Below, one piece after another: positions 1 through 64,000 of a stretch of 64,000 bases of DNA. This DNA comes from Isoperla grammatica (lineage: Eukaryota > Arthropoda > Insecta > Plecoptera > Perlodidae). The notes beneath the pieces were generated by a model. The model saw nothing but the letters and a program-made list of their open reading frames with translations, did no database searches and was not told the DNA's origin. The position numbers and the translations under genes were made by a program. Each line of letters begins with the position of its first letter. Position 1 is the first letter of the stretch. The stretch is from the NCBI GenBank assembly GCA_945910005.1, contig OX246747.1, positions 18,928,686-18,992,685 of the forward strand. The letters are read 5' to 3'.

Positions 1-115
1 CTGGCTTCCCCACCCCGACCTGTCCGGCTAGGGTGGCCCTACCAGAAGCATACGCTTCCACTGGCATAGTGCTCAGGATCAGCGGAGAACTCAAACCTGC
101 CTCTCACGATAAGGT
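1..115 (+). repeat. 3' end of SINE-like dispersed repeat (family R1), cut by window edge
   Basis: This matches the 3' part of the copies at 14676-14963, 60032-60335 and 61634-62021: shared blocks are GGCTAGGGTGGCCCTACCAG, AAGCATACGCTTCC and a final CACGATAAGG. It is diverged from them (for example ACTGGCATAG for GCCGGCATAG) and its 5' part lies outside the window. Confidence 0.75.
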
Positions 116-490
116 ATTTATAGAAAAAAGCCAGGGCCGTTACTCAGGTATAGAAATCACCCAGGTATGTTTGGGCAAAGTACAATAGGAGACCTGAGGG
201 GGGAGGTAGCCCCCCCTCACCCCCCCCCCCCCCCCCCCCAGCCAATGCGGGTCCGGGGCGCACAGTCCCGGAAATTTGTCAATCCTTATAGAGTGTGATT
301 GGAGTGTTTTAACGAGGTCTAAGCATGTTTTCAAATAAATGTTAGTGTACTTAGCTTGCGGTTAATTACATACATAGTGATATATTTGGTCAGAAATTCA
401 AAATGGTATACTCCCGATTTTATACCCTGGTGACCACCCCTAGTTACGGCCCTAAATAAAGCTATTAATCAATGAGTCAAGTGTCGCCGA
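116..490. other. Non-coding stretch with poly-C run
   Basis: No convincing gene. It contains a C-rich run at about 209-239 and no recognised element. The far end would be the first intron downstream of the serine protease exon on the minus strand. Confidence 0.5.
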
Positions 491-496
491 ACTCAC

Positions 497-700
497 TCTG
501 CTACGCAGTGTGCAGCAGTGAGGACCCACTCTGTGGAGATCAGACTGCCGCCACAGAAGCCACGACCATCCGAGAGCACCGCAACCTGGTGGGGGAACTG
601 ACCTCGGGTCGCCGGCTGACCATTCACGATCTTCGGGTCGCCTTTGACGGGGGCGGGGGCGCCGGCTGGAACAGCGGATATTGGCGTTAGTACTACTACC
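497..700 (-). CDS. Trypsin-like serine protease, one N-terminal exon (partial gene)
   Basis: The minus-strand reading contains the S1 peptidase activation site and start of the catalytic domain: K then IVNG, followed by [19 protein letters not shown] and the catalytic-histidine block VLTAAHC. Known family: secreted chymotrypsin/trypsin-like enzymes cut after K/R before IVNG. The exon ends at 497 with a clean donor (GTGAGT, complement of 491-496) just after the histidine block, phase 2. The upstream limit is uncertain: there is no ATG, and AG acceptor candidates lie near 690-705. The catalytic Asp and Ser exons would lie left of the window and the signal-peptide exon to the right was not found. 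It could be a live gene running off the edge or an isolated pseudoexon. Confidence 0.75.
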
Positions 701-711
701 CACACACACAA

Positions 712-1300
712 TCAGCTGGCCTCTTAAGTTGATACAACTTAAGTATTCTCATACTTACGACTCCAATGGTACCAACTGAATTTTCTACTTAAGTTCTTTC
801 CTCCTGACTGAATCATGTCCATTAGGTATAATTTACGACCTTCCGTTTGTAACCTGTAACGGTGGGCGTGGCCTAACAGGCGTGTGTACTCTACTCAACG
901 GAAGAATGTATTTACGAATGTGAGGATGAACGCCAGGAATTTGTTGATTTTCGTTGAATTATCGCCTGCGAGAGGCGCAGAAGATAAGGATCTGAGAACG
1001 GTATGCGAGTACTTACGTGGGGGCTAGTTTGCCACCACTACTTCTACCACCTCTACTACCACCGCTAATACTACTGTTCTTACTACTACTGTATTACTAC
1101 CTCTCTATTTGCAATATTACCACAACAACTACTACAACTATTACTGTTACAGATAAAATTCAGTGCTACAAATTGAATAAAGAATTTCAAAGTAAAAGAA
1201 ATATAAATATAACATTTTGGAATCACGTTTGGCATGACCATGTAATTAAAGTAGATTTCGATTTTAGAAAAAAAAAAAAAATATTTCAAATGAATCTTAA
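712..1300. other. Non-coding stretch with ACT/TAC-rich simple sequence
   Basis: About 1030-1145 is a degenerate (TAC/ACC)n simple repeat. I see no signal-peptide exon for the neighbouring protease and no other gene. The stretch ends at the assembly gap. Confidence 0.5.
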
Positions 1301-1500
1301 NNNNNNNNNNNNNNNNNNNNNNNNNNNNNNNNNNNNNNNNNNNNNNNNNNNNNNNNNNNNNNNNNNNNNNNNNNNNNNNNNNNNNNNNNNNNNNNNNNNN
1401 NNNNNNNNNNNNNNNNNNNNNNNNNNNNNNNNNNNNNNNNNNNNNNNNNNNNNNNNNNNNNNNNNNNNNNNNNNNNNNNNNNNNNNNNNNNNNNNNNNNN
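1301..1500. other. Assembly gap (200 N)
   Basis: Run of 200 N, a typical scaffold-gap size; the true length is unknown. The right edge begins inside a tandem repeat, which probably caused the gap. Confidence 0.98.
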
Positions 1501-2040
1501 TTTCTTTAAAATGTATGTTTTTCTACGTCTCGAGACATTTCCGGATATGTTTTGAGTGTTTAAGCGCATGCATGTGCGAAAATAAAAAATGGCCCAATTG
1601 GGTAAAATGGCGTCTGATCGGTAAACGCCCCCTAATATCCCGTCTTACTCTTCGAATTCCTATTTGGGACACTTATCTCTACAAAATGGCGTTTACTCCA
1701 TTCATGTACCTTATGAGGGGAACCTTGGCCTTTTTGGGCCCCTTTTGAGGGCGTCTGGCGAGGACAATAACCCAAAATTTCTTTAAAATTTATGTTTTTC
1801 TACGTCTCGAGACATTTCCGGATATGTTTTGAGTGTTTAAGCGCATGCATGTGCGAAAATAAAAAATGGCCCTTTTTGGGTAAAATGGCGTCTGATCGGT
1901 AAACGCCCCCTAATATCCCGTCTTACTCTTCGAATTCCTATTTGGGACACTTATCTCTACAAAATGGCGTTTACTCCATCCATGTACCTTATGAGGGGAA
2001 CTTTGGGCCTTTTTTCGGCTTTTTTGGCCCCCTGTGGGGC
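1501..2040. repeat. 277-bp tandem repeat, about two copies, abutting the gap
   Basis: TTTCTTTAAAATGTATG at 1501 recurs as TTTCTTTAAAATTTATG at 1778, and the following about 250 bases match closely (shared CTACGTCTCGAGACATTTCC and CGTCTGATCGGTAAACGCC). A third, partial match to the unit end (GTACCTTATGAGGGGAGCTTT) is near 2124. More copies may be hidden in the gap. Confidence 0.85.
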
Positions 2041-2189
2041 CTAAAAGCCCCCACGTTGAGGAGTAAGACGCGCGTTTTGTTAGTAGAGTAGTTTTCCCGC
2101 TCCTATTTCAAAAGTCAAAACATATGTACCTTATGAGGGGAGCTTTTATGTTGCTGGCTCTCCGTCTATTAGGCCTAAACAAAAGTCAA

Positions 2190-2604
2190 ACAAACTTTGT
2201 TCAATCCCACACTTACCAAAAACATATCACAAACTACCCCACTCTGAATATTTCCAACAAGGAGCTAGCACGCAATTCAACACAGTCTTCACCTCACTAA
2301 TAAAGATATCCACGACCACGATACCAGACGTAAAAAAGATTTTCATATTCCATCGCATAACTTAGCCTTAGTACACAGAAATCCAGCGTATTCAAGCATC
2401 ATCCTGTACAACAAGCTCCCAAGCCACCTCAAGGACATGACCAGGCACAGCCTCAAGGTTCATCTTAAAAATTACCTAGTCCAGATGTGCCCATATACTG
2501 TCAAAGACTACATGGGCTTATAGTTTTAATTTAGTTTTAATTGACGCATTCTATAACTAATGTATTTATCTATGTATAAATGCCATACGTTCTATTGAAT
2601 AAAG

Positions 2605-2650
<46 letters not shown>

Positions 2651-2655
2651 GACCG
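2190..2655 (+). pseudogene. Non-LTR retrotransposon 3' end (ORF2 C-terminus, tail)
   Basis: The translated end of this stretch reads like the last residues of a jockey/CR1-like reverse transcriptase ORF2: basic RRK..FHIPSHN, then IILYNKLPSHLKDM and FK/LK-rich residues, ending at a TAG near 2520. It is followed by AATAAAG and an (ATT)n tail at about 2605-2650, typical of LINE 3' tails. It is 5'-truncated, with no full domain. Confidence 0.7.
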
Positions 2656-3213
2656 GATTGACGTGACAAAATGTCTAGACGAAACCCTCAGCTGGTCCCA
2701 GCACATAGAGACTCTAGGCCCCAAACTAAGCTCAGCATGTTATGCATTGTGTGTAATAAAGGCAACTACAGGCTTTAATGCTGCAAAGCACGCATATCAT
2801 GCTTACTTTGAGTCCCATATCAGATATAGATTACCTCTATGGGGCAACTCGCCGCACTCAAAACAAATATTTACAATTCAAAAAAGAGCAATAAGAAACT
2901 TGGCTAATTTAGGATACCGGTACACAGAATCATGTAAACCCGCATTTAAAAAACTAAACATTTTAACATTTCCAAGCTTACTAATTTATGAAACGATTGC
3001 ATGAACTAAAAAAAATAGAGGTAACACTGTTACAAATACCTCCATCCATGAGCACAACACCCGACCAAAAGACAACTTCCATATCCCTACTAGACGGACC
3101 AACAAATGCCAAAAGGGCACATCCTTGAATGGTATAAAGTTATACAACAATTTGCCAACAGAAATTAAAAATATTATGGATATAGCAAAACAATGTATGA
3201 AATTAAATTAGGT
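2641..3213 (+). pseudogene. Non-LTR retrotransposon ORF2 C-terminal fragment
   Basis: Residues LDETLSWSQHIETL, then FESHIRYRLPLWGN and IQKRAIRNLANL are the post-catalytic region of jockey/CR1-like reverse transcriptases (the 'HI..yG...WG' and 'QKRAIR' blocks). An in-frame stop near 3002 is followed by further homologous sequence (FHIPTRRTNK, IKLYNNLPTEIK). It lies directly behind the ATT tail of the previous fragment, so two 5'-truncated copies are stacked. Not functional. Confidence 0.8.
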
Positions 3214-3723
3214 ATATCTACACAATAGTAGATGCATGAATTTCTTTTTGCCGACATGTAAATCATGCCTGAAGATATAGGCCTACTACTGTAACATCGT
3301 ACCAGTTTGACACTATAAATCTCCATATCAAATTGTATTATTACTGTATATACCTAGATATAATATTAAGTTTTATAGTTATTGTGTGATAATATGCTTA
3401 CAATTTGTGTAGGCCTATGTAGGTATTAGTATGTAGCCTAGATAAAAACTCTTAATGTAGCTTAGTTGTTATCATCATTATTCTAGATAACCTCACTGAC
3501 AAATCCTATACTTTTGTAAAGTCTCTTAGATGTTAATAAAAACAAACAAACAAACAATTCTGTCAGACAACACAAATAAAAAAATAAAAAAATAATAACA
3601 ATAACAGACAACACAGATAACACAAAACCACAATAACGATAGTAGCATGAAGCATGAAAGTACAAAACAAACCAGAAACAGACAGGAAGCCGAATAAGAC
3701 AAACAATCAAGAGCAACACAGAA

Positions 3724-4771
3724 GCAGATAGTCATGGGAGAGAATGTAGGAAAATGTTCGAGTCAATCGTAGATTCGTCAATAAATGTCACTTGTGTATT
3801 CAAACCTAATGGCCTTCTGTATAACGTCATCGGGAAATTTGAATACACATCGGAGTCCAATAAAGAAACAATAGTTATTATAGGGGGAACGAATGATGCG
3901 GACAAAATTGCAGATGGTGCAACCAACACGACGCAAAGCCAGCACTCTATGAACTGCATTATTAACCCCATTACCCGTGCTGCACATATATGTTCGGAAA
4001 CCGGTAAGGCCCTAATAATCACTTCAATACCCTATAGATATGATAAACCGGCCGTCAACAAAACGATAGATCAACTGAATGACAAGATTCGCGAAACTTT
4101 TAATATGGAAAAGGGTGCCACTTACCTTGACCCAAGGTCCGTAGATCCCCTGGCGGGGGCTCGTCGAACTCCCAAGTCAGGTCGTCCCATCCATTTCCAC
4201 AATGTTAAAAATCACATGTTATTCAAATGGGAGAATCATTCAGAAAAACAAATGAATTGATCAGTCAAAACCAATTCTAGCTTAAAAACCGCATTACATC
4301 TAATTGAAATAATTTAACTATACTTGTAATCTATCTACATTTTTAAGTGAAGTATTCTGAAATCAAATTTTGTATGGTAAATTAGTAGATTTAAGTAATA
4401 AACCAGTTTTTGTAGTGGCCTTGAGAATGGTGATTTTTGTGCCCATGACCTTGCCCCCACCTTACTTTGAGGTTTACTGAACCTCATCCAGGGGATCGAC
4501 GGACCTTGACACAAGATACGACTACACAATGCATGGTTTACATCTAAATAGGCGGGCTAAAAGAAAGATTTGCAACGCCATTGGTCAGTTGATAGGAGAA
4601 ATGGCAGATTATCATAGAAAAGGACAGCAAGCAAGTGTACTGACTAGGAGCAAGGAAGATTACATACAACTACAAGCCGCAACCCCTGCAGAAGAGGAGG
4701 GACTAACAGAGGTCCCGACTGCCGAGATCTCACTGCAGCCCGTTAGCCCTGTCGTACCAACGATGAAGTGA
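3724..4771 (+). pseudogene. SGNH/GDSL-type esterase ORF, split by a small insertion
   Basis: Three SGNH-hydrolase blocks are readable in one frame: ADSHGR at 3724 (block I, nucleophile Ser), IVIIGGTNDA at about 3874 (block III, G-x-N-D) and YTMHGLHLNRRAKRKI at about 4523 (block V His region). The frame is broken by an insertion at 4132-4502 flanked by 8-bp repeats; the codon before it (GAC, 4129-4131) and the codon after the second repeat (ACA, 4511) are in phase. Upstream the frame closes at a TGA near 3655, so the N-terminus is lost or frameshifted. Domains of this kind occur in ORF1 of some non-LTR retrotransposons and in animal proteins; the nearby retrotransposon pieces favour a mobile-element origin, which I infer. 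Confidence 0.6.
4132..4502. mobile_element. 371-bp MITE-like insertion in the SGNH ORF
   Basis: It is flanked by an 8-bp direct repeat ACCTTGAC (4124-4131 and 4503-4510). Near its ends are inverted blocks CCGTAGATCCCCTGG (left) and the complement of CCAGGGGATCGACGG (right), one mismatch in 15. The 8-bp duplication suggests a hAT-type transposase. It has no coding capacity. Confidence 0.7.
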
Positions 4772-6536
4772 CAGCTAGGTCCCGGTTGCCGAGTCCAGGT
4801 GCCCAATAAAAGACGGTGGAAAATCTACAAAGACCAGTGGAATCAAGAAAATTCTTGTATCAGACTATTAGAAGTCTATCATACCAGCCAAGAAGTCCAT
4901 GAGGTCATTACAAGGCGCACTATCGGTTCTGTCTGACTGATTTAGTTAGCTGGTAAAGGCCTACAGTTGATTTATTTGTATATACTTAATTTAATTGTGA
5001 TCTATCTTATATTTTTAAATTTTAAATGCAACACATTTTAACCTGCTGCATAATGCATTACATTCTTTGCCCTCAGGATTCCACTATACCTACATAGGCC
5101 CCTAATGGATCCTGATGTTGATTTGTAAAACATGTTAGGGCCTATATCACTAAAATCAAATGCATTTCATAATTTATCATATTGTAGTTGTAGGAGTGTT
5201 GTGGTTTCTGGTTTTGTTTTATGAGGATGAGGCATACTAATTTTGAGATGTATTTCAATGTATTTTAATGATTTTACTGTATATTGTACTGAAGTTATAC
5301 ACTATTCTAGATGACTTGACATGTAATATACCTCAGACACAGTACTTTGCGAGGGGTCAACATTACGAAATAGAAACAAACTAACTAACTAACTAACTAA
5401 CGTAGGAAGATGACTGCTGAAAACGTAGAAACTCTTACCATGGTTTCATTTGAATAGGCCTAGAGAACCAGATAAGAGAAGAGAACCTTGCCTTTGTTGT
5501 AATGTTAAGCCCACTCTAATTATACATAATTATCTTATTCTGATGTATCACGACTACACAATGTAGGCTAGGTGTATGTTAGGCTAGGCCTAGTTGTACG
5601 AGGATGGAGAGGTCAAAATACATAATAATTTAATAACATTACCTTTTCTATTAATAACATACGGTATGTAATTTAAATTTCAAATAACTTCAGTTTCCAT
5701 GTATATTATTTATTGATATATGTATTCACTGTACATAACAGGTGGGTGTAAAAATTAATAAAAATATATAACACCACTTTTTACAATTTTTAAAAACGAT
5801 TCTTGGTGAAAAATAAAACCATTTACAAACACCTCTCTAGTAATAGCCTTCACACAAGTACTGTGTAGGCTTGTAGCTATAGGCCTAATTTAATATTTAT
5901 ACCTCGTCTGTAAGTACCGGTATGTAACTTAATGTACAATTATATTAGAAAACTTAACAATACTTATATTACGATGCCAGTGCTCGCTACGACATCCCCA
6001 TGTAATCCAACAGCTGCAACAAAATACAATACAATTTGGTACTTGCGAGTAGCTTTTATGGCTGTACTTCAAAATTTCAAAATATCGTATTTTGATTTGC
6101 GTATGAGCGTTTGAATTGAGCACGGCACCACTATCGATCACCAAATTCGATCATCTCAAAAGATTTTCTCCATTCCGTACAGTCACGGGGGCCCCTAGGG
6201 GGGTAGGGAGCGGGCCAGCGCCTGCGCAGTCTGCCGAGCTCACGGGCACGCTTCACTTGCGTCGTGACAAGTTCACGCTTGTCGCGCATTGTGACATTTC
6301 ACTTTATTGATTATTGAACGCCCAGTGTTTACAGTGATTTGCAATACAATAGACTACAAGGGCCTATCTTAATAAATATGTTTTAAAATAAAACATTGCC
6401 TAAGAGTAGAATGAAGACGCTCGCTTAATAACAAACTCACGTTTGTTTTTCTTTTTAATCGGTCATCATTAACCTAACCTGTTAACGACTAACCGTCATC
6501 ATCCAGTCTGATTGCCGTAAAGAGATAACAATGGCC
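4772..6536. other. Non-coding, AT-rich stretch with (ACTA)n tract
   Basis: No gene seen. An (AACT)n tract lies at about 5379-5401 and could be a retrotransposon 3' tail. A GC-rich patch at about 6185-6290 has no readable gene. Several TAGGCCTA motifs are present. Confidence 0.4.
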
Positions 6537-7332
6537 AGGGTTGGGTAACGACACGTCGTAAATAATATTCGACACGTCACTTCGAAAATACGTGTCGAAT
6601 ATGTAGAATATGTCGAATATTCGCGTCGAAAACTAATTAACTTTTATGTTCGTGTAATTCGAATATTCCTTGCATTATGCCTCGTTTCCCTTTCAAAATC
6701 CATTTCCCCCCAATCCCCCATCGTAGTTAGCGCCTTTCCTCGGAGTCGGCGAAGGTGTAAAGCTGCCTGTCACAGTGTGTTCATACATCACGGTGAAACA
6801 AGATTGAGGACGAGATTGAAGACTGGCTGCAAGCACAATATTCCTTTCCTACCTATTAGCCCTACATCATCAGGTCTGCTTACTACTTTCTGTCATGGTC
6901 GTATTATGATACTGTGAATGATATACATAGATACACAACTGTAAATTTATGACCCACAAAGGGCCAAAGCAATTAGTCTTAGCTGTGAAAAGGAAAGAAA
7001 TGTGCTAGTTATAATCTATTAATTGCTTCCCCCCCCCCCCCCCCCCCTCCCCCATCACTTTACCATCTCACATTTCTTATAGCTGCTTTGACAATCCCTT
7101 CAGGAGAAGTGTTTATCTAATGGGACTAGAGTCTAGAAGTGATGATTTACGTTGTTTGAACGCAATCAACATCTCGGATGTCAACTTGGCCTAAAAAACA
7201 TACTCCAATCTGCTGGAATATTCGACGTGTCGTTAATGTCGTAAAGTATAATTTACGACGTGTATATTCGACGCGTATAATACCACGTATAATACCCATT
7301 TTCGACGTCGAGTATTATACCTACCCAACCCT
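6537..7332. mobile_element. hAT-like non-autonomous element, TIR AGGGTTGGGTA
   Basis: The left end AGGGTTGGGTA (6537-6547) is the exact complement of TACCCAACCCT (7322-7332). Subterminal sequence is rich in CGACGTGTCG/ATTCGAC motifs on both sides. The flanks CAATGGC and CAACGGC may be a diverged target duplication. The interior has a poly-C run (about 7030-7047) and no transposase. The right end abuts the start of the 63-bp minisatellite. Confidence 0.65.
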
Positions 7333-10300
7333 CCAACGGCTCTCGTCTGCACTCACCGGCGTTCACTCCCTCACTGGTCTCGCGCTCTCAGCCAGGCAAC
7401 GGCTCCCGTCTGCACTCACCGGCGTTCACTCCCTCACTGGTCTCGCGCTCTCAGCCAGGTAACGGCTCCCGTCTGCACTCACCGGCGTTCACTCCCTCAC
7501 TGGTCTCGCGCTCTCAGCCAGGCAACGGCTCCCGTCTGCACTCACCGGCGTTCACTCCCCCACTGGTCTCGCGCTCTCAGCCAGGCAACGGCTCCCGTCT
7601 GCACTCACCGGCGTTCACTCCCTCACTGGTCTCGCGCTCTCAGCCAGGCAACGGCTCCCGTCTGCACTCACCGGCGTTCACTCCCCCACTGGTCTCGCGC
7701 TCTCAGCCAGGCAACGGCTCCCGTCTGCACTCACCGGCGTTCACTCCCTCACTGGTCTCGTGCTCTCAGCCAGGCAACGGCTCCCGTCTGCACTCACCGG
7801 CGTTCACTCCCCCACTGGTCTCGCGCTCTCAGCCAGGCAACGGCTCCCGTCTGCACTCACCGGCGTTCACTCCCTCACTGGTCTCGCGCTCTCAGCCAGG
7901 CAACGGCTCCCGTCTGCACTCACCGGCGTTCACTCCCTCACTGGTCTCGCGCTCTCAGCCAGGCAACGGCTCCCATCTGCACTCACCGGCGTTCACTCCC
8001 TCACTGGTCTCGCGCTCTCAGCCAGGCAACGGCTCCCATCTGCACTCACCGGCGTTCACTCCCTCACTGGTCTCGCGCTCTCAGCCAGGCAACGGCTCCC
8101 ATCTGCACTCACCGGCGTTCACTCCCCCACTGGTCTCGCGCTCTCAGCCAGGCAACGGCTCCCTTCTGCACTCACCGGCGTTCACTCCCTCACTGGTCTC
8201 GCGCTCTCAGCCAGGCAACGGCTCCCGTCTGCACTCACCGGCGTTCACTCCCTCACTGGGACCGGCACTGGTCTCGCGCTCTCAGCCAGGCAACGGCTCC
8301 CATCTGCACTCACCGGCGTTCACTCCCTCACTGGTCTCGCGCTCTCAGCCAGGCAACGGCTCCCATCTGCACTCACCGGCGTTCACTCCCTCACTGGTCT
8401 CGCGCTCTCAGCCAGGCAACGGCTCCCGTCTGCACTCACCGGCGTTCACTCCCTCACTGGTCTCGCGCTCTCAGCCAGGCAACGGCTCCCATCTGCACTC
8501 ACCGGCGTTCACTCCCTCACTGGTCTCGCGCTCTCAGCCAGGCAACGGCTCCCGTCTGCACTCACCGGCGTTCACCCCCCCACTGGTCTCGCGCTCTCAG
8601 CCAGGCAACGGCTCCCGTCTGCACTCACCGGCGTTCACTCCCTCACTGGTCTCGCGCTCTCAGCCAGGCAACGGCTCCCGTCTGCACTCACCGGCGTTCA
8701 CTCCCTCACTGGTCTCGCGCTCTCAGCCAGGCAACGGCTCCCATCTGCACTCACCGGCGTTCACTCCCTCACTGGTCTCGCGCTCTCAGCCAGGCAACGG
8801 CACCCGTCTGCACTCACCGGCGTTCACTCCCTCACTGGTCTCGCGCTCTCAGCCAGGCAACGGCTCCCGTCTGCACTCACCGGCGTTCACTCCCTCACTG
8901 GTCTCGCGCTCTCAGCCAGGCAACGGCTCCCGTCTGCACTCACCGGCGTTCACTCCCTCACTGGTCTCGCGCTCTCAGCCAGGCAACGGCTCCCGTCTGC
9001 ACTCACCGGCGTTCACTCCCTCACTGGTCTCGCGCTCTCAGCCAGGCAACGGCTCCCATCTGCACTCACCGGCGTTCACTCCCTCACTGGTCTCGCGCTC
9101 TCAGCCAGGCAACGGCTCCCGTCTGCACTCACCGGCGTTCACTCCCTCACTGGTCTCGCGCTCTCAGCCAGGCAACGGCTCCCGTCTGCACTCACCGGCG
9201 TTCACTCCCTCACTGGTCTCGCGCTCTCAGCCAGGCAACGGCTTTCATCTGCACTCACCGGCGTTCACTCCCTCACTGGTCTCGCGCTCTCAGCCAGGCA
9301 ACGGCTCCCGTCTGCACTCACCGGCGTTCACTCCCTCACTGGTCTCGCGCTCTCAGCCAGGCAACGGCTCCCGTCTGCACTCACCGGCGTTCACTCCCTC
9401 ACTGGTCTCGCGCCCTCAGCCAGGCAACGGCTCCCATCTGCACTCACCGGCGTTCACTCCCTCACTGGTCTCGCGCTCTCAGCCAGGCAACGGCTCCCGT
9501 CTGCACTCACCGGCGTTCACTCCCTCACTGGTCTCGCGCTCTCAGCCAGGCAACGGCTCCCGTCTGCACTCACCGGCGTTCACTCCCTCACTGGTCTCGC
9601 GCTCTCAGCCAGGCAACGGCTCCCATCTGCACTCACCGGCGTTCACTCCCTCACTGGTCTCGCGCTCTCAGCCAGGCAACGGCTTCCGTCTGCACTCACC
9701 GGCGTTCACTCCCTCACTGGTCTCGCGCTCTCAGCCAGGCAACGGCTCCCATCTGCACTCACCGGCGTTCACTCCCCCACTGGTCTCGCGCTCTCAGCCA
9801 GGCAACGGCTCCCATCTGCACTCACCGGCGTTCACTCCCTCACTGGTCTCGCGCTCTCAGCCAGGCAACGGCTCCCGTCTGCACTCACCGGCGTTCACTC
9901 CCTCACTGGTCTCGCGCTCTCAGCCAGGCAACGGCTCCCGTCTGCACTCACCGGCGTTCACTCCCTCACTGGTCTCGCGCTCTCAGCCAGGCAACGGCTC
10001 CCGTCTGCACTCACCGGCGTTCACTCCCTCACTGGTCTCGCGCTCTCAGCCAGGCAACGGCTCCCGTCTGCACTCACCGGCGTTCACTTGGTCTGCGCTC
10101 TCAGCCAGGCAACGGCTCCCGTCTGCACTCACCGGCGTTCACTCCCTCACTGGTCTCGCGCTCTCAGCCAGGCAACGGCTCCCGTCTGCACTCACCGGCG
10201 TTCACTCCCTCACTGGTCTCGCGCTCTCAGCCAGGCAACGGCTCCCGTCTGCACTCACCGGCGTTCACTCCCTCACTGGGACCGGCACTGGTCTCGTGCT

Positions 10301-13300
10301 CTCAGCCAGGCAACGGCTCCCATCTGCACTCACCGGCGTTCACTCCCTCACTGGTCTCGCGCTCTCAGCCAGGCAACGGCTCCCGTCTGCACTCACCGGC
10401 GTTCACTCCCTCACTGGTCTCGCGCTCTCAGCCAGGCAACGGCTCCCGTCTGCACTCACCGGCGTTCACTCCCCCACTGGTCTCGCGCTCTCAGCCAGGC
10501 AACGGCTCCCGTCTGCACTCACCGGCGTTCACTCCCTCACTGGTCTCGCGTCTCAGCCAGGCAACGGCTCCCGTCTGCACTCACCGGCGTACACTCCCTC
10601 ACTGGTCTCGCGCTCTCAGCCAGGCAACGGCTCCCGTCTGCACTCACCGGCGTTCACTCCCTCACTGGTCTCGCGCTCTCAGCCAGGCAACGGCTCCCGT
10701 CTGCACTCACCGGCGTTCACTCCCTCACTGGGACCGGCACTGGTCTCGCGCTCTCAGCCAGGCAACGGCTCCCGTCTGCACTCACCGGCGTTCACTCCCT
10801 CACTGGTCTCGTGCTCTCAGCCAGGCAACGGCTCCCGTCTTCACTCACCGGCGTTCACTCCCTCACTGGGACCGGCACTGGTCTCGCGCTCTCAGCCAGG
10901 CAACGGCTCCCGTCTGCACTCACCGGCGTTCACTCCCTCACTGGTCTCGCGCTCTCAGCCAGGCAACGGCTCCCGTCTGCACTCACCGGCGTTCACTCCC
11001 TCACTGGTCTCGCGCTCTCAGCCAGGCAACGGCTCCCGTCTGCACTCACCGGCGTTCACTCCCTCACTTGTCTCGCGCTCTCAGCCAGGCAACGGCTCCC
11101 GTCTGCACTCACCGCGTTCACTCCCACACTCGTCGCGCTCTCAGCCAGGCAACGGCTCCCGTCTGCACTCACAGGCGTTCACTCCCTCACTGGGACCGGC
11201 ACTGGTCTCGTACTCTCAGCCAGGCAACGGCTCCCGTCTGCACTCACCGGCGTTCACTCCCTCACTGGTCTCGCGCTCTCAGCCAGGCAACGGCTCCCGT
11301 CTGCACTCACCGGCGTTCACTCCCCCACTGGTCTCGCGCTCTCAGCCAGGCAACGGCTCCCGTCTGCACTCACCGGCGTTCACTCCCCCACTGGTCTCGC
11401 GCTGTCAGCCAGGAAACGGCTCCCGTCTGCACTCACCGGCGTTCACTCCCTCACTGGTCTCGCGCTGTCAGCCAGGAAACGGCTCCCGTCTGCACTCACC
11501 GCGTTCACTCCCACACTCGTCGCGCTCTCAGCCAGGCAACGGCTCCCGTCTGCACTCACCCGCGTTCACTCCCTCACTGGTCTCGCGCTCTCAGCCAGGC
11601 AACGGCTCCCGTCTGCACTCACCGGCGTTCACTCCCTCACTGGGACCGGCACTGGTCTCGCGCTCTCAGCCAGGCAACGGCTCCCGTCTGCACTCACCGG
11701 CGTTCACTCCCTCACTGGGACCGGCACTGGTCTCGCGCTCTCAGCCAGGCAACGGCTCCCGTCTGCACTCACTGGCGTTCACTCCCTCACTGGGACCGGC
11801 ACTGGTCTCGCGCTCTCAGCCAGGCAACGGCTCCCGTCTGCACTCACCGGCGTTCACTCCCTCACTGGTCTCGCGCTCTCAGCCAGGCAACGGCTCCCGT
11901 CTGCACTCACCGGCGTTCACTCCCTCACTGGTCTCGCGCTCTCAGCCAGGCAACGGCTCCCGTCTGCACTCACCGGCGTTCACTCCCTCACTGGGACCGG
12001 CACTGGTCTCGCGCTCTCAGCCAGGCAACGGCTCCCGTCTGCACTCACCGGCGTTCACTCCCTCACTGGTCTCGCGCTCTCAGCCAGGCAACGGCTCCCG
12101 TCTGCACTCACCGGCGTTCACTCCCTCACTGGTCTCGCGCTCTCAGCCAGGCAACGGCTCCCGTCTGCACTCACCGGCGTTCACTCCCTCACTGGGACCG
12201 GCACTGGTCTCGCGCTCTCAGCCAGGCAACGGCTCCCGTCTGCACTCACCGGCGTTCACTCCCTCACTGGGACCGGCACTGGTCTCGCGCTCTCAGCCAG
12301 GCAACGGCTCCCGTCTGCACTCACCGGCGTTCACTCCCTCACTGGTCTCGCGCTCTCAGCCAGGCAACGGCTCCCGTCTGCACTCACTGGCGTTCACTCC
12401 CTCACTGGTCTCGCGCTCTCAGCCAGGCAACGGCTCCCGTCTGCACTCACCGGCGTTCACTCCCTCACTGGTCTCGCGCTCTCAGCCAGGCAACGGCTCC
12501 CGTCTGCACTCACCGGCGTTCACTCCCTCACTGGTCTCGCGCTCTCAGCCAGGCAACGGCTCCCGTCTGCACTCACCGGCGTTCACTCCCTCACTGGTCT
12601 CGCGCTCTCAGCCAGGCAACGGCTCCCGTCTGCACTCACCGGCGTTCACTCCCTCACTGGTCTCGCGCTCTCAGCCAGGCAACGGCTCCCATCTGCACTC
12701 ACCGGCGTTCACTCCCTCACTGGTCTCGCGCTCTCAGCCAGGCAACGGCTCCCGTCTGCACTCACCGGCGTTCACTCCCTCACTGGTCTCGCGCTCTCAG
12801 CCAGGCAACGGCTCCCGTCTGCACTCACAGGCGTTCACTCCCTCACTGGTCTCGCGCTCTCAGCCAGGCAACGGCTCCCGTCTGCACTCACCGGCGTTCA
12901 CTCCCTCACTGGGACCGGCACTGGTCTCGCGCTCTCAGCCAGGCAACGGCTCCCGTCTGCACTCACCGGCGTTCACTCACTCACTGGTCTCGCGCTCTCA
13001 GCCAGGCAACGGCTCCCGTCTGCACTCACCGGCGTTCACTCCCTCACTGGTCTCGCGCTCTCAGCCAGGCAACGGCTCCCGTCTGCACTCACCGGCGTTC
13101 ACTCCCTCACTGGGACCGGCACTGGTCTCGCGCTCTCAGCCAGGCAACGGCTCCCGTCTGCACTCACCGGCGTTCACTCCCTCACTGGTCTCGCGCTCTC
13201 AGCCAGGCAACGGCTCCCGTCTGCACTCACCGGCGTTCACTCCCTCACTGGTCTCGCGCTCTCAGCCAGGCAACGGCTCCCGTCTGCACTCACCGGCGTT

Positions 13301-14491
13301 CACTCCCTCACTGGTCTCGCGCTCTCAGCCAGGCAACGGCTCCCGTCTGCACTCACCGGCGTTCACTCCCCCACTGGTCTCGCGCTCTCAGCCAGGCAAC
13401 GGCTCCCGTCTGCACTCACCGGCGTTCACTCCCTCACTGGTCTCGCGCTCTCAGCCAGGCAACGGCTCCCATCTGCACTCACCGGCGTTCACTCCCTCAC
13501 TGGTCTCGCGCTCTCAGCCAGGCAACGGCTCCCGTCTGCACTCACCGGCGTTCACTCCCTCACTGGTCTCGCGCTCTCAGCCAGGCAACGGCTCCCATCT
13601 GCACTCACCGGCGTTCACTCCCTCACTGGTCTCGCGCTCTCAGCCAGGCAACGGCTCCCATCTGCACTCACTGGCGTTCACTCCCTCACTGGTCTCGCGC
13701 TCTCAGCCAGGCAACGGCTCCCATCTGCACTCACCGGCGTTCACTCCCTCACTGGTCTCGCGCTCTCAGCCAGGCAACGGCTCCCATCTGCACTCACCGG
13801 CGTTCACTCCCTCACTGGTCTCGCGCTCTCAGCCAGGCAACGGCTCCCATCTGCACTCACCGGCGTTCACTCCCTCACTGGTCTCGCGCTCTCAGCCAGG
13901 CAACGGCTCCCATCTGCACTCACCGGCGTTCACTCCCCCACTGGTCTCGCGCTCTCAGCCAGGCAACGGCTCCCGTCTGCACTCATCGGCGTTCACTCCC
14001 TCACTGGTCTCGCGCTCTCAGCCAGGCAACGGCTCCCGTCTGCACTCACCGGCGTTCACTCCCTCACTGGTCTCGCGCTCTCAGCCAGGCAACGGCTTCC
14101 GTCTGCACTCACCGGCGTTCACTCCCTCACTGGTCTCGCGCTCTCAGCCAGGCAACGGCTCCCGTCTGCACTCACCGGCGTTCACTCCCTCACTGGTCTC
14201 GCGCTCTCAGCCAGGCAACGGCTCCCGTCTGTACTCACCCGCGTTCACTCCCTCACTGGTCTCGCGCTCTCAGCCAGGCAACGGCTCCCGTCTGCACTCA
14301 CCGGCGTTCACTCCCCCACTGGTCTCGCGCTCTCAGCCAGGCAACGGCTCCCGTCTGCACTCACCGGCGTTCACTCCCTCACTGGGACCGGCACTGGTCT
14401 CGCGCTCTCAGCCAGGCAACGGCTCCCGTCTGCACTCACCGGCGTTCACTCCCTCACTGGGACCGGCACCGGTCTCGCGCTCTCAGCCAGG
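7333..14491. repeat. 63-bp minisatellite, about 110 copies, downstream of and overlapping the end of NUDT16
   Basis: The unit on the plus strand runs CTCGCGCTCTCAGCCAGGCA, then ACGGCTCCCG, TCTGCACTCA and CCGGCGTTCACTCCCTCACTGGT. Some units carry a 12-bp insertion containing GGACCGGCAC, making 75 bp. Because 63 and 75 are multiples of 3, long open frames exist on the plus strand, broken by small indels near 10088 and 10553; these are not genes. On the minus strand each unit carries GCCGGTGAGTGCAG, which resembles a 5' splice site. The proximal unit supplies the last residues and the TGA stop of NUDT16 (14446-14448). High identity between copies suggests recent expansion or homogenisation. Confidence 0.98.
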
Positions 14492-14643
14492 TGGATCTCC
14501 GCCTCGGTCATGAGCTTCAGGTGCAGCAGAGAGTCCATCAGCTGGCGGCGAGAGTTGCCGGCAAACGAGTGTGTCAGGAAGTTGGGGAAGCCTCGGTAGC
14601 CGTCGCCCATCGTGTAGAGAGGAACTCGGATGGTGCCCAGGGC
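14446..14643 (-). CDS. NUDT16: NUDT16 exon 3 (terminal, enters the minisatellite)
   Basis: Acceptor ACTCCAG ends at 14644; the exon opens with GCC CTG GGC ACC ATC, giving ALGTIRVPLYTMGDG. The reading continues without a break from unique sequence into the minisatellite at about 14491 and stops at TGA 14446-14448, within repeat sequence. Confidence 0.9.
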   Translation of the reverse strand, partial: ALGTIRVPLYTMGDGYRGFPNFLTHSFAGNSRRQLMDSLLHLKLMTEAEIHLAESARPVPVPVRE

Positions 14644-17600
14644 CTGGAGTTATATTATACGCCGTGTCAGTGATGCTTTGATTCGATATTTTTGCTTTAT
14701 GTCTCATATTTTTGCAGCTTTGGCTAATCGAGACGATAAGTGGAAGAAATATGAAGTGGAAGACAATGTTTCGAGGAAACGGGCAAGTACGAGGGCTGGG
14801 AGGAAATGTGAAAGGGGAGGTTGTGGACTGTCTGACTTCTCCTTCTCGACCTATCCGGCTAGGGTGGCCCTACCAGAAGCATACGCTTCCGCCGGCATAG
14901 CTCTCGGGATCAACAAAGCACGCAAACCTGCCCGCCACGATAAGGCAGCAGTTCCTGGGCAGACGTGTCAGTGATGAGTAGGGTTGCACACGATGATAAG
15001 CGTTTTCGTTTGATATTCGATATTCAATAACATTTCGAGAATCGATAGGTAACAATAATATTATCAAATGATTTGTTTTTTCAAAAAAATGTAAGTGATG
15101 CATTTCTTCTTGGGCATTTGTAGTACTAAAATACTCAAAGATACCGACAAAATACCGCGTCTCATAGTGATTGGGTGGGCCTAGGCCTACTCTAGGACTC
15201 CCTGGCCAATGACATGAGCAGGCCAGAAAAGGAAGCAATGTTATTGGATAGTTACACAAAAGAATGAATGAAAAAGCCATATATATACGTATATATATAT
15301 TAAAATACTAGGGATGACATCGGGTACCCAGCCGGGTAGCCCGGCTCCAAATATTACCCGGTGCCGTTTTTCGGGTCCGTCCATTTCTAGGTTAAATTCA
15401 CGCACCAGTATTGCTGCGGTCGATTCCAGTGGAGCCAGCAGGTACAGAATGCGCCGACCCTTCCAGAACAGACGCGAGCCAACTTGCATTCATTACTGAT
15501 TGTTCTTTGTTTAACATTCTGGTGAACATTCTAGCTAACACTTGTTCTATTACTATTTATGTTACTTGAAATATCCTGTTTTATGTACGTGCTTCAGTTG
15601 TGTATTGAGAATTTGTTTTATGTGACGTGATTCCTGCAGGCATATTCCAAGAGGCTAACCGAGCGGGTGGCATCAGTGGTGTATTCGAGCTTGGGTGAGC
15701 CTGGGCGCTTTTTAACAGTCAACAGCCCATATTATACCATTACAATACATACAAGAAGGCCTACATTGCTAAACAAATAACAGCCATGTGTAATAAAAAA
15801 CGTTTTCTATGCGGATCATATTTTAGAGCAGCAAAAATACGCATTACCAAATATACATAGCTTCGAAACGATGGACAGAATTAATAGGGTTTTGCTGCAG
15901 GTATCAAATGTGACAGTTGCTAGGACTCCTTGTGGATAATTAAAAACGTCTGATTTCATTGTTCTATCTGACAAGACTACACTATGGGGCTAATTAACAA
16001 AAAAATTTCTAAATACATGAATGGCCTCTGAATTTTTGCTCACAAACGTTTCCTTAAGTTCTTTAACCCCGTTCAATTTCTGTAACATCGTTTTCCACCC
16101 ACTTAAACTACCCCCCCCCCCCCCCCGTACACATGTAAATTCGACCGCCCAGGCACCTTATATTTTAGGAATACACTACTGGGTGGCATGCATATCATTC
16201 GTCCCTCGTGTTTAGCGACGACCTTCAAATCAAGCCTACACGTCGAAAAATACAGGATCCGGGTACCTGGGTATTATGAGAGCTGGAACCGGTCCCGAAT
16301 TTTATTACCCGATGTCATCCCTAAAATATACTATATATCGATACTCTTTATTCCAACATCATTTAGTTGGATAAAGGGGTGTTTCCACCATTGATCTTGG
16401 GCATCCCAGACAAGATAAGATAAGAGATTTAAAAAAACTCTACAGTGTCATGTGAGATGTGTCCAAGGAATATTGCTCTCTAACGTTCCGCACTCGGTTA
16501 GGCAGTGGACGACGTAATATCACGGAATCTGTAAAAGATTACTTCATGTTTGTAAATTTATTATCTTTCTATAATGTCCTCATTGTTTTTTATTATTAAC
16601 AATTTTTATTTTTTCATTGTGCATCCCTAGTAATAAGCTTACAGTTGCCAAGAGAGGTAGGGTTAAATTACACAAGCTGCGTCCAGGGCTCGATGTTAAT
16701 TATTTAGCACTCGGCCCAGAGTGAAGTTTCTAATTTACTAGTCCGAAAGAAACACTAGTCCTACCATTTCCTTATCTTCTGATTTGTATCAACATCTCAC
16801 TTTATAACTTGCCACCATGGTTAAGTCAAGTTGAAGAACACTGTTTAGACCTAGTTGCTGAAATTATCGGGAAGAATTATGGAATCAAGATTGTATTTTG
16901 TAGCTTAGTGGTAATGAGGTATTGCATCTTTTAAGGATTTATGTTTCTTTAACTAACGTTGCCCATCGGGCGAGCGAACAGAAAACTTGGATCGCCTGAG
17001 TAACAATTTACTCGCCTCGGGTGACCGGGCGAGCGTTTGATTCGAGCCTTGGCTGCACCAGTTATTTCTACTTTATTTTATTGATATTTTTCTTGTTGAT
17101 AGTCAGAATGTGAGAGAAAGTGAACTGTGTGAGCCTAGGCTATCTGACATACATGACCCATCATAGATTATAAGCTCAAAAGGGTGGAATAATTAAATGT
17201 GTAAATGTAGATGGCTGTTTAAATGTTAGTTGATTATGTAGACGGTGATGAGGTTAGAGTTTTTCACAGATGACAATTCATTTATATGATACAGTGTCAG
17301 TAGTTTATTATTTTTAAACCATGCTATGACTGCCAAGTAAACATTGCAATTAGGGACGACGACGGGTACCCGTTACCCGCCCGACCCAACCGGGTATGGG
17401 TATGTGTTCCATTACCCGAAATCCCCTCCCGTAATTTTTTTTTAAATTTAATTTAGACTATTTAATATAATTTTTGTATCCATAATTTACTAACATAAAC
17501 GAACCCCAAATACCAAGCTGCTCACATGCAATAGAATGGGTAGGTTCCTTCACATTTATACCTAGCTACCAGCTACATACGTGTCTTTGTGATTTACGGA

Positions 17601-20600
17601 AAATGAGCCTGTATTTTTCCTGCTTCCAATGCAGAAGGTCCCGGGTTCAAATCCCGCTTCAGGCAGAAGTTTTTAACTTCTTATGTGGATTCAATTCCAT
17701 TACTTCTTGGCTTAGAAATAAGTAAACGGTGACTTTGGAGCCGTCCTAGCAACAAAGCACTCAATAAATTCAAAGTTGTTCTGAATCGGCCTTGTTGATT
17801 CTGGCATTTGTCCGCAGGTGTCCGCACTGTCCAATCACTGATTCATATGTTTCGTATTTGAAATATCGATCTTTGATTGGTTATCGCTCACTCGTCGATG
17901 GTGTTCAAAGCCTACAGGGTTGGTTTAGTCACTTTAAATTTAAGTCCCCCACTGCAAATCAGTTTAGTTACTGAGTGGGTAGACTCTAAATGTGAATTTA
18001 TTTATTTATTTTATTTATAGTTTGGCTAATTAAGTTTGGTGGATGATTACTAATTAGACATCCCGATTTATATTTTTAATTTTATTTAATTTTTTTTTAC
18101 TTAGTAGGGTAGGCCTACTTATTACCCAGGGGTAACTGCGGGTATTGTGAATGGGTACTCGGGTCTTAAAAAAAGTTGGGTTTCGTCATCCCTAGGCTAA
18201 TTGCAATGTAAAAGGTTTAAGTGCGTGAGAACTATTTTAATTCATTACAAAAGAAAGATGACAACAGCAATGTTTCGCTCGGAAACACGGCATTACCTGC
18301 TGGCAAAACATCTCCATAGATTTGAAATAATCGAATAGAATGCATGCAAATTGTGTAATGACGGAGTGCAGGACAGCTTACACTTCCACGCACTAAACCG
18401 AAGGAAATGACCGACAGAATGGCGGAGGCATGGACAGAAATGAGTGGGAGGCATAAGCCGCCCAGGCTAGACGTGCGATGACTATAAAGAAGATGCGGCA
18501 TAAGAAAACAACACCTTTACAAGGCAGTAGTTAGATGATTGATCTAGACAAGATCATGCTTTAAATAAATGTACATGCATAATAATACTAGGAACAACTT
18601 AGGCATACAGATTGCTACTTTAGTACGGTACATTGTTCTTCAAGCATAGGTATTAAGTTGCTCTTTGACCCTACCCTAGATACATGCATAGTAATGAGGC
18701 TAACACACATGATTGGCCAACCTTGTACAAGTTTGTGCGTGATGGATAAGTAGGTCCCTAGATGCTCGGGCACACGCATGCATGCATACAGAGGAAAATG
18801 ACATTAGTAACAGCTGACCCTTTGACCTTCGAAGGGCTTTTCAAGCCAGTTTTCAAAGTACCTACTTCAACTGCTAAGTTAGTAGAGCTAGTACACTGAT
18901 GTAAGGACTTCACTTTCTTGCATTTCATTATAAAATCTCAGTTTTCCAACTGTCCCAAAACACAGCAATTTTAAAGTGAGCATGTAACAATTTAATAACA
19001 GACTGCGAATAAACAAGTACAGGCTAAAGAAAAAAATAACAGCAATGTAGGCTATAAATTCTAAAAATATCAATACGGGTGCATCTCAATCTTTTGAACC
19101 TAAGCCTCACTCTACAATCTTACAAGTGCTCACAGTCTCACCAATGTTCTCAACCTGTTGAAGAGTACGCCCGTACATTACGGACCATGCGTACGGCCAT
19201 TACGGAGTAATCACGTAGGCCTACACTTACGGGCGATAGTTTTGGCTCCAGTAATACGTAGTTAAGCCGGACGTTTTCAGAACCAGTAATAGAGTGACAT
19301 ACGCACAGCACCTACTGCCATTTATTGGCAGTGATTTGCAGCTTCACCAGAGTTTCAAAGTATGATTCTGTAGCCTCTAGCAATTTTTTTTTAGACGACT
19401 CAAGTCTGGGGTGGCAAATAACAGGTGGTTGTGCATTCAAAGACGACATTCTTACATCGTCGTAAACACGTTATGGCCAGGGAATTGTGATTTGTGAATG
19501 CGACTATAATGAAGTGATGTAAGTGATTATGATGATATTGATTATTCTAGTTCCCTAAAAATACGCACTCCGGCAGGTGAGGCGGCCATTTAAAACCCTC
19601 TCTTAAACAGGTAAAAAATCATTTTTGTTTTATAGGCCTATGCAATAAAAAAAGTCACTACGCACTATTAAATATTAACAACCAAAGTGATTGGACTCTG
19701 CCAACGTTATACCGGTATATGTAGGGCCTATGTTTGCTAGAGCGTCGTATGCTTCACAGGCTTAGGCCTACTTAAGACTCATCATGGAACGTAACGTGAC
19801 ATGCCTGGGCCAAAACGTATTAACAGCTGTAATTAATTCCTTTGAGATAAAACGAAATTAAATAATAAAAAACTAATCAGTTGGCATCTCACTTGTATTT
19901 GCTTCGTGCACCACAGTTCGAGAAACACTGAACTAGGTATTCAGTGAATAAGATACACAACACACCAAGCCATTCTAAGCTAGGCCTACCTTTTCCTTAA
20001 TTAGTGGATTGTATTTAAATAATGTCAAACAGGCAACTAAACTTTAGGAACAGGAACCTTTTCACCAGCCCAAACATAACTTTGCTTACCATGTCACCAT
20101 TCAATAACTCTGCAAGCACTAAGTGGGAAGGGAAAAACAAACGTGTGAACTAGTCTAATCTAAGCTCACCTCAGTTCCATAATCGTAGGCACTGGAGGAG
20201 TTACGCTCGATGTGTCTTATCTCATCCATTGGAGCTTCGGAGGCGTAGAAATGAAGGCAGAGCTTTTTGGAAGGGCTGTAGTGCGTGATAACGTGATCGC
20301 CATCCTTGACAGAGAAGCGATTCAGGTCGACGCCCATCTCTTCAACGAGCTCTCGGTTTAGGCCGAAGACGGTGGTTTCTCCGTCGTCGACAAGACCCCC
20401 AGGGAAGCCCAGGTAGCCGTCGAATCTCATCTGCATCTGCGGGAAATATTACAACCACGTAAACAAGTGGGGAAGCCAAAGTAGCCGTCAAATCTCATCT
20501 GCATCTGCAGGAACTATGGGGAAAGAGGAAATGGATGACCTTTGGCAACTCTTGGTACATAGGCCTACAGTAGGCCGTGATCGGAATCAATTTTGGACAG

Positions 20601-21142
20601 ACTATCTTTCTACGATTGCAATCCTAACAATTGTGGGTGGAGCTTCACCCCACATACCATTTACTATAGCCCTAGCAAGGGTACAAAGTACGATTCGCAT
20701 AGGCCTACCATATTCGTACGTTGATACTACGAGTTACTAGCAAACATCTAACGTTTGAGTACAACACAGACCCACGCCTAGGTCATCCTAATTCGTACAT
20801 TACCTAGGCCTATGTAGACCTTCATGGACGGAGAAAATAAAGCCTCGGCTAGGGCCTAGGCCTAGACTGTACTTGGCATAGGCCTAGGCGTAGGGCCTAG
20901 GCCTAGGTAGGCCTAAACTTGCTCTTGCTTACCAACACTGCAGCACGCGGACTATATATTCCAAAAACTTTCTCGTCATGCCTCGAATAAATCATGCAAT
21001 GCGCAGCATGTTCACATTGACTGTAAACTGGGCTCTTCAAATCGTCCAGCGAAAGAACAACGTAATCGTTTTGTTCACTTGGCCTTCCTAGATGTTCCGA
21101 ATCAGCCAAGTGGCCCCAAGATCTGTCACCGCTGTCAACCAT
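14446..21142 (-). CDS. NUDT16: NUDT16-type Nudix hydrolase (U8 snoRNA-decapping enzyme family), three exons
   Basis: Spliced CDS on the minus strand: exon 1 21142-20933 (70 codons), exon 2 20436-20170 (89 codons), exon 3 14643-14446 (65 codons plus stop), both introns phase 0, 224 aa against about 195 in human NUDT16. The Nudix box is perfect in exon 2: G84-x5-E90-x7-R98-E-L-x-E-E-x-G105-V. Other family blocks are MQMRFDGYLGFPGG, YGTE, and RVPLYTMGDG with TFxxNSF-like FLTHSFAGNSR in exon 3. Known role: NUDT16 hydrolyses capped U8 snoRNA, inosine nucleotides and related substrates, in the nucleus and nucleolus. The final residues (about LAESARPVPVPVRE) come from minisatellite units, so the C-terminus is lineage-specific. 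No TATA box seen upstream. Confidence 0.93.
14676..14963 (+). mobile_element. SINE-like retroposon (family R1) in NUDT16 intron 2
   Basis: It is flanked by a perfect 13-bp duplication CGTGTCAGTGATG (14663-14675 and 14964-14976). The 5' part carries the family motif GTCTCATATTTTTGCAGC...GGCTAATCGAGACGAT and the 3' part ends CCTGGGCAGA. No protein-coding potential and no clear tRNA promoter. It sits only about 20 bp upstream of the exon 3 acceptor (in transcript terms). Confidence 0.85.
15195..15282 (+). repeat. Short dispersed repeat, second copy at 39768-39860
   Basis: GACTCCCTGGCCAATGACAT, GAGCAGGCCAGAAAAGGAAG and GAATGAATGAAAAAGCCAT match 39768-39860 with small differences. Element type unknown. 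Confidence 0.75.
15309..16323. mobile_element. hAT-like MITE, TIR TAGGGATGACATCGGGTA (family H1)
   Basis: Terminal 18 bases are perfectly inverted (15309-15326 and 16306-16323). Flanks AAAATACT and AAAATATA are an imperfect 8-bp duplication. It lies in NUDT16 intron 2. The interior has a poly-C run at about 16112-16126 and no transposase. Relatives: 34239-34731 and, more distantly, 17351-18199. Confidence 0.85.
16324..17342. other. NUDT16 intron 2 sequence, no feature recognised
   Basis: I see no exon, RNA gene or repeat with support here. Short GC-rich patches (about 16965-17045) have no readable product. Confidence 0.4.
17618..17668 (+). other. tRNA-derived fragment (B-box/TΨC arm)
   Basis: GAAGGTCCCGGGTTCAAATC contains the Pol III B-box consensus GGTTCAAATCC inside a perfect 5-bp arm. 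The 5' half of a tRNA cloverleaf is not recognisable, so this is more likely SINE-derived than a functional tRNA gene. Confidence 0.4.
17931..18015 (-). repeat. Dispersed repeat R2, copy 1
   Basis: The block around GTAACTAAACTGATTTGCAG and TTCACATTTAGAGTCTACCC (minus strand) recurs at 37640-37700 and 42655-42735 on the plus strand, with an AAATAAATAAA edge. It is 60-85 bp long; type unknown. Confidence 0.7.
18208..20160. other. NUDT16 intron 2, upstream half; no gene seen
   Basis: Unique-looking intronic sequence with scattered TAGGCCTA motifs. Short open frames are present but none has a family signature or consistent splice sites. Confidence 0.4.
20170..20436 (-). CDS. NUDT16: NUDT16 exon 2 (Nudix box)
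   Basis: Acceptor CCGCAG just before ATGCAGATGAGATTC at 20436; donor GTGAGC (complement of 20164-20169). It carries the complete Nudix box and the HFYA block. Immediately upstream (20470-20517) lies an imperfect duplicate of its first about 48 bases including the acceptor. Confidence 0.92.
20402..20517 (-). repeat. Tandem duplication of the NUDT16 exon 2 acceptor region
   Basis: GGGGAAGCC.AGGTAGCCGTCGAATCTCATCTGCATCTGC at about 20401-20440 recurs with few changes at about 20469-20509, about 68 bp apart. The second copy carries its own CTGCAG acceptor and the start of the exon 2 reading frame with GYLGF changed to GYFGF. Confidence 0.85.
20933..21142 (-). CDS. NUDT16: NUDT16 exon 1
   Basis: It starts at ATG 21140-21142 and ends at 20933 before donor GTAAGC (complement of 20927-20932), phase 0. 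It encodes the N-terminal part with HAAHCMIYSRHDEKVFG, matching the family's HAxxxLLYxxD...LFG block. It is followed by a 496-bp intron rich in TAGGCCTA. Confidence 0.9.
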
Positions 21143-21624
21143 TTTTCAGAATAATAGTTGTAAAGAATTGGACGATAAGTCACTGCTGAGACCGCTGTCG
21201 TCTTGTAAGTGTTGACACAATCGATTGACTCGCTGTACTAGCTTTAGCTGTTACTCCACAGATCCGTAATCAATCCACTGAAATGCAGCAACTTTGTCGA
21301 AGACCCAAGATAACCTATACGTCGAAGACCAACCAACAATGCGTGCAGAGTTGTGTGAAGTAAGCTTCAGCTTCTACAACGAAACGGTAATAAACCCTGC
21401 GCCAACACAACAAACCAAACATCGAGGTTACATCCAACAGGTGGTATTTTCGTATTTTAAGCAAGCTAGCGCCAAATTATCACCAGCAAAATATATTTTT
21501 TTGTTCCGATGCATCACGATACGAGCTCCAGCTCCATTCTTCAACTTTAACAAGGCCGAAGATATGCTTGCAGCAGTTAAAAAACAAGGGGATACGAATA
21601 TTATATATATAGGCCTATATATAT

Positions 21625-21820
21625 ATAAAGTAAGGATACATGTTTCGGTTAATTAAACCAATCCAGATTTTATTTATAATGATAATTCACCGTTTTTTAT
21701 TTATTTGTTTTTGAATGTTTGTATGTCTTGAAAAAGACGACGCTAAAGTCGTTGAAACGTTGAATTATCATTATAAATAAAATTTGGATTGGTTTAACCG
21801 AAAAATGTATCCTTACTTTA
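21625..21820. repeat. Inverted-repeat element with about 64-bp arms
   Basis: AAAGTAAGGATACATGTTTC...TTTATAATGATAATTC on the left is repeated inverted as GAATTATCATTATAAATAAA...GTATCCTTACTTT on the right. The centre holds a small stem, GACGAC-GCTAAA-GTCGTT, followed by GAAACG. No coding capacity. Confidence 0.75.
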
Positions 21821-21879
21821 CATATTGCAACCAACAAAATCTGAGAAATCATATATATATGTATATTATATATATAATC

Positions 21880-21965
21880 CTGGGCAGGTTGCCTGCCCAG
21901 GGACTGCTCTACCTTATCGTGGTGGGCAGGTTTGCGTGCTTCGTTGATCCCGAGAGCTATGCCCA
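21880..21965 (-). repeat. SINE-like family R1, 3' fragment
   Basis: The plus strand reads CTGCCCAGGGACTGCTCTAC, CTTATCGTGGTGGGCAGG and GATCCCGAGAGCTATGCC, the complement of the R1 3' end. It is truncated after about 75 bp. Confidence 0.8.
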
Positions 21966-22334
21966 GTGGTTAATTTGTAAGGAAAAAGGTGGGTATACGC
22001 ATCATAGTTTCATGTTAAAATGTGCTCGTGATAAAAATTGATTTCTCGGTGGGAAATTTACCCCCCCATCCCGCTTACCAATTCAGCTTTTGGGCTCGTA
22101 ATCTGGAATTAGGTTTGGAGTTTTGGGTTGGATTTGATACAATTTTACTCGTCTTCAAAAGCCAATCGTTATTTTAATTGAACTGTAAGTTTACCATTAA
22201 ATGATTAAAAGCAGATATACATATATTATGAAATATCAGTTATTGAAGTAGTCAGTAATGTTATGTGTCAACCTGGCAATAATTCATTTCCAAGAGGAAC
22301 AACCTAACAATAGCAGAAATGTTTACACAGTTTA

Positions 22335-22602
22335 CAGGCGCGTATAGGACTCTTTTTCAAGTGGTGGGGGGAGAATTGTGAGCGCGAACAAGTTCTGGGG
22401 TCTGGGGCGGAGCGCCAGCCGCCGGGGGACTATCGCCGAAGGCGAAAAATTTGTGTGCTATATTAGTTATTTCTCGATTTTTAGGCTTAAATAAATATGT
22501 CTTGAGGGTGTGATGTGACTGGGTGTCTAAAATTGGGTGGATCGCAGAAAAAGTGTGGGGGGGGGATCTCCCCCTATTCCCCCCCCCCTTCCTACGCGCC
22601 TG
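22335..22602. mobile_element. Short TIR element, ends CAGGCGCGTA
   Basis: CAGGCGCGTA at 22335 and TACGCGCCTG ending at 22602 are perfect inverted ends. The interior is G/C-homopolymer rich (GGGGGGG and CCCCCCCCC). The flanks share only a weak 8-bp similarity. It resembles in style the element at 42231-42902. Confidence 0.5.
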
Positions 22603-23160
22603 AATGTTTATCCGTTGTATTTTTTTTTATGACAAGATATCACCTCAAAACGCGTTTCAGACCATCAAACATAATGCAGGGCCAAATTTTTAGTTTAAAC
22701 AGGATACCGCTTTAGTATTAAAGAGGAATCGAACGCACTAAACATATCCACAAACAGAGAAATGCTGTATCAATCGAACATGTAAATCATATTTTACGGA
22801 TTGTGCCATTTCCCTCAAAACAGCGAGAGCGACGTAACATTTGCGTTGCTAACCCATACTGGCTGGTTGACGAGGAACCTGCAGCCAATAACAATAGGAG
22901 ATGATTCTATTTATAAAGTTCGGAGGTTGATTTGGGAGAAACGTAAAACCAAGAGATAAGAGTGTACTAAGTTTATTTAGAGTTATAGATGTATTCAAGT
23001 AAATTTGAAATATGAGCATGTGAGGGAAAAATACCCAATACAAACTATTTTTGTTTTTTATATATATTAGCCAAAATGTAAGAGTTGCGCTTGCGTACCT
23101 AATAATTCATCACGAAAATAGGTAGGTATACTGCGTATACCCGCGCTCCATTACAAATTA
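22603..23160. other. Non-coding stretch
   Basis: AT-rich sequence with no supported gene, RNA or repeat. Confidence 0.4.
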
Positions 23161-23167
23161 AGCACTG

Positions 23168-23405
23168 GATGCCGGCGGAAGCGTATGCTTCTGGTAGGGC
23201 CACCCTAGCCGGACAGGTCGGAGGAGAACTCAGACGAAGTGCAGTCCACACCCCAATCCCCTTTCTTTCCCTTTCCCCTTCCCTCGCGCGCCCTCCTACT
23301 TGCCCCTTTCCTCCAAAGAGCCCCCTATTTCATCTTCATTATCACCCACTCATCGTCTTGATTAGCCTAGTTGCCAAAATATAAGACGTTAAGCCCAAAT
23401 ATCAA
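23168..23405 (-). mobile_element. SINE-like family R1, nearly full copy
   Basis: The complement carries GGGCTTAACGTCTTATATTT...GCTAATCAAGACGATGAG at the 5' side and GGCTAGGGTGGCCCTACCAG...CCGGCAT at the 3' side. It lacks the last about 70 bp of the family consensus. Confidence 0.8.
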
Positions 23406-23545
23406 TCATTCAATCTGGGCAGGTTGTACTATCAAAATTGAGTTGGCTAATAAGTGAAAATCAAAATTTAATATTAAAGGTCCACTAAACCCAAACATAC
23501 ATGTCGAGTCATTAGACGCTGACGCTTTTGCGTAAATCGAATGGA

Positions 23546-24281
23546 AAAGTCCCACCGCTCAACGAGGCTTCGTTTGGCGTACAGCACAGATTTAGTTTAG
23601 TCTGTGACGTAGATCGATGCGGGTACGACCGTGTGGCTGCAATCCCATCGATTTCCAAATGAGTGACATTGACGAAATCTGTGAATCATTTTGATTATTT
23701 TGAGTGGTTGCTCTTGTCGATTCTGATATATGCGTAGTTTTTATGATGATGATATTGATGGATACAAAACCTTGTAATCGCCCGCCCGCTAACAGCATGC
23801 GCGATACCAAGACGATTGAATTTGGTACCAAATTCTGTATCAATTTGTCATCTTTCATATCATGGAAACAGATTTTAGCTGTAGCTAAAAACAAATTACT
23901 TGTGACATGTTATTTGAAAACGTGTTGTCGCAATGAGCCAGGCGTAGGCCTACGTAGCGAAATAGCACGCATGCTTTTAGCGGGAGAGTGATTACAAGGT
24001 TTTGTTTCCATCATCATAAAAACGCCGCATATAATTATCAGAATTGACAAGAACAACCACTCACAAAAAATAACAATGAATCACAGATTACGCCGATGTC
24101 ACATTTGGAAATCGGGCTACAATTGAGTGAGTTACGAGATGTGGAAGTGAGACGTTGTTTCTCGCGTTTAATTTTAAAGGGGACTTCAGCCACACGATCG
24201 AACCCGTATCGATCTACGTCACAGACAAAACTGAACTTGCGCCTGTGGGCCAAACGAAGCCTCGTTGAGCGGTGGGACTTT
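23546..24281. mobile_element. Foldback/MITE element with long inverted arms
   Basis: AAAGTCCCACCGCTCAACGA...GGCTTCGTTTGG at 23546 is the complement of CCAAACGAAGCC...TCGTTGAGCGGTGGGACTTT ending at 24281. Further matching (CGATCTACGTCACAGAC, CATCATCATAAAAAC) extends the arms to roughly 230-280 bp, interrupted by indels. The central about 230 bp is unpaired. No coding capacity. Confidence 0.8.
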
Positions 24282-25615
24282 AAGCAGCCTTTTATATTTT
24301 AATTTGAATTCTAAAGCTTGCACAAAATCCAATGAACCGTGGAGTGGACGAGGCCTATAAAACAGTGATCTGCTAATACAGAATGATCAATACAATGGCC
24401 ATTAGGGCTCCAAAAATGGAAGGAATTCTGAAACTTTGTAATTTTACCTCCCCGAAATCAGTAACTTGTTACCAAATGTAGTTAGAATTGTCGAATGGTG
24501 GTTGTTATAATAAATACCTCACAAAATGAAAGAAAACTGTTCAATATTTTTTATTTCCACTTAAATACATATTTTTTTTATTATTATTATTGAAGTAAGC
24601 CTCTTTAACATTCTTTGGATTACATTAAAGAAATGTACAGGATTTTTGAGTTGTCAAATATTAAACTTATTAACTACTTAACCTACAACATACATGAGCC
24701 TATACATTCATATTTACATAGTCATTTACATTCATACATTCATTATTAGCACCTTTAATACAACATTACTAGACTATATTTATTTGTAATAACAAACTAA
24801 TTAAGCGAGCGAAGCGAGCGTCTCCACGAGACTCTTATGGCACTTCGTTCTGTTTTTTTTTTCCTTTTATGACCGTCGATAGCGGTCGAACAGAGAATCC
24901 GATCAACTTGAAATTTGGACCATCCACAAGCCTCGATGTGGATTGAAGGTGGATAGTTTTGAGGCAAAATCGTTTGAAAAGTTACAAAGTTACACCATAG
25001 TTACTGCAAAATATTTTTCTGAAACAAAATGGCGGCCAAATGTGAGGTAGCCATATTTTTCTAAATCTTTTTTCCGGTCACGAATATGTTCGTTTTATGG
25101 CAATCTGATAAATATTGGCAAAGTTACACAAAAGTTACTCGAAAATATTTTTCTGAAATACAGTAACAACAAAATGTGAGGTGGCTATCTTGTAGTAAAT
25201 TTTCGTCCGGTGACGAATATACTAATTTAAACGCGATCAAGTACGTATTAGAGGCAGACATTATATTTATATTGCTGTCAATAACTGTTAGTAACGGTGG
25301 CGGACCGCGGCGAAAACATGACAACGAAAATTCTTAGCAACGCACATTGCACTGCATTCAACAATATCGGGAAGTAATAGCTATGGAAATATGTTTGTAA
25401 GGCGCATTCTTGAATTGTTGTTAATTGTTGTTTTTATTAGCTTTGAGATCTTTTTGCCAGAACCTTCGTAGATATGGACGCGCTCGCTTATCAACGCGTC
25501 AAACAGAGCGTTTTCCTAGTATACATACACTTAAACCTAGTATTAAAAGGGTATTGTTTTCTTAGACTTAGCCTAGAGTGCAAGTGGTTCTGCAAAATAT
25601 TCTTTTACAGAGTAG
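24282..25615. other. Non-coding; possible TIR element at about 24802-25491
   Basis: TAAGCGAGCGAAGCGAGCGT at about 24803 and GACGCGCTCGCTTA near 25478 are inverted and may bound an element of about 690 bp. Otherwise no feature. Confidence 0.35.
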
Positions 25616-25625
25616 TAGCATCTCC

Positions 25626-26200
25626 TTAATAGTGCTTCTTTAACTGCTTTTTAAATTTTTTGACATCGATTATTTCTTTAAAGCCAGGATTGAGAGCATT
25701 GTACATTCTAATTCCGCTTTCTGCTAAACCTTTTTGCCTTTTCGTTAAGTTGCATTGCTTTACTCTCAGTTGACTTTTGTATCTAGTATCTTTATTGTGA
25801 ATGTTTGAGTTTACAGTAAATAGGTCAAGGTGAGTATGTACAAAGATGATTACTTCATATATATAGCTAGCCCTGGGCCCAGCTTTATTAATAACTCTAA
25901 CAGTTTTTTTCTGGACGTGTAAAAATTGTCTTAGCATCAGTTCCATTCCCCCATATGGCAATGCCATAAGACGTCATTATGGAATGAAAGTAGGCAAAGT
26001 AGACAGATTTATTTGTGTTTTCACTTACTAGGTTACTTAAACGTCGCAAAACAAAACATGCACTAGCTAGTTTTGGGAGTAAGCTTTTGATGTGAGTTTT
26101 CCAATTTATTTTACTGTCAAGGCATACTGTGTACTGTAAAGGCATAGGAATTTTGCATCGATATCTAGTGGCACTTAAGTTCCATTGGAGGTGATTGTTG
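25626..26200 (-). pseudogene. Non-LTR retrotransposon ORF2 C-terminal fragment
   Basis: Minus-strand reading: LDSKINWKTHIKSLLPKL, YFAYFHSIMTSYGIAIWGN and KKTVRVINKAG, followed in another frame by RMYNALNPGFKEI and KKFKKQLKKHY at the stop. This is the standard post-catalytic region of jockey/CR1-like reverse transcriptases. A frameshift near 25920 shows it is dead. Confidence 0.85.
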
Positions 26201-26833
26201 TTTCTGTTAATATTACACTACACCTAGGCCTACATAAACAATGTAAAGTGTTGTATATTTTACTGTCACATATTGAAATTATTGCAATGGGATATTTCTA
26301 AATCTTTCAGTTTTGACAGATTAGCAAAAATTGAGTCACTTGTTCATATTTCTCCCAGAAAAACCAGGCTGACTCCAAGGGAAACACGGCAGTAGGCATC
26401 AGCATTAGTTTTTTAACTTGACGAGCTAAAGGTGAGTACCATAATTATGACCGGGCCGACAAAACTGGTCTGTTGATTCTTATTTTCATTGTTCATTTTA
26501 GTCATAACCTAAGTAGTCCTTTGTACTGTCTTTCAAAATTAGCGCTTATATCTTTATTGAGTTGGCAGTACCGTGGACGGGCCCTGGCTCCACCCCCCGG
26601 CCTGCGATGCTCAGCTGATTCATGTTTGCTGCTTATTTCACGCTACAGTGTACCCGTCATATAATTTCTTATTATTTAAATTTCACTCTATAAATTACAC
26701 ATATTCTATTCAAATTGGACATCAGTGGAAGATAACAGAGGTCAAAAGTTAATATTTCATATATATACAAACAAATTATGTTCTTATATTGTTGATTATT
26801 GATATTGTGAATAAATTGCAAGAGTATATTTTC

Positions 26834-27277
26834 TAGGGCTGCCCAACGATATCGATAATTCGATACAATATCGATAATAGATAAATAATTCGATATCGAT
26901 ATAGAATTAATATATCGTACATACCACGATATCGAACTTGTGCCTAATAAGCTTATTGATACAAAAAACCGATTACGTATCACGCACGCCAACCACACCA
27001 TCGCTGTTTTGTGTGGATATTTTACAATTTGAATAGTACAACAAACAAATTGACACACATAGTAAGACATTTCAAAGCTTAAATATTTCTTTACGTAATA
27101 TTGTTTAAAGAATGACCTCTAGCTGGCCTGTAAATCCTTAAAAACAGACGAGAAGAGTTTCGATGTGGCGATATCGCCGATATCGATACGTCACTTGAAA
27201 ACTTCGATATCGCGACGCGATATCGATATTTCTTCCCGCGATATCGATATGATTTTTTTTATCGTTGGGCAGCCCTG
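26834..27277. mobile_element. hAT-type MITE rich in CGATATCGAT (family H2)
   Basis: Ends AGGGCTGCCCAACGATA and TATCGTTGGGCAGCCCTG-type (one to two terminal mismatches). A perfect 8-bp target duplication ATATTTTC occupies 26826-26833 and 27278-27285. The interior is full of CGATATCGAT palindromes. Length 444 bp, non-coding. A decayed relative lies at about 45945-46214. Confidence 0.92.
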
Positions 27278-27285
27278 ATATTTTC

Positions 27286-27905
27286 ATCGTTTATATTGGC
27301 ACAACTACACATTCAAGCAGTGATCTGAACTAGCTGAATTATAGACAAACTATAGGATCTGTCACACTGTCAGTTTCAGTGTAAAATTTTTCATATGTAA
27401 AAAATACGCCAATAATTTTGGTATCTCGTATGTTATACTTTTTTAATATTCTATTTCAGTGTTTAGTGGCATTTCAAAATGTATTTCACTCTGGTATTGA
27501 AATAACAGGAACAGTAAAATGTATTTTGTCATGGCTGCTCAAATAGGTCTACAGCTCCCTGTGTGCTCATCTATGGTTTGTTTACTGATTACATGTCGTT
27601 GAATAGGAGGCCTAAATACTTGATGGCGAGAATGCGTAATGAAAATTGATCGTCCGCTTCATGGCATCTAAATTTTAACACAGTTTTCTGGCAGTATCCC
27701 TAAACCCGGGGATTTTAAACGTACGGTCATGGTGCAGTAGTTTTCACACGCTCCATCTGAGAGTTGCAGCATTACGGACGGAGGTTATGGTGAGAAATGC
27801 GATTACCCTATCAGGCCTGCGGTTGCCTAAATTACTGCTTATCTGAGTTACGACCACTTTCCAAAATCCATTAACGGTTTGTAGTATAATTGCACACACA
27901 AGAAG
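27286..27905. other. Upstream region of SUMF1
   Basis: No TATA box or CpG-rich core promoter is obvious. The 65 bp before the start codon could be 5' UTR, but I see no acceptor-donor pair proving an upstream exon. Confidence 0.3.
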
Positions 27906-28455
27906 ATGAAATTGTCGTGTGTTATTGTATTCCTTTTATCTATAAACAAGTACTGTGCGGAGGAAATATTTGATACTAAAGGAAAAGATGAAACTAGTGA
28001 CTGTGGTTGTAAGACAAATAGGGTTAGGCCTACAGAGGAAGACACTGTCAAAGTCGTAAAGGAAGCAACAGGTAACAAGTACTCTCAAGCAGCAAACATT
28101 GAAAGTACTTATCCACGAACAAACAAAATGGTTTTTATAAAAGGAGGTAGATTTAAAATGGGCACGGATAAACCCGTGTTCGTTCCGGACGGTGAAGGGC
28201 CCGCACGTACGGTGGACGTGTCAAGCTTTTACATGGACGTCTACGAAGTGAGCAACGCAGAGTTTGAGTTGTTCGTGAACGCATCAAAATACAAGACTGA
28301 AGCGGAAACATTCGGAGACTCGTTTGCGTTCGAAGCCCTCCTGAGCGAGGAGACCAAGGCTACTGTAACGCAGGCTGTCGCTGCGGCTCCCTGGTGGCTG
28401 CCGGTCAAGGGATGTGATTGGAGACACCCTGAAGGACCGGACTCAAATATAAAAG
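27906..28455 (+). CDS. SUMF1: SUMF1 exon 1
   Basis: ATG at 27906, preceded by AGAAG; open for 183 codons plus one base. The exon must end at 28455 (AAAAG then GTTTCA) to join exon 2 in phase 1; the donor is GT but weak. Unusually large first exon carrying the signal peptide and the first third of the FGE domain. Confidence 0.9.
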
Positions 28456-31400
28456 GTTTCACTTCAACTCAATTTAAAAACCATTTTATTCTCAACTCTT
28501 TTTTTACAGTTAGGTAGGTACCTGTAATCATAGTTTTCATAATTAAAAATACAAACCTACTTCAGTAGGCCTACCTAGGTTTAGTAATATTAGGCTTATA
28601 TGTAAGCCTAATTGCCATCAGTAGAGATGTGACCATCTGTACATTAGCACAAAATAACTAAGGTTGAAGTGAAGATTAGGTAATAGGCCTAGGCGTACAA
28701 TACGTCAAGCAACCACATAGGCCTAGGCTACATTACCGGTACATATAATATATTCAGTGGCATACGCTGGTAATTGTATCCTCATATGCATTTGGTGCTC
28801 GCTTTTTCCAGTCATAAACGTCAATCATGCCAATGAGTATTCTAGGTGCTATATGGATGCACAGCTGTAGTCAATAAAGTTTATCTTCTTTTCATACAGC
28901 TGCATTTTTGGCGTACTGGGCCAAACAAATTTCCAAAACAAATTTGAACTTACTACGGGGAAAATCTTACTCTTGTAGGGAATGTTACAACTCGGGGTTT
29001 AACTGTAGTTCTTTTCATCGACCAATCATAAGTATCAGTATCGGTCCAGCTCTAGAATACACAGACTTTGATACTGATATTCTGTTAAATAAAATAAGTC
29101 ACACTTGTGTTGCATTCTGTTGACGACTGGGCTCGACCAGGCTTTTCAAGTTTGATCGGATTGTGGTCGGCGTCCGGACTTGTGGGTCTCTCGACAATGA
29201 ACCGCCGCGGTCGTGATAGAAGGCGGTGTTCTTACAATGGTGAGGCCTTGCTGCGCTATTTACCTTCCTGCACCTCTGTGAGTCATCAATGTAGGTAGTC
29301 ATAATGTCTCGATCTTCCACCTGGAATTGCTTTAAACCACACTTTAGTATTCCAAAGAACCTTCTACAACATGTTCAGATTGAAATCTCCGCACGTTCTC
29401 AAGCCATGACCGGCCCAAGACTTCGGGCTTTTGCACGCGACTGAAAAAGAACGGAACGCTACGAACCGAGTGTGTTAGTCGACCGGAGAAGCTTACGGAC
29501 TACTTTGGTCTGGGCTGGTGGAGCTCGGTTGACCTTACAGAATGCAGCCTCTGAAATCAATCACTAATGACATGACCCATACACTCGGCTTAGGGATGGG
29601 AAAAAACAGCTATTTTCTTGAACATTTAAACCCATGAACTTAACTTATTTAAACAGTTAACCGCCCCCGAAAAAATCTGTTACGGTCCCTTGTAGGCCTA
29701 CTCCCTCCCTCACAGCTGCAAAGAAGACACTTGAAAACACTTGTAAAGTCTTGACAAGTCAAACACATTTCAAGATAAGTTGGAGCTGTGATGAATGAGG
29801 GTCATTTACACTTCATTTAGGATAGAATTTGAATGAATTATTACCCCCCCCCCCCCCCCCCCCGGTGCTTTAGATACCGACACAACCAAAACATTTTGAG
29901 AATAGAAACAATATACTAGTTTAGGGATCAAACGGATGTCAAAATCACGATTTTTATGATAGGCCTATTCCTATTTATTTTTCCTATTTATTTTAAACTT
30001 GGACTAGCCCTGTGATAAATGTAATAACCTCTAACCCACCACTTCAAGTTTAATCGTTTAACCTTCCCATCCCTCTGGGCTACACCGTGATCTCACCTTT
30101 GTTCTCGCAGACCGAATGGACCATCCGGTCGTTCACATCTCGTGGAACGACGCCGTAGAGTTCTGCGAGTGGGCGGGGAAACGACTTCCGACGGAAGCGG
30201 AGTGGGAGTTCGCGTGTCGCGCCGGCCTCAACGACCGTCTGTTTCCGTGGGGGAACAAGATCACTCCGCACGGGGAGCACTGGTGAGTTGGCGGCACTGG
30301 TGAGTTGGCAGCACTGGTGAGTTGGCAGCACTGGTGAGTTGGTGGCACTGGTGAGTTGGTGGCACTGGTGAGTTGGCGGCACTGGTGGGTTGGCCACAGT
30401 AGGTAACACTCAAGTGTCACAAAACTGTAACACATTAAACTGTCCATCAAAATGAAAATACATTGATCTTGGGTAATTTCAATACATATTATCTAACGGT
30501 ATTTTGTTCACGATTCTTTTAATCAACTGGTATGGCGAGCACATGTGTACCGGTAGAGTAAAACTGTCAGAGTGCTAGATCAAAGTGTGTTCTTTACCCG
30601 CGGCCTTCATAACCAGCCTGTATTTCTTGCAAAACTTTGCAAGAAGTGAAGGTTTAAGGCCCATTCACGATCAACTTATGCCTTTAACTTATACCGCTAA
30701 CTTAAAGTCGTGAACTTGGGATTTGATCGCACTGTTCATAATGGCAACTTACAGCAACTTAGATGATTTTTTCAACCAATCACAACACTTTTCACGATGG
30801 CCATCTTGATGTAAAGTTGTATCATTTTGAAGCTTAGGTGGCTGTGGTTGATTGTCAACAACGCTGCGTGATCTAAAATCCTAACCTCACTTATGTCAGT
30901 TTAATATGGACAATGAAGAGGATATGCAAATAATAGCATTGCTTTGCTTAACGGGAGCAGCAATAGGCGTTCGTTACATTCGTCAAAGACAAAGACCTAG
31001 GCGTAGATGGGCAGTTAGGCCTATTAACCAAAGGAGGCAGCAACAAGGGGACCATGGAAATCTATTGCAGGAAATGAGGTTGGGTGACCAGGAGCAGTTC
31101 TTTTTGTATACAAGGATGACTCCTTCAAGATATGATCACCTACTGTCTTTAGTTGGACCATCGCTTAAAAAAAACAGCAATTGTGAGTCATTGTCGGCTG
31201 ATTTTCGACTTGCTGTCACATTGAGGTAATAATATATTTTAGACCCTTGGGCCTAGGCTAGGGCCTAGGCTAAGCAATGAAAATACAGGCCTAGGCTTTT
31301 TTAATTTTCATTGCTTAGCCTAGGCCTAGGCTAAGCAATGAAAGTACACAATGTACAAATAAAACTTATCTAATAATGATTAGTTTCTTCAATTTAGGTT

Positions 31401-34400
31401 TCTTGCCACTGGCGATTCTCTCCAAAGTATCGCATGGAGTTTCAGAATAGGCAAGTCAACATGCTGTGTCATTATACATGAAACAGCGCTTGCCATTTGG
31501 GACAACCTAGCTCCAATATACTTACGGGAACCTACCCAAGAAAACTATTTAGATGTTGCTAGAGGGTTTTTAGATCGCTGGAACCTTCCTAATTGTGTAG
31601 GGGCAGTGGATGGTAAGCACGTAGTTATCCAGGCCCCCCCCAACTCAGGTTCTCAATACTTCAATTATAAGAACCAGTTCAGCATAGTGCTTCTCGCAGT
31701 ATGCGATTCAAATTACACTTTTACACACGTGGACATTGGGGCCTATGGTTCACAAAGCGACGGAGGCATTTTCAGACTGTCTGAATTTGGCCAACGATTG
31801 AACAATGGAAGTCTTCCATTACCTCCGCCGACACAATTACCATTATCTCAAGATGACCCATTTCCACACTACATGGTCGGTGATGAAGCATTTGCTTTAG
31901 AAGCCAACATGATGCGTCCTTACCCAGGAAAGAATCTTTCACGTGTCAAACGTGTTTATAACTATAGACTGTCTAGGGCCAGACGCACGATAGAGAATGC
32001 TTTCGGTATTCTTGTAGCACGGTGGAGAGTGTTTCATCGTGTGATCATTGCCAAGCCTGAAAACGTTGATGGAATCATCAAGGCAACTGTTTGTCTCCAT
32101 AACTTTCTAAAAATATTAGATGAAAAATCAAACAATAAAAATTACTGCCCTACAGCATTCTCAGATCGAGAAGACTGTGGTCAGGTATCACTGGGCAATT
32201 GGAGAGAAGAACGTCCAAGTAGCAATTGCACTCTACAGTCTCTCAATACGTTGCAACGGCTGCGGTTGGGTTCACGAAATGCAGCCCTAAGCTCCACTGC
32301 TTTGAGAGACAAACTTGCTGGGTACCTAGATTCACCCATAGGTGCAGTTCCATGGCAAATGCAATACGTAAACAGAGGGTTGAACAATGCATGAAAGAAT
32401 GCAATGATTAATGTAGTAAATTTTTTAATTGCAGTCTTTTAGATCATAATCCTTATACTAATCATTATAATATTATATTTAAATTAGGTAGGCCTACCTA
32501 CATCAGATACATGTTATTATATTCTTGCAATTTCAAGTGTAGGGGGCCTACTGCTAAACTAAATACATTATTACACTCCTTTACGTTGCCTTTCATTTCT
32601 TTTTGCCTTATTAATAAGACCCAAAATTTCATACTGGAGATCTTCCTTGATATCCTGGGGTAATGGTGACATTTGTAGCGAAACTAGCTTCGCAAATGCA
32701 TCATCTTCATCTGGCGGTGGCACTGGCCCACGGCTGGCAACTTTTTCCGCGATTTCAGTAAGGCGTTTCATTTCCGAGGTAACTCCACCGTCAGACCGAC
32801 GGCTGTTTCGTGAACCACGTCCACAATTTTTTGATGTTGATTGTGTTTGTGATACGTCTAGCTGTTGAGGTGACGTAGACGATAAAGTTACAGATGGCGA
32901 AGGTGTACTGAAAGCTGGCAGAGAGCACGACGAATCATCTTCGACTATTATTGGTAACTCGACCATCTGGTTGTCAATCTCCACCCAACTAAAATTTAAG
33001 ACAAAACTGTATCTATGGATTCACCCATACATTTGGAGGGAACTGTGCCCTAGCCTAGTCGTGGTCTAGTGGCTTGTACTGTCACAAGTAGAGTAAATAA
33101 ATGATTTCACTAGCTGTAATAGGCCTAGGCCTAGAATGAAATATTACATTTAGCCTGCTTGTATTGTAATAATGGTCCTACATTCTCATCTAAGCTATCA
33201 CCACTCAACATCTAGAATTGTAGGCCTAGGCCTAGATTTAAATAGTAGGGCGAACTGTAAGAAGTTTGTTTTTACTTACTATGTAGTCGGGGGGTTCTGA
33301 ACTTCATCCGCTAGGCCTATCTGGCTAAAATTGCCAACAGTTTTTCTGGGTTTGATGTGCTCATCAAGAAATGAGCACACTTTAAACAGTGGCCACTTTG
33401 GGTCGTCCACCTTGCCTGCACCGCTCACGGTCAATTTTCCATGGTCCCGTTTCTCTTTATTATAGCGCTCTCTTAACTGGCGAATTCTTGTTTCACAAGC
33501 CAAAGCTACAAAATCAATAGGGTACCTGCTATTAGTAATTAAATCAGTTGTGCATAATATAGGTAGGCCTAGGCCTATATCATCAAATAATTTGATCATT
33601 AGATAATAACATATTTGGCAATTGGAATCATTAAAGTATTTTGAGGTTATGGCTAGGCCTACTCACCCATAGAGAAATAAAACAGGTACTCACCAGAACT
33701 TTTCATTACTGACCCAATAGCAAGCCAAGCATTCTCTTTGTAAATGCGGTCTTTATGTTCAACCATGTGTTTGTTGTACAAAGCTGGCCTTCTCGCATAC
33801 TCATTTAATAAAGCCTCGTCAAACGAATGCTGCTGATCCATAGCAAAATCTTGTAGGCCTTCAAACTAAATGTAAACAAGACGCGACGAAAGACGCGCGG
33901 ATTTTAAGGTCTGTGATTGGTTCTTTTCTTAAGTTTAAGGTGTTAAGTTTGGAGTTTGCAAACTTTGTAATATTTCTGCGGAAATATTCTACGTAAAATG
34001 CGCCTAAGTTTTGTCATGAACAACAGCTAACAAATCCATAAGCCAAACATTGTAAGTTAGCCGCGTAAGTTGTAAGTTAAAGGCATAAGTTGATCGTGAA
34101 TGGGCCTTTATAAAGTAGCTATATCAACGGTACCGACCCCTGAAAAGTTGCAAACTAAATATTTTGCCTCTTTCAGAAGTCAATGTTTCAATTTCAAACT
34201 TAAAATATTGTATGGTAGTACTTAGGCTATGGATACTGTAGGGATGACATCAGGTACTCGGGTACCCGGCTCCAAATATTACCCGGAGCCGTTTTTCGGG
34301 TCCGGGTAATTTTTTATTCGTTTCTAGGCTAAATTAGCCAACTTGCATTCGTTACTGTTTGTTCTTTGTTTAACATTTTGGTGAACATTCTGGCTAATAC

Positions 34401-37400
34401 TTATTATTATTCTATTTATTTTCCTATTTATTTTTCCTATTTTCTATTTATTTTCCTTAAAATATCATGTTTTATGTACGTGCTTCAGTTGTGTATTGAG
34501 AAATGGTTGTTTTTACTCGACGTGATTACTGCAGGCATTCCGAGAGGCTAACCGAGCGGGCAACGTGCATATCATTTGTCCCTTGTCTTCGCACCCCGCG
34601 CACTTGACAAGGCCTAACGACGATTTTCAAATCAAGCCTACACATCGAAAAATACGTTTTCAGGATCCGGGTACCCTGGTAATATGAGAACTGGAACCGG
34701 TTCCAAATTTTATTACCCGATGTCATCCCTATTAGATAGACAACTGAAAAAGGGTGGACAAACAGCCCCCCTGGCCAGCGCAACACCAGGTATCGATCTG
34801 TTAGGATTGCTTTAAAATGTTTCTAAACTGTCCCAAAAGTAAATCAAAATATGTCATCTTCTACAGAATACAGTGGTTCTTTCTTATGAATGTTTCTTAG
34901 TTCCGATAAATATTTCCATTTTTCAAATAAGCGTTTGTAATGTGATGTTGCTGTGCAAACACCTTTCACACCTAGGCCTAATTAAGAACATTTAAAAAAA
35001 CAGAAATGTTTATTGGAATAAAGGAACATTGATTAGAAAGCGCACTAAATTCTCTACAGGATGATATATTTTGATTTTCTTTTGGGACAGTTTAAACACA
35101 TTTTATAATAATTTGAACGGACCGAGATCGGGAGTTTCCCAAGGTAGGCGAAGGGAGTCTTAATATGCAACACACGACCCTGAGCGCTCTCGTATTGACA
35201 GGATGAACATCTGGCAGGGGAAGTTCCCGGACCGCGACACGGGAGAAGACGGCTTCGTCGGAACGGCTCCCGTCACATCGTACCCCAGCAACACGTTCGG
35301 ACTGCACAACGTCATAGGGAACGTCTGGGAGTGGACCAGTGACTGGTGGCAGACTAAACACACGACCCAGCCTTCCACAGACCCGGTGAGTGTATTCTAT
35401 TGTATTGTATTGATTGGAACGTCCAGCAACACGTTCGGACTGCACAACGTCATAGGGAACGTCTGGGAGAGGACCAGTGACTGGTGGCAGACTAAACACA
35501 CGACCCAGCCTTCCACAGACCCGGTGAGTGTATTGTATTGTATTGTATTGATTGGAACGTCACCTCGTACCCCAGCAACACGTTCGGACTGCACAACGTC
35601 ATAGGGAACGTCTGGGAGTGGACCAGTGACTGGTGGCAGACTAAACACACGACCCAGCCTTCCACAGACCCGGTGAGTGTATTCTATTGTATTGTATTGA
35701 TTGGAACGTCCAGCAACACGTTCGGACTGCACAACGTCATAGGGAACGTCTGGGAGTGGACCAGTGACTGGTGGCAGACTAAACACTCGACCCAGCCTTC
35801 CACAGACCCGGTGAGTGTATTCTATTGTATTGTATTGATTGGAACGTCCAGCAACACGTTCGGACTGCACAACGTCATAGGGAACGTCTGGGAGTGGACC
35901 AGTGACTGGTGGCAGACTAAACACTCGACCCAGCCTTCCACAGACCCGGTGAGTGTATTCTATTGTATTGTATTGATTGGAACCTCACCTCGTACCCCAG
36001 CAACACGTTCGGACTGCACAACGTCATAGGGAACGTCTGGGAGTGGACCAGTGACTGGTGGCAGACTAAACACTCGACCCAGCCTTCCACAGACCCGGTG
36101 AGTGTATTCTATTGTATTGTATTGATTGGAACGTCACCTCGTACCCCAGCAACACGTTCGGACTGCACAACGTCATAGGGAACGTCTGGGAGTGGACCAG
36201 TGACTGGTGGCAGACTAAACACTCGACCCAGCCTTCCACAGACCCGGTGAGTGTATTCTATTGTATTGTATTGATTGGAACCTCACCTCGTACCCCAGCA
36301 ACACGTTCGGACTGCACAACGTCATAGGGAACGTCTGGGAGTGGACCAGTGACTGGTGGCAGACTAAACACACGACCCAGCCTTCCACAGACCCGGTGAG
36401 TGTATTCTATTGTATTGTATTGATTGGAACGTCCAGCAACACGTTCGGACTGCACAACGTCATAGGGAACGTCTGGGAGTGGACCAGTGACTGGTGGCAG
36501 ACTAAACACACGACCCAGCCTTCCACAGACCCGGTGAGTGTATTCTATTGTATTGTATTGATTGGAACGTCACCTCGTACCCCAGCAACACGTTCGGACT
36601 GCACAACGTCATAGGGAACGTCTGGGAGTGGACCAGTGACTGGTGGCAGACTAAACACACGACCCAGCCTTCCACAGACCCGGTGAGTGTATTCTATTGT
36701 ATTGTATTGATTGGAACGTCACCTCGTACCCCAGCAACACGTTCGGACTGCACAACGTCATAGGGAACGTCTGGGAGTGGACCAGTGACTGGTGGCAGAC
36801 TAAACACTCGACCCAGCCTTCCACAGACCCGGTGAGTGTATTCTATTGTATTGTATTGATTGGAACGTCACCTCGTACCCCAGCAACACGTTCGGACTGC
36901 ACAACGTCATAGGGAACGTCTGGGAGTGGACCAGTGACTGGTGGCAGACTAAACACTCGACCCAGCCTTCCACAGACCCGGTGAGTGTATTCTATTGTAT
37001 TGTATTGATTGGAACGTCCAGCAACACGTTCGGACTGCACAACGTCATAGGGAACGTCTGGGAGTGGACCAGTGACTGGTGGAAGACTAAACACTCGACC
37101 CAGCCTTCCACAGACCCGGTGAGTGTATTGTATTGTATTGTATTGATTGGAACGTCACCTCGAACCGCAGCAACACGTTTGTATGTTACTCAGGTCAGTT
37201 TAGTAAAAGTAATATTTAGTAATAATGTGTGCCCTTTTCTATCATCCTCTCAGCTACCCACAGCTGGAATATTTAGTGAACATTTTGTAATATTGTTTGT
37301 GTGTTTTCTATATGTTCTATACTATTTTGTTAGGATGATAAGACTATTGTATATTTTATTTTGTTATATTTTGTGGACTTGAAAATTTTGTAATATTTTG

Positions 37401-37998
37401 TTTGTACATATTAAACTTTTCTATGTTATAATTATTTTGTTTGGATGATAGATACCTTGTGTGTGGGGCATAATGTCCTTTTCTATCATTCTCCCAGCTT
37501 CCCACACCTGAAAATAGATAAGGACAATGACAATTTCTTCTGGCTTTTGGTACAGACAAAGGTGGTAAAGATATGTATGGTGATTTAGTATATTACTAAG
37601 TACGTACTAATAATCGATAAGTAGCACTTTGTATAGAACTAAATAAATAAATAAATTCACATTTAGAGTCTACCCACTCAGTAATAAAACTGATTTGTTT
37701 TCCTTTTCCGTTTTAATTTGTGCGTAAACATAATAGGCTAAACTAATAAAATAATAAAAGTAGTAACCTAAGCGGGCCGTATCTCTCTACTCATGTATCA
37801 CGTTGTTGTCCCCAGTATGGAGCACCTTCAGGGAGTGACAAGGTCAAGAAGGGAGGTTCCTACCTCTGCCACCAGAGCTACTGCTACCGCTACCGTTGTG
37901 CAGCCCGTAGTCAGAACACTCCCAACAGTTCGGCTGGTAACCTGGGACTCCGATGCGCCGCCTCCAAACTGCCAGAATACTTACGAGAACATACGTAG
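27906..37998 (+). CDS. SUMF1: SUMF1, formylglycine-generating enzyme, four exons
   Basis: Spliced CDS: 27906-28455, 30111-30282, 35202-35385, 37816-37998, giving 362 aa (human 374). Intron phases are 1, 2 and 0, and all join in frame. Known role: in the ER it oxidises a cysteine of sulfatases to formylglycine, activating all cellular sulfatases. Signal peptide at residues 1-18 ([16 protein letters not shown]). Conserved blocks: N-terminal [94 protein letters not shown]. The catalytic pair is present in exon 4 as C320 and C325 ([16 protein letters not shown]). Oddities: exon 2 and exon 3 ends are tandemly amplified, and a Harbinger transposon sits in intron 2. Confidence 0.95.
28456..29590 (+). 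other. SUMF1 intron 1, no gene
   Basis: Intronic sequence with several TAGGCCTA motifs and short open frames lacking family signatures. Confidence 0.5.
29592..30074. mobile_element. hAT-like MITE in SUMF1 intron 1, TIR AGGGATGGGAA
   Basis: AGGGATGGGAA at 29592 is the inverse of TTCCCATCCCT ending at 30074. Flanks CTCGGCTT and CTGGGCTA match at 6 of 8 positions. It contains a poly-C run (about 29845-29863). Its right end lies 36 bp before exon 2, so the exon 2 polypyrimidine tract begins immediately after it. Confidence 0.7.
30111..30282 (+). CDS. SUMF1: SUMF1 exon 2
   Basis: Acceptor GTTCTCGCAG ends at 30110; donor GTGAGT at 30283. It encodes [20 protein letters not shown] and the [10 protein letters not shown] block. 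Its donor is the first of seven tandem copies. Confidence 0.95.
30275..30400 (+). repeat. 17-bp tandem repeat of the SUMF1 exon 2 splice donor
   Basis: GCACTG|GTGAGTTGGCG recurs with period 17. GTGAGT occurs at 30283, 30300, 30317, 30334, 30351 and 30368, and a GTGGGT variant at 30385. Each unit also repeats the last exon bases GCACTG, so every unit is a potential donor; because 17 is not a multiple of 3, only the first keeps the known frame. Confidence 0.95.
30401..30653 (+). other. SUMF1 intron 2, before the Harbinger element
   Basis: No feature recognised. Confidence 0.4.
30906..32394 (+). CDS. Harbinger transposase (DDE_Tnp_4 / HARBI1-like)
   Basis: Two exons: 30906-31225 and 31398-32394, giving 438 aa; donor AG|GTAATA and acceptor AATTTAG|GTTTC join in frame. 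N-terminal basic stretch ([10 protein letters not shown]) then RPINQRR and [16 protein letters not shown], typical of the family's helix-turn-helix start. Catalytic DDE residues visible: D in GAVDGKHV, D in VGDEAF and E in [16 protein letters not shown]; also [14 protein letters not shown]. Known role: cuts and joins the element at TWA targets together with the companion protein. No stop or frameshift seen. Confidence 0.9.
31240..31345. repeat. TAGGCC-rich inverted repeat in the transposase intron
   Basis: GGCCTAGGCTAAGCAATGAA is followed by its complement TTCATTGCTTAGCCTAGG and then a third direct copy, all inside the 172-bp intron 31226-31397. It could form a stable hairpin in the pre-mRNA. 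Confidence 0.7.
32571..33841 (-). CDS. Harbinger companion protein (MADF/Myb-SANT-like), three exons
   Basis: Best model on the minus strand: 33841-33694, about 33568-33280, 32988-32571, about 284 aa. Exon 1 has [20 protein letters not shown] and AWLAIGS, exon 2 has [18 protein letters not shown]: together the tri-helical MADF/Myb-like fold. Exon 3 is a low-complexity Ser/Pro/Thr region and a C-terminal helix ([20 protein letters not shown]) like BESS/oligomerisation tails. The exon 2-3 junction (TA|T) keeps frame; the exon 1-2 acceptor is uncertain, with two AGs upstream of 33568 that both fit. Known role of this class: binds the transposon ends and brings the transposase to the nucleus. Confidence 0.8.
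34239..34731. mobile_element. hAT-like MITE, family H1, second copy (SUMF1 intron 2)
   Basis: Ends TAGGGATGACATC and GATGTCATCCCTA. The interior matches 15309-16323 over long stretches (CTCCAAATATTACCCGG, TTTTATGTACGTGCTTCAGT) but is about half the length. No clear target duplication. Confidence 0.85.
34809..35112. repeat. Palindromic MITE (family H3)
   Basis: AAACTGTCCCAAAAGTAAAT at the left pairs with the right-end complement AAACTGTCCCAAAAGAAAAT, arms about 85-100 bp. Related arms are found at 39385-39470 (plus) and 40155-40275 (inverted). It ends about 90 bp before SUMF1 exon 3. Confidence 0.75.
35202..35385 (+). CDS. SUMF1: SUMF1 exon 3
   Basis: Acceptor ATTGACAG ends at 35201; first donor GTGAGT at 35386. 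It encodes [19 protein letters not shown]...[20 protein letters not shown] and ends phase 0 at CCG. This is the only copy with the full 5' part of the exon. Confidence 0.95.
35290..37180 (+). repeat. Tandem array of SUMF1 exon 3 tail plus donor, 13 copies
   Basis: The segment from AACACGTTCGGACTG through ACAGACCCG|GTGAGT and a short TATTG-rich intron piece is repeated. Copies start at 35290, 35428, 35577, 35715, 35853, 36002, 36151, 36300, 36438, 36587, 36736, 36885 and 37023; a fragment at 37172 ends the array. Spacing is 138 bp (joint TCCAGCAACACG) or 149 bp (joint TCACCTCGTACCCCAGC). Copies differ at few bases, for example TGGGAGAGG in copy 2 (Trp to Arg) and GGAAGAC in copy 13. All 13 keep GTGAGT; the genuine 3' splice site exists only before copy 1, though CCCCAG|CAACACG could act as weak acceptors. 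Confidence 0.97.
37640..37700 (+). repeat. Dispersed repeat R2, copy 2
   Basis: AAATAAATAAATTCACATTT and AGAGTCTACCCACTCAGTAA match 42655-42735 and the complement of 17931-18015. It lies in SUMF1 intron 3. Confidence 0.75.
37816..37998 (+). CDS. SUMF1: SUMF1 exon 4 (catalytic cysteines)
   Basis: Acceptor GTTGTCCCCAG ends at 37815; 60 codons then TAG. It contains [16 protein letters not shown] with the two active-site cysteines (C320, C325 of this protein), [20 protein letters not shown] and a short C-terminal tail. Confidence 0.95.
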
Positions 37999-38090
37999 TC
38001 CCCGTCGCAAGTTGTATCTACGTTACAGAAGGAGGTTTTTAAGATCACGTTGTTTCGCTAGACTGATTTACACACTTTGCTAAGGTTTAA

Positions 38091-38718
38091 AGGCCCGTCT
38101 ACATCCACTTAGCGTATGTAACTTCCAGAAATTAGCGAGTTGGCCATATTGAATGTACATGTAACCATGCACATTAAAATTAGGAAAATTAAAGTACGTT
38201 TCACGACGCGAAAAGTTGATTCAACTCCAACTATTTCCAATTTCTAGAATTTGGTTGATTGGCGTATGTGCAATAGAGATCAAACATTCCAACAGCGTAC
38301 ATTGTTTTTTAATCGAAGTGTCAAACCAAACCACATCACAACATTTCTATACATTTCTATTTTGAAAACAAATCTTCAAAACAAACAAGAAACATACAAA
38401 ACTCTCACAACTTGGTTGCCCATAATTAAACGTTTTAACTGGTGAGCAGTTAGTATCGCTATACCTCGTTTTCTTCATAATGTTGCAATTTTATTATTTT
38501 GACAGCTCCTTGTTTGTCTATCAGTTCAATTCATTTGTTACATTGTTGTAGTTCGGCTGTGAAGTCAGTTGCAAGTTCTCTATTGGTGGGAAATTCGTGA
38601 GCTCTGATTGGTTTACGTTTACTTAAGAAAATTATCAACATTCGATGGGAACGGCTTACGTAATTTCTATAATGTTCTATAATTTTCACGCGTATGCAAA
38701 GTGGATGTACACGAGCCT
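38091..38718. mobile_element. Harbinger-type MITE just downstream of SUMF1
   Basis: TIR about 30 bp: AGGCCCGTCTACATCCACTT at the left and the complement of AAGTGGATGTACACGAGCCT at the right. Target duplication TAA (38088-38090, 38719-38721). Its terminus AGGC resembles the intact Harbinger end, but the rest differs. It begins 93 bp after the stop codon, so it may lie in the 3' UTR. Confidence 0.85.
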
Positions 38719-38721
38719 TAA

Positions 38722-39384
38722 GAGTTAATGAAGTTGAACCAAGCTAGAAGCATGATTCCGTTCACATAACTTCCAAAGATTTAAGAGCTAGGATGAAAGC
38801 TGAACCTATGTCAAGTGGCTCTTATCCATTAGTACTGTTAGTCCCATTAGCCTTTAGTTGCCTCTTACACAGACAAAAACTATTCTATCTCAAAACCAAA
38901 TGCATAATGGTAAAAGCTTGTTTACACACTTGCCTAAGATGTAAGATTTAATATTTTGTTCTTAGCACATATTTTCCTAACTGTTTTACATAGAATCTTT
39001 ACCATTGACCGCCTCTCATTGGATGGGCTTAGATGTTGGCTAATATTGCTAAGGTTTCCTTAAATCTTAACGTTAGTAAGTTGTGTGAACACCATTATGC
39101 ATTTTTGGCTTGATTTGATTTTGTTAACTCTCAACTCTGAAATAAGTGTTAACCAACTTTTATGCACAATGGGTAACAAATATGTATATTTCTAAGGTTA
39201 GGAAGTGTTTGCCCGACTGTCTAACAGTGCGGTATTATGAACCTACTATGGGTCTCTCTCGTTTATTAAATGAATGCATAATTCAACCGTGTGATGAAGT
39301 CCCGGCAAGAGGTTTGGGTTCAATTAAGGCTGCGTGTCCAACTATCCCGCGGAATACCCGACTTCGGTCTTTTAGTTGTTAAGA
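38722..39384. other. Non-coding stretch
   Basis: No supported gene or repeat. Confidence 0.4.
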
Positions 39385-40275
39385 TTGCTATAAATGTTTT
39401 TAAATTGCCCCAAAAGAAAATCAAAACCTCTAGAGAATTTAGTGCTCTTTCTAATGAACGATCGACTTCGTATATCATAGAGCTCTGAAATAATGTAGGA
39501 AAACCGGTTTGGGTCTAAAACGTTTTGATATTTTCCCGTATGTCACACACAACTCGTCAAAATGGTTTGAAAGCGTACCCAACATGGCCGTCAAACAGTA
39601 TCTACCAAGCTTCGAGCACACACTTCTATATTCTATTATAAATGTGTGTAAAACCTTTTAAAACCTATGGTATATAATGTGAGGAAAGGATCCAACAGCT
39701 TACCTTCGTGTAAGATGACGGATTTGCGAGTTTGAAGTACACATAAAACATAACCTCAAGGTTTTTATTGACTCCCTGCCCAATGATATGAGCAGGCCAG
39801 AAAAGGAAGCTGTTTTATATTGGATAGTAAGACAAAAGAATGGCTGAAAAAGCCATCTTGGCACAAGAAGGAAAAAAAAAATACATTATAACGAGACGTT
39901 TTGACCGAGGTCTTGTTCACTCGAGAGAAGAATGAGTAGCCATTCTTCTCTTAAGCGAACAAAACCAAACAAACACACATTCTATAAACGGGGTTTAAAA
40001 AATTTTCACCTGCGGCGCTATTATTGGGGGGCTCCGCCCCACAAACCACCCCTGCTTGGTTCATTTTCCACGAAGTTTAGCACCCCTCGAAATTTGGAAA
40101 ACCCGGCGCCTCTGATTAGGTGTGAAAGATGCAACATCACATTACAGAAGTAAGTTAAGAACATTTGAAACACGAACATATTTAATGGAACAAAGATACA
40201 TTCGTTAGAAAGAGCGCTGCATTCACTTGATGACACATTTTGATTTCATTTTGGTACAATTAAAAAAAAAAGTTT
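39385..40275. repeat. Family H3-related inverted termini, about 890 bp apart
   Basis: The left block AAATTGCCCCAAAAGAAAAT...TAGAGAATTTAGTGCTCTTT and the right block (complement of AGAAAGAGCGCTGCATTCAC...GATTTCATTTTGGTACAATT) match the arms of 34809-35112. The right side contains GGGGCTCCGCCCCAC. Whether this is one element or two solo arms is unclear. Confidence 0.5.
39768..39860 (+). repeat. Short dispersed repeat, copy of 15195-15282
   Basis: GACTCCCTGCCCAATGATAT and GAGCAGGCCAGAAAAGGAAG match the other copy closely, followed by GGATAGTAAGACAAAAGAAT. Confidence 0.75.
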
Positions 40276-41595
40276 GAATCATAACGAAATCAGTTGTTGC
40301 GCGGGCTAGGTGGACATACAAGTGTTAGTTCCGTTAACTCCAACATTTTGTGGTTCAAATTTGAGTTTTTAGTGCTCATTGTATTTTGAATCACAGGAAT
40401 AGGCCTAATGTATTTTACTATTTTTACATAGTATATTAATAAAAAAGTAAAAACACATTTCAAATATAATATAATCGGGGTCAATATACATATATTAATT
40501 GGTATTAACAGCTTTTTAAAAAATACAAAATATATTCATGTTGCAGAAGGCAGAGCAACACGACCTACTTCCTTGGTGAAATGGAACATGAGTGTCGCTA
40601 ATTTATGTTTCTAAATTTTATAGCTTGTGAATTGGAATTGGTAGGAAAAGGGTAAAAAAAATTCGAAGAAATCAAATTGAATGAAACGTATTTAATTGAT
40701 GGTAATACGGTTAATGTACAGGCATTAGAATTCATGACTGGTATACAATCCCTCATAGGAAGTGTTCTTTATCGCGAATACGTATTGTTAGCAGTGTCGC
40801 TATAATATATGCATCAGTACACAATACCAACTGGTAGAAAAATTATTTTCTATTATTTTGTTAAATTATTTTTAATTACCTACTCGTATTTAAAAATTTG
40901 AGTCAACGGCACACTGCCTTTTGGTCAGCCCTACAGACTAAATGAAATATAATCATTTGCATAGTTATTTTAAGTATTAAATCGATTATTATTTATTAGT
41001 AATAAAATTACAAAACAAATTAAATCCAAATAAAAACCATACTGATTATAATGTTAGAGCATTCAGTAGGCCTATGTAGGGCTTACCAAACCACAGTGCG
41101 CTGTTGATTCAGATTCTCGACTTCAAAGTCCATTCATGAGATATAATTTTGAAATGAAAATTTTGCGCGGTTTTTGACGTAGAGGTATCTTTAGCTCTTA
41201 ACCTTCTTTATTGACATCTTGAGAGAGCTGCGAGATATTGATAACATGATTCCTGTGTGGAAATTGGTTTTGCATCAGCTTAACAATGACTTTAAAAACT
41301 GGCAAATAACTGGCAATTCTTATGATTGTCATTAATTAATTTATTGATTAATTAAGTCTAAATTATTGAATTAATTAATTACACAAATAAAAATCACAAC
41401 AATTATATTATTTGTAAGTTTTTAAATATATGGTTCAGATGAAACAAAACCAAATTCTGCATAGGAATCACGTTTTCAGTATCTTGAAGCATTCTCACAA
41501 TATCAATTAATTATTGTTAATTTTGCGTGATGTCATATTGTGCGCTAGTTACCCTACCCATTGCATTTAAACTTATTTGAAATCTTCAGGCTCTA
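40276..41595. other. AT-rich non-coding stretch
   Basis: Very AT-rich, with TTAATTAATT-type tracts near 41330-41390. No gene or repeat recognised. Confidence 0.45.
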
Positions 41596-41600
41596 ATCTT

Positions 41601-41690
41601 CACGACTGCATTCTTCGTGTTGGTGGTTCTTCGATACTTCCTCCTCCAGCATGCGTTGCGTTCAGTCCGTTGCGTTGATCCACGATCTGT
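41601..41690 (-). CDS. Possible terminal exon of an unknown minus-strand gene
   Basis: The minus strand has acceptor TCTGTTGACAG followed by ATCGTGGATCAACGCAACGG, open in one frame for 28 codons ending MQS then TGA. It joins in phase with the exon candidate at 44609-44687. No family recognised. This is splice-site and frame evidence only. Confidence 0.25.
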
Positions 41691-41764
41691 CAACAGAACA
41701 CACTGTAGCATGAGAATGTTGTTCAGTTAGGCTATGCGACATATTTAATTTTATTTTCTATGAT

Positions 41765-41815
41765 GATATTTGTGTTTTATGTCCCATATTTTTGCAAATC
41801 GAGACGATTATATTC
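41765..41815 (+). repeat. Family R1, short 5' fragment
   Basis: TTATGTCCCATATTTTTGCA followed by AATCGAGACGAT matches the 5' motif of R1. Confidence 0.55.
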
Positions 41816-42230
41816 AATGAAATCGGAGTTCTGTTGTTTTATTGTGGTCGTACATGTTTGGCAGTGTTTTAAGTGAGTTTCGTTTGACGCAGCCCAAAAA
41901 CATCATTTTTGGACCCTTATCAAGGTCACATGGAAAGAAAATGGTTCGAGGTTAAATTCGGGTGCATAGTAGTCTCCGTTATATTCAAATTTCAAGGGAC
42001 CCTAGAAAGACTACTTTGAGTTACAAAATGTCAAATGTAAAAACACGTTTTACACTTTGCCTTATTTATACGTAGACTGTCTGCCAGGACTTCATCACTA
42101 TTTTAAATTCAAATTTATTTTAATTAACAAGGGACTGTATACACGTACATACACCTGTAGGCGGTATGGTTATATGTACCCGTACTCTCTTACTGTTATA
42201 CATTATACATCCCTATTCGAATAACATCAC

Positions 42231-42902
42231 AGGCGTGCGCAGAGGTTGATCAATGAGGGGCGGGGGGGGGGCTACAATAAATTCCCGAACAAAGTATTTC
42301 CCGGCGTCGTCAATGGGGGGTGTGGGGGGGATGTCCCCCACAAAAAGTGCCTCAGGTGATTTTTTTGAACATGTGTTTTTTATGTGTGTTTAAGCATATT
42401 AGGAGGAGTACAGGTTGTCTGTTGAATAGTTTAATTTTATCAGTGATATCATTGTTACCAAGTGATGGAAGTGGTCAGTCACAAAGCCAAAATCTTGGCA
42501 GTAGGGCAACAGGTGATGTTGATGCTGGTCAGCTCATTCCAACGTCAATCTAATCTAGGACTTCAGATAAGCTTATGTTACGTCAGCATTTTGTCGTCCC
42601 TTACGACAGGCACTATCCCTGGACCTATTCTTTCCCGGGCCAAACGGGCAAGGCATAAATAAAATAAATAAATTCACATTTAGAGTCTACCCACTCAGTA
42701 ATTAAACTGATTTGCAGTGGGGGACTTTAATTTAAAATTTCTACTGTGTTGCGACTTGTGAGCAAGACGCTACTACATACGATTTTTCAATCTAATGCCT
42801 CATTCTGCAAACAAAAAACAAAAAAAAAAAAAAAAAAAACTATCCTAATGCCCCCCCTTGCCCCACTCCCCCCCCCCCCCCCCCCCCCCCCTGCGCACGC
42901 CT
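42231..42902. mobile_element. TIR element, ends AGGCGTGCGCAG, with homopolymer runs
   Basis: AGGCGTGCGCAG (42231-42242) and CTGCGCACGCCT (42891-42902) are perfect inverted ends. Internal G10 and C22-type runs lie near the ends. It contains an R1-like 3' module (TGTCGTCCCTTACGACAGGC at 42591) and repeat R2 at 42655-42735, so it is a composite. No target duplication recognised. Confidence 0.6.
42655..42735 (+). repeat. Dispersed repeat R2, copy 3
   Basis: AAATAAATTCACATTTAGAG, CTACCCACTCAGTAATTAAA and CTGATTTGCAGTGGGGGACT; see also 17931-18015. Confidence 0.75.
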
Positions 42903-44600
42903 ATGTATACTTCGCGCCAAGTTAGTAGAGCGATTTCTCGAGCCCTATTGTACAAGCATTATACGCATCTTTAAACTCGACATTAAGGTGGACAAAAGGC
43001 TGCAATTCCAACCGCAGGTGGAATATTGCACTACCCGTCTGGACAGAGAAAAACATCAACCTCAACTGGTCAACGGGTTTGCATACAGGTATGGCCATTA
43101 CCCAAATGTTTTCATCGCAGGTAGTAACATTACCAGCACGTTCTTCGAAGCACTGAAGCGCACTGGAGGGTGTCATTGGTAATGGGAGGTTTTATTATTC
43201 ATTGGCAGGTACAAGTTGTCGCATAACAGTTCAACCAAATACAAAGAAAAAGCCGGCGCTCTACTAAATTGGCGCGAAGTATATCATATTGTATAAATTA
43301 TGATAAAACATACTCAAACGTATAGATCTGTTATGTTTACGTGTTGCGTGAGAAGTATGATCCTATTTCCTGAGGATTGTGAAGTACAGCATTGATTGTG
43401 TTATAACTTTCCATCTTATTCTATAGCTAATGTGAACCACATTTTATCCCAATTTTGTATTTTGATCTTCCATAGAATTATGAATTTGGGTTTAATGTTA
43501 TATTTTTTGTGTTGTTGCTAATCGTAGGTAGTGTGTTGGTATCTTTATTCTCCAACATTGTACTTAAATGTGATGCACCTATGATGGCTGGTGAAACAGC
43601 TGGGTGGTTCATTGGGGGCGAGGCCAACAGTTCACCGCGATGAGAATGAAGGCTGTCGGACACTCGGTGTTGATACACACTAAATATATCATACAAGTAT
43701 ACAGGGTGAAAAAAAAAAAAATCGAAACTACTCGGGCCTAACGCGGCCTTACTCATCGAACTAGAGCCTGCAGGAGTCGGGATCACAAAACTTGACAATT
43801 TAAGTTTTTCTGTTCTGTAGCTTTAAAACAAATTTTAAAATCGTAATTGTGGGTGGTGGATACCTCAGCTAGATATTATCAGGGGGTGGTGGATACCCCA
43901 GCTAGATATTATCAGGGCCTCGACAGATAACGACAAAAGGTGTGTTCGCAAAACTAATTACGTTTTGATAAATATCCGATAGGTAATACAATAATATCTC
44001 TGTTATCGGATTTAATCAAAATGTAATGAATGCTGAATATGTTTGTTGTTGTCGTCTGTAAACTCCGATAATATCAAGTTCCGGTAGCCACCCGATTTTG
44101 ATTCTGAAGATACGAACAGAAAACCTTAAATTCTCATGCCCTACTAGGTACATGATGAGGTGCTGTTGGGCACGGGGGGGCCTTAAAAGATGGAACTGAA
44201 GGGGAGTATCTCGACAAACACCTTTAATTCTCAAGGTTAGCCGTTGGGGCTCCTATTCACCCCCCCCAATGTACTACGTCAAATGTATGCGATTGTTAAA
44301 TGTTTATTTTTATTTTGTGTTTGTTTTGTACTATTTAGAATATTGTTGCACCAGAAATACTGTGTTCAACAAGCAATGTTATTACAGGTGTACTATAATG
44401 TAGGCTAGTTCAATATTTAGACATCAAATCAATTTTAAATTGATTTCAATCAAGTACATTCTTGTTTAGGAAAGGCTACAGCTACTACAATCGCAAATCA
44501 GAAACAAAACTAGACGGGTTTATTAAACAAATATTAGCAATTGTGTGAAACCCAAAAATATGTGTGGATTTATTATCCTGGATTTAGAATTTTTACTGCA
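42903..44600. other. Non-coding stretch, no recognised gene
   Basis: Short open frames on both strands at about 42988-43182 and 43478-43798 lack splice sites and family motifs. A local tandem duplication GGGTGGTGGATACC..CAGCTAGATATTATCAGGG is seen at 43851-43918. Confidence 0.4.
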
Positions 44601-44608
44601 GAACTCAC

Positions 44609-44687
44609 ATGAAAAATCCCCATTGTTTCAAGAGACGTTGTTTGGTCCGCAGCGCACGTTTCCGCTCGCACTCGTTCTTCTTTTTGC
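44609..44687 (-). CDS. Candidate internal exon of an unknown minus-strand gene
   Basis: 79 bp bounded by a good acceptor (TTGTTTTGTTTTAG, just right of 44687) and donor GTGAGT (complement of 44603-44608). Two frames are open: one Lys/Arg-rich (KKKNECERKRALRTKQRLLK) and one reading KEERVRAETCAADQTTSLET. I recognise neither. A 45-bp minisatellite fills the presumed upstream intron. Confidence 0.35.
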
Positions 44688-44713
44688 CTAAAACAAAACA
44701 ACAATATTGAACA

Positions 44714-45750
44714 TTTGTAAGGCTCTTTCAAACATACTTGTGATACAATCTCCAACTGTTTGTAAGACCCCTTCAAATGCGCTAGTGATACAATCTCCAA
44801 CTGTTTGCAAGGCCCCTTCAAATGCGCTTGTGATACAATCTCCAACTGTTCGTAAGGCCCCTTCAAATGCGCTAGTGATACAATCTCCAACTGTTTGTAA
44901 GGCCCCTTCAAATGCGCTTGTGATACAATCTCCAACTGTTTGTAAGGCCCCTTCAAATGCGCTAGGGATACAATCTCCAACTGTTCGTAAGGCCCCTTCA
45001 AATGAGCTTGTGATACAATCTCCAACTGTTCGTAAGGCCCCTTCAAATGAGCTTGTGATACAATCTCCAACTGTTTGTAAGGCCCCTTCAAATGTGCTTG
45101 TGATACAATCTCCAACTGTTTGTAAGGCCCCTTCAAATGCGCTAGTGATACAATCTCCAACTGTTTGTAAGGCCCCTTCAAATGCGCTAGTGATACAATC
45201 TCCAACTGTTTGTAAGGCCCCTTCAAATGCGCTAGTGATACAATCTCCAACTGTTTGTAAGGCCCCTTCAAATGCACTAGTGATACAATCTCCAACTGTT
45301 TGTAAGGCCCCTTCAAATGCGCTAGTGATACAATCTCCAACTGTTTGTAAGGCCCCTTCAAATGTGCTTGTGATACAATCTCCAACTGTTTGTAAGGCCC
45401 CTTCAAATGAGCTTGTGATACAATCTCCAACTGTTTGTAAGGCCCCTTCAAATGAGCTTGTGATACAATCTCCAACTGTTTGTAAGGCCCCTTCAAATGA
45501 GCTTGTGATACAATCTCCAACTGTTTGTAAGGCCCCTTCAAATGAGCTTGTGATACAATCTCCAACTGTTCGTAAGGCCCCTTCAAATGCGCTAGTGATA
45601 CAATCTCCAACTGTTTGTAAGGCCACTTCAAATGTGCTTGTGATACAATCTCCAACTGTTTGTAAGGCCCCTTCAAATGTGCTTGTGATACAATCTCCAA
45701 CTGTTTGTAAGGCCCCTTCAAATGCGCTAGTGATACAATCTCCAACTGTG
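44714..45750. repeat. 45-bp minisatellite, about 23 copies
   Basis: The unit on the plus strand is AAGGCCCCTTCAAATGCGCT, AGTGATACAATCTCC, AACTGTTTGT. Variants are mainly GCGCTAG, GAGCTTG and GTGCTTG. As 45 is divisible by 3, several frames stay open (for example a repeated APSNALVIQSPTVCK on plus), giving ORFs of 350-390 codons on both strands; simultaneous openness in three frames argues against coding. Confidence 0.97.
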
Positions 45751-45944
45751 TTTGAATGCATAGATTGTCAATCCTCAGAGATCAATCCTCAGAAGATCTT
45801 GGGCATTTCTCGATATCCAACATGTGCCTCATTGTTAGAAAAAAAAGTATTTTTCTCTTAAGCCATAAATGTGGGCACATGAAAAGAAGAAGGTTTTTCT
45901 CCTGTAGAGTAGGCCTCAGTTTGGCTGTGTTGATAAGTAAGGAC

Positions 45945-46214
45945 ATTTTAAATTTGAATAATACAACACGCAAATTGACATAGTGCGACATTTCGAAGTT
46001 GAATTATGTACGTAATATTGTTTATAATAAATATTCCACAGCTGGTCTGAAACTTCTAAAAATAGAGGAAAAAAGTTCCGATGTCCCTGGTATCGGTACG
46101 TCACTTGAAAACTTCCGATATCCCCGGTATCGATACGCCATTTGAAAAGTTCGATATAGCGATTTCTTCCTTTGATATTGATATAAATTATTTTCATCAC
46201 TGGGCAGCTCTAAC
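45945..46214. mobile_element. Decayed MITE of family H2
   Basis: It matches the right two-thirds of 26834-27277: TACGTAATATTGTTTA, CGTCACTTGAAAACTTC and TTTTCATC.CTGGGCAGCTCTA. The CGATATCGAT motifs are mutated (CCGATATCCCCGG), and the left end is missing. Confidence 0.75.
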
Positions 46215-47157
46215 AATATTAATGTCATATATTACGACAATCCTTTACGAAGGCGATTATAAACAAAGTTGTCTCCACTGGGACTTGACCCAGCATCAGT
46301 AAGCACGTTCACAACGCTGAATTAGGCGTAAAACCTAATACGTAATATTTAGTGTTAATACTGTATACACCTACTTATGTTTCCAAAGAATTTCTCACTA
46401 CTATTCCTAAACTAAATTCATTTCATTGTTTGGTGATGACAAAGTACTCGACAAGTCATTCGACGTCGGCTTACTTGAAATAAATAGTTACTATAATCTA
46501 TATAAACATTCCTTGTCTTCAAGTATATATGTATACATTTGTGTTATCTTGTGTGTATCTCTAGTGAATCTATTTTTTTTTTGTTTAAATTGTCAATTAA
46601 AGGTTAAGTACTTAAATATAATAGTCGAGAACACATCTGTTGATAATCGAGTACGTCAATGCAAGTGAATAGGCTACAAACGCTGTATATTGTCTTCCAT
46701 GCCTACGATACTTGTTCTGTATATTATGCAATGCATAGCATGTTGTACACTGTACCGATTGTTGAGAAATAAAGTACTTTATATTTTATTGAAATGACCT
46801 ATGTTATTAGAAACTTTCTACAGCCTTCTTCCTTCATAAATAATAATTACTACAACAATAAAGCTATCATCCATTGTAAAACGAGTTTTCTGAAAATGTT
46901 GTCTTGATGAGCAACCCTAGAGTAACTTGTGTAGGGTGTAATTTTTTAAATGAAATTTCATAATTTGTCTTATTCTTTCATTATCATTTCTTACCTCACG
47001 AGTGCATTGTAATTAAATAAGCAATAAACTCGCTACCTGAATGACATTGCCATTGTAATAAGCGGAAGCTCATTTTGGTCCATAAATAAATACTACAACA
47101 TTAAACTCAATGGTGATTGTGCTTATCTGAAATAGCAGTGTCCCGTTCGATAGTTAC
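46215..47157. other. Non-coding, AT-rich stretch
   Basis: No supported gene or repeat. Confidence 0.4.
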
Positions 47158-47234
47158 TAGTAGAGGAGCAAAAGGTAACATTTAAGTTCTCGTGCGCCTT
47201 TCGTGGAAGAGTATTGCGGTAAACGGTATTCTGT

Positions 47235-47995
47235 TACGGCATACCATACGAGTATTTTGCACCTACCTGGCAGATCCTGGCACGCTGCAGAGGGCGCCAG
47301 GAGCGTCGTGACGTCATAGACACGTTTTAATTAATTACTTTTGAACGGTTTATGTCACAGAAAATATCAAGAGGACAATTTTATGATGTCATACTAGATG
47401 AGAATTTATAATCTATCTGCCACATTCTGGCGGGCTGCAGAGGGCGCCAGGAGCGTCGTGACGTCATACACACGTTTGAACTAATAACGTTTGAACGGTT
47501 CATGTCACAGAAAATATGTAGGGTACAATTCTTCTATAAAATACTATACGAGTATTTTGCACCTACCTGGCACATCCTGGCACGCTGAAGAGGGCGCCAG
47601 GAGCGTCGTGACGTCATATACACGTTTGAACTAATAACGTTTGAACGGTTCATGTCACAGAAAATATGTAGGGTACAATTCTTCTATAAAATACTATACG
47701 AGTATTTTGCACCTACCTGGCACATCCTGGCACATCCTGGCACGCTGAAGAGGGCGCCAGGAGCGTCATGACGTCATAAACACGTTTTAATTAATAACGT
47801 TTGAACGGTTCATGTCACAGAAAATGTCAAGGGAACAATTCTATTACGAAATACTATTTGAGTATTTTGCATCTACTTGGCACATCGTGGCACACTGCAG
47901 AGGGCGTCAGGAGCGTCGTGACGTCATACACTTTTTCATTAATAACTTTTGAACGGTTCATATCACAGAAAATATCAGGAAGACAATATTATAGA
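47235..47995. repeat. 146-bp-class tandem repeats in left arm, five units
   Basis: GAGGGCGCCAGGAGCGTCGT (or close variants) at about 47291, 47438, 47590, 47750 and 47900, each followed by TGACGTCAT and by AACGGTT.ATGTCACAGAAA. TGACGTCA matches the CREB/ATF binding consensus. Confidence 0.9.
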
Positions 47996-48287
47996 GAATT
48001 TAAATACAAATCGATTGATATATACCAATAGGGTAATCATGTAATATTTAAGGGAGAAATTGCTAACAAATAATAATAATTAGATGTGTATATGAAATGC
48101 AGGGCATCCCTCATCGTAATATCTATTTATTACTATTTCGGAGTTATAATTGTATCACTGTGAAGGACTTAATAATCGTAGTCATCCCAACATATACCCA
48201 TGGGTATCTGTTGTTTAACAATAATAATAATTATAATTATTGTATACTAGTTACTATTCATAGACTGACTAGTAAAACTCACGTTTG

Positions 48288-49535
48288 CTAGAAGTTCTCT
48301 TCATCTTCATCATCATCGTCTTCATCCTCATCTCCCGTGTTGTCGGTATTCAAGCACTCTTGTTCCTCGTCTTCAGTAGAACAGCCACAAAGCTCGGTGC
48401 ACCTCATGTTATTTGCTTTATCTTGACGCACACCTTGATTTTAAGCAGTTGCATTTAACTAGTTGAATGACGGAAGCGGGCAGCCGGTGCAGGTTCGAGG
48501 GTTGTCATGACTGCCACATACTCGTTGCTCTCAAGTAGCCATCCGTAGTCTTCGGGTAATAAGTTGATAGGGTTGGCAACCTGGTCATTATGCCACACCC
48601 AGCATTGATGGTGAGCACCTAGTATGGCTTGGAGATATGCGGCTTTGCTGGGTGGAAGCTTTTGGTGGGTGCTTGGCAAGACTTTTTGTGAAAATTGCGC
48701 CATCGAAGGTCAGACACTGATCTCAGTTTAGTGAATGGACAGTACAGTTTGCAAACAAACTTCTCTAGACCACTTATCACGGAGTCTTTTAGAGCAACAG
48801 TTAAACCTAGTTCTTCAAATGCTGAAAATATTTCATTGTCGGATTCTCTGAAAGCTTTCCAGCACGAAAGCTTCCCCTTTCCTGAAAATCCCCCAGTGTT
48901 GTCGGAACCACTGAAAGCGTTAAATCCAGTTAGTCCTGAAACTTGATTTTGCCCAAGTGTGTTGTATAGTGACCCAAGTGCTATCCTTCTATTATTTACC
49001 CCTTTACCTGTAATGAACACAGTATTTTTACAGAGATCGGTGTAACGTCGCAGTAGCAGGATAAGGACATCTGTATCTGGGGAAAAAATAGATATTTGAG
49101 TACCTAGCTCCTCGTTTTGTCGCATCTACTGCATGAAGCAACATCTTAGTATCGGTTTCTTCCTGTTCACTATTTAAGTGTGATAGAAGTGTTTTTGTAC
49201 TAATAGTCTTGTTACTCCATGCGACAACTGGTTGTCGCTCCATGGCCTGTGAGGCTCGAATTATCTTCTGTAACAAATATTCTGTCAGCTCATACTTGGT
49301 TTTGGTGTGACCAAGTAGTTGTGACATGCTCAAGTGCCCGATTGGCGTGTTGTCTGTAATGCGATAAGCTACAGCAGCTTTTCCTCCTTGCAAGTCTTTC
49401 GAGTAGCCGATTTTAATGAAACAGGAATGTCATATCTATCAAATACCACGTGGACCTCTGAGAACTCACTATAACTGTTGTCAATGCGCATGACAAGAAG
49501 TTTGGCTAGATCCTCACAAGTGCTGGTGTGTGGAA
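48288..49535 (-). pseudogene. PIN/FEN1-like nuclease-family gene, N-terminally truncated and frameshifted
   Basis: Successive minus-strand frames read VVFDRYDIPVSLKSATR, AYRITDNTPIGHLSMSQLLG, SEQEETDTKMLLHA, ISIFSPDTDVLILLLRRYTD, NTVFITGKGVNNRR, LTGFNAFSGSDNTGGFSGKG, KFVCKLYCPFTKLRSVSDLR, ILPEDYGW-type NLLPEDYGWLLESNEY, CTELCGCS and a Glu/Asp-rich tail ending TAG at 48288. The acidic trio EE-D-T, SPDTDV and SGSDN is spaced as in PIN/FEN1-like nucleases. I recognise the family as a large group of uncharacterised proteins multiplied in marine invertebrate genomes; the nuclease role is inferred. Frameshifts lie near 49395, 49125 and 48660. The N-terminus is absent and replaced by the inverted arm. 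Confidence 0.75.
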
Positions 49536-50086
49536 GAATCCGACTATGAAATATTTTCAGCATTTGAAGAACTAGGTTTAACTGTTGCTCTAAAAGACTC
49601 CGTGATAAGTGGTCTAGAGAAGTTTGTTTGCAAACTGTACTGTCCATTCACTAAACTGAGATCAGTGTCTGACCTTCGATGGCGCATGTTTCACAAAAAG
49701 TCTTGCCAAGCACCCACCAAAAGCTTCCACCCAGCAAAGCCGCATATCTCCAAGCCATACTAGGTGCTCACCATCAATGCTGGGTGTGGCATAATGACCA
49801 GGTTGCCAACCCTATCAACTTATTACCCGAAGACTACGGATGGCTACTTGAGAGCAACGAGTATGTGGCAGTCATGACAACCCTCAAACCTGCACCCGCT
49901 GCCGTCATTCAACTAGTTAATGCAACTGCTTAAAATCAAGGTGTGCGTCAAGATAAAGCAAATAACATGAGGTGCACCGAGCTTTGTGGCTGTTCTACTG
50001 AAGACGAGGAACAAGAGTGCTTGAATACCGACAACACGGGAGATGAGGATGAAGACGATGATGATGAAGATGAAGAGAACTTCTAG
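49535..50086 (+). pseudogene. Inverted copy of the C-terminal part of the same gene
   Basis: Plus strand: EIFSAFEELGLTVALKDSVI, KFVCKLYCPFTKLRSVSDLR, then in the next frame LPPSKAAYLQAILGAHHQCW and NLLPEDYGWLLESNEY, the CTELCGCS motif and acidic tail ending TAG at 50084-50086. The frame change between FHPAKPH and LPPSKAA is shared with the left arm, so it predates the inversion (or the arms have been homogenised). Confidence 0.8.
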
Positions 50087-50384
50087 CAAACGTGAGTTTT
50101 ACTAATCAGTCTATGGATAGTAACTAGTACACAATAATTATAATTATTATTATTGTTAAACAACAGATACCCATGGGTATGTTGGGATGACTACGATTAT
50201 TAAGTCCTTCACAGTGATACAATTATAACTCCGAAATAGTAATAAATAGATATTACGATGAGGGATGCCCTGCATTTCATATACACATCTAATTATTATT
50301 ATTTGTTAGCAATTTCTCCCTTAAATATTACATGATTACCCTATTGGTATATATCAATCGATTTGTATTTAAATTCTCTATAAT

Positions 50385-50990
50385 ATTGTCTTCTTGATAT
50401 TTTCTGTGATATGAACCGTTCAAAAGTTATTAATGAAAAAGTGTATGACGTCACGACGCTCCTGGCGCCCTCTGCAGCGTGCCACGATATGCCAAGTAGA
50501 TGCAAATTACTCAAATAGTATTTCGTAATAGAATTGTTCCCTTGACATTTTCTGTGACATGAACCGTTCAAACGTTATTAATTAAAACGTGTTTATGACG
50601 TCATGACGCTCCTGGCGCCCTCTTCAGCGTGCCAGGATGTGCCAGGTAGGTGCAAAATACTCGTATAGTATTTTATAGAAGAATTGTACCCTACATATTT
50701 TCTGTGACATGAACCGTTCAAACGTTATTAGTTCAAACGTGTATATGACGTCGCGACGCTCCTGGCGCCCTCTGCAGCCCGCCAGAATGTGGCAGATAGG
50801 TTATAAATTCTCATCTTGTATGACATCATAAAGTTGTCCTCTTGATATTTTCTGTGACATAAACCGTTCAAAAGTAATTAATTAAAACGTGTCCATGACG
50901 TCACGACGCTCCTGGCGCCCTCTGCAGCGTGCCAGGATCTGCCAGGTAGGTGCAAAATACTCGTATGGTATGCCGTAACAGAATACCGTT
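50385..50990. repeat. 146-bp-class tandem repeats in right arm, four units
   Basis: Inverse of the left-arm array: ATGACGTCACGACGCTCCTG (or GACGTCGCGACGCTCC in one unit) at about 50445, 50595, 50747 and 50895. One unit fewer than the left arm. Confidence 0.9.
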
Positions 50991-51471
50991 TACCGCAATA
51001 CTCTTCCACGAAAGGCGCACGAGATACCTTTTGCTCCTCTACTATACGGGCACAATTCACCAGCGGTACGGCCGCACGGTCACACAGCTCTAGCGAGCCA
51101 TGACGTCACAGCCGCCTGGACAGGCGGTGAGCTGTTTAGGCGCGGAATTCAAACATGCATTTTGCAAACCTTCGGAAAAGTAGTTGAAATGTATTTGATA
51201 ATAAAAAATCTTTTGCAGGGCAGCTTTGCATACTACTACTGTTAAAACTATCATAAACCAAAAGTTAAGAAGCATTCCCTATTTGCTTCACTGCACAAAT
51301 CAATATTGTATACGATATAAAAAACAACAATGGAATTGAACGTATTGCATTCCTCGATACTAAAAAGTGTAGCAATGATTTGATAACGCCTACTTAAATA
51401 AAAACTAATTAAGTTTGGTCATAACATGAATGTGATGGGTTATTGTTCAGAATTACAATTGAGACCTCTCA

Positions 51472-51479
51472 TATAAATA
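51472..51479 (+). promoter_or_regulatory. TATA box of the secreted-peptide gene
   Basis: TATAAATA followed by CCCC, about 30 bp before the likely start site in TCAAGTTCTCACATC (about 51500). The downstream transcript has a donor at 51557/51558. Confidence 0.6.
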
Positions 51480-51499
51480 CCCCTGGTTGTAACAGTCAA

Positions 51500-51557
51500 G
51501 TTCTCACATCTTCCAGACTTCTACACTGGATTCGTCATCGATCCTCGACATCAGCAG
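51500..51557 (+). other. Probable non-coding first exon (5' UTR) of the secreted-peptide gene
   Basis: It starts about 28-30 bp after the TATA box and ends at ATCAGCAG|GTGAAT. It contains no ATG. The next plausible exon on this strand is 53371, which has an ATG two bases after its acceptor, a common arrangement for small secreted peptide genes. Confidence 0.5.
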
Positions 51558-51699
51558 GTGAATAGCATACATTTACACAATTATTATTCAATATGTTTAC
51601 TATAGTACTTATTGAATGTGTTTTCACAATGCAATTGGTTGTCAATGCTCCTAAATTTTAATATTATTTTATTACATTTATTTTATTCTATTTGGTCAA

Positions 51700-51983
51700 T
51701 AAAAAATCTGGTTAAATACGTCTATAAGCATATCAACTCATTTACAAAAATAACTCATTTATCACACACTAGAAACAAAAATAAATACAATCTTGGAATT
51801 CCTAGAACCAACAACGCACTAGCTCAAAAACAAGTGGGATTTCTTGGTCCAAAATTAGACAATATCATACCTGTAGAAGTACGCTCGTGTTCATCATTAC
51901 ATAGATTTAATTTCTTGATTAAAAAATGGATTTTTAAGGAGCCTAATGACAAAATAGAGAAAATTATCAACCTCGTATTTTAA
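51700..51983 (+). pseudogene. Non-LTR retrotransposon ORF2 C-terminal fragment
   Basis: THLSHTRNKNKYNLGIPRTN, GFLGPKLDNIIPVEVRSC and FLIKKWIFKEPND resemble the ORF2 tails of jockey/CR1-like elements (basic RN..NL..PR.N, then WN.LP/IP...FK..L). It lies inside the proposed intron of the secreted-peptide gene. The ending CAATAAAAACTTGAAACTTG at 52547 may be the element's 3' end. Confidence 0.65.
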
Positions 51984-53130
51984 ACAACACGACATTACAA
52001 TATGAATCCAACTAGTACCACAGATAACTTAATTAGTTATCTGTGCTAGTACCGTAGAATAAATCCCTTTTATATATCCCCTTTCGTTGGTAAAATTTCA
52101 AATAGGTTCTACGTTATAGTTTTTGTGTTCTCTTGTCTTTTCTTTTCTTTAAATTTAGACTTCAATTTAGGCTACTTATTTATATTTATTTTTATTTATT
52201 CTAAGGAAGAAGATATTTATAATTTCTTATGACTTTATTATATATTATACAACAATAGCACAACATGGTAACAGCAACATCCCATTTCAAATGCTTATTA
52301 CCAGAGACACCTTTAATAACGCCATTATTTCATAGTATGTACTATGTAGAGTATGTATTATTTTAGTTTAGTTCATAGTTATATTAGAAGTACGCAAAAT
52401 TCAGGCATAGGTACACACGCACAAGTCATATACCTTATGTGTGTACCTAAATGCAACAACTTAAAAATAATGTGTTTCTGTTCTATGTCACTTCTATTGA
52501 TGCCAACATATATGCAATACATTGCAAATAACATGTACATGTACAATGGCAATAAAAACTTGAAACTTGAACTTGTTGGAATAAACGAACTGCATCAACA
52601 GCCAAAACGTTCTAGTCAATGTACTAATTCATTTTGGCGGTTTTCTGGTTTTTGACTTTTTGCTTTTTGCACTGCATAATGACAGCATTTCGGTATTGCA
52701 TTCAGTCGGGTATTATTTCTGAAACGCTCCGAACGAACTCTAAAACCCAAAATTAAAACAATTCGACTGCGGCGCTGCTGTTTGGTCACCACCCCCCTTA
52801 CCTCGAACCCAACGTGGTTAATTTTTACTGAAAAGATGTCTCCCTCCAGCTTGACTTAAAAATATGCCAACAACTCCCCTCGAGGCGGAAGTTCGTCGAG
52901 CGTCCGTCCACTTGTTATTTCAGAAATAAGGCACCGGTCGTGGCCTGAGAAATTGGACTGTACATATATATATATATATAGGGTGGGAGCGATATTGATG
53001 CAGGTTGTATAACGAAGTAACGAGGGAATTAAAAGGGAAATAGAAATGGGGTGCGCGACACACCTATCTTGAAACACTGACATCTTCGGAGCGAGAGACA
53101 AAACAACTACATCGAGGTGGGGGAGTGTAA
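51984..53130. other. Non-coding; (TA)n tract at about 52966-52980
   Basis: Proposed intron sequence. No exon or other gene found. Confidence 0.4.
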
Positions 53131-53137
53131 AGGCGAA

Positions 53138-53288
53138 CCAAGACTACCTTACATATGCTTTCGTAACAGGCGAGGCACTCGTAGCCAACCAGCGATCAGT
53201 ATTGGCGCGGGGTTGTCTCAGGCGGTTCGCTGGTTACTACGAGTGGGTCCCCTGTGAGGGGGGGAAAGCAGGTGTAAGGTAGTCTTGG
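53138..53288 (+). repeat. 151-bp near-perfect hairpin
   Basis: CCAAGACTACCTTACATATG...CACTCGTAGCCAACCAGCGA pairs with TCGCTGGTTACTACGAGTG...AGGTGTAAGGTAGTCTTGG. Arms are about 62 nt with few mismatches and a loop of about 25 nt. It could be a small MITE or a structured RNA; it lies 85 bp upstream of the secreted-peptide exon. Confidence 0.8.
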
Positions 53289-53370
53289 GTCGCCTGTACG
53301 ACTGTCCTGCATCAACCTAGGCGCGCCGGGCCAAGCCACGCGACGGTTAATATCACGTGTGTTGTTGCAG

Positions 53371-53573
53371 CAATGAACGCCCTGTGGCTGTGGTCTGTGC
53401 TTGCAATGCTGGCGGTGTTCCTCATGGGCGAGGCTGCCGGAGACCCCGACGACGATAATTGGGGGGACATGGTGAAAGACGCCAACTCCATGATGGGTCG
53501 CCGCTCTGCGGATGCGTTGGACGAGCAGCCGGGACTATGGCGAGAGCCTTGTAATGGGTGCGGCTTGGGGTAG
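53371..53573 (+). CDS. Small secreted prepropeptide (signal peptide, amidation-type cleavage site)
   Basis: Acceptor GTGTGTTGTTGCAG ends at 53370; ATG at 53373. 66 codons to TAG 53571-53573, or a donor at GG|GTAGGT (53570) leading to further exons. Residues 1-about 23 form a clear signal peptide (MNALWLWSVLAMLAVFLMGE AAG). The mature part is acidic (DPDDDNWGDM), then MVKDANSMMGRR, a Gly-Arg-Arg site that in neuropeptide precursors gives a C-terminal amide, then a segment with two Cys (EPCNGCGLG). I do not recognise the family. The TATA promoter at 51472 and exon at 51500-51557 fit it. Confidence 0.6.
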
Positions 53574-54845
53574 GTAATATTACTTAGCCCTAGGCGCAGT
53601 TAGAGCGTGCCTAGAGTCCCTCGCTCTAGGGGGGCCCCCAAGTAAGACAACTGGCAGGGCAACAAGATTTCTGATAACGTGATTCATTATTTATCTCAGT
53701 CAGTTTTTAGTTAAAAACGCTCGTTTTATACAGAATAAATAGTTTTCTTTGTTCAAACAATAATAGGGTGGTTGAAATATGTTTATAAGTTCATATTTTG
53801 TATTTGGTAAGGGTAACATAATATTGTGGGGCAGCAAATATAAAATGTGTTGCACAGAGTTGTTTGTTCTGTCTTTGACATTAAACCTTTGTTGAACCAA
53901 TTGATGTAAATTCATTATACCCTGGTTCCTACGGTGCCTGGCTGTCCATTCCGCCAACTGTACAGACATACACTAAACTGAAAGGGGAGTTAAGGCCGAT
54001 TCACACACTTTGCTAAGGATTATGGCTGGTCTGGTAGTTGAGCATACGGAAATGTGGGTGGGCGTTCAAACCTTCACACGACCAAGGGCGCGTTTACGTT
54101 ATTTGGGGCCCTTCGGCGCTGAGGAATTTGGGCCCATGCTACTCAAATTAAATTCTACATCTAAACAAATATATTTACACACAATTAAAAACAAAATTCA
54201 ATCTCTTTTCCCTATACACTTACATTGGCAAAGCTGTAAATTTTCTTACCATATGTACAAGCTCAGTCTCTGATAGGGTGTCCATATTTTTTTTTTTTAT
54301 CACACCGCTTATATTAGCTTGATGTATTTGTCTGTTTGTCTGGACGGAATCTTAAAATCGAAATTTCATCTACTTTTAAATGGCCGATCGAGCTGAAATA
54401 TTTTACACATACGTATTCCTAATGGCAATACATGAATCAATTGTCATATTTACTTAAAAGTCAATTAATCTATCATAATTAATTAATCAACGTTTTATAT
54501 GGGAATCGATATTTCATCATTTTTCCAACGTCCGATCGAGCTGAAATTTTTCACACAGTCGTATTTTCTAAATGACAATATATGAATCAATTATCAGATT
54601 CACTAATAGTAGGCTAGTTATTGGGATTACGTCGAATCAAAGAAATTTGGTAGAAAGTTGATGTGATATTATGAAAGAGTATTTATTTGCGCATCTGGTC
54701 CATAACTTTTGGTTTAAATATTTCCAATAGTTTATTAAAAAAAAAAAAATTAGTAAATTGAGTATAAATAATAGCTTCTAAATCAATGGTAGAGCTGTGT
54801 CTGAGCACATCCGGCCCAGTGCCGATGACCACATCGTCGTCTTAC
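53574..54845. other. Non-coding; 150-bp imperfect tandem duplication at about 54375-54600
   Basis: CCGATCGAGCTGAAAT...ATGAATCAATT occurs at about 54383 and again at about 54532. At 53992 TTAAGGCCGATTCACACACT resembles a Harbinger-type end, but no partner end was found. Confidence 0.5.
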
Positions 54846-57186
54846 TAGTCCAGCATCAAAGTGTCGAAAATCATAGTCTTGTGCAATTTCGAGGAAAGAG
54901 TATAGCACCATATACCAATGTGTTCAAGAGGTTTTACAGTATTTAGCGCACTTTGGTGCCAGAGCGATATCCGCGACTGGGGGCGGGGGCGGTGCCCCCA
55001 ATTTTGACTACACTTTGCATTGAATATCGCTTAATTACGGCCAAACGGTTGGTCTGACAACGAAAATGATGATCATAAAATATATTTGTGTGTAATTGAT
55101 AAATATTTCCTTGTCACAATTATTCATGTACGGTACATATTGCGAAAGTTATCGTCAATTAAGTATAAAATTAATATATTCTCAATATATAAAACCATGG
55201 GACAACTATATATTATCAAAGCATTACAAACACATTCATACACGTATAGAAATGTCGGAGTGTTGCCATATCGGTGATTTTTTTTCATAATTTTTTTCTT
55301 CAAGCGATTGGTATTAGTGAAGTATTAAAGATAAGAATGCGTGGGGCTTTTGTGCACCTGCTAAACACAAGTGTAATGCATAGAAGCATTGGCAATCATA
55401 ATATTGTACTATTTCGAAAGAAAAGTACACTTATATCTTCGTTTTAGCTTGTAAAATAATAATTTGGATGGTGCCAAGCTCCAAAATTAGGCGTTTACAA
55501 GTTATACATAAAAAACAAAATGGCCGACTCTCATGAGGTTTTTCCTATTTATCTTCACAATCGTGCATTTTTGGCAAAACTTCATATGACAAAAATTGTT
55601 TCTAGTAAAATTCTACACACATATGATACTTGGATATTTTCATAAGAAGTACTTCTTACGTACAAATTTAATTTTTTTATGTGTGCATCTGAACTCAATG
55701 TACAAAACTTGGCTCCCGTTCGCTTCTTGATGAAGCAACTGTGACCTACGGGAGTGGTCTTAATATCTTCTTTTAAGCTCATCAAATAATAATATTGATG
55801 GTGCCAAGCTCCAATGATAGGCGTTTACGAGTTGCATGTGAAAAACAAAATGGCTGTCACTTCAGGTGGTTTTGGCAATTTATCTTCATAACCGTACTAT
55901 TTATGACAAAATCTAACATGACAAAAAATATTCCTTGTAAAATTTTACATACAATTCATATTCCGGTATTTTCATATGATTTACCATTGACCTACAAATT
56001 TAGATTTGTGTATGTTAATCTGTACTCAAATGTACAAGCATTGGCTCCCCTGGATTACTTGATGAAGCAAGTATGGACTATAGGAGTGGGCTCAATCTCT
56101 TCCTTTTAACTTATAGAATAATAATTTCGATGGTGCCAAACTCAAGTATTAGGCGTTCAAGAGAAACACGTAAAAAAAACAACATTTTAGTACTAATTAA
56201 CGTGGAGAAATTTTAATTTTTAGGTTAATAGTAAGTCCTATAAAAATATGTAAATATCATAATATGTGTGTACAATTTTACAAGAAATAATTTTTGTCAT
56301 ATTAGATTTTGTCATAAAACGTACGGTTATGACGGTAAATTGGAAGAACTACCTATAGTGGTGGCCATTTTGTATTTTACGTGTAACTCGATAATGCCCC
56401 ATATTAAAAGGTAGGCACCATCACAATTATTACTTTATAAGCTATAAAGAAGAGATTGAGCCCACTCCTATACTTGCTTCATCAAACAACCGACGGATGT
56501 ACATCTAAATACACCCTATTGGCGGGCATTTTGTTTTTTGCGTGTTTCTCTTGAACGCCTAGTACTTGAGTTTCGCACCATCAAAATTATTATTCTATAA
56601 GCTAAAAGGAAGAGATTGAGCCCACTCTAATAGTCCATACTTGCTTCATCAAGTAGCCCAGGGGAGCCAATGCTTGTACATTTGAGTACAGATTAACATA
56701 CACAAATCTAAATTTGTAGGTAAATGGTAAATCATATGAAAATACCTGAATATGAATTGTATGTAGAATGTTACAAGGAATATTTTTTGTCATGTTAGAT
56801 TTTGTCATAAATAGTACAGTTATGAAGATAAATTGCCAAAACCACCTTAAGTGACAGCCATTTTGTTTTTCACATGCAACTCGTAAACGCCTATCATTGG
56901 AGCTTGGCACCATCAATATTATTATTTGATGAGCTTAAAAGAAGATATTAAGACCACTCCCGTAGGTCACAGTTGCTTCATCAAGAAGCGAACGGGAGCC
57001 AAGTTTTGTACATTGAGTTCAGATGTACACATACAAAAATTAAATTTGTACGTAAGTAGTACTTCCTTTGAAAATATCCAAGTATCATATGTGTGTAAAA
57101 TTTTACTAGAAACAATTTTTGTCATATTAAGTTTTGCCAAAAAATGCACGATGTGAAGATAAATAGGAAAAACCTCATGAGAGTCG

Positions 57187-58757
57187 CAGTAGCGGATTTA
57201 ACGGTCAGCCGGGTCAGCGGATGCTGACCGGGCCCCGGCCAATCCGGGCCCCCCGCCCCTTAGCGACCCACTCAAAAACACACGAGCTGGGATCCATTCA
57301 CCATAGACATTGTCGAACCGCACCGATTATAGCAAATAGTACCAATAAAATTATATTTCAAAAAGAATGTTTCAAAAAGAATGATTCCGTTTTTAGGGCT
57401 AATAAAGCCTTCGCCCACTTGTTTGACGGTACACAGCGGCGGAAACAACCCCACAGTTCAACAATGGAACTTTAATCCTGCCGCTTTACGTTGAGTCACG
57501 CTAATTTATATAAAAACCTGGCAATATTCGGCAAATATGAGGGTTTATATTTACAACCCAATAACTGTCTATATGTCTATAAAATGACAATTACTTGCTT
57601 TGAAACACCCAACCTCTCGTCTACTCAGTATCAGTCGGTTTCTGTGTCTCGTGTGAAACAGTCCAGTGCAACTTTGTTCGTGTGACAACTGTGTTATTTT
57701 AATTTAATTTAAACGAAAGTAAAATGTGAGTGTGGTATACGTTTGTTAAAGATGAGTGAAAAGACAAAATACGAGCATAAGACGATACAAGCATAAAAGC
57801 GAAAAGATAAAGAGGTCGCACTTCTTGTAACTGCCGGCAATGACCCTAAACAAAGAATATTAAGTTTTTGTGTTGGCAATAATTCGCGTGTGTCAATTGG
57901 CGCTGAACATCAATTAAACACGTCAAATATTCGAGTGAAATTCAAACCCCTTTGGAAATCGAAAATCAAACCTCATTACACACATATAACAGAAAACCAC
58001 ACCTTGTAGTAACACCCCCTCAAAACAGCGCAAAACCCATTTCCTCTAAACGATACAGTGAATGCAGAAGTTCAAGTGGAATCACAAAGACCTAATGTAA
58101 GGAAAGTGTACATTTTGCGTTGTCTCAAAACTACGTGTCCTGCACCAAAGTAAAAAAATTGCAGTCCAATAAGTTCAAATGGAATCACAAAGACCTAATG
58201 TAAGGAAAGTGTACATTTTGCGTTGTCTCCAAACTACGTGTCCTGCACCAAAGTAAAAAAATTGCAGTCCAATCTAACATGTTTGAGCAAACTTTTCTTG
58301 ACTGATAAAGCTCTGTTCTGTGGATCAGTTATTTCAAATGATCAACTTGACATTCTTATTGTTAAAAAGCCTTTTCAACCCATTGGAAGTGGCATACCAT
58401 ATTCAATATATCTTAAAGACGACGGCAATCGTAGTTTTTCGTCCTTTTACTATTTCAAAATAAATTCTACCAACGAACTATGAATCGTATATACACTATG
58501 AAACAAACACGGCTAATTGTCTTGCGGATGACTCGGAAAAAACTGTCGAGAGTTCGGACTTATCTCAACTGTTGGAGCTTTTGCCTGGAAAAACTCGAGA
58601 AGGGGGTGTCATTTTAAGAGCTTTGGTGAGTAATGAATTAGTGTATTCTGCTATATAGACCTACATATATAAGTTAGTTTGTTAAAAAAATATGCCAAGC
58701 GGACGGGGCCCCTTTGGTAAAATGCTGACCGGGCCCTTTTTCTTAAATCCGCTCCTG
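57187..58757. mobile_element. hAT-like element nested in the right arm
   Basis: Ends CAGTAGCGGATTTAA and TTAAATCCGCTCCTG (one mismatch), with a perfect 8-bp target duplication GAGAGTCG (57179-57186, 58758-58765). Subterminal GCTGACCGGGCCC is inverted on both sides. 1,571 bp. The intact left arm shows the empty site at about 55525. Confidence 0.95.
57750..58560 (+). pseudogene. Remnant of hAT transposase N-terminus (zf-TTF-like)
   Basis: The start MSEKTKYEHK and later LDILIVKKPFQPIG plus YLKDDGNRSFSSFYY resemble the N-terminal zinc-finger TTF region of hAT-family (ZMYM-like) transposases. It has several stops and contains a 101-bp tandem duplication (58069-58169 and 58170-58270). The catalytic domain is missing. 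Confidence 0.5.
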
Positions 58758-59431
58758 GAGAGTCGGCCATTTTGTTTTTTATGTATAACTTGTAAACGCC
58801 TAATTTTGGAGCTTGGCACCATCCAAATTATTATTTTACAAGCTAAAACGAAGATATAAGTGTACTTTTCTTTTGAAATAGTACAATATTATGATTGCCA
58901 ATGCTTCTATGCATTACACCTGTGTTTAGCGGGCGCACAAAAGCCCCACGCATTCTTGTCATTAATACTTCACTAATACCAATCGCTTAAAGATAAAATT
59001 ATGAAAAAAAATCACCGATATGGCAACACTCTGACATTTCTATACGTGTATGAATGTGTTTGTAATATTTGATAATATATGGTTGTCTCATGGTTTTATA
59101 TATTGAGAATATATTAATTTTATACTTAATTGACGATAACTATCGCCCTATGTACCGTACATGAATAATTGTGACAAAAAAATATTTATCAATGACACAC
59201 ACATATATTTTATGGTCATCATTTTCGTTGTCGGACCAACCGTTTGGCCGTAATTAAGCGATATTCAAAGCAATGCGTAGTCAAACTTGGGGGCACCGCC
59301 CCCGCCCCCAGTCGCGGATATCGCTCTGGCACCAAAGTGCGCTAAATACTGTGAAACTTTATGAACACATTGGTATATGGTGCTATACTCTTTCCTCGAA
59401 ATTGCACAGGATTCCATTTGATGCTGGACTA

Positions 59432-60019
59432 TACCATCGTACGTAGTTTACTGCTGACGTTTAGTACGAGTAAGTAAATAGGTCCTTGGTTCGATTCCCT
59501 ATGTAGAGGTCCTCGGTTCGACGCGAGGTTCGACTCTTCGAATTTGTATAGCTTTATTGAGAATAGCTCCGTGTTTAGAGAAATTGTTTAAGTACGTAGT
59601 CTCCTTTGCAGTGAGTTGCAATTACAGGGTGCTTAGTTCCTTTTCATGCCACCAGAATGCATCTAGTTTATGAGGTCCGTGCTTACCTTAGTACGTAGTC
59701 TATTCCTGGCGCGAGGTCCTTGGTTCGGTTCTATGTGAGGTTATTTATTCTCTATGTTAAATTAGAACGCTCTTAATAATTGCATGAATACTGAAAACAT
59801 ACAGGAAATAGCGCAGACCCCGATAACGTTTCCGCTAGCGAGTCGTTGTAGGGTTCGACTCTCCGTACGTTACTCCTGGTGCTTGGTCCTTGGTTCGATT
59901 CCGTATCTAGAGGTCCTCGGTTCGACGCGGGGTTCGACCGTGACGCGAGGTTTGACTCTTAGCCTTTGTATAGCTTTATTGAGAAAAGCTCATTGGTTAG
60001 AGAAATTGTTTTAGTACGT
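59432..60019. repeat. About 400-bp imperfect tandem duplication with tRNA B-box-like motifs
   Basis: GGTCCTTGGTTCGATTCC, GAGGTCCTCGGTTCGACGCG and TTTGTATAGCTTTATTGAGA occur at about 59482-59560 and again at about 59885-59985. GGTTCGATTCC equals a Pol III B-box, but no tRNA cloverleaf is evident. Confidence 0.65.
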
Positions 60020-60031
60020 AATGTTCAAAGA

Positions 60032-60335
60032 TTTTTGATTATTTGGGCTTAACGTCTCATATTTTTGCAACTTGGCTAATCAAGACGATGAGTGGGTGAT
60101 AATGAAGATGAAATTGGGGGCTCTTTGGAGGAAAGGGGCAAGTAGGAGGGCGCGTGAGAAAAGGATAAAGTGGAGGAGAGGAGATTGGGGTGTGGACTGC
60201 ACTTCGTCTGACTTCTCCTCGACCAGTCCGGCTAGGGTGGCCCTACCAAAAGCATACGCTTCCGCCGGCATAGCTCTCGAGATCAACAAAGCACGCAAAC
60301 CTGCCCACTACGATAAGGCAGCAGTCCCTGAGCAG
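60032..60335 (+). mobile_element. SINE-like retroposon (family R1)
   Basis: 12-bp target duplication AATGTTCAAAGA (60020-60031, 60336-60347). 5' GGGCTTAACGTCTCATATTT, TTGCAACTTGGCTAATCAAG; 3' GCCGGCATAGCTC...CAGTCCCTGAGCAGG. Full-length. Confidence 0.9.
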
Positions 60336-60347
60336 GAATGTTCAAAG

Positions 60348-60755
60348 AGTTGTTCCTTACTTTGAGATTAATGGTCTGATGTGTAGTTTACTTCGATTGT
60401 AATTTTGGTACGCGCTCTATGTTATTTGTTCTCAATGTTAAATTACAGGAAGCGTTAATACGATATGAATAATCGTAAGTGATAGCGGCCATGCTCGCCC
60501 AGCCAACTTTGGCCTAATTAGTAAGCGACTGTTACAATAGAATCAGTGTAGTTCTACCATCGTCGGACCATGTCCCAAATATTACTCCATACTAAAACCC
60601 TCATAGTGATCTTCAGGGAATGGATAAAGGTAAGTCACAACTCAGATTTTGTAACTAATATTCTTTATTGATTCAGTTATTCAATAACAAGGATGTTTGA
60701 TTGATTAGTAATAGAATTCTTCTTCTTCTTCTTTTTTATTTCGCAGGGATCAATT
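60348..60755. other. Non-coding stretch
   Basis: No feature recognised apart from a short CTT-rich tract near 60717-60735. Confidence 0.4.
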
Positions 60756-60919
60756 AATCCATCGTCGATATTGGCAGTGGCATTGGTTCTCATTCTCTTG
60801 GGACAGCGAGGAGGGAGCGGTTTATTCTTTCTGGCTGGTATATTTATTTGAACAATTCCATTTCTAGTACTCAGATCAATAGATAGTTCATTATCTGTAT
60901 TTATTTGAGTAATATTACA

Positions 60920-61620
60920 AAAAATGAAGTTTTAGAGTGAACTACGTTTTCTTGCCTCACAGCTCTTTTGAAATGAGGATAAATATTAATCATAGCAAGG
61001 AGAGGTGAAGGAAATTCTTCATTCGAACTTTTGTTTTTGTCTTCATATTCTTCGAAATAGTAATTTTTTCTGGAGCTAGAGGATAATCATTATGTATATC
61101 ATGTAACTCTACAGGATATTCCAAATCTACTTCTAATATGTAGCCGGTGTTGAGTCGTTAGGTACATTTTCAAATGTAATATTTTCAATCTCACCTTTAG
61201 TCAACCATTTGAATCCACTAATGGGGAGATAATCAGACATGGCCACACCGTATAGATTGTTACAATCCCAATACGTAATAAATTTGGATGGTTTATCAGA
61301 ATTAAACCCCTCAACATATTTATTAATAGCTTCCGAGAATCGTTTAGATATTGTAGATACACCCCCTCTTATTCCATTTTCAATAAACAAGTACATATTC
61401 GGGTCTGTAAACAATTCTAATTGAACACCAGTCATCTTCAAACAAGCATGGAATGTGAGACCAGAGCTGGTGTAATTGTGCGCTGAATCTGATCCGTAAT
61501 TATCTAAACAAAGTAATCTAAAATTTTCAAAAACATCAGCTAAAAGACATACATCAGTTTTTACGTATAAATCCTGATATTCTAGAACATGGAAACGTTT
61601 GCAAAGAATCGCAATCCACC
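60920..61620 (-). pseudogene. Polinton/Maverick protein-primed DNA polymerase B, fragment
   Basis: Minus-strand blocks: DVCLLADVFENFR, SSGLTFHACLKMTGV, MYLFIENGIRGGVSTISKR, the polymerase motif WDCNNLYGVAMSDYLPISGF, and LEYPVELHDIHNDYPLAPEK. These are the palm-region blocks of DNA_pol_B_2 enzymes of Polintons. The frame ends near 60940; the rest of the polymerase, integrase, capsid and ATPase genes are not in recognisable order nearby. Interrupted and partial, not functional. Confidence 0.85.
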
Positions 61621-61633
61621 TCCTCCTCCTCCC

Positions 61634-62021
61634 TGTTGATTGATGATTGATTAATGGGGCTTAACGTCTCATATTTATGCAACGATGGCTAATCGAGACG
61701 ATGAGCGGGTGATAATGAAGATGAGAAAGATGATAATGAAGAATAAAGTCACATCCGAATCAGATCCATTGTACGTCGCGTGAGTCGTCATATGGGAGTC
61801 CAGCAAGGGAGGGCAGGGCCAAGTGGGAGGAGAAATATTCAATGGGACAGTGGGGGGGAAAGGGGATTGGGGTGTGGACTGCACTTCGTCTGACTTCTCC
61901 TCCTCGACCAGTCCGGCTTGGGTGGCCCTACCAGAAGCATACGCTTCCGCCGGCATAGCTCTCGGGATCAACAAAGCACGCAAACCTGCCCACCACGATA
62001 AGGTGGCAGTCCCTGGGCAGG
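61634..62021 (+). mobile_element. SINE-like retroposon (family R1), longest copy
   Basis: 13-bp duplication TCCTCCTCCTCCC (61621-61633, 62022-62034). Starts TGTTGATTGATGATTGATTA, then ATGGGGCTTAACGTC; ends GTCCCTGGGCAGG. It is inserted next to the polymerase fragment. The CT-rich duplication is low-complexity, so the evidence is a little weaker than for the other copies. Confidence 0.85.
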
Positions 62022-62063
62022 TCCTCCTCCTCCCCTCGTTTTTCACTAATCAATTCCTTTTCC

Positions 62064-62326
62064 CGCGAGTTTACTAGATTTAGTACGAAAGGAACCAGAT
62101 ATGTTGTCAAAATTAATACTACTCCTCAAGCGGAAACAGCTCCTTTAGAATATGTTAAGGAAACGATTGAGGAACTTTTTAGAAAAATTCTAACTGGTAT
62201 TGACGATCAGGACACGGTTGGCATAACAATTAGAAACACCGAAAATATTATGTACAAACCTACTATCACTGCTTCTTGTCATTTATCAGGTTCTTCGTTT
62301 CCACTGAATGGGTCTGGTAACCCATG
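62064..62326 (+). pseudogene. Unrecognised ORF fragment beside the Polinton piece
   Basis: Open plus-strand frame reading FTRFSTKGTRYVVKINTT, PLEYVKETIEELFRKILTGI and TVGITIRNTENIMYKPT. It may be another part of a Polinton-like gene in inverted orientation; I cannot assign it. Stop at about 62325. Confidence 0.35.
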
Positions 62327-62860
62327 AAAAGACGGTTCTGAATCCGGGTGAATGAGGGAGATAGATGAGACACTTCTTCACGGAGAGATATCACCATCCC
62401 GACAGGCCACCCACTACAGGCACAAGTACCTGAGAGAGGCTGCTGGCTACACCCTAACCTATGGGATCCACCCTGAAGATGAGGGAGTGTTTTGGATCTA
62501 ATAAATTATCACATGTTAAGCCAAAGGTAAAGGAATTAGTTAATTTTACCATTTTTACATTTTATTTACATTTTTGTAAGTGCACCGTTGTGGGCGGCAT
62601 AGACACTGGTGTCGTCGTCTTATTGAAGAGGATGCAAATCAGACCTATTCACTGCAAAGCTTTTTGAGCTCAAATACGTACTACAGCACGGTAGGGAGGT
62701 CGTGTCTATTTGTATTTAGGGCTACTCTGTCGTTTGCCTCTGGCACCACCGTACGGTTGACATTGCTACTGTGTATGGATTCATCCGTCAATCTATTGAT
62801 ATTGAACCGCTATGTTAATGACAAAGCACTGGCTATAGCATCCTATGTCACGACGGATGG
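62327..62860. other. Decayed sequence, possibly of mobile-element origin
   Basis: Short frames such as LLHGEISPSRQATHYRHKYL at about 62375 are suggestive of former coding sequence but match nothing I can name. Confidence 0.3.
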
Positions 62861-62959
62861 GTGACCAGTGTCCATTGTGTATAAAACAAGCAGCAACAAA
62901 GTAAATCAGGTCAGTCTTGGTTATGACATCGGTTGTGTTTATCATCATTTCACGCTCAC

Positions 62960-63100
62960 ACTCAGTGGACCCTCGTTCTGTGGTAAAACAACATTTGCAG
63001 TTCGACTCATTCAAAATCTCAACTCACTCTGTAGTGTTGGACAATTTAAAAACATTAAATGGTGTCTAGGTGAATCAAGTGCCGCTCCAGTCGCATTGAA
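62960..63100 (+). pseudogene. P-loop ATPase-like fragment
   Basis: FTLTLSGPSFCGKTTFAVRL has a Walker A motif (GPSFCGKT) preceded by a hydrophobic strand, followed by IKWCLGESSAAP, similar to the 'ivWcYGE' block of P-loop proteins of virus-like elements. The frame then enters the 71-bp tandem repeat, so the protein is broken. Confidence 0.5.
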
Positions 63101-63395
63101 CAGTAGGCATACAAGTAGTAACTGTGACGGTATCAAGCACCATCATACCCTGGGGATGATGAAGATACCTTCAGTAGACATACAAGTAGTAACTGTGACG
63201 GTATCAAGCACCATCATACCCTGGGGATGATGAAGATACCTTCAGTAGGCATACAAGTAGTAACTGTGACGGTATCAAGCACCATCATACCCTGGGGATG
63301 ATGAAGATACCTTCAGTAGGCATACAAGTAGTAACTGTGACGGTATCAAGCACCATCATACCCTGGGGATGATCAAGATACTTTCATGACAACTT
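63101..63395. repeat. 71-bp tandem repeat, about four copies
   Basis: CAGTAGGCATACAAGTAGTA, ACTGTGACGGTATCAAGCAC and CATCATACCCTGGGGATGAT recur at 63101, 63172, 63243 and 63314. Confidence 0.95.
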
Positions 63396-63489
63396 ATGTA
63401 TTGGAAAACATTTTAACTTAACACTTTATATCTGATAAAACACTTTTTAAAACACAATTTTAATTACTAACTAACATCTATATTTATTA

Positions 63490-63790
63490 AAGGATAATTG
63501 ATTAATAGGCTTAACGTCATTTTTTTTGCAACAATGGCTAATCGAGACGATGAGCGGGTGATAATGAAGATGAGAAAGATGATGATGAAGAATAAAGCCA
63601 CATCCGAATCAGATCCATTGTACGTCGCGTGGGTCGGCATACTGGAGTCCAGCAAGGGAGGGCAGGGCCAAGTGGGAGGAGACATATTCAGTGGAACACT
63701 GGGGGGGGGGGGGACAGGGTCTCCTGTTGTCGCCTCTTACGACTAGCAGTCACTCTGGGCCTATTCTACTCCGGGCTGAGACGGGCTCTA
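63490..63790 (+). mobile_element. SINE-like family R1 5' part with an alternative 3' module
   Basis: ATTGATTAATAGGCTTAACG and GCTAATCGAGACGATGAGCG match R1 copies. After the G-run at 63701-63714 it continues with TGTTGTCGCCTCTTACGACT and GGGCCTATTCTACTCCGGGC instead of the usual R1 tail; the same module is near 42588-42650. This module resembles tails of dispersed elements common in marine invertebrates (from memory, unverified). Confidence 0.7.
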
Positions 63791-64000
63791 TATTCATTAA
63801 ATATTTTGGATGGGTATTAGGACTGCCTGAAGCGAAGTGAAGAATCCTACGGCTTAACTTCGCCCTTTTCCTTGATAAATAAATACAATTATTACTGACA
63901 CACCGATGTACAACACAAAGCAAGCAGACATGTTACCTTGCTTTGTTATAAACTTAGAATGATAACTTAAATAAAAAAATAAAAAAATGAATGCACATTC
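63791..64000. other. Window end, no feature recognised
   Basis: AT-rich sequence with a possible AATAAA-rich edge; no gene. Confidence 0.4.

Follow-up and report, generated by a model that had tools for sequence, protein, structure and literature searches.

A minisatellite of splice donors in SUMF1

The 64,000-nt stretch of DNA analysed here (the window) carries a SUMF1 gene in which the end of exon 3, together with its splice donor, is repeated thirteen times in tandem. Most probably the structure is a minisatellite of the mirage type, whose first donor is used while the remaining copies are spliced out as intron. The parts of the gene and its arrays are as follows.

27906 to 28455, plus strand: SUMF1 exon 1 (coding, from the ATG), donor AAG/GTTTCA; from the gene model and the match to human FGE
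30111 to 30282, plus strand: SUMF1 exon 2, donor CTG/GTGAGT; from the gene model
30277 to 30394, plus strand: exon 2 array, 17-bp unit, 6.9 copies (TRF), spanning the exon 2/intron 2 junction
35202 to 35385, plus strand: SUMF1 exon 3, 184 nt to donor 1, acceptor TATTGACAG/G, donor CCG/GTGAGT, in frame
35271 to 37179, plus strand: exon 3 tandem array, 13 units of 138 or 149 bp across the exon 3/intron 3 junction and a truncated fourteenth copy
35386 to 37815, plus strand: SUMF1 intron 3 if spliced from donor 1, 2430 nt long and including 1794 nt of array
35425 to 35523, plus strand: exonic part of copy 2, with a W-to-R change; donor 2 at 35524
37816 to 37998, plus strand: SUMF1 exon 4 with the cysteine-bearing segment and the stop; from the gene model

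Exon boundaries are those of our own gene model, in which the four coding exons join in frame to give an open protein of 362 aa. Its best match in the PDB is human FGE (1y1e, E 6.9e-143, residues 73-357 aligned), which upholds the assignment to SUMF1 made in an initial annotation of the window. The predicted protein has the FGE domain with its GGSYxCHxSYC segment, and the two cysteines of this exon 4 segment are presumably the catalytic ones. By its sequence, the gene for this formylglycine-generating enzyme is otherwise intact.

Database searching scored 7998 candidates. The best eight of the 120 matches listed are 64-68% identical to the window protein; seven of them we take to be Polyneoptera (Periplaneta, Zootermopsis, Timema twice, Gryllus, Diploptera and Bacillus), the nearest relatives by score among the matches listed, and the eighth is an unnamed sequence. 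For alignment, 36 relatives were hand-chosen from the 120 matches and combined with the window protein (37 rows). The SUMF1 tree places the window protein beside two cockroaches and a termite with a support of 91/80, short of the level that the program stars; resolution in the rest of the tree is poor. A cephalochordate affinity is disfavoured by the best matches of SUMF1 and of the neighbouring NUDT16 gene and by this tree, although there is no cephalochordate SUMF1 among its rows.

SUMF1 intron 2 harbours a Harbinger-like DNA transposon (30656-34108, plus strand) with perfect 36-bp terminal inverted repeats, a DDE_Tnp_4 transposase ORF at 31384-32394, a MADF/Myb-like ORF on the other strand and, by eye, a TTA target duplication. 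We take this element to belong to the Harbinger family.

Anatomy of the exon 3 array

TRF describes the array at 35271-37179 as 13.2 copies of a 149-bp period with 94% matches and a score of 3328, values that exclude a chance origin. The thirteen copies are real in the window sequence. A 27-nt core is matched exactly thirteen times, with starts at 35287, 35425, 35574, 35712, 35850, 35999, 36148, 36297, 36435, 36584, 36733, 36882 and 37020, and CCGGTGAGTGTATT likewise has 13 matches, at places corresponding to the core copies. These exact matches and the TRF result bear out the initial annotation, which had claimed 13 near-identical copies, each with GTGAGT, at 138- or 149-bp spacing. The shorter spacing occurs five times and the longer seven times, the difference being an 11-nt stretch immediately upstream of the core. 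Each unit comprises the end of SUMF1 exon 3 and about 30 nt of intron. Repetition of the exon 3 tail had thus been correctly recognized, but the exonic portion of the repeat spans about 115 nt (35271-35385) rather than the 96 bases first given. The ten-residue segment said to be encoded by the repeat is present; describing it as the core of the enzyme was an overstatement, as the cysteine-bearing segment lies in exon 4, outside the repeat. The truncated fourteenth copy closes the array at 37179.

The copies are almost identical to one another. The donor CCG/GTGAGTGTA is the same in all thirteen, as is the whole region from -20 to +10 around it, and the exonic parts (98 nt compared) show three variable columns and a mean pairwise identity of 99.1%. 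One of these columns changes W to R in copy 2 only, another Q to K in copy 13 only, so that private coding changes are confined to these two copies; the third is an A/T column distributed in blocks (AAATTTTAAATTT). In addition, one intronic column has a variant common to copies 2 and 13. When the array is shifted by seven units, all 6 comparisons of the A/T blocks agree, but no more than 2 of the 5 comparisons of spacing; a block duplication within the array is therefore suggested at most.

A genuine-looking acceptor (35201) precedes copy 1 only, in agreement with the initial annotation. Directly upstream of the other twelve copies stands CCCCAG in seven cases and GTCCAG in five. The internal exon of 97 nt proposed earlier agrees with the sequence, but the CCCCAG acceptor assigned to it fits only 7 of the 12 internal copies.

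Predicted consequences of donor choice

The donors, first described as thirteen equals, are equal in sequence but not in the exon they define: donor 1 alone leads to the 362-aa enzyme and makes, together with the real acceptor, an exon of 184 nt, the computed length with donors 2 to 13 being 322-1917 nt. Use of donor 2 adds 46 in-frame residues with no stop (138 = 46 x 3), for a product of 408 aa; translation confirms what had been predicted on this point. Donors 3 to 13 (11 of the 12 further donors) all lead to an end at 374 aa. Truncation beyond the 149-bp joint had been correctly foreseen, except that the stop lies 26 codons past donor 2 and not within about 20 codons. Retention of intron 3 also ends the protein at 374 aa (computed), and the end comes at 319 aa when any one of the 97-nt internal copies is spliced in after exon 3 and before exon 4 (12 of 12).

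Copy 2 has an Arg at the position of a Trp that is kept in all 37 aligned enzymes. For this reason, an enzyme made via donor 2 would probably be dead. The 36 chosen SUMF1 relatives show no insertion longer than one residue around the exon 3/4 junction; in two of them a single additional residue stands a little ahead of it.

A simple calculation gives a U1 pairing energy of -8.9 kcal/mol for the array donor, and 2.1% of 7801 GT sites in the window score at least as high (both strands, the array copies themselves being included). Donor strength was nevertheless rejected as a ground for the choice of donor 1: since all 13 donors share one sequence between -20 and +10, its strength cannot explain a choice among them. 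We infer that position decides in favour of donor 1.

A second array at the exon 2 donor

The 17-bp array, which has the exon 2 donor of SUMF1 near its start and is absent from the initial annotation, presents seven donors at 30283, 30300, 30317, 30334, 30351, 30368 and 30385, with the motif GGTGAGT in six and GGTGGGT in one. Use of any of the six further donors would bring an immediate TGA and end the protein at 241 aa (6 of 6). Arrays therefore occupy two of the three SUMF1 donors (exons 2 and 3) and, with both arrays combined, 17 of the 18 downstream donors truncate.

Proposed origin of the exon 3 array and alternatives to it

We propose that the array arose from a segment lying across the junction of exon 3 and intron 3 in SUMF1, which multiplied in tandem by slippage or unequal exchange. 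Judging from the arrangement of the signals, the spliceosome would pair donor 1, which is transcribed first and alone defines a 184-nt exon, with the true acceptor of exon 3, and the other 12 donors would leave with the 2.4-kb intron 3. Should donors 3-13 or internal copies be used now and then, truncated products would arise and be cleared by decay. In its effect the array probably lies between neutral and mildly costly, and its copy number probably varies.

The minisatellite of the human IFI6 (6-16) gene, reportedly described by Turri et al. in 1995, is said to have a 12-bp unit in 26 copies and to provide multiple splice donor sites. Two downstream repeat units of IFI6 serve as splice donors and give isoforms (PMC4526556), which makes some leak to donor 2 of SUMF1 plausible. 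One may go further and suppose that the SUMF1 array is a set of true alternative donors of this kind, with appreciable use of donor 2 producing a 408-aa isoform and the downstream donors producing truncated messages that tune the level of the enzyme. While the human precedent, the equal sequence of the 13 donors and the exact preservation of frame at donor 2 are consistent with such a role, the insertion would duplicate a core segment and bring in the Arg of copy 2, and 11 of the 12 other donors truncate. A search for the donor-2 junction region points the same way, none of the 37 candidates scored having reached E 0.001; it is weak evidence, as the species seems to be absent from the database (best SUMF1 identity 68%). 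On balance, regulated use of the downstream donors appears unlikely.

Misassembly might have expanded one or two real copies: near-identical arrays are prone to assembly errors, and the initial annotation had itself named an assembly artefact as the objection to be faced. The copies, however, differ by private and shared variants and fall into two unit lengths, and a second array with another unit is present in SUMF1; an artefact is thus very improbable, the exact figure of 13 copies being provisional. Barely credible is a Rogers-type intron gain under way, with internal copies turning into new exons and the copies between these into new introns: tandem duplication is a documented or proposed source of introns (PMC2891723, PMC3087553), and the 149-type internal copies have an AG preceded by 10-11 pyrimidines in 16 positions (five real acceptors scored 7-14 of 16), but where the spacing ahead of a copy is 138 bp the count is 7 of 16, the value of the weakest real acceptor, and each of the 12 internal copies, added singly, truncates the protein.

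Repeats in the neighbouring NUDT16 gene and across the window

The minus-strand neighbour of SUMF1 is NUDT16, coding for the U8 snoRNA-decapping enzyme (best PDB match 6x7v, E 5.4e-39). Schistocerca heads its database matches, and the hemipteran Macrosteles is within the best five; taken with the SUMF1 matches and tree, a polyneopteran affinity is accordingly probable rather than certain. NUDT16 (minus strand) and SUMF1 (plus strand) lie head to head between 14444 and 37998. The two genes have consecutive locus tags in Diploptera, Patella and Rhipicephalus, which suggests that the pair is old. Two repeated features touch NUDT16.

7334 to 14460, minus strand: 63-bp array, 110.7 copies (TRF), with 105 GGTGAGT on the minus strand, in the sense of NUDT16
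20402 to 20517, minus strand: duplicated NUDT16 exon 2 acceptor junction, real copy at 20402-20449 and second copy at 20470-20517

The 63-bp array, 7.1 kb long and likewise missing from the initial annotation, begins in the last codons and the stop of NUDT16. Its GGTGAGT motif is possibly a candidate donor for a 3' UTR intron of this gene; the chance of finding the motif on the sense strand of a 63-nt stretch is about 0.003, as calculated from 5 occurrences outside the arrays. The two copies of the exon 2 acceptor junction are 68 nt apart, the second being upstream, and are 90% identical over 48 nt; the real first exon base is 20436.

Together, three arrays hold 124 of the 129 GGTGAGT motifs of the 64-kb window, each oriented like its host gene, and the two neighbouring genes, SUMF1 and NUDT16, are touched at four places. 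These two observations are the basis for a broader reading: that strong 5' splice sites seed minisatellite growth in this insect lineage, that boundary-spanning arrays are common genome-wide and that genes must constantly out-compete decoy donors. We regard this reading as doubtful. With local repeats defined as same-strand matches within 600 bp, of at least 30 nt and at least 85% identity, 3 of the 10 splice junctions of our own two gene models fall in such repeats, which make up 20% of the window; with the 7-kb array set aside, the share is 10%. Enrichment at these ten junctions is not significant (P 0.32, or 0.07 without the 7-kb array). If the NUDT16 array were taken for an eleventh junction, P would be 0.018; we do not claim this value, as it presupposes what needs showing.

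Other repeats occur elsewhere in the window. A 45-bp array at 44714-45749 has 23 copies and open frames on both strands; considered as a further junction array, it was rejected because inspection by eye shows it ending some 30 nt short of a possible minus-strand acceptor, on the upstream side, and not across it. Two arrays with 150-bp units (47228-47992 and 50393-50984) flank ORFs; their consensus units are, by eye, reverse complements of each other, and the two are possibly the ends of one mobile element. Finally, a 71-bp unit is present in 4 copies at 63101-63386.

Relation to known systems

Mirage minisatellites span the exon-intron boundaries of amphioxus genes, including Adh3 (units of 10-72 bp) and the globin genes Gb6 (units of 150-160 bp) and Gb9; inner units are described as homogenised, with the cluster boundaries left out, and length instability is reported, Gb6 haplotypes having 6 and 3 copies (PMC3087553). 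According to the same source, Adh3 data and RT-PCR suggest that regular splicing is not disturbed. Troponin C also carries a mirage, and duplications in PGBD5 have been likened to mirages, in a paper that reports amphioxus mirages to be without effect on regular splicing (PMC3902484).

Both SUMF1 arrays are tandem repeats of minisatellite unit size within a gene (149 bp and 17 bp). As in amphioxus, their units span an exon-intron boundary and carry splice signals, in 13 of 13 and 7 of 7 copies, respectively, and the open 362-aa protein points to an intact host gene. The exon 3 array is thus not categorically new; its structure is of the known mirage kind. What sets the SUMF1 arrays apart is their presence in an insect, the thirteen copies at exon 3 and the involvement of two donors of one gene. 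In the open-licence literature searched, no insect mirage was seen.

Other systems resemble the SUMF1 arrays in part. Human IFI6 also has exon-end repeat units acting as donors, and in form the 17-bp exon 2 array comes closest to it; however, the downstream donors of IFI6 make isoforms, whereas nearly all of those in SUMF1 truncate. In human segmental-duplication genes, minisatellites are likewise found at exon-intron boundaries, where they may create introns (PMC2812944), but these repeats, in paralogs, have a 30-bp unit and a mean of about 4 copies, as against 13 of 138 or 149 bp at SUMF1 exon 3. In Drosophila, the tandem duplication of proto-splice sites is the probable source of reported new introns (PMC2891723). 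There too a tandem duplication carries splice signals; the difference is that an exonic AG/GY duplicates into a new intron, while in SUMF1 the intron was already present and its own donor is multiplied inside it. Earthworm exon duplications are described as absent from transcripts (PMC12783039).

The SUMF1 arrays extend mirage-type arrays to an insect. In addition, the exon 3 array constitutes a natural test of how the spliceosome chooses among 13 sequence-identical donors: with donor strength held constant, any bias seen in cDNA must stem from position, transcription order and exon size. The exon 2 array offers a second natural case, in which the spacing is 17 bp and every wrong donor would stop translation at once.
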